From positions 1 through 25,268 of IMG/VR virus record IMGVR_UViG_3300021185_003007: 25,268 nt of DNA. One strand, written 5' to 3'. The DNA is from a virus. The notes under the pieces were generated by a model that was given only the letters and a program-made list of their open reading frames with translations, was not told the DNA's origin and made no database searches. How positions within the stretch are numbered: position 1 is the stretch's first letter; every line of letters begins with the position of its first letter. The translations under genes and the position numbers were made by a program. Shown one piece after another: positions 1 to 25,268 of this stretch.

Positions 1-207
1 ATAAGTACATATATACTCATTTTGACTTTTAGAATAAAGTACAAAAATCTTACTATATATAATCTTATATCTTTCCTGTATCGAAGTAAGAACGCTATCT
101 AAATCCTCTTGGGTAGAAAACGTACAAAACAGTTTGTTACTCATATCACCACTTAAAAAAATATCGTCGAAATCATAATCGACTGAAAAATCCGTATTAA
201 CTCGCAT
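1..207 (-). CDS. Partial CDS, N-terminal 69 codons of unknown protein
   Basis: This open frame starts with ATG at 207 and runs without a stop to the window edge, so its 3' end is missing. The first residues are MRVNTDFSVDYDFDDIFLSG; the segment is acidic at first and then rich in Ile, Tyr and Lys. I do not recognise the family. The start has no Shine-Dalgarno sequence but lies directly behind TATAATAA, the same context that precedes the polymerase gene upstream. A second ATG at codon 22 is a possible alternative start. The gap to the upstream polymerase gene is 21 bases and holds one copy of the TATTTAT motif. The uninterrupted frame and the gene-like spacing support a real gene; the function is unknown. 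Confidence 0.6.
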   Translation of the reverse strand, partial: MRVNTDFSVDYDFDDIFLSGDMSNKLFCTFSTQEDLDSVLTSIQERYKIIYSKIFVLYSKSQNEYICTY

Positions 208-208
208 T

Positions 209-219
209 TATTATAAATA
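209..219 (-). promoter_or_regulatory. TATTTATAATA motif before partial gene
   Basis: Coding-strand TATTTATAATA is identical over 11 bases to the copies before the tube and sheath genes. Its 3' end is only a few bases from the ATG at 207. If it is a promoter the message would be nearly leaderless; otherwise it may act in translation initiation. Confidence 0.35.
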
Positions 220-228
220 TAAACTGTT

Positions 229-1554
229 CTACAAAACTAAATTTTTATTGTACTTAAATTTGACTGGGTATTGTTTATTAGATTCTAATATGGTTTGCAG
301 TTCAAATAAAGTCTCTTTCCCATCTTCTTTACTAAAATCAAACAAGATAGCATCATATGTGTAAAGCGATATCTTAGTCTTTTTACCTCTTAAGTATCGC
401 AGTACTTCTTTTAAGATAAGAATATTATTTGAGGTTTCCAACGATTGCATCATATAATTCATCAACTTAGCAGGATGTGTTTCTTTTAAGTTAGTATTAA
501 ATGGTTTACCTGACTGAGGATTACATACTATACCTGTTTCCTGATATACAGACCACATATTGTCTATATACTCCTGTATTAGTTTAAATATCTCTAAATT
601 TTTATGTTCCTCTGGTATTTTACCGTATATTGCTTGAAAGTTAATCTGTTTAGCTTCCTTATACTGTTCGTCTGTTATGTCCTCTGTACCAAAGTAATGC
701 TTTGCTAGTTGCTTATGAGCAGATTCATTGGTAAGTTCAAATCCAATCTGATTACAAAGTAACCTAAGGTGGTAACCATCAAAATCAAACTCAACAAAGT
801 AGTCATTGGTCGGATGGAAACAGTTTCGATGTTGCTCGCTTTTAGGTATAGCAGCGAAGTTAACGCTGTTGAAAGCATTAGTAGGTCTAGAGGTTGCATT
901 GTATAGGTTATAAAAGGTTAGTACTTTATTATCAGTAATATTGTAAAGTGGGTCTCTTGGGGTAAAGTTCTCTACGAATTTATCATAATCTATACCAATA
1001 CCGTGTTGCTCTAATAGGAAAAATACATTAGTAGCCGTATTATTATAAAAATCAAATCCAGAGGGGATATCCATATCTATTACACTACTTAATGCATGAT
1101 AGGCTTTTTCACATACTTCGAAGTGTTTGGATATAGGTATAAGCTTATTGATATGTGGAAACTCTCTGAATTTATTATAAAAATAATTTACGGTTGAATT
1201 AGTTTTAGATATGTCTAATCTTTCATATCTTACCATACTATGAAGTAAGGATAAGTCTATTGCTCCCTGTAAATTAAAATGATAGAGAAGTTTTTTCTTA
1301 TCTAATGTATATAGTTTATTGCAGTTAGAAAGCAGCTCGTAGATACGTTGTTTATCTACATTAATTCCTTCTTCATGGTCTATAGGAATTATGTAACCAT
1401 GCTGACTTTTTAATATTCTTACGTAGACTGCTACAGTAGAAGTTAATTTAGGATGGTATAAGTCATGTGTAGGTATAACATCTACATAACAACCTAATCT
1501 CATTAACCTTCCTAAGTGTTCTAACTTAGATTCTTTCTCTACTATATAAAACAT
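229..1554 (-). CDS. Short divergent family-A DNA polymerase
   Basis: This 441-residue protein matches the polymerase core of Pol I-type enzymes, which extend DNA from a primer using two metal ions. Motif A is DFDGYHLR (257-264) with the catalytic Asp257. Motif B is KQINFQAIYG (302-311), keeping the Lys, Phe and Tyr of the O-helix. An N-x-x-x-Q element lies at 366-370, and motif C is YDA (400-402) with the second catalytic Asp401. Against E. coli Pol I, the motif A Glu (E710) is His262 and motif C HDE reads YDA. The first ~120 residues resemble a 3'-5' exonuclease domain in outline (VAVYVRI, then GYIIPIDHEEG) but I cannot find its DxE metal ligands, so proofreading is probably lost. It is far shorter than full Pol I. 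It follows the baseplate genes after a 48-base gap. Replication, repair or a specialised role are all possible. Confidence 0.8.
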   Translation of the reverse strand: MFYIVEKESKLEHLGRLMRLGCYVDVIPTHDLYHPKLTSTVAVYVRILKSQHGYIIPIDHEEGINVDKQRIYELLSNCNKLYTLDKKKLLYHFNLQGAIDLSLLHSMVRYERLDISKTNSTVNYFYNKFREFPHINKLIPISKHFEVCEKAYHALSSVIDMDIPSGFDFYNNTATNVFFLLEQHGIGIDYDKFVENFTPRDPLYNITDNKVLTFYNLYNATSRPTNAFNSVNFAAIPKSEQHRNCFHPTNDYFVEFDFDGYHLRLLCNQIGFELTNESAHKQLAKHYFGTEDITDEQYKEAKQINFQAIYGKIPEEHKNLEIFKLIQEYIDNMWSVYQETGIVCNPQSGKPFNTNLKETHPAKLMNYMMQSLETSNNILILKEVLRYLRGKKTKISLYTYDAILFDFSKEDGKETLFELQTILESNKQYPVKFKYNKNLVL

Positions 1555-1602
1555 TTATTATAACCTTTTACATAATATAAGAAAAATAAATTAAATTACA
1601 AA

Positions 1603-2430
1603 CTAATAATAGTTATTTGCTGAATTATTATTTTGGTTGTTGCCCATGGATAGATTATCAGGGTCATTAATTACTTCATCAAAGGATTGATTTAATCCTC
1701 CGCCTCCGCCTCCAGTTGATCCTCCACCAGATGGAGAGTTAGATTGAGAGATAGGGATAATGGGTGCATTATTTACAAGCTTTGGTTTTAAGAATGCTTT
1801 TGGTTTAACTTTTGGAGGCCTCTGTATGTTAGGTCTCTGTTGCTTGATTATTCTAATCTTCTCTTTTTTAGGGAGTTCTTCGAATTTAAATCCTTTTATA
1901 TCTGATTCTATATTAACGAATTGATCATACTCTGTGATAAATGTATCTAACCCTGTTATATTAAACGATATTTGTTTAGTACTAGCTTTATTTCTAGTTA
2001 TAGCTCCCTTATATAAGTAGCCTTGGCTAAATATGTCTTTAGCTGGTTTGGTTAGAATCCATTTTAAAATATCCCCTTTATAGTAATTCTTTTTGATTAA
2101 TTTTGTATAGCTGTTATTTTTTACTTCTATTATCTTACCTGTAGTGCGGTTTTTAAGGAAATACCTTAACATAAAACCTCTTGCATAGTCTTCAGGGGTA
2201 GGAAATACTGTTTCAGATTCAAAAGGAGTTGATACGTTTCCTATAGTCAATGTATCGTTATTGTCTATTGAAATTAGTTCAAGTCCAGTATCTGTTGGGG
2301 ATTCTCCAGCGTACAATTTACCGGTATTCGTCTCAACATACGGGCCTTGGTATTCCTGCCCAGTACCTTTGAATGCGAACATTCCTAATTTAGCAAATTT
2401 TAACAGGTATTTGAATATAGGTAACCACAT
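1603..2430 (-). CDS. Putative baseplate/hub-associated protein, Gly/Asn-rich C-terminus
   Basis: This 275-residue protein has no signal peptide or metal motif that I can see. Residues 23-42 contain GTGQEYQGPYVETNTGKLYAG, a 'Y-x-G-P-Y ... G-x-x-Y-x-G' pattern that I associate with small tail or baseplate-associated phage proteins, though I cannot name a family. A basic, Pro-rich stretch (about residues 193-217) is followed by a low-complexity tail of Gly, Ser and Asn. The start overlaps the hub gene's stop (TAATG), implying translational coupling and a function with the hub. A second ATG at codon 17 (position 2382) would remove an amphipathic N-terminus and is a plausible alternative start. 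The structural role is inferred from position. Confidence 0.6.
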   Translation of the reverse strand: MWLPIFKYLLKFAKLGMFAFKGTGQEYQGPYVETNTGKLYAGESPTDTGLELISIDNNDTLTIGNVSTPFESETVFPTPEDYARGFMLRYFLKNRTTGKIIEVKNNSYTKLIKKNYYKGDILKWILTKPAKDIFSQGYLYKGAITRNKASTKQISFNITGLDTFITEYDQFVNIESDIKGFKFEELPKKEKIRIIKQQRPNIQRPPKVKPKAFLKPKLVNNAPIIPISQSNSPSGGGSTGGGGGGLNQSFDEVINDPDNLSMGNNQNNNSANNYY

Positions 2431-5387
2431 TATGCTGTATCTTTTTGGAAGTTAGAATAGTTTACTGATGCCCAGTATGTTTTTAGTCTTTCAAATATTA
2501 ATGGAGATCTAGGTCCACTTCTATTAGCCGTATGTTCTTGATCTACCTTCTGGTTCTTCGTATCTTCATGCCATACCTTCCATTCTTTAGTAGCTGCATT
2601 AATCATAGCCTGTACATTTACACCTGCTTGTGGTCTTAATACTATAACCATACCATTACCATAATAACCGTCAGAATCTGCTGTAAAGAATTTTTTCTTA
2701 ACTGTGTGGTTGACATTTCCTCCTATTGTATTGTATTTTTTACCTGGTTTTTCAACAAAGTTGGTAGGTTGAGATATATAAGTAACTAAATCTCCATGAG
2801 AATATCCGCTCCATCTAGAAGAACTAAAGTTTAGAGTGTTACCGGCTCTTCCTTTAATTATTATATCACCCAATTTAGGTGAAGTTGAACTTGCAGGTAA
2901 AGCTTTCCAGTTAGGAGCACTTCTAGCTGCTTGTGCATATTTAGTATGTGCTGCAGCTTTCGGGAAATTTGAATCTCCTTTAAGTGCTACGTAGGAGATA
3001 AATGCTGCACTCCAAGGAGTATTAGTAGGTGTTATAGCGCCTCTATTTGTTTTTTCTTTGGGTCTATACGAAACATTAGAGGTATCTGGTGCTGGTCTTT
3101 CTTCTCGTACTGGTTTAGGATAAATTGGGCTGTTAGTAGCTAGCAACGCCATCATTGCCTTGATTTCAGTTGTCCATATATTATCATTACTTATTTTTTG
3201 TTCTATTTCTGTAATCTTAAAACATACTTGGTTGTCGTAACGTTCTGGTAAGACTCCTTTGCCAATTTGGAATGTTTCAGCTGGTACAAAATTAGTCATG
3301 CCGTCTACGGTTAAGGAAAGTTGTATAGGTATAACACCAGGAAACCCGACTTCTCTAAACTGTCTTCTTTGTTTATCTTGCTCAGTTGCGAGTCTAACTT
3401 TACAGTACCTATAGTAGTTGGAATTATTATCTGTAAATTTACTCCTGTCGTAGTGTCCTTGAGCATAACTTGCAAATGCTCCTCCAATTTGTCCAATAAT
3501 TTTCTCTAAATACTTCCCCTCATTAGCTCTCGATACTTCGGTCTTGTTTGGATTAATCGTAGTATACCTATTATAAAGGTTTTTATTAAACTGTAATAGG
3601 TTTGTATCACTAGATGCTCCGTTAGTAGCAGACGCAGCAACTGCTAATGTACTGTTAATAACACTGTTAATTTGAGACCTAATAGATAAATTAGTAACAA
3701 AAGAATCTGTACCTGTTATTTTTAATTTAGGCACTGTTTTTTTTGTTACTTTTTTAGGTATACCTATATCTCTAGCACTCCATTCGTTTTTATCAGAATC
3801 GTATACAATTTCTAAATCGTTAATTCCTCCCATAACTGTTTCACAATCATCTAGTATTTGTTTTATTAGGTTGAAAATTGAAATTTTAGTTTTACTATTC
3901 TTTTTTGCTTCTTCTAATAAACTATTCTGAATTTCTAGTAAGTGGTTTATGTTTAAACAAATTGCTTGTGGACTTCTAGGATTATAGTCTTCACCAAATC
4001 TCTGTTTTTGTTTTTTATGTCCTTCTACAAATACTTTGGGAGGAGGTCCTCCTGCATTTGAAAAGTCATCAAAAAAACTGTTACGCCAAAACCAATTGTC
4101 TGAGTCAAAATACCAAGCTTTTCCTGCCCCGGTGTATGGAAGGAAGCATATTCCTGGATCAATTGACATATGTTCATGAAAAGTGGTGAATCCATTTTCC
4201 GAATAATCTGTTGAAAATTTAAAAAGTTTACCGTCACGTTTAGTTCCTGCTGGTATAAAATACTCATTAAGTAGATGTAAAAAATCTCTTAATGTAATAT
4301 ACCAGTGGTAATTTTTAGACTTATCAGAGTTATTTTCTGCGTCATCTTGTCCTTGTACTTTATCTGATTTTAACTCTATTGATCTGAAAACATCTACATT
4401 ATATTTTTTCTTTATTCGGTTTCTAGCAGATTTAGTACCCCACATAAGTGCCAGTAACATTGTAGAAATGGCATCAGAATAATCATAAGTTCCTTTTGTT
4501 GTTGAACCTGTATTGCTATTTTCTTCAGCATCTTTTTTTATTTCAGCATTTGTAGCAGGTTCCAAAGCTTCCATGGATTCTATTAAATCTCCTCTAGTTA
4601 TTATTTTAACTGAACAATCATAACTACCGTCTAAATTGTAATCCCAAGAAAAATTAATAACTTTACCAACTAATGCCTCATAGTTACCACCTGTTTTTTC
4701 TTTATACTCTTTGCTTAGGTCTTCTATTTCTGATAAGTTTTCTCCTTTTAAAAACTTTTTTGAAAGAGAGTAAATTTGATTTCCTATCTCTCCGTCAGCG
4801 TCTATATAAACATTTGCTCCATATTCTATTAATATGTCAAACCCTGGTCTGAAGTATAGCGTATCTATGATATCTAGGTCTTCTATTGTGTTTATTTTTA
4901 ATTTGAACTCAACTTGTTTATTTGCGCCGTTTGTTACTGACAGGGACTTAATTGAAAAGTCCGTTATTCCCGGCATTGCTTTAAATCCTCTTATTGAGTT
5001 AGAGTAACTACTGGATTTATCATCTAGGAAATTTAAGCCTTGTCTATATTTAGAAGAAGCATCATCATCTTTTAAATCCTCTCTTAATATACCTCCAGCT
5101 AATACAGTTTCACTTGCTTCTTTAGCTCCTGCTGACCTATGTTCTATTAAGGCTTTTTTAGAGTCTTCTGAATCTTCACCGTATATTCTATTTGCTAGCT
5201 CTTTATTATCTTCACCAACAATATGGTTAACTCCTGAGGTTATTTTAACCCAACCGCTTCTGGTATTAAGTAAAGAAAGTTCCTCTATGGATTTCGTAGA
5301 TTTAGAATTTACTTTTTGTCTAAATTCTATCTGTTTGAGACAATTGGCGTTTAAAGGCCCATCAAATATTATACTATAACCTGCCAT
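2430..5387 (-). CDS. Baseplate hub protein fused to DUF2272-like wall hydrolase
   Basis: This 985-residue protein is the largest baseplate gene here. The first ~760 residues look like a tail hub (gp27/VgrG-type role): beta-rich, with a putative hub barrel near 130-275 and a second structural block ending near 760. The C-terminal ~200 residues resemble DUF2272, an NlpC/P60-like wall-hydrolase family: PWSAAFISYV (791-800), a P-K-L-G-D-I turn, SHGD (863-866) and NTIGGNV. The residue where NlpC/P60 enzymes have the nucleophilic Cys is Ser793, and I see no Cys in the C-terminal 200 residues. As I recall, DUF2272 members also have Ser here, so this may be normal for the family. The hub would sit at the tail tip and open peptidoglycan during injection. 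The ATG follows the stop of the LysM-like gene directly, indicating coupling. Confidence 0.72.
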   Translation of the reverse strand: MAGYSIIFDGPLNANCLKQIEFRQKVNSKSTKSIEELSLLNTRSGWVKITSGVNHIVGEDNKELANRIYGEDSEDSKKALIEHRSAGAKEASETVLAGGILREDLKDDDASSKYRQGLNFLDDKSSSYSNSIRGFKAMPGITDFSIKSLSVTNGANKQVEFKLKINTIEDLDIIDTLYFRPGFDILIEYGANVYIDADGEIGNQIYSLSKKFLKGENLSEIEDLSKEYKEKTGGNYEALVGKVINFSWDYNLDGSYDCSVKIITRGDLIESMEALEPATNAEIKKDAEENSNTGSTTKGTYDYSDAISTMLLALMWGTKSARNRIKKKYNVDVFRSIELKSDKVQGQDDAENNSDKSKNYHWYITLRDFLHLLNEYFIPAGTKRDGKLFKFSTDYSENGFTTFHEHMSIDPGICFLPYTGAGKAWYFDSDNWFWRNSFFDDFSNAGGPPPKVFVEGHKKQKQRFGEDYNPRSPQAICLNINHLLEIQNSLLEEAKKNSKTKISIFNLIKQILDDCETVMGGINDLEIVYDSDKNEWSARDIGIPKKVTKKTVPKLKITGTDSFVTNLSIRSQINSVINSTLAVAASATNGASSDTNLLQFNKNLYNRYTTINPNKTEVSRANEGKYLEKIIGQIGGAFASYAQGHYDRSKFTDNNSNYYRYCKVRLATEQDKQRRQFREVGFPGVIPIQLSLTVDGMTNFVPAETFQIGKGVLPERYDNQVCFKITEIEQKISNDNIWTTEIKAMMALLATNSPIYPKPVREERPAPDTSNVSYRPKEKTNRGAITPTNTPWSAAFISYVALKGDSNFPKAAAHTKYAQAARSAPNWKALPASSTSPKLGDIIIKGRAGNTLNFSSSRWSGYSHGDLVTYISQPTNFVEKPGKKYNTIGGNVNHTVKKKFFTADSDGYYGNGMVIVLRPQAGVNVQAMINAATKEWKVWHEDTKNQKVDQEHTANRSGPRSPLIFERLKTYWASVNYSNFQKDTA

Positions 5388-5690
5388 TTACCTATCATTA
5401 TTAAGATCGTTAAATTCTTCTAAAATGTTATTCACGTCCATAGGTATTCTAATTTGTAAACCTGGTGCTACAACTAATGAATCTTTTTTACCTTTATTCA
5501 GTCCTGCTATAACCCACCATAAAGATGAGTCTCTGTAGTACTGTAAAGCAAGAGTGTCAAATCTATCTCCTGCGGTAGTAATTACGTATATATCTGTTAA
5601 AGATTCTTTTATTTCAGGAAATATGGTATTTCTCCTGTAACTAAAACCTTCAGAATTTTTTAATGTTTTTATGTCTTTATACCTGTTCAT
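5388..5690 (-). CDS. LysM-like baseplate protein
   Basis: In this 100-residue protein, residues ~32-84 read as a LysM-type fold: YVITTAGDRFDTLALQYY, then a 'W-W-V-I-A-G-L-N' core and VVAPGLQIRIP at the end. This matches the Y-x-V-x-x-G-D-x-x-x-x-I-A ... L-x-x-G-x-x-L-x-I-P pattern of LysM and of 'tail protein X'-type or gp53-type baseplate proteins. Such proteins fasten the baseplate around the tube and hub in contractile tails. Start and stop lie tightly between the tube-initiator-like gene (4 bases away) and the hub gene (no gap), so the three are surely co-translated. The LysM-like call is good; the exact baseplate position is inferred. Confidence 0.75.
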   Translation of the reverse strand: MNRYKDIKTLKNSEGFSYRRNTIFPEIKESLTDIYVITTAGDRFDTLALQYYRDSSLWWVIAGLNKGKKDSLVVAPGLQIRIPMDVNNILEEFNDLNNDR

Positions 5691-5694
5691 GGTT

Positions 5695-7185
5695 CTAAAA
5701 TTCTGATTTAAATATTGTATTTTCTGCTCCTATAAACTCACTTCCGTACTTTGGTATATCTTGATGTATAGGAGTGAAACTAACAGTCACGTCCAATACA
5801 GTAGGTAGTTTTTTAGTGGATGGAGTACCAATGGCAGCCGATGGGTTTTTTATATCCATACCTTCTGTATGCCATATGTAATCTTTATTCCACGAAAGAT
5901 CTATGTTTGTTATAATTCCTGTGGTATCGTTTAGGTAGTCCCCTACTGTTAATGCTACGATCTGACCTCTCATATACCCTCCTTCTATGTAAGTCGGAGC
6001 AGTAGCTCCTACTAAAAGATTAAGTTTTTGGTATAAAGGTAGTATTTCTTCTTTACTACTAGCCGCTATTTTGAAGGACAGAGAGATATTTCTTTCAAAA
6101 CCTCCATAAGCGTAAAAAGATTCTGCTCTACCTATATACTTATGTGAATTCCAATTGGCTACAAAATTATCGTTGAAAGAATCTAAGAAAGCTCTAAAGG
6201 GTAAGTATGTTACTTCTGAGTCATCTTCTTTTCCTTTTCTAGGGGTTATTACTTTAAAGTTAAAGTCAATTAAATCTTTAAAAAATTGATTTTCAAAATC
6301 ATTTGGATCAATAATCGTTGTACCTTTAGATAAATCTCCAACTATAGGACCTATACCACTTATTCTATCTACTACTTCTATAGTAGTATCTTCACTATCT
6401 TTATCCCTTAGTAATTTATTATTCAGATTAATAAGATATTTGTTTTTATCAAAACCAAAATTAGCTTGTTCATATGCTGCGTGACTTCTTTTTTCTTGTG
6501 AAACATAAATTAACTTATATTCAGAGCCCTTTTTGTTCTTATTTAACTGATCTCGTTCATTTCTAGGTGTTGGAGCTATAATAGTTGGAGCTGTGGTATC
6601 AGGTTGGTACAAATCTCTTTCTTTTGAACCGTCATCTCCATCGTCAATAAACTTATCTACATAAGTAGTGAGTATTTTACCTTTTAGCGTAGTATCGTTT
6701 GATTTTTCAATTTTACCTTTTAAGGTGATGTTGTTTTTACCGTCACTGTAAAGACCATTTGCTACTTTGTTCTTATACTCTACATGTCCTCTAACCCCTG
6801 TTATGTACCCTCTTTTACCTGCAAAACCCTCTACAAAATGTAGACCAGTTCCAGATATGGGTACTTGTGCTAAAGTAGAAGCTAACTTAGTAGCTGTACC
6901 TACAACTCCTCCTAAGAGTTTTTTTCCAAAGCTAGCGTCAGGGTTTTGAATACCTTTTTCTATTAGACCTAATGCTGCTTGGTTTGAAGCAAATTTTAGT
7001 GCTGCTGGTGTCTGTGTAAGGAGTTTACTGATTCTTTTTAAGTCATCTACCCTTTTAGATCCTTCTAATTCTATCCCGGATATGCTTGGATTAGCATTTA
7101 TATCCTTTATTACTAAAGGTTCAGTACTTCCAAACTCACCATAAGTCAAAGACTTAAGATTAGTATTTAAATCTATTAAAGGCAT
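5695..7185 (-). CDS. Baseplate protein, probable tail-tube initiator/cap (gp48/gp54-like role)
   Basis: This 496-residue protein has an N-terminal third that is Gly/Ala/Leu-rich, a charged middle (about 140-250), and a C-terminal ~190 residues that look like a tube-type fold: 'FRAFLDSFNDNF', 'ESFYAYGGFERNISLSFKIA', 'PTYIEGGYMRGQIVALTVGD' and 'IITNIDLSWNKDYIW'. This resembles phage proteins that continue the tail-tube fold into the baseplate. In T4 that role belongs to gp48 and gp54, and the position between tape measure and hub fits. I cannot assign it to one T4 gene. An LKGKI sequence occurs twice about a dozen residues apart (about residues 155-170). The start sits 24 bases after the 81-residue gene, with no Shine-Dalgarno. 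Confidence 0.6.
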   Translation of the reverse strand: MPLIDLNTNLKSLTYGEFGSTEPLVIKDINANPSISGIELEGSKRVDDLKRISKLLTQTPAALKFASNQAALGLIEKGIQNPDASFGKKLLGGVVGTATKLASTLAQVPISGTGLHFVEGFAGKRGYITGVRGHVEYKNKVANGLYSDGKNNITLKGKIEKSNDTTLKGKILTTYVDKFIDDGDDGSKERDLYQPDTTAPTIIAPTPRNERDQLNKNKKGSEYKLIYVSQEKRSHAAYEQANFGFDKNKYLINLNNKLLRDKDSEDTTIEVVDRISGIGPIVGDLSKGTTIIDPNDFENQFFKDLIDFNFKVITPRKGKEDDSEVTYLPFRAFLDSFNDNFVANWNSHKYIGRAESFYAYGGFERNISLSFKIAASSKEEILPLYQKLNLLVGATAPTYIEGGYMRGQIVALTVGDYLNDTTGIITNIDLSWNKDYIWHTEGMDIKNPSAAIGTPSTKKLPTVLDVTVSFTPIHQDIPKYGSEFIGAENTIFKSEF

Positions 7186-7209
7186 GCTTTAAAATTTAAG
7201 TATTAATTT

Positions 7210-7455
7210 CTAATTGTTACCAGTTCCGTCTACAGCTCTAGTACGTATACCTTTTTCAGGTAAATTGTCTAAGTAGTTATTACTCGGTTTAAGACCTTTT
7301 AAACTCAATTTAGACTGTTGTGCCAGAATATCTGGGTTGTCTGTTATTGATGAATTAGCATGTAGAGTAGATGTAATTTTAGCACCTTCTCTTTTACTAG
7401 GTGTTTGACCTTTCAGGCTCAGTACTGATTCTTTTACTTTGTTTAATAATGACAT
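7210..7455 (-). CDS. Small protein with duplicated LSLKG motif, unknown function
   Basis: This 81-residue basic protein is predicted to be mostly unstructured. It contains LSLKGQTPS (12-20) and again LSLKGLKPS (50-58), followed by a 'YLDNLPEKG' segment, so it looks like a degenerate duplication. Small proteins of this kind lie between tape measure and baseplate genes in related marine contractile phages as far as I recall, but I know no experimental function. It could help assemble the tube initiator or tape measure. A TATTTAT motif lies 31 bases upstream, right after the tape measure stop. The start context is AAACATG without a Shine-Dalgarno. Confidence 0.6.
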   Translation of the reverse strand: MSLLNKVKESVLSLKGQTPSKREGAKITSTLHANSSITDNPDILAQQSKLSLKGLKPSNNYLDNLPEKGIRTRAVDGTGNN

Positions 7456-7482
7456 GTTTATAATTTATTAAAGTTTGTTATA

Positions 7483-7493
7483 TAATATAAATA
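7483..7493 (-). promoter_or_regulatory. TATTTATATTA motif, putative late promoter
   Basis: This copy lies just after the tape measure stop and 31 bases before the ATG of the 81-residue gene. It shares a 17-base identical stretch with the copy before the tape measure gene. It is a promoter candidate by recurrence and position only. Confidence 0.5.
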
Positions 7494-7496
7494 GGA

Positions 7497-9812
7497 CTAA
7501 TTAGTAAGTCTAGCCCCTAAAGCTAATGCTGATCCTACTTTTCCTCCATCTAAGTAAACATCTCCTCCCTCTTTTACAACCTTTATCAACTCCTGTAATA
7601 GTTTTTCTACATTACCTCCTAGTTTTGTACCTCCTGCCATTGTCAGAGTGTCTTTTGGATTTGTTTGTATTGTAAAGTCATCAACCTTAAGATTACCAGA
7701 TGCTCCTCCAGTACTTTTATACGCGTCAGTTATACCGCTAGCGTTCATATTTTCCTGCCCTGATAAAGTACCTATTCCTGCGGCAATACCAGTACCTATA
7801 TCTAATGCACTAGTTACTGCCATCATACCATGATCTGCTGCTTTTGCACCATACTGTTTTGCGAGGTCAAATTGCATACTTTTAAAGTAGTAGGCTGCTT
7901 GTAACGCTGAAACAACTGCCATTACGGCGTGATACGCAGCTGATAGCGGTGAAATTAAAGTTCCATGAATTATTTGACCTATACCTTTAAATATTCTGGA
8001 TATTGATTTGACATCACCTAGCATATTCGTAATTTTACCTTCTGGACCACCTAAGCTTGCTGCAAATACCTCTACTTTCCTAACTGTGTCTTCTATAATT
8101 TTAGGGTTTTGTTCAAGAAAACCGAAAACTTTCTCTACTGCTGGTGCTATAGAGATCATGAATATTTTTTTCATGTTCTCTAAAAGGTTATTCATTTTGT
8201 CTTGGAAGGATAGGTTATTTTTCATAGTTGTGAACTGTTCCATTCCTATTTTTTTAAGAGCTTCTTCCTGTGTCATTGTTTTAAGGAGTTTTTGGTACTC
8301 CTGCTCCCTTGCGTCTGCTGTAGCGAATCCTGCTTTTTCAAGTGCTTTTTGGTCCATAAACATTTTTGCAAGATCATCTTTAGACATACTTAAAGATTTT
8401 GCTATAGCCTCTTGTGCATACACATTATTGGTGGAGAATGCTTCTTGTATAGCTTCTTGTTTTGATATTTCTTTAGCCACAGTAGCATAATCTTGATTGG
8501 CTGCTGCTGCTCTAGCTTTACTTAAATCTAGTTTTTTACCAGTCAGTAACTGTGCAGTCATTTCTGCTTCAATACTGGTTTCATAATCTAAAAGTCCAGC
8601 AGATATATTCTCTACTTGGGATAAAGTAAGTCCTACCTTTCTTGCTTGTACTGCTGCGTTACTTAAAGCTTTAGCTGAAAAATCTGAGTTAACTCTAAAT
8701 GATGCTGAAGATGTAGCAATATCTTGCATTATAGCTTTAGATGAAATATTAACACCTAGTTGCATTTCTAATGCTTCAGCTGCTCCTAATGCTTCAGTTG
8801 CAAAGTTCCCTGAAGATTGTCCTGATGCTACTAGGCTTCTAGCGATTTCTTGAGTTTGTTCTACACTTAAACCTAATCTGTAGTTTAATGTATCTAAATC
8901 GGCATTAAATACCTCTACATTCTTAGACATTATACCTGTAGAATTCGCAAAAGTGTTTGCTAACTCTGCTCCTTTACCCATCCTTTGGGTAAGTAGGCTA
9001 GCACCTCTATCAGCTTTATTAAAATTAAAAACTGTTGCTGCTGCTGCTTCTTTAGTTTCGTTAAAAGCTGAAGCTGTTTCTGCAGTGCTTTTATCTATCG
9101 ATAACATTAATTTTACTAATCCAGTAATTCCTCCTACGATTAGTCCTACATATCCACCAGATTTCATAAAATTCATAGCAGAAGATGCGGCAGATTTAGC
9201 AAATCCTTTTGCTCCAGCTGCTAAAACGCTCATTTGTTTCCCGCCTTTAGAATTAGAGATCACTGTTTGTCTTGCTGCTTTAGCTGCATCTTGGAAAGGT
9301 CCTGCAAGTTTTCGAAGTCCTGGTATATCGCTGACTACATCTGAGATTCCGGAGAAAAAGGAAGTTCGTGCGTCTAACTTAGCAGCATTTGAAGCAATGT
9401 CTCCATAAATCTTAGAAAGATCGTCTGCATTATCTCTTGCGGCTGATAAGTTTCTAGCTTGGGATATTACTGCAGCTTGTGCATCTCCTGTTAATGTCTT
9501 CGCTCTTTTATATAGTTTATTAATTTCTATATTAAGATCCTTTACCCTATTCTGATTCGCTTCTTGTTCTTTAACAGCTTTTGCAGTAGCTTTAGTAGAT
9601 TTTGCTGCTGATGCTTGTAATTCTGATACTTTTGATGCGCTGGATGTAATCTTAGAATACATACTGCTAACGAATGTAATCATTTCGCCATTTTTCTGCA
9701 TTTCTTTGTTAGCCATACCCGTTTCACGGGCAATCTCTTTCATTGCATTTTTAATGTCTTGAGCTTTTGAGACGGAATCGTCGCTAAACTCTATATTATT
9801 ATCGTCAGCCAT
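7497..9812 (-). CDS. Tail tape measure protein
   Basis: This 771-residue protein is rich in Ala, Lys, Ser and Thr. It has long helical, coiled-coil-like stretches at about 10-150, a Gly-rich hydrophobic segment at about 219-238 (GGYVGLIVGGITGLVKL) and another Ala-rich hydrophobic region near 590-680. This composition is typical of tape measures, which set tail length, fill the tube lumen and are ejected before DNA. The gene follows the probable frameshifted chaperone pair and precedes the baseplate genes, the expected place. It has no visible muramidase or peptidase domain; the wall-degrading function seems to sit in the hub instead. Two ORFs on the plus strand inside it are shadows. Confidence 0.85.
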   Translation of the reverse strand: MADDNNIEFSDDSVSKAQDIKNAMKEIARETGMANKEMQKNGEMITFVSSMYSKITSSASKVSELQASAAKSTKATAKAVKEQEANQNRVKDLNIEINKLYKRAKTLTGDAQAAVISQARNLSAARDNADDLSKIYGDIASNAAKLDARTSFFSGISDVVSDIPGLRKLAGPFQDAAKAARQTVISNSKGGKQMSVLAAGAKGFAKSAASSAMNFMKSGGYVGLIVGGITGLVKLMLSIDKSTAETASAFNETKEAAAATVFNFNKADRGASLLTQRMGKGAELANTFANSTGIMSKNVEVFNADLDTLNYRLGLSVEQTQEIARSLVASGQSSGNFATEALGAAEALEMQLGVNISSKAIMQDIATSSASFRVNSDFSAKALSNAAVQARKVGLTLSQVENISAGLLDYETSIEAEMTAQLLTGKKLDLSKARAAAANQDYATVAKEISKQEAIQEAFSTNNVYAQEAIAKSLSMSKDDLAKMFMDQKALEKAGFATADAREQEYQKLLKTMTQEEALKKIGMEQFTTMKNNLSFQDKMNNLLENMKKIFMISIAPAVEKVFGFLEQNPKIIEDTVRKVEVFAASLGGPEGKITNMLGDVKSISRIFKGIGQIIHGTLISPLSAAYHAVMAVVSALQAAYYFKSMQFDLAKQYGAKAADHGMMAVTSALDIGTGIAAGIGTLSGQENMNASGITDAYKSTGGASGNLKVDDFTIQTNPKDTLTMAGGTKLGGNVEKLLQELIKVVKEGGDVYLDGGKVGSALALGARLTN

Positions 9813-9826
9813 AATTTATACTTATA

Positions 9827-9837
9827 TAATATAAATA
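9827..9837 (-). promoter_or_regulatory. TATTTATATTA motif before tape measure
   Basis: This copy lies 14 bases beyond the end of the chaperone extension and about 15-18 bases before the tape measure ATG at 9812. CTATTTATATTATATAA is shared exactly with the copy at 7477-7494. It is a candidate late promoter. Confidence 0.5.
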
Positions 9838-9840
9838 GAT

Positions 9841-9865
9841 AAGGCCTCTACTATTTAGAAGCCTT
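9841..9865 (-). other. Hairpin with stop codon of chaperone extension in its loop
   Basis: The coding strand reads AAGGCTTCTA, loop AATAG, then TAGAGGCCTT: a 10-bp stem with one G-T pair and a 5-base loop containing the TAG stop of the extension. No T-run follows, so it is not a standard intrinsic terminator. It may slow ribosomes or stabilise the message end, or it may be incidental. Confidence 0.4.
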
Positions 9866-10093
9866 AGTTATAAAATTAGGGTTTTTTGGTTTGTTAGTCT
9901 GTTTAGACTGTTTATTTAGTTTATCTGTTTCTTCTTTTTGATTTTGGTAATGTTCTTGTATTTTACTGAAAGTAAACTTACGTAGCCATATAGGCATACT
10001 GTAAACAGTCTCCCAAGTAAAACCACCTTTACCGAAAAATACTATATCGTGTATTTGAGAAAAAACTAACTCTCTATACTGCGGCGTCAGGCC
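9851..10093 (-). CDS. C-terminal extension of tail assembly chaperone, read by probable frameshift
   Basis: This region lies in the +1 frame relative to the gp26-type gene and ends with TAG at 9851-9853. From the slip point it encodes about 80 residues: GLTPQYRELVFSQIHDIVFF, then GKGGFTWETVYSMPIWLRKF, and a Lys/Gln/Asn-rich tail. The first ATG is at the Met of SMPIW, well inside the conserved-looking part; no ATG, GTG or TTG precedes it after the in-frame TAG at 10109-10111. The only way to translate all of it is from the overlapping upstream gene. This layout (chaperone, overlapping out-of-frame extension, then tape measure) is that of lambda G/GT and many tailed phages, where the long form binds the tape measure. 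Independent initiation at the internal Met is the alternative. Confidence 0.72.
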   Translation of the reverse strand, partial: GLTPQYRELVFSQIHDIVFFGKGGFTWETVYSMPIWLRKFTFSKIQEHYQNQKEETDKLNKQSKQTNKPKNPNFITKASK

Positions 10094-10814
10094 AAAAAAA
10101 GCCGATCCCTATTGGAATCTCGACCTCCTCCTTTCTGTCTTCTACATAAAACTCCATTCTAATGTCTGGTGAAATTTCACTATAGTATTTTCTGATAGCC
10201 CTAGCATCCTTGGCTAATAAAAAATTATCTACAAAGTTTCTAATCTCTTTAGTCTCTCTATTGCCGTTTACTGAGGTTATCATATGTTTTAACCTAGTTG
10301 TTGTAAGAGTAGAAGAATTTTTATTTATTTTTTTATTACCTTCAATTTCTCTTTCAATTAATGTTTCGTCTTTATGAGTTAGTATTTTAATAGTAACTGA
10401 ATTACCTGTTGAGGGTAAATCAAAAATAAAGTCGTTCTTTCTGTCTTTGAGTAAAGTGTAATCAATATCCTTATTTTCTAATGCACTAAGGTCTACTGTA
10501 ACTTCTTCATCCATATACTTAAAAGAATAATCTTTTCCATATGATAATACTCTGGCTGCCATCATTATAGCGTTTTTATCTCCAATCAGTAGGTTATCAT
10601 AACTTACACCTTCAGTTACGATAAGAGAGTTTAGTAACTTATCTATTACAGTTCCGTTTTTTATGTAATTTTGATTTGTCAATATGTCCTCTTCTTTTGC
10701 GGTCATATATTTCATTTCAATTTTACCGCTTGATAGTGGAGAGTCCTCAGGGTATAGTAACCCTTTAGATGGTAAGTCTACAGTTTCTGTAGGGAGTTTA
10801 AATTGTGATTCCAT
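10074..10814 (-). CDS. gp26-type protein, probable tail assembly chaperone (short form)
   Basis: This 246-residue protein starts MESQFKLPTETVDLPSKGLL and continues with MKYMTAKEEDILTN (about 35-48) and NGTVIDKLL, a signature of the T4 'base plate protein' gp26 family. The open frame extends upstream to 10877, but that stretch would translate promoter and terminator sequence; the ATG at 10814 gives the family-typical N-terminus and is chosen. The protein ends in IPIGIGFFWPDAAV. Its last codons overlap the out-of-frame extension at a run of seven T. T4 gp26 is described as a baseplate hub component, but the position here, just before the tape measure and with a frameshift extension, points to a tail assembly chaperone that is absent from the virion. 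The family match is firm; the chaperone role is inferred. Confidence 0.78.
   Translation of the reverse strand: MESQFKLPTETVDLPSKGLLYPEDSPLSSGKIEMKYMTAKEEDILTNQNYIKNGTVIDKLLNSLIVTEGVSYDNLLIGDKNAIMMAARVLSYGKDYSFKYMDEEVTVDLSALENKDIDYTLLKDRKNDFIFDLPSTGNSVTIKILTHKDETLIEREIEGNKKINKNSSTLTTTRLKHMITSVNGNRETKEIRNFVDNFLLAKDARAIRKYYSEISPDIRMEFYVEDRKEEVEIPIGIGFFWPDAAV
10094..10103 (-). other. Probable programmed frameshift site (T7 run)
   Basis: The coding strand reads GGC TTT TTT TGG in the chaperone frame. Skipping one T gives GGC TTT TTT GGC CTG, entering the extension frame; a -2 slip reaches the same frame with one more Phe. The site lies inside the short overlap between the +1-frame TAG (10109-10111) and the chaperone stop (10074-10076). 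Confidence 0.65.
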
Positions 10815-10841
10815 AAATTTTATTTCTTTATAACTTATTCT

Positions 10842-10852
10842 ATATATAAATA
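10842..10852 (-). promoter_or_regulatory. TATTTATATAT motif before gp26-type gene
   Basis: This copy lies directly downstream of the intrinsic terminator and 27-31 bases before the chosen ATG at 10814. The order terminator, motif, gene is what a new transcription unit would show. It also argues against the longer upstream start. Confidence 0.5.
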
Positions 10853-10879
10853 TAAGAAAAAAAACTTTTAAAAGCAACT

Positions 10880-10904
10880 AAAAAACCCGGAAAGAATCCG
10901 GGTT
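10880..10904 (-). terminator. Intrinsic terminator after tail tube gene
   Basis: The coding strand reads AACCCGG, loop ATTCTTT, CCGGGTT, then TTTT: a GC-rich 7-bp stem followed by a T-run, 28 bases after the tube stop codon. It probably ends or attenuates the abundant sheath/tube message before the chaperone and tape measure genes, which are needed in smaller amounts. Confidence 0.85.
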
Positions 10905-10932
10905 AATTATCTTGATAAGAGGTAGGTGTGTA

Positions 10933-11418
10933 TTAGTAGTTTAATACGCAGTAGTCCATTGCTACTGTAATGCTGATTTCAACAGCTTCATCAGATGTCC
11001 AGTCATATTGACCAAAGTCTCCGTTTGATAGTATAGCACCTTTGATGATCCATTCTCCTACGATGTCTCCTACAGGTCCTAAAATATTTAAAGTTAAATC
11101 CTTTTTATAGAAATCAGAGTATCCTGCTCTACCAGTTACTGATTCGTAACCTTGTCTTGCCCACTCCATTACTGCTTGAGCTCCACTTGGTGTTACTGGA
11201 TCGTAAAGTGTCATGGTCATATCGTCCCATTCTCTTTTTCCTCTAATTTTTCTATATGAATTGATGTGATCTAATTTGATAACGTTATCGGTGAAGGTAG
11301 GAGCTTTTACATTCTTTACCATAAAGGAAGGAATTCCGTCGATAAGCATTACAAATCTGTTCTGTACTTTCGGTTCGAAAGCTTTAAACATTATTTCGTT
11401 TGGATCTAATATTGCCAT
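10933..11418 (-). CDS. Tail tube protein (gp19 family)
   Basis: This 161-residue protein has the size of T4 gp19. Key features are NRFVMLIDGIPSFMVKNVKAP (21-41), the strand that opens tube proteins of this family, HINSYRKIRGKREWDDMTMT (51-70), the W-A-R-Q-G-Y segment, and 'LNILGPVGDIVGEWIIKGA' near 110-128, ending in SITVAMDYCVLNY. Subunits stack into the inner hexameric tube through which DNA passes. The gene follows the sheath as usual in T4-type phages and ends before a strong intrinsic terminator. A TATTTATAATA motif lies 17 bases upstream of the ATG. The family call is secure from length, motifs and context. Confidence 0.92.
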   Translation of the reverse strand: MAILDPNEIMFKAFEPKVQNRFVMLIDGIPSFMVKNVKAPTFTDNVIKLDHINSYRKIRGKREWDDMTMTLYDPVTPSGAQAVMEWARQGYESVTGRAGYSDFYKKDLTLNILGPVGDIVGEWIIKGAILSNGDFGQYDWTSDEAVEISITVAMDYCVLNY

Positions 11419-11431
11419 GTTCTATTTACTT

Positions 11432-11442
11432 TATTATAAATA
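11432..11442 (-). promoter_or_regulatory. TATTTATAATA motif before tail tube gene
   Basis: This copy sits in the 39-base gap between sheath stop and tube ATG. It is identical over 11 bases to the copies before the sheath gene and the first partial gene. It could give the tube gene its own late transcript in addition to readthrough from sheath. Confidence 0.5.
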
Positions 11443-11457
11443 CAGTTAATTAATAAT

Positions 11458-13215
11458 TTATCCGTTAAAAGTTGCTCCAGTAGGTTCAACTGTGAAGTCT
11501 AGTACTATAAATTCTGCTGTTTTAGCTGGCTGAATAAATATTTGACCTACCAATTGGTTTCTGTCTACAACATCTGCGGTGTTGTTTGTATCATCCATTA
11601 CTACTCTAAAGGTATAAAGACCTTGTCTCTGTACTACTGATTCTAAGTATGGATTCACTATAGATAAAAATCTGTTTCTAGTTGCTACTGTATTTTGTTC
11701 AAATACTAAGTTTCTAGCTTGATCTCCTAAGAACTTCTTAAGCTCGATTAATAATCTTCTTACGTTTACTCTATCTAAAGCTGATGCTTTAGTCTGTAAA
11801 GTCTTTTGTCCAAATACTGCAATACCTTGTCCAGGGAAAGTAGCAATTGGATTAACTTTACCATCATACAATAAGTCTCTTTGACCTCTTGTTAATTTTT
11901 GTTCTGCTTGAATTACTCCAACGATTCCTCCTCTTACTAATCCAGCTGGTGCGAACCAAGGTGCTGAACTATTATCTGTAAATGCATATACTCCTGGTAT
12001 AACACAAGAAGCAGGGACATATACGTTTCTTCCCGTAGCAGATACAACTTGTACCCATGGCCAATAAGAAGAAGCATATGAACTATTTAATCCTGTAGCA
12101 GTTGATGTAATATTACTTACAGTAGAACCATAAGTTTCTAAATCTATTACTGCGATACAATCTCCTCTAGATTCTGCTAAAGTTACTACACTATTTAAGA
12201 CTCCTGCTTGATCAGCATTCTTATATACCATTCCTGGTGCTGATAAGATGTTAAATATGTATTCGTCTTTATTATCTAAGATTGATATAGCATCTGTATA
12301 ATTACCAGATGTTAAACCTTGAGAGTTTGTATTTGATATTGAACTAAAGTAATTTGCTCCTGCTACAGCGTTAACTCCGGTAGCGTTATAGAATGATCCA
12401 GATTCAGCGATCGGTAAAGATCCTGAGTAAGAATTTCCATCTCCGTCTACTCCTACAGATGTACCATCGTTTTGAAGGTAGTTAACTGTTGCTGAATTTA
12501 CTGCAGAAACATAAATGAAGTTAGACTTATTTACGTAATCTCCTTGAGTCTTAACGTATGTCTTAGTTCCGTCTGTTGCTTTAGTTTTATATTGAGTACC
12601 AATTACACTTTCAATGTAGTTAGAAGAATTAGGATCTAAACTAATATTGTTAAATGTCTCTAATACTACTTTATTACTGTGGCTATCGTCTCCTCTTCTT
12701 ACTGTCAAAGAGAAAGTTCCTTTTTTAGCGTCAACGTTTTGTATTTGCCATCTAATATTATCAACTGTTCCAGAAACTAATGATCCTCCAGAACCTGCAA
12801 TTTCTGCTCCTGGGTTAGTTATTGAGACTGAGTTATTAAAGATAGCTCCTTTTCCTAATGTTTTAATTTCAAAAGGTTGAACACTATCGTTAAGTGATGA
12901 TGAAATGTGAGTAGATGATGCTGGAGTAAATGATCCAGTAACTACTCTTGTCATCAATACAGAATTACCTCCTTGTTGGAAGTAGTTTTTAACCGATATT
13001 GAGGTTAAGTATTCTTGTTTTGTTGATGCTGATACAAAAGTTTCTCCAAACTGTCTAACATACTGATTATAGGATGTTACAATAGTTGGTTCTTCTACTG
13101 GTCCTTTAACTGAAGGTCCGATGATTGCAGCGCCAGCTTCTACTGGAGCAGGCTGGATAAAAGAAATATCGTTTTCTCTTGCAAATACACCCGGTGAGAT
13201 GATTGATTCTGCCAT
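11458..13215 (-). CDS. Tail sheath protein (gp18 family)
   Basis: This 585-residue protein has the classic sheath N-terminus: ISPGVFARENDISFI, then AAIIGPSVKGPVEEPTIVTS and 'YVRQFGE'. It has a large, variable Ser/Asn/Gly-rich central insertion (about 90-310) expected on the outside of the sheath. The conserved C-terminal domain is also present: LIELKKFLGDQARNLVFEQN, RFLSIVNPYLESVVQRQGLY and 'NQLVGQIFIQPAKTAEFIVL'. The sheath surrounds the tube and contracts to drive it through the envelope. It stands immediately before the tube gene, as in T4. Two TATTTAT motifs and a hairpin precede it. Confidence 0.95.
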   Translation of the reverse strand: MAESIISPGVFARENDISFIQPAPVEAGAAIIGPSVKGPVEEPTIVTSYNQYVRQFGETFVSASTKQEYLTSISVKNYFQQGGNSVLMTRVVTGSFTPASSTHISSSLNDSVQPFEIKTLGKGAIFNNSVSITNPGAEIAGSGGSLVSGTVDNIRWQIQNVDAKKGTFSLTVRRGDDSHSNKVVLETFNNISLDPNSSNYIESVIGTQYKTKATDGTKTYVKTQGDYVNKSNFIYVSAVNSATVNYLQNDGTSVGVDGDGNSYSGSLPIAESGSFYNATGVNAVAGANYFSSISNTNSQGLTSGNYTDAISILDNKDEYIFNILSAPGMVYKNADQAGVLNSVVTLAESRGDCIAVIDLETYGSTVSNITSTATGLNSSYASSYWPWVQVVSATGRNVYVPASCVIPGVYAFTDNSSAPWFAPAGLVRGGIVGVIQAEQKLTRGQRDLLYDGKVNPIATFPGQGIAVFGQKTLQTKASALDRVNVRRLLIELKKFLGDQARNLVFEQNTVATRNRFLSIVNPYLESVVQRQGLYTFRVVMDDTNNTADVVDRNQLVGQIFIQPAKTAEFIVLDFTVEPTGATFNG

Positions 13216-13238
13216 GTTTGGTCTATTTTATTTTAATT

Positions 13239-13249
13239 TATTATAAATA
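13239..13249 (-). promoter_or_regulatory. TATTTATAATA motif before sheath (proximal)
   Basis: This is the proximal of two copies in the gap before the sheath gene; its core ends 27 bases before the ATG. Its sequence is the same as before the tube gene. It is a candidate main late promoter for sheath and tube. Confidence 0.5.
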
Positions 13250-13295
13250 TCATTCAGGAATGTAAAACAGAACTAATGTTTTAACTATATCTGTC

Positions 13296-13306
13296 TATAA
13301 TAAATA
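13296..13306 (-). promoter_or_regulatory. TATTTATTATA motif before sheath (distal)
   Basis: This second, distal copy overlaps the foot of a hairpin and lies about 84 bases before the sheath ATG. Paired motifs before the most abundant structural gene would fit strong late expression. Confidence 0.42.
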
Positions 13307-13309
13307 GGA

Positions 13310-13332
13310 AAGGAGGATGTAAAACCCTCCTT
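13310..13332 (-). terminator. Hairpin after 98-residue gene, weak terminator candidate
   Basis: The coding strand reads AAGGAGG, loop GTTTTACAT, CCTCCTT: a 7-bp stem located 24 bases after the stop of the 98-residue gene. Only a short T-run follows, so termination would be weak; RNA processing or protection of the sheath message is also possible. The AAGGAGG is sequestered in the stem and is not near a start, so it is not a ribosome binding site. Confidence 0.5.
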
Positions 13333-13356
13333 AACTATAAGTATGTAAAAGATTCT

Positions 13357-13653
13357 TTATTTTTCTTCTACAAGCTCTGGTTCTTCAACACCTTTTTCTT
13401 CTTTAGGTGCAGGAATAAACTCGCCGTTCTTCAAGTCAATTGAACCAGCGCCGTATGATGCTTCTAAAGCGTCTACTAACTCTTTTTCTGATTCTCTTAA
13501 TTCAGCTAAAAATGATTTTGCTCCTTCTTTTCTCTCTGAGATATTAATTTCTGCTAGAGAAATACCTCCTAGTTCATTTACCAAAGCAGCATTCTTTTGC
13601 TGTAGTTCTTGTAACTTGTCAAGCTCTTCTTGAGTTAACTTTTGATTTGCCAT
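13357..13653 (-). CDS. Small acidic coiled-coil protein, unknown function
   Basis: This 98-residue protein has a long helical, probably coiled-coil N-terminal part (LTQEELDKLQELQQKNAALV), a second helix rich in Glu and Leu (about 45-67), then YGAGSIDLKNGEFIPAP and an acidic tail. Similar short proteins ('...YG.GSI.L..GEF.P') occur near structural genes in other phages as far as I recall, but I cannot name a function. Its position between the 119-residue protein and the sheath suggests a virion or assembly role. The 79-base upstream gap carries a TATTTAT motif; the start is in an A/T-only leader. Confidence 0.65.
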   Translation of the reverse strand: MANQKLTQEELDKLQELQQKNAALVNELGGISLAEINISERKEGAKSFLAELRESEKELVDALEASYGAGSIDLKNGEFIPAPKEEKGVEEPELVEEK

Positions 13654-13695
13654 AATTTAATTTTTAATTAATCGATTTATTATAATAAGTAATAT

Positions 13696-13706
13696 AAGAA
13701 TAAATA
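13696..13706 (-). promoter_or_regulatory. TATTTAT motif before 98-residue gene
   Basis: The core TATTTAT is present and the following bases (TCTT) diverge from the consensus. It lies about 46 bases before the ATG at 13653. It is a weaker member of the motif set. Confidence 0.38.
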
Positions 13707-13732
13707 TCTTATAAAACAACTTTTATTTTAAT

Positions 13733-14092
13733 TTATTCTCCTACCTGTAAGTATTTAACAACTGTTTTTGGATTCATTTTTTCTGCTAGTGAAGAGGATA
13801 CTGCTCCTTTTCGTTGAGCTACTGATCCTGTAGTTTCTGCTTCCATAGCTGATTGTACCCATCCTGCTACTGTGCTATTATCTAGTCCACTAAAAGAACT
13901 GAATGAGCTTAAGTCTTCTGTTCCAATTGTTTGAGTACCAATAATAGAAGCTGAGTGGCTTCCTGTTGTAACTGTTAAAGTATAATGTACGTTGTACACT
14001 ACATCGTTTTCGGTATTTACCGGGTCTTGAGAATCTGAAGCTGTTGGATATGTGTCTAATGCTCCAACATGCCAAGAATAAGATAATGCCAT
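13733..14092 (-). CDS. Small conserved phage protein (DUF7936-like), unknown function
   Basis: This 119-residue protein begins SYSWHVGALDTYPTASDSQD and continues VVYNVHYTLTVTTGSHSASI, then GTQTIGTEDLSSFSSF, AGWVQSAMEA and a C-terminal helix. The pattern 'Y-x-W-x-V-x-x-L-D-T-Y-P ... V-V-Y-x-V-H-x-x-L-T' is one I recall from small proteins of marine phages (domain of unknown function, probably DUF7936). The beta-rich first half and short helical end would fit a small virion decoration or tail protein, but no function is known to me. It is separated from the modification genes by a 70-base gap carrying a TATTTAT motif, so it probably starts a new transcription unit. Confidence 0.68.
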   Translation of the reverse strand: MALSYSWHVGALDTYPTASDSQDPVNTENDVVYNVHYTLTVTTGSHSASIIGTQTIGTEDLSSFSSFSGLDNSTVAGWVQSAMEAETTGSVAQRKGAVSSSLAEKMNPKTVVKYLQVGE

Positions 14093-14133
14093 AATTTTAA
14101 TTTTTTTTACTAATTAGTTATTGTTTATATATA

Positions 14134-14144
14134 TTAAATAAATA
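14134..14144 (-). promoter_or_regulatory. TATTTATTTAA motif before 119-residue gene
   Basis: The core TATTTAT is followed by TTAATATATATAA and lies about 45 bases before the ATG at 14092, in the first sizeable gap after the modification genes. It probably separates the fiber/modification transcript from the tail-shaft genes. Confidence 0.42.
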
Positions 14145-14162
14145 GCAGTTAGATTACTAAAT

Positions 14163-14819
14163 CTAAATTTGTATATTAAAGTTAATAACTGCTCTACTAG
14201 TCTTGCCGTAAAAAGGTTCAACTGAATGTACTATATCGTAAGGCCATATAAGTAGCATTCCTTTTTTTGGTCTAATATAATGTTTCATACCTCTTATATG
14301 AAAAGAAAATACCCCGCTATATGGATGGTCTTTAATAGGGTCTCCATCAGATAGGTAATAACCTCCTGAGAACATTAATGGTTTAGCTTCACTATGATGC
14401 CATCTACAGTGGTTGTGAGCGTTATGACCTCTACCTGAGGTAGGTTCGTAATACTGTAACCAACTTTCTGTAATCTCTGGTTTACTCTTATATGTTATTC
14501 CGATAGAGTCAAGTAACTTACAGAAACTACCTTTTATACGTCTTTTTATTATCTGTACGTTTTCATCTTTATTTTGTAGAAAATCATTCGGTGGAGTAAA
14601 GAATCTACTTCCTATAGGTTGAAGTTCATGCTCTTCTACCCATTCCTCCTGTCTATCGTAATTTATACCGTAATTAGCTTGTCTTTCTCTATCATACTGT
14701 CCTAGGTTATAAACTGAGGTTGTTATATTATCATCAAATACTCTTTTAAATAGAGGTATGGGTGCTAAATGATAAATGTCCTGTATTGAGGTTTCTATTA
14801 GTGGTTTTTTGAAATTCAT
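14163..14819 (-). CDS. 2-oxoglutarate/Fe(II)-dependent oxygenase
   Basis: This 218-residue protein resembles phage-borne 2OG-Fe(II) oxygenases. A His-rich segment GHNAHNHCRWHHSEAKP (131-147) is followed by FSGGYYLSDGD (150-160), the strand typical of this fold. Later come KKGMLLIWPYDIVHSVEP (185-202) and SRAVINFNI (208-216), supplying the distal His198 and the Arg209 that would bind 2-oxoglutarate. The first metal ligand pair is not certain: H142-x-E144 fits HxE by spacing to the YYL strand, while H135/H137 recalls HxH in a related family. Such enzymes hydroxylate proteins, sugars or small molecules; the substrate is unknown. It is the last gene of the tightly packed modification operon, 3 bases after the radical SAM gene. 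Confidence 0.78.
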   Translation of the reverse strand: MNFKKPLIETSIQDIYHLAPIPLFKRVFDDNITTSVYNLGQYDRERQANYGINYDRQEEWVEEHELQPIGSRFFTPPNDFLQNKDENVQIIKRRIKGSFCKLLDSIGITYKSKPEITESWLQYYEPTSGRGHNAHNHCRWHHSEAKPLMFSGGYYLSDGDPIKDHPYSGVFSFHIRGMKHYIRPKKGMLLIWPYDIVHSVEPFYGKTSRAVINFNIQI

Positions 14820-14822
14820 ATG

Positions 14823-15848
14823 TTATTTTAAATATCCGTTATGAAAAGGTACATAGAAGTCTACGTTATAGTTTTTACTTTTTGCATATTCTTCTGCATC
14901 TTTTTGAGCTTCCCAGAAAATTTTCCAGTTGTTACTGTTACAAAGTTTACTATCATCTATCTTTAAGTCTGCTTGGTATTTCATAGTTAATGTAAACTGA
15001 GTACTGTTAGATCCTACTTCAATACCTAAATCTATCATTTCTTTTAACTCATATACATTATATAAGTTAATATTGTTAGTAGTATAAGACCTATCATTAA
15101 TTTCTGTTTTCTCTTTTACTTTTTTGAAATAAGAAGTTAAATTCTTTTTTATCTTATTAAAATAATCTAGTCTTCTGATTTTTATATATGTTTCGGCGGT
15201 TCCTGCATCTATAGAAAAACCTAAATGTACGTTTTTTACTATATTTAAAAACCTATCTTGAGCTCTTTCAGTAAAAATTGTACCGTTACAAAAAGTCCAA
15301 AATAAAATATTATCTCTATATTTAGTAAATTCTAATTTTTCAAAAACATCAAATATCCTGTTCTTATAAAAAGGTTCGGCTATACCCAAGATAGAAAGGT
15401 TCTGAACATTAGGCATTGCTGTCTTTACTTCTTCTAAAATATCATCTAATATATCAGTACCTACTCCGCTCATAAATTGTTCGCTACTTCTAGGGCACAT
15501 AATACAAGCAGTTTCCGGTGTGGGATTTAGACCTCCAATGTTACAAAATGTAGAAGGCATGTTTAATTCTAAATCTATTGGGTACTTAGTTAGTTTAACC
15601 TCTTTATGTGGTATTCTACTAAGGTCGTAAAATCTTAAGGGACAACGATCATTATCACAGTATTCTTTATCCAACTTACCTTGTAGCATTGAGTTTTTTA
15701 CTTTTCTTAGTTCTGGATTTTTAAAAGCTTTTTCAATACCGTCTTCTAATATATTACCGTACATAGAAGACTGGAAGCAGCAGGAATGGTAAGAACCGTC
15801 TTCGTTTATTTTTAATCTAGTAAAAGGTAAGCTGCAAAGTGCTTTCAT
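14823..15848 (-). CDS. Radical SAM protein with N-terminal SPASM/twitch-like segment
   Basis: In this 341-residue protein the first ~75 residues read like a SPASM/twitch segment placed before the core: C5-S-L-P-F-T-x-L-K-I-N-E-D-G-S (5-19), CC at 23-24, 'YGNILEDGIEKAF' and C64/C69, a likely auxiliary Fe-S site. The radical SAM part follows: DLELNMPSTFC102, an insertion, then A-C115-I-M-C118-P-R-S. Later segments fit the barrel: SILGIAEPF (G-x-GEP-like) and HLGFSIDAGTAETYIKIRR, a common motif in SPASM enzymes. The cluster spacing is CX12CX2C rather than CX3CX2C. Radical SAM enzymes cut S-adenosylmethionine to start radical chemistry on peptides, sugars or tRNA; the substrate here is unknown. 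The start overlaps the upstream stop (TAATG), so it is coupled to the glycosyltransferase-like genes. Confidence 0.8.
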   Translation of the reverse strand: MKALCSLPFTRLKINEDGSYHSCCFQSSMYGNILEDGIEKAFKNPELRKVKNSMLQGKLDKEYCDNDRCPLRFYDLSRIPHKEVKLTKYPIDLELNMPSTFCNIGGLNPTPETACIMCPRSSEQFMSGVGTDILDDILEEVKTAMPNVQNLSILGIAEPFYKNRIFDVFEKLEFTKYRDNILFWTFCNGTIFTERAQDRFLNIVKNVHLGFSIDAGTAETYIKIRRLDYFNKIKKNLTSYFKKVKEKTEINDRSYTTNNINLYNVYELKEMIDLGIEVGSNSTQFTLTMKYQADLKIDDSKLCNSNNWKIFWEAQKDAEEYAKSKNYNVDFYVPFHNGYLK

Positions 15849-16618
15849 TAAATATGTTTAAAGTATATATCCATATCAATCTTATTATTAATATATTTAT
15901 TTAATTTTCTCTGTATCTTGCTAATTTTAAAATAGTGATCAGTTCTATCATCACTCACCCCTTGTACATATGTAGGTTGGAATCTATCTATATATTCTTC
16001 CAAAGAACAATTAGCATAAAGTAACATAGCGTGCTCTTCTATACATCCTTCAATTTTATTATTAACTGTTATATCAATTAAGTCTCTACCTAAATTTCTA
16101 TTTGAGGTGTATAGACAACCAAAATTCGGAGAAGCTAACCCTTCTTCAAAGTCCCAGTTGTACTTTTTAAATTCTCTTTCTAAAACTTTAAAATATTCTA
16201 GGTTATAATCTAAAATTAATCTTCCTTCAAATGTTTCTTTAAACGAATCAACTGTTTCTTTATGTTGTGCATACAAAGGACATAAAGTTTCATTCTTACC
16301 TAATAATTTATAAAAATTCTCATCTAACGGTCTTAAAGCATAACAGTCCCAATCTAACATTATAACTTTTTCAAATTTTTGAAGAGCTAAATCTAATGCT
16401 ACTAACTTTTTACCGTATTGAGTATTATAAGAATCAAAGTAAGGGTAAGATTCCTCTACTAAAAAAGTTTTGAATCCTCGATTTTGTAAATATTCTTCAT
16501 TATCTTTGCCCCATACGTATACTAAATGATTAATGTATACAGGTAATCTAGGTATCTCTGCTTTTGTTTCATTCCGGTTACCCCAGTACGTTCTAATTAT
16601 CGGTATCGTTGTATTCAT
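15848..16618 (-). CDS. Putative glycosyltransferase (GT-A-like, DWD motif)
   Basis: This 256-residue protein contains 'FEKVIMLDWDCYALRPLDE' (82-100), a hydrophobic strand ending in D89-W-D91, which has the form of the metal- and nucleotide-sugar-binding DxD of GT-A glycosyltransferases. Upstream are a 'VYVWGKDNEEYL' strand and 'YGKKLVALDLAL', similar to GT families that read 'Y..K...L.......vlylD.D'. The C-terminal half has 'GLASPNFGCLYTSNRNLGRDL', fitting an acceptor-side loop. There is no membrane segment or signal peptide, so it should act in the host cytoplasm. It overlaps the preceding glycosyltransferase-like gene by 26 bases and the next gene by one base. The acceptor could be a virion protein or a host glycan. 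The exact GT family is not assigned. Confidence 0.68.
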   Translation of the reverse strand: MNTTIPIIRTYWGNRNETKAEIPRLPVYINHLVYVWGKDNEEYLQNRGFKTFLVEESYPYFDSYNTQYGKKLVALDLALQKFEKVIMLDWDCYALRPLDENFYKLLGKNETLCPLYAQHKETVDSFKETFEGRLILDYNLEYFKVLEREFKKYNWDFEEGLASPNFGCLYTSNRNLGRDLIDITVNNKIEGCIEEHAMLLYANCSLEEYIDRFQPTYVQGVSDDRTDHYFKISKIQRKLNKYINNKIDMDIYFKHI

Positions 16619-17585
16619 CCCAATCTTTTTTAAACCTTGAATGCTGTAGGTATTTACCTAATCCTAATTCTATACATTCTCTAAAGTATCTTTTAGTTTC
16701 TCTTTTTAAAAACTCTGGATACATATTGAAATGTATTTTGTTAAACCAGACATGCTCCCATATTAAGTCTTTGTCTTTTTTATTATCAGCACCTAATGGC
16801 ATATACCATTGTTCTGATTTACCTTTGTACCTTTCTTCTTTAGAAGCATAATTACTATTGGCTAAGAAAACCTTATCAGTTAATGTATTTGCCTTGTAAT
16901 CACCTTCTCTAATAACATGTCCTAAAATTCCTTGATCAGTAAGTAACCAAAACCATTCAGGTACATCGTTACCATTAGTTTCTACTAATTTTTTATGCCA
17001 TCTGGTGTATTCTCTGTTTAAGTCCATATTATTGACTGCTAAAAAAGAAGTGTTAGGACACAGGTCACTACAGTTGTAATTAGTAGGGAAATCAATATGT
17101 TTAATCTCTCTTTCCCAATCTTGTTCTTCAAAATAATAATAACCTCTTGGTATCTCCCAATGCGTTGCAGTTACATCTCCTTTTAATATGTATTCCGGTA
17201 TTGGCTGCCGTATAATCATATCCTGATCCATAAATACGAACGGTTCTTTTTGGTTAGCCAATACTTTAATTTTACCGCTAGTCCAGAATCTTGCTGGGTC
17301 TATTTTACCTTTAGAGTAACCATCTAAAAAAGATATATTAACTTCATCGTATAAATCATTAATACCGAATTGCTGGTAGAAGTTAAATCCTATAGAATCG
17401 GTGTATAGTTTTATAGAGCCGTTGTGCAATTTCCATAATCCTGCGGACAGTATAGTATATAATATCTGATAGTTTGGTTGATCGTAGCATTCTCCTTTTA
17501 AATCTCTTGTAGCTCTAAATCCATGCCCTCTCAATCTATCTCGATCAAAAAATGGTTTCGTCCAATTTACATGAATACCTTTCAT
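16593..17585 (-). CDS. Putative glycosyltransferase (GT-A-like, DQD motif)
   Basis: This 330-residue protein has a GT-A-like N-terminal half: 'NYQILYTILSAGLWKLH' (38-54), 'IKLYTDSIGFNFYQQFG' (58-74), 'FWTSGKIKVLANQKEPF' (100-116) and 'VFMDQDMIIRQPIPEY' with D120-Q-D122 in the DxD position. A later segment 'DLCPNTSFLAVNNMDL' fits the strand after the donor site. The C-terminus is rich in Trp, Tyr and charged residues with a 'WEHVWFNKIHFNMYPE' segment. It resembles Bacteroidota proteins of unassigned glycosyltransferase-like families, but I cannot name one with certainty. The start lies one base after the GT25 stop, indicating coupling. It is unlike its downstream neighbour apart from the fold, so the two probably act on different sugars or steps. 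Confidence 0.65.
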   Translation of the reverse strand: MKGIHVNWTKPFFDRDRLRGHGFRATRDLKGECYDQPNYQILYTILSAGLWKLHNGSIKLYTDSIGFNFYQQFGINDLYDEVNISFLDGYSKGKIDPARFWTSGKIKVLANQKEPFVFMDQDMIIRQPIPEYILKGDVTATHWEIPRGYYYFEEQDWEREIKHIDFPTNYNCSDLCPNTSFLAVNNMDLNREYTRWHKKLVETNGNDVPEWFWLLTDQGILGHVIREGDYKANTLTDKVFLANSNYASKEERYKGKSEQWYMPLGADNKKDKDLIWEHVWFNKIHFNMYPEFLKRETKRYFRECIELGLGKYLQHSRFKKDWDEYNDTDN

Positions 17586-17586
17586 A

Positions 17587-18459
17587 TTAAACCTCTAAGT
17601 GTATATACGCCCATTTAACAGGCTTAACACTAAGATAAGATTTAAAGTAATTAAAAACAACTTTATTTACAGAAAAAGATGTTGCTACATTAGCATTCTG
17701 TATATCGTAAGGGGAATCTTGCTCTTTTCTTACTTCTTCTGCAGTTGACCCATGCCATTCGGCAGAAGAATTAGCATGCCATAGTGCTAAATGCATTCTT
17801 TCCATATGATCTTCATTAATTATACCTCTTTTCTGTATAAACAGAGAATCTTCAGGAGATATAATATTTAAATCTAACGTTTCTAAAAGTACATCTGCTG
17901 CGTATCTTATTGGTTTTACTTTATCTGATATAATTTTTGCAGATTTTCTGTTTAACTGATATGCATGGGCAGAGTATTTATCTGACAGTAGATTTGGATT
18001 AAATATTTCTGAATGTTCTGTTGGATTTTTACCTATTATGGGTTCATGCATTCTTCCCCATATGACTATATCATAATCTACTCTTTTAACTTGTGATATA
18101 AATCTATCTAATCTACCTGTTATTTTATAGGTATACATTTTATCACTAAATAGTACATCATCTTCTAGTATCAGACAAGTTTCATGTTTGGTTGCTAAAA
18201 AAGTTTTATACGCTAATTGATGTGAAAGAGCGCAACCTATTATATTTTTGGTAAGTAGTCCATTACAGTCTATAAAAATAGAATTTAATGTACCCTCCTT
18301 AATAAGTTGCTTTTGTCCTTTTAGTTCACTTCCTGGTATAGCTTCTATAAATTTATAGTTAGTAATATTATACTCTTTAAACAATTTTACTATTCTATTT
18401 TTCCGTTCAGGGTATGTAGGTAGGTTTATTATGTAAATAATATCAACTCCAAAATCCAT
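17587..18459 (-). CDS. Glycosyltransferase family 25 (LPS-type)
   Basis: This 290-residue protein has the landmarks of GT25: YIINLPTYPERKNRI (9-23), 'YKFIEAIPGSEL' (35-46), the conserved IIGCALSHQLAYKTFL (73-88) and CLILEDDVLF (95-104) with the acidic donor/metal site. Further on, 'DIVIWGR' and 'HAYQLNRKSAKIIS' match the middle of the domain. Family members are galactosyl- or glucosyltransferases for lipooligosaccharide or for protein-linked glycans such as hydroxylysine in collagen-type systems. In this phage it opens a five-gene modification run after the fiber and a 181-residue gene. Either fiber glycosylation or remodelling of host surface sugar is plausible; the donor sugar cannot be read from the sequence. 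Confidence 0.85.
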   Translation of the reverse strand: MDFGVDIIYIINLPTYPERKNRIVKLFKEYNITNYKFIEAIPGSELKGQKQLIKEGTLNSIFIDCNGLLTKNIIGCALSHQLAYKTFLATKHETCLILEDDVLFSDKMYTYKITGRLDRFISQVKRVDYDIVIWGRMHEPIIGKNPTEHSEIFNPNLLSDKYSAHAYQLNRKSAKIISDKVKPIRYAADVLLETLDLNIISPEDSLFIQKRGIINEDHMERMHLALWHANSSAEWHGSTAEEVRKEQDSPYDIQNANVATSFSVNKVVFNYFKSYLSVKPVKWAYIHLEV

Positions 18460-18472
18460 AACTTTTATTTTT

Positions 18473-19018
18473 TTAAACGTCTAATAAACTAGCGCTAGGT
18501 ACGATATGTTCTAACTCTCCTCTAAGATGCGAATAACATTGTGCGTACACATCTGTTAAGTTATCCATCTGTATACGGTTAACATCTTGTAAAGATTCAC
18601 TCACTTTTGTCCAATATGAGCTTGTAAGCATTCTAGTTTCTTCAACTTCTTCTCCATTTTCATCAAAATCTATGAAGGTTTGACTAGAAGAAGTAAATAC
18701 TTCCGCCCAGTTTTCACGCATTACTGATTCTGTAGAACCTGTTAATGGGAAAGAAATAAGATCGTTTATTATTAATGACCCTGTAATTGATCCGGATTCG
18801 TATTCCAGGTCATTAGTTGGACATAAAGCTACGTTCACTAAATCATCTTGGTAGTAATACTTTTTAGATTTAATAGCATCACTTGAAGATAAGAATAATA
18901 TAGGGTTATATTCTACTTCTCCTAACCATGGTTTAACTTTATAAAATTCAATCCTTATATAAGCTGTTTCTGTATTACCATACGCGGTTTTAACTGTTCC
19001 CTGTATCTGTATTGCCAT
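18473..19018 (-). CDS. Unknown protein linked to fiber, probable tail accessory
   Basis: This 181-residue protein starts MAIQIQGTVKTAYGNTETAY and is beta-rich in its first ~95 residues, with alternating hydrophobic residues such as 'AYIRIEFYKVKPWLGEVEY'. The rest is more helical and acidic ('DVNRIQMDNLTDVYAQCYSH'). I do not recognise a family. It lies between the fiber gene (27-base gap) and the GT25 gene (13-base gap), so it is probably co-transcribed with both. A fiber adaptor, baseplate attachment protein or fiber chaperone would fit the position, but no motif proves it. Confidence 0.55.
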   Translation of the reverse strand: MAIQIQGTVKTAYGNTETAYIRIEFYKVKPWLGEVEYNPILFLSSSDAIKSKKYYYQDDLVNVALCPTNDLEYESGSITGSLIINDLISFPLTGSTESVMRENWAEVFTSSSQTFIDFDENGEEVEETRMLTSSYWTKVSESLQDVNRIQMDNLTDVYAQCYSHLRGELEHIVPSASLLDV

Positions 19019-19045
19019 TTCTTTTTACTTTAATATAGTGTTAAT

Positions 19046-22000
19046 TTATTTACTCTCCAACTTTTTTATTCTATCTTCTAACTTATCGATAGTTTCTTGC
19101 TGTTCTTTAATACCTTCTATTAATAGAGCTACTAGTTTTTCATATTTTACAGCTTTATGTCCATTTTTTCTAGTTTGAACTATTTCTGGTAAAACTTCTT
19201 CTACTTCTTGTGCTACAATTCCAATATCTCTACTACCTACTTCGTAAGTATCTTGTTTATCGTTCCAATTAAAAGAGTACCCGGAAAGTTTATTTATTTT
19301 TAATAATGGGTCATTAATTTTAACTAAGTTATCCTTTAAATTTTTATCCGAAGAGTAGTAAGCTACTACATCACCGGTTGATCTCAAAGTACCGTCTACA
19401 ACGACGTAAGTTCCTGCTCTATCTCCATACATTACGAGATTACCGGCAGCAGAATTATCGTGGCCCCACATACCCCATTGTCCGTTTCCAATTTGGCTAA
19501 GCCCAGTCCAAGTATTTCCGCTAGCTCCTACAATAGAAGTTGCGCCTCCTCTATACCCTAAAGACATACCGTATTTATCCATAGCAGCAGTTGTACTGTT
19601 ATGTTCTGTGAAAAATATTCTACTACTTCCTTCACCTGATCCATCTGCATTACCTTCGATAGATATAAATCTAGCAGATGAATTTGTTCCATTACCAGGT
19701 AAACCAAAAGTTTGGTTACCCATTACTGTTAATTTAGCTGATGTAGCAGGGCTCGTCGTCCCAATCCCGATGTTTCCGTCATTACTTACTGTTAATTTAG
19801 CATCTGCAGTAGTCGCATTTGTTTGGTCTGCTGCATTGTTAACGCACAAATGAAGTTTACCTCTTGAATAACTTAATCCTGCGTCTTCAAATAAAATAGC
19901 TGATTTAGTGTTGTTTGATTCTCCTCCAATTCCAATACCAGTCCAAATTCCATCTTCGTTAGTAGTGCTACCTTCTATTCTAACAGCATAGGCATCATCA
20001 TCATCTGTGTGTATATGTAATTTAGCACTAGGACTAGACGTTCCAATCCCGACGTTGCCGGCTGAATTAATACGCATTCTTTCTGAACCATTATTTGAAA
20101 AAACAGTACCACTTGCTCCATATGCACTTAATACAAAATTTGCATTAGTGTTATCATAAGCAATGTTTGCTTTTTCAGTTCCATTATTACCCCAAGCAAT
20201 CGAAGTGTATTGTGAGCCTGCACTATCAACCCATATACCATTATCATTTCCACCATATACTGTTAATTTTTTACTTGGACTAGTAGTCCCGATACCGACG
20301 TTTCCGTTGTACTCGATTGACATACGAGTAACAGGAGCTGTTGTTCCAGATGATAAAGCTTTTGTTTGAAACTGTATAGCTCCTCCCCAGTCATTTCCAG
20401 AATCTCCTCTTTCAATAAATTTAATTCTATTAATAACATGTGGATTTGATTCTTGGTAAGTTCTTCTATAATCTACTATTGCAGTACCAAAGCCGTTATA
20501 TCCCACTGAAGCGTGAGAAGAACCTAAACTTAGTATGTCTGTTGTAGTTGTTCTAGATGTACTATTCACCTTAAATCCATGTATAGGGCTTGCAGGAGAA
20601 ACGGTACCTACTCCTATATTTTTAGCTTGTAATGTCTGTACTGCAAAATCTCCTATTCCCTGTTCTAGCGGATTATTTACTATGCTTGTAGTAGGGCTTA
20701 CTGATTGACTATTATTAGTATACGTTGAGCTTCGAGGAGTAATACTTAATCCAGCTCTGTTTGCAAAAAAGAAATACGTCATTCCTCCTCTTAAGTATAC
20801 AACCTCAACACTACCATTAGTCATTTGAGTAATACCTCCAACTAATTTTACATTTGTATATCTTTCATCCCAATCATATATTGTTCTATGTCCGTAGTTA
20901 GTTCCCCAACCGTTACCTATCGTTGACCATTTTATATAAAGTGAGACTCCAGAACTGTGAGTTGCATAAGATGGATCATCTCCTGAGTTTAGTGGAACTT
21001 CGATTCTTAATTCTGTTTCTCTACCAACCTGTAATGGAATAGTAACTGGGTAATATGTATTTTCTGCAAATGTGCTGGTATTGCTCATATCCACAGTATA
21101 AGCTACATTTCCTTGAACATTACCACCATTAAAAGTAAACTCCCCATTTACTGTAAGGTCTTGAGCAAAAGTAGCGTCTTGATTAGAATTAATAGTAAGT
21201 GCTGTGGTACTATTAGTAGCTAAATACAAACTATTTGCAGTAGAAGTTCGTACTGTCCCTGTTCCTGCATTAAAACTAACTCTTCTACTTGTACCATCAA
21301 TTTGTAAATCAGTTGCTCCTTTTATTGATACATCTCCTCCAACTAGTAGTCTTTCTGATGTGCCGCTATATACATGTAAAGAGCCCGCAGGAGTTGTAGT
21401 GCTTATACCTACATAACCTGAACTATTAATCGTGAAAGGTTGAGTATAGGTTATAGGGTCACCTGCTGTTCCGCTTGCTGCTTGTCTAAAAGATAAATTT
21501 TGTGATGAACCGCCTACCTGTAAGACTGCTGCTGGATTAGTAGATTTATATTTCCAACCACTATTGTAATAAGCGTTTGAATTTACATAAGTGGCACCTG
21601 CATAACCCCATATTCCGCCATTACCTAATAAATCTAAATTTACAGATGTACCTAATGAATGTGCAAAAGGTGTAACTCCTATACCTACACTTCCGTTATG
21701 GTCTATCCTAACAGCTTCATCTAGTGTTTCATTATTTTGTGAGATAAAGAAACCTAAACCTGTGCTTGAATCTGTATCACCTGCTTCTTCTCTAATGGCA
21801 GCAATACTTGCTCCTACTAAACTATTACCTGGTGTTCCAGAGTCATTTCCTGCTATTCTAAATTTAATACCAACTCCTTCACCTCCTTGTTGGTTAAGTG
21901 AATTACCATCATCTCTTGATGTTATAACTACTGGGTAGTCTATGGTTGACGCTGCTGATAGTTGTTGAGATATTTCTAGTTTACCTGCAGGAGATGATGT

Positions 22001-25000
22001 CCCCAATCCGAGATTACCTGTAGCGTGCTTGATGATAAATTCATTATTAGCAACTCCTGGTGAGCCTGATATTGAAGGCATTGTTCTTATATAAAAGTCT
22101 CCAGCAGTATAGTTGTTAATATTACCTACTAGCCAACCTTTTCCGTTTGTATAATCCCATAACCTGATAGAAGGGCCATCTGTCCAAGAATTACCGTTAC
22201 CATTAATTTGTAATCTACCAACTGGAGCTGTTGTGCCTATACCTACATTACCGGTATCATTAATAAGCATCCTTGTTACTCCTGCCGGCATTAATATTAA
22301 ACTATTTCCAGAGTTACCTATTTCAGCTGTTCCTGAAGGATCTTTAAATTCAATGGCAGCGGTTCCGTCTGTGCTTTCAAACCTAGCTGTTACGTTTGGT
22401 GTTCCAGAATTTACATGTAATTTTCTTCCGGGAGAACCTGTACCTATCCCTACATCTCCGTCAGTAGCCATAACAAAATCGTTACCGAAGTTAGCCTTAT
22501 AATTAACAGATTCATTAGGAGTATTAGCATCTGCTGATATAGCTGCATCTGCCCAAGACCATCCTTCTGCATGTGATGCGCCGCCGAATGCGTTATATAA
22601 ACTTTCCACGTACATTTTTGGCCAGTACCCTGGGTCGCTTAGATGTATTACTACTTTATTATTTTCTACAGCTAATGTAATATCTGGAGCCCATGCTCCA
22701 CTACTAGTTGCAGTTCTATTGTAAAAACTATCATTATATACGTGCCATCCTATTTGTATGTTTGCAGTCTGTGCTGAACCATATTGGAAACCTTTTATAT
22801 TTACTGAATGAGCATGAGTACTTGCTGAAGCTCCTGAGTACGGTATACTAGTGGTTATTTTTATTTGAGTTGGAGTTCCTCCTGATGTAATTTCCAAAAC
22901 TCCGATAGAGTATACCCCGCTGTCTTGGGTATGGCTGGATATTGCACCGTCAACCTCTAAAGTGGTTGCTGGGTTTGTTACTCCTATCCCTACGTGACCT
23001 TGATGATCTACTCTAAATCTTTCTGCTAAACCAGTACTTGCACCTAATTCATCGCTTCCAATAGGAGAGGTGTACACTACAAATGCTCCGGAACCTTCTT
23101 TAGATATTGCATCTGCATCAGAATTTGGTCCTACTTGAGCACCTATACGTACCTGCGGTGTGTGATTTGCATTACTATCTACAAATGTAAAATCTAAATA
23201 AGATTTTTGAGAACCTATATCACTTGCGGTATTTTTATTAGCTAGAGTAATAAATATATTATCTGCTAATACTTTTTCTAGGTATAAAGATCCTCTAACG
23301 TCCAACTTAGCACTAGGGATAGTCGTTCCTATACCTACCATACCGTTATTTGTAAACCTTATCTTTTCAGCACCTTCAAAGAAGAATCCTAAATCAGAGT
23401 CATCTGTTGCTTGTCTTATACCTGCTATATGAATATCTGCATCATTATTTCTAAAATGCAGCATAGCCATAGTTCCAGCAGTATTGACAGTATTTTCTAT
23501 TCTTATACCTTCACTACCCCATGCGCCAGCAGAACCACCAGAAAATGAAGTATCTGTGTTGGCAAACTCAACATGTAATTTCTGATCAGGACTAGTCGTC
23601 CCGATACCTACGCTACCGCCATTAAAATACGAAGTACCTCCTGATGCAATCTGTACATTTTTTGTAGTACCGTCAGAAGTGTACATATCTAATCTTGATG
23701 CGTTACCTGTACCTCCTATGTAAAAGTCAAATCTTGATTCATCATTTGAAGTCTTAAATCTCACATACCTTTCTGCATCCGTTCCCATAACTTGCATTAT
23801 AGAATCGGCATCTGCTGTTGTAGTACCTAAAAATAATCTACTACCTAAGTAATGTTTATCTCCTTCTACATGTAAACCCCATGCGTCAGGTCCTTTAGTT
23901 CCTTGATAATCTCCTTTAAATAGAAACTGGTCACCAAAGTCAGGAACTGCACCTTCATTGTTATCTATTACTGCCATTACGGCGATCATTTCACCGTAAG
24001 ATAAGTTTGCTGTGTTAGCATCTATGGTTACTTCTCCTTGTACACCTTTAGTAACTCCAGTATCTACTGTTCTAGTAGAAGTTATATTAGTATTAAAGAA
24101 TCCTCCGTAGGAACTGCCAACTGTTCCTTGATCTTGTACAGAACTTAAACCGTACATCCCGTACATATTAGTAACTCCACCATCTGTTGCTCCTGCATCA
24201 TGTACACCTTCAGCATACGCTCCAATTATTTGAGCGGTATTTTCTGTTATGTTGTTTGATTCTGCGTGAAACCAAGCTCCTCTTACTATATCTGAAAAAC
24301 CGCTAAATCTTACATCAGCAGCTACACCGTATATTCTATGCTCGTTAGATATATCTCCATCTGCTGTTGAATCAAGGTCTACATGTAGTCCGTAATGTGT
24401 TCTATCTGCATCTGTGTTATCAGTACCCGATAGGTCCATATCAATTTGTAGAGCTCGTGTTGGTACATTAGAATCACTTCTAGTATGTATTATTTTAACA
24501 GTATTATCTCCATCTGAAGTCCCTGATGAAACAACAAGTTTAGCGTTAACAGGGTTAGTACTTCCAATACCTACATTACCACCAGATAAAATTGTTAGTC
24601 TTTGTGTATCACTAGTATAAAGTTTAATTTGTTTGGTTTCTCCGTTATTAATTAAAAAATCTCCATCAGCATCAATACCTAATGTTGTTCCTGTGGTTGC
24701 TGTTCCGTTTGTAAATTTTTGATAAGTAGCGGTTAATGTTGCAGTATTATGAATATGTAATTTTTGACCAGGGTTATCAGTACCGATACCTACGTTACCG
24801 TTTTGTGCTATTCCAAATCTCTGTGTAAATGTAGATCCTCCTTGGGCAGAAGACTGGTCGATAGAAAATCCTCCCCAGTTTCCAGATCCAAAGTTATTGG
24901 TCATTAGCCTCCAGTTTCTATTTTCAGAATATGTATGATCAGAATACATTTTTATTTGAGAATAGACTTCTCCATGTACCTGCAAAGGAGCAGATGGAGT

Positions 25001-25268
25001 AGTAGTACCAATTCCTAAAAAACCGGAAGGTATGTATACATCACCGGAATTTTTCATAGCTAACACTACTTCTGCTTCACTTTCATTGTAAAAGTAAATC
25101 TGAGATGTATCGTGTTCTATGGAATATGTATCTGTGCTTGAACGATCGTCTATAAATTGTAATTTTTTATCCCCAGCAGCACGGTGAACCGTAAGTGTAT
25201 TTCTAAATATTCCGGTACCGTCAACATCTAGTGTTTTGGTAGGACTAGTAGTACCTATACCAATATTT
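19046..25268 (-). CDS. Giant tail fiber with S74 self-cleaving chaperone domain (5' end cut by window)
   Basis: The frame stays open to the right edge of the window, giving at least 2073 codons; the true start is outside. It holds 16 copies of a 'N-V-G-I-G-T-T-x-P-x-x-K-L-x-V' unit spaced irregularly between beta-rich, Ser/Thr/Asn/Gly-rich segments, as in trimeric fibers built of repeated heads and beta-helices. The C-terminal ~110 residues are a Peptidase_S74 (endosialidase-type) intramolecular chaperone: YYSSDKNLKDN, 'SGYSFNWNDK', 'RDIGIVAQEVEEVLPEIV', 'KAVKYEKLVALLIEGIKEQQ' and a final coiled coil. The Ser-Lys dyad suggests self-cleavage before the second Ser of SSDK after trimer folding, releasing ~101 residues. 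The protein is the likely host-recognition fiber. No enzymatic depolymerase motif is visible. Confidence 0.85.
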   Translation of the reverse strand, partial: NIGIGTTSPTKTLDVDGTGIFRNTLTVHRAAGDKKLQFIDDRSSTDTYSIEHDTSQIYFYNESEAEVVLAMKNSGDVYIPSGFLGIGTTTPSAPLQVHGEVYSQIKMYSDHTYSENRNWRLMTNNFGSGNWGGFSIDQSSAQGGSTFTQRFGIAQNGNVGIGTDNPGQKLHIHNTATLTATYQKFTNGTATTGTTLGIDADGDFLINNGETKQIKLYTSDTQRLTILSGGNVGIGSTNPVNAKLVVSSGTSDGDNTVKIIHTRSDSNVPTRALQIDMDLSGTDNTDADRTHYGLHVDLDSTADGDISNEHRIYGVAADVRFSGFSDIVRGAWFHAESNNITENTAQIIGAYAEGVHDAGATDGGVTNMYGMYGLSSVQDQGTVGSSYGGFFNTNITSTRTVDTGVTKGVQGEVTIDANTANLSYGEMIAVMAVIDNNEGAVPDFGDQFLFKGDYQGTKGPDAWGLHVEGDKHYLGSRLFLGTTTADADSIMQVMGTDAERYVRFKTSNDESRFDFYIGGTGNASRLDMYTSDGTTKNVQIASGGTSYFNGGSVGIGTTSPDQKLHVEFANTDTSFSGGSAGAWGSEGIRIENTVNTAGTMAMLHFRNNDADIHIAGIRQATDDSDLGFFFEGAEKIRFTNNGMVGIGTTIPSAKLDVRGSLYLEKVLADNIFITLANKNTASDIGSQKSYLDFTFVDSNANHTPQVRIGAQVGPNSDADAISKEGSGAFVVYTSPIGSDELGASTGLAERFRVDHQGHVGIGVTNPATTLEVDGAISSHTQDSGVYSIGVLEITSGGTPTQIKITTSIPYSGASASTHAHSVNIKGFQYGSAQTANIQIGWHVYNDSFYNRTATSSGAWAPDITLAVENNKVVIHLSDPGYWPKMYVESLYNAFGGASHAEGWSWADAAISADANTPNESVNYKANFGNDFVMATDGDVGIGTGSPGRKLHVNSGTPNVTARFESTDGTAAIEFKDPSGTAEIGNSGNSLILMPAGVTRMLINDTGNVGIGTTAPVGRLQINGNGNSWTDGPSIRLWDYTNGKGWLVGNINNYTAGDFYIRTMPSISGSPGVANNEFIIKHATGNLGLGTSSPAGKLEISQQLSAASTIDYPVVITSRDDGNSLNQQGGEGVGIKFRIAGNDSGTPGNSLVGASIAAIREEAGDTDSSTGLGFFISQNNETLDEAVRIDHNGSVGIGVTPFAHSLGTSVNLDLLGNGGIWGYAGATYVNSNAYYNSGWKYKSTNPAAVLQVGGSSQNLSFRQAASGTAGDPITYTQPFTINSSGYVGISTTTPAGSLHVYSGTSERLLVGGDVSIKGATDLQIDGTSRRVSFNAGTGTVRTSTANSLYLATNSTTALTINSNQDATFAQDLTVNGEFTFNGGNVQGNVAYTVDMSNTSTFAENTYYPVTIPLQVGRETELRIEVPLNSGDDPSYATHSSGVSLYIKWSTIGNGWGTNYGHRTIYDWDERYTNVKLVGGITQMTNGSVEVVYLRGGMTYFFFANRAGLSITPRSSTYTNNSQSVSPTTSIVNNPLEQGIGDFAVQTLQAKNIGVGTVSPASPIHGFKVNSTSRTTTTDILSLGSSHASVGYNGFGTAIVDYRRTYQESNPHVINRIKFIERGDSGNDWGGAIQFQTKALSSGTTAPVTRMSIEYNGNVGIGTTSPSKKLTVYGGNDNGIWVDSAGSQYTSIAWGNNGTEKANIAYDNTNANFVLSAYGASGTVFSNNGSERMRINSAGNVGIGTSSPSAKLHIHTDDDDAYAVRIEGSTTNEDGIWTGIGIGGESNNTKSAILFEDAGLSYSRGKLHLCVNNAADQTNATTADAKLTVSNDGNIGIGTTSPATSAKLTVMGNQTFGLPGNGTNSSARFISIEGNADGSGEGSSRIFFTEHNSTTAAMDKYGMSLGYRGGATSIVGASGNTWTGLSQIGNGQWGMWGHDNSAAGNLVMYGDRAGTYVVVDGTLRSTGDVVAYYSSDKNLKDNLVKINDPLLKINKLSGYSFNWNDKQDTYEVGSRDIGIVAQEVEEVLPEIVQTRKNGHKAVKYEKLVALLIEGIKEQQETIDKLEDRIKKLESK
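19349..19354 (-). other. Predicted S74 autocleavage point in fiber
   Basis: The codons TCT TCG encode the Ser-Ser of YYSSDKNLK. In endosialidase-type chaperone domains cleavage occurs just before the Ser of an S-D/E-x-x-x-K motif; here that Ser codon is 19349-19351. The Lys four positions later (SDKNLK) would complete the dyad. Confidence 0.6.
19750..25268 (-). repeat. Sixteen GIGTT-P repeats in fiber gene
   Basis: Copies lie near 25240, 24993, 24769, 24549, 23586, 23315, 22971, 22430, 22220, 21990, 21662, 21384, 20587, 20278, 20031 and 19750. Each encodes a variant of N-V-G-I-G-T-T-S-P followed by a K-L-x-V strand. Spacing runs from about 200 to about 960 bases. Several copies (20278, 20031, 19750, 23586) use GC-rich codons such as GTC GGG ATT GGA ACG, unlike the A/T-rich codons of the rest, so the DNA similarity among these is higher than protein constraint needs. 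Confidence 0.85.

Follow-up and report, generated by a model that had tools for sequence, protein, structure and literature searches.

In the window analysed here, a 25,268-nucleotide stretch of viral DNA (IMG/VR record IMGVR_UViG_3300021185_003007), the gene for a gp26-type protein is followed by an open reading frame that lies in another frame, ends ahead of the putative tape measure gene and has no start codon before its conserved part. How, then, is this extension translated? We propose, with a probability of about 0.86, that a T4-type pair of tail assembly chaperones (TAC) is produced from one gene by +1 programmed frameshifting at a UUU_Y site. The proposal is built on the frame offset, the coding constraint, the conservation of the slip site and of dual coding, the homology to gp51 and the gene-copy pattern, all of which were observed here.

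Organization of the tail module

A contractile-tail module occupies the minus strand of the window, with genes for the sheath, the tube, the gp26-type protein, the extension and the putative tape measure. Its features are as follows.

11458-13215, minus strand: tail sheath protein (phrog_23, E 1.7e-75)
10933-11418, minus strand: tail tube protein (phrog_4542, E 3.2e-23)
10074-10814, minus strand: gp26-type gene, putative short tail assembly chaperone of 246 aa, zero frame (PF12322, phrog_150)
10074-10108, minus strand: overlap of both open frames, dual-coding WPD / GLT (CCT 126/127, GAC 94/94)
10101, minus strand: nucleotide preceding the shift site, C in the window (T avoided in the +1 clade)
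10094-10100, minus strand: predicted shift site TTT TTT T(GG), with a core of UUU then a pyrimidine (260/260 +1 loci)
9851-10093, minus strand: +1-frame C-terminal domain of the putative long chaperone, GLTPQYRELVF...KASK, stop included (dN/dS, kyanophage profile match)
9851-10814, minus strand: predicted +1 frameshift product, long TAC, 320 aa (reading of both frames; fused-protein model)
7497-9812, minus strand: tape measure protein, expected chaperone target (position and immuto annotation)

The gp26-type frame runs from an ATG at 10814 to a TAG at 10076-10074. The +1 frame is open from just after a TAG at 10111-10109 to its own TAG at 9853-9851, which gives 86 codons including the stop (10108-9851), and it encodes both QIHDIVFFGKGG and MPIWLRKFTF. 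Where the frames overlap the sequence reads GGC (10103-10101) TTT TTT TGG (the last codon at 10094-10092), followed by CCT GAC. The initial annotation had bounded the overlap by the same two TAG codons and placed GGC TTT TTT TGG within it, which we confirmed; the gap of 238 bases that it gave between the gp26 stop and the tape measure ATG (9812) is actually 261 bases long. Its description of the extension as lacking a start ahead of the conserved part also holds, as no ATG, GTG or TTG precedes the conserved block in the +1 frame of the window and the sole ATG (at about 9998) is inside that block. The order of sheath, tube, gp26, extension and tape measure is common to the window and the Flavobacterium isolate immuto, with the gene directly before the tape measure. 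The tape measure protein itself had no PHROG match of its own in the profile search.

The extension evolves as a protein at a constant frame offset

Comparison of 566 moderately diverged pairs revealed that, past the gp26 stop, substitutions fall mainly on third codon positions of the +1 frame, for which dN/dS is 0.12; the two other frames give 1.35 and 1.58. The extension thus evolves as a protein, far from chance, in agreement with the earlier claim that the gap is coding in the +1 frame.

Used as separate queries, the gp26 protein and the extension yielded 160 viral loci, and the +1 offset was found in all 159 sequences that hold both parts, the window included. Sampling was widened by searching with distant gp26 proteins, those of Microcystis phage Mel-JY01, Listeria LIS04 and two huge-phage genomes. 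Where the extension was recognizable, it was positioned in the +1 frame in 260 loci, in the -1 frame in 4 and in the zero frame in none. It was not recognized in a further nine, six of which are truncated by the contig end (L052, L074, L203, L247, L270 and L271); the remaining three are RM378, L272 and L273. The +1 frame of RM378 is open after FFW, but the extension was missed by the profile and this genome was left out of the counts. The 260 loci include some duplicates of one locus; the statistics that follow rest on 131 representatives that are less than 85% identical.

The +1 layout is also present in isolates, namely Flavobacterium immuto, Microcystis Mel-JY01, Streptococcus GXN1 and Listeria LIS04, and in nine contigs from a genome collection, including several Flavobacteriales MAGs. 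While indels are possible in single metagenomic contigs, neither such an error of sequencing or assembly nor the decay of a pseudogene would give 260 loci and cultured isolates one shared offset together with purifying selection; the isolates refute this explanation, and we regard it as vanishingly improbable.

Two observations concern individual records. The annotated start of immuto KNV73_gp038 (L162, 4854-4964) is an internal ATG, so that most of the conserved block is lost. A +1-type gp26 locus also occurs in a 2.8 Mb contig labelled as a candidate division WOR-3 chromosome (L298; CP070664.1, 2763509-2770258), which is either an integrated phage or a misassembly.

The overlap is dual-coding and contains an invariant predicted slip site

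The proline codon of the overlap motif is CCT in 126 of 127 representatives, compared with 41% elsewhere in the gene, and the aspartate codon is GAC in 94 of 94, compared with 23% elsewhere. Because this fixation is what dual coding of WPD in the zero frame and GLT in the +1 frame requires, the short and the long product both appear to be selected.

Within the overlap, every +1 locus (260/260) has TTT as an in-frame codon with T or C as the next base, and the slip motif lies 15-24 nt ahead of the stop in 131/131 representatives. Most loci have TTT TTT TGG. The variants are TTT CTT TGG (28 loci), TTC TTT TGG (14), CTT TTT TGG (3) and TTT CTA (3), together with TTC TTT CGT, TTT TTT AGT, TTT TTT CAC and TTT TTT CGT; the site in Streptococcus GXN1 reads UUC UUU CGU C. 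The sequence UUU then U or C is invariant, so that a move of one base forward always leaves tRNA-Phe a UUU or UUC codon to re-pair with. As a test, the initial annotation had named a shared overlap, offset and T-run under synonymous constraint in related phages. The overlap, the offset and the constraint are indeed conserved; the T-run is not, and the conserved element is instead UUU followed by a pyrimidine.

The same variants bear on the direction and level of the shift, which the initial annotation had given as +1 or -2. The final frame is +1 in all 260 loci, and it would also be reached by -2 ribosomal frameshifting (GGC UUU UUU UUU GGC), which is documented for phage Mu and would add one extra Phe. 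While UUU UUU permits perfect -2 re-pairing in most loci, re-pairing by -2 would be mismatched at TTC TTT (15 loci) and TTT CTA (3), where +1 re-pairing to UUU or UUC is still perfect. Alternatively, the RNA polymerase product could lose one U or gain two by transcriptional slippage on the T7 run, as seven Ts are present in the window and in many relatives. However, 28 loci carry TTTCTTTGG, in which the longest T run is three, and the frame is also kept by TTCTTTCGT, TTTCTATGG and TTCTTTTGG. Because the frame persists in the TTT CTT, TTC TTT and TTT CTA variants, we favour a +1 shift; a -2 shift is rather unlikely, and transcriptional slippage is very unlikely.

The base ahead of the first Phe codon is C in 92, G in 28, A in 9 and T in 2 of the 131 representatives, while synonymous usage predicts about 71 T, 33 A, 21 C and 5.5 G. 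T and A are thus strongly avoided before the site, which is a nucleotide-level constraint at a position where the zero frame alone is needed. A T here would form U_UUU_UUY, a -1 slippery heptamer. Among the 260 loci of the +1 clade, this heptamer occurs only in L048-L051 and L080. Heptamer avoidance would account for the depletion of T but not for that of A (9 versus 33 expected).

These features also bear on whether the extension could be a small gene of its own, translated from a non-canonical start or through reinitiation after termination close to the gp26 stop. An ATG-initiated ORF does occur at the gp26 stop in L262 and L267, and possibly in L166 and L272-L274, and in the S-PM2 annotation the homologous domain forms an independent CDS, 'gp51'. 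However, ATG, GTG and TTG are all absent before the conserved block in 47 of the 131 representatives, the window among them, and the extra +1-frame start codons of the other 84 are not conserved in position. CTG was considered as a start codon and ruled out, as it changes to CTT, CTA or CTC in relatives. A separate gene would also leave the fixed CCT and GAC codons, the universal TTT_Y and the avoided T at the preceding base unaccounted for, and is in our judgement quite unlikely.

Potential stimulators of a +1 shift were also surveyed. RNA folding z-scores near the site did not exceed controls, save for a mild -0.9 at +14 to +114, and there was no consistent Shine-Dalgarno sequence at a fixed functional distance. 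A Shine-Dalgarno-like GGAGG approximately 30 nt upstream in some subclades was rejected, as it is too distant for known +1 stimulation and encodes an EE stretch. UUU_C is the established +1 site of influenza PA-X, for which such forward re-pairing has been shown, and the 2012 report on it predicted a wider UUU_C class (PMC3498833). According to the PRFect paper, UUU is among the most slippery codons ahead of an RF2-type site (PMC10885494).

The two predicted products resemble T4 gp26 and gp51

The gp26-type protein of the window matched PF12322 (T4_baseplate) with an E-value of 4.4e-5 and 23.7 bits, just under the curated cut-off of 24.5, and matched the baseplate hub family phrog_150 with an E-value of 3.8e-9. 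The +1-type relatives LIS04 (5e-24) and GXN1 (4e-25) score above the PF12322 cut-off. T4 gp26 and T4 gp51 are both members of PF12322; T4 has two genes of this type and each +1-type isolate has one. In profile comparisons the extension of the window matched the C-domain of kyanophages (96%, E 1.5e-9), this C-domain matched the C-terminus of T4 gp51 (98%, E 3.1e-12), and the fused window-type protein matched the fused kyanophage protein across most of its length (E 5.7e-13). Profile comparison with T4 gp51 directly was weak for the extension (E 0.005) and gave an E-value of approximately 0.1 for the fused protein. Judged by these comparisons, the extension is homologous to the C-terminal part of T4 gp51, a relationship that is firm only via the kyanophages. 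Because the N-domain falls in PF12322 and the extension matches the gp51-type C-domain, the long product would correspond to T4 gp51 and the short product to gp26. T4 gp26 and gp51 are listed as hub assembly chaperones in a T4 review (PMC3004832). The earlier suggestion that gp26-family proteins are assembly chaperones is supported by the gp51 homology and, for T4 gp26, had already been made in that review (PMC3004832).

A structural model of the fusion had a mean pLDDT of 73 and a pTM of 0.40, with low values near the junction and with the extension predicted as helices. Its best matches among viral structures include gp26-type and 'baseplate hub assembly' proteins. Comparison with the PDB returned no significant match; the HK97 tail assembly chaperone 2ob9 was in the top ten with an E-value of 2.8.

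Proposed mechanism

Under +1 frameshifting, the majority of ribosomes would terminate at the TAG at 10076-10074 and release the short, 246-aa gp26-type form. A minority would slip +1 on UUU_U (GGC UUU UUU U to ...UUU GGC CUG), with tRNA-Phe re-pairing one base forward while the following codon waits, and translation in the +1 frame would then yield a fusion of 320 aa that ends in a helical C-terminal domain of 80 residues. If the parallel with lambda gpG/gpGT holds, the tape measure would be coated by the N-terminal part, and tail tube subunits would be recruited through the C-domain. Following the account of such chaperones given in PMC5009743, short copies would be many and long ones few, and together they would hold the tape measure, recruit tube subunits and then depart. 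Within this scheme we infer the occurrence and efficiency of frameshifting, the ratio of short to long product, the partners that the chaperones bind and their absence from virions.

Kyanophages and pelagiphages carry the opposite offset

The kyanophages S-PM2 and HTVC008M have a gp26 gene followed by a short ORF annotated as 'baseplate hub assembly catalyst', which is named gp51 in S-PM2. In a sample of kyanophage and pelagiphage loci, the C-domain is in the -1 frame in 88 of 90. T_TTT_TTY is present in all 36 representatives of this group (L310-L398, L400, S-PM2 as L401 and HTVC008M as L402), on the Phe-Phe codons homologous to the +1 site, and nearly all of the extensions have some start codon. 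From these sequences, a -1 programmed frameshift at this gp26, annotated as two genes in a model group of cyanophages, is probable, although the case is less clear than that for +1.

A start codon belonging to the extension, which the initial annotation had set against frameshifting, does exist in a few distant relatives. In the clearest two, L262 and L267, the ATG lies just past the gp26 stop (3218 and 3215, respectively) in the -1 frame, and TTT_Y has been lost (TTC TTG and TTC CTT), so that these two serve as natural controls. No locus was found with the extension in the same frame as gp26, another arrangement that it had set against a shift (0 zero-frame versus 260 +1 loci). A huge-phage group (L166, L272-L274) combines T_TTT_TTC in gp26 with an open -1 frame, and also has an ATG where gp26 stops.

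We lean towards the view that, across T4-type phages, recoding can switch at a single Phe-Phe codon pair at the gp26 end, which is used for -1 in kyanophages and for +1 in the clade of the window. With similarly modest confidence, this would mean that the direction flipped, that the +1 clade was selected against the -1 heptamer, that T4 has two genes in place of the site and that a few lineages gained a start codon.

Comparison with known recoding systems

The layout that the initial annotation likened to lambda G/GT, with a C-terminal domain in another frame before the tape measure, is present in the window, and the shift itself would follow by inference. As in lambda gpG/gpGT, a short and a C-terminally extended form would come from one gene located directly before the tape measure, the extension is in another frame without a start of its own, and the overlap falls a few codons ahead of the stop. 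Lambda, however, shifts -1 whereas the window is predicted to shift +1, and the N-domain of the window belongs to the T4 gp26 family (PF12322) and not to that of gpG. T4 itself shares the gp26-type N-domain, and the extension is homologous to the part of gp51 beyond its gp26-like region, but T4 uses two genes and no frameshift in place of one gene with a predicted +1 shift.

A parallel at the codon level is influenza A PA-X (UCC_UUU_CGU), where P-site tRNA-Phe slips from UUU to UUY without an evident stimulator and to which the GXN1 site is near-identical. The product here, in contrast, would be a bacterial phage assembly chaperone rather than a host shut-off protein, and the next codon is mostly UUU then UGG, or CUU. 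Phage Mu (-2) and HSTV-2 (+1) also reach the long form of a tail chaperone in the +1 frame; they belong to other phage groups. The kyanophage gp26 and 'gp51' of S-PM2 and HTVC008M share homologous N- and C-domains, their order and the Phe-Phe codons at the junction with the window, but differ in that their extension occupies the -1 frame and their U_UUU_UUY is invariant.

According to PMC5009743, the tail-chaperone frameshift is conserved widely among phages with long tails, 'except T4', with Mu (-2) and HSTV-2 (probable +1) among the cases given. A non-frameshift mechanism was proposed for T4-like phages by Vladimirov et al. (2022), as described in PMC10274946. Titles, abstracts and passages searched contained no match for a +1 UUU_Y shift in a T4-type clade or for a -1/+1 contrast at one site. 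A frameshifted TAC is a known kind; what appears to be new is its +1 UUU_Y form in T4-type phages, together with the switch of direction. A marine T4-type clade, mostly found with Flavobacteriales, appears to shift +1 at a minimal UUU_Y site, and its locus would be the single-gene counterpart of T4 gp26 plus gp51. Such a shift would explain why annotations such as that of immuto miss the extension or start it in the wrong place, and the end of gp26 is a homologous site at which -1 and +1 recoding could be compared in naturally occurring phages.

Other genes in the window

Between the sheath gene and the fibre gene, the products of positions 14163-18459 resemble, by eye, an oxygenase, a radical-SAM protein and glycosyltransferases, and a role in virion or tail decoration is possible. 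The fibre protein (19046-25066) is at least 2006 aa long and contains repeated VGIGTTSP-type units, and its C-terminus looks like an intramolecular chaperone.
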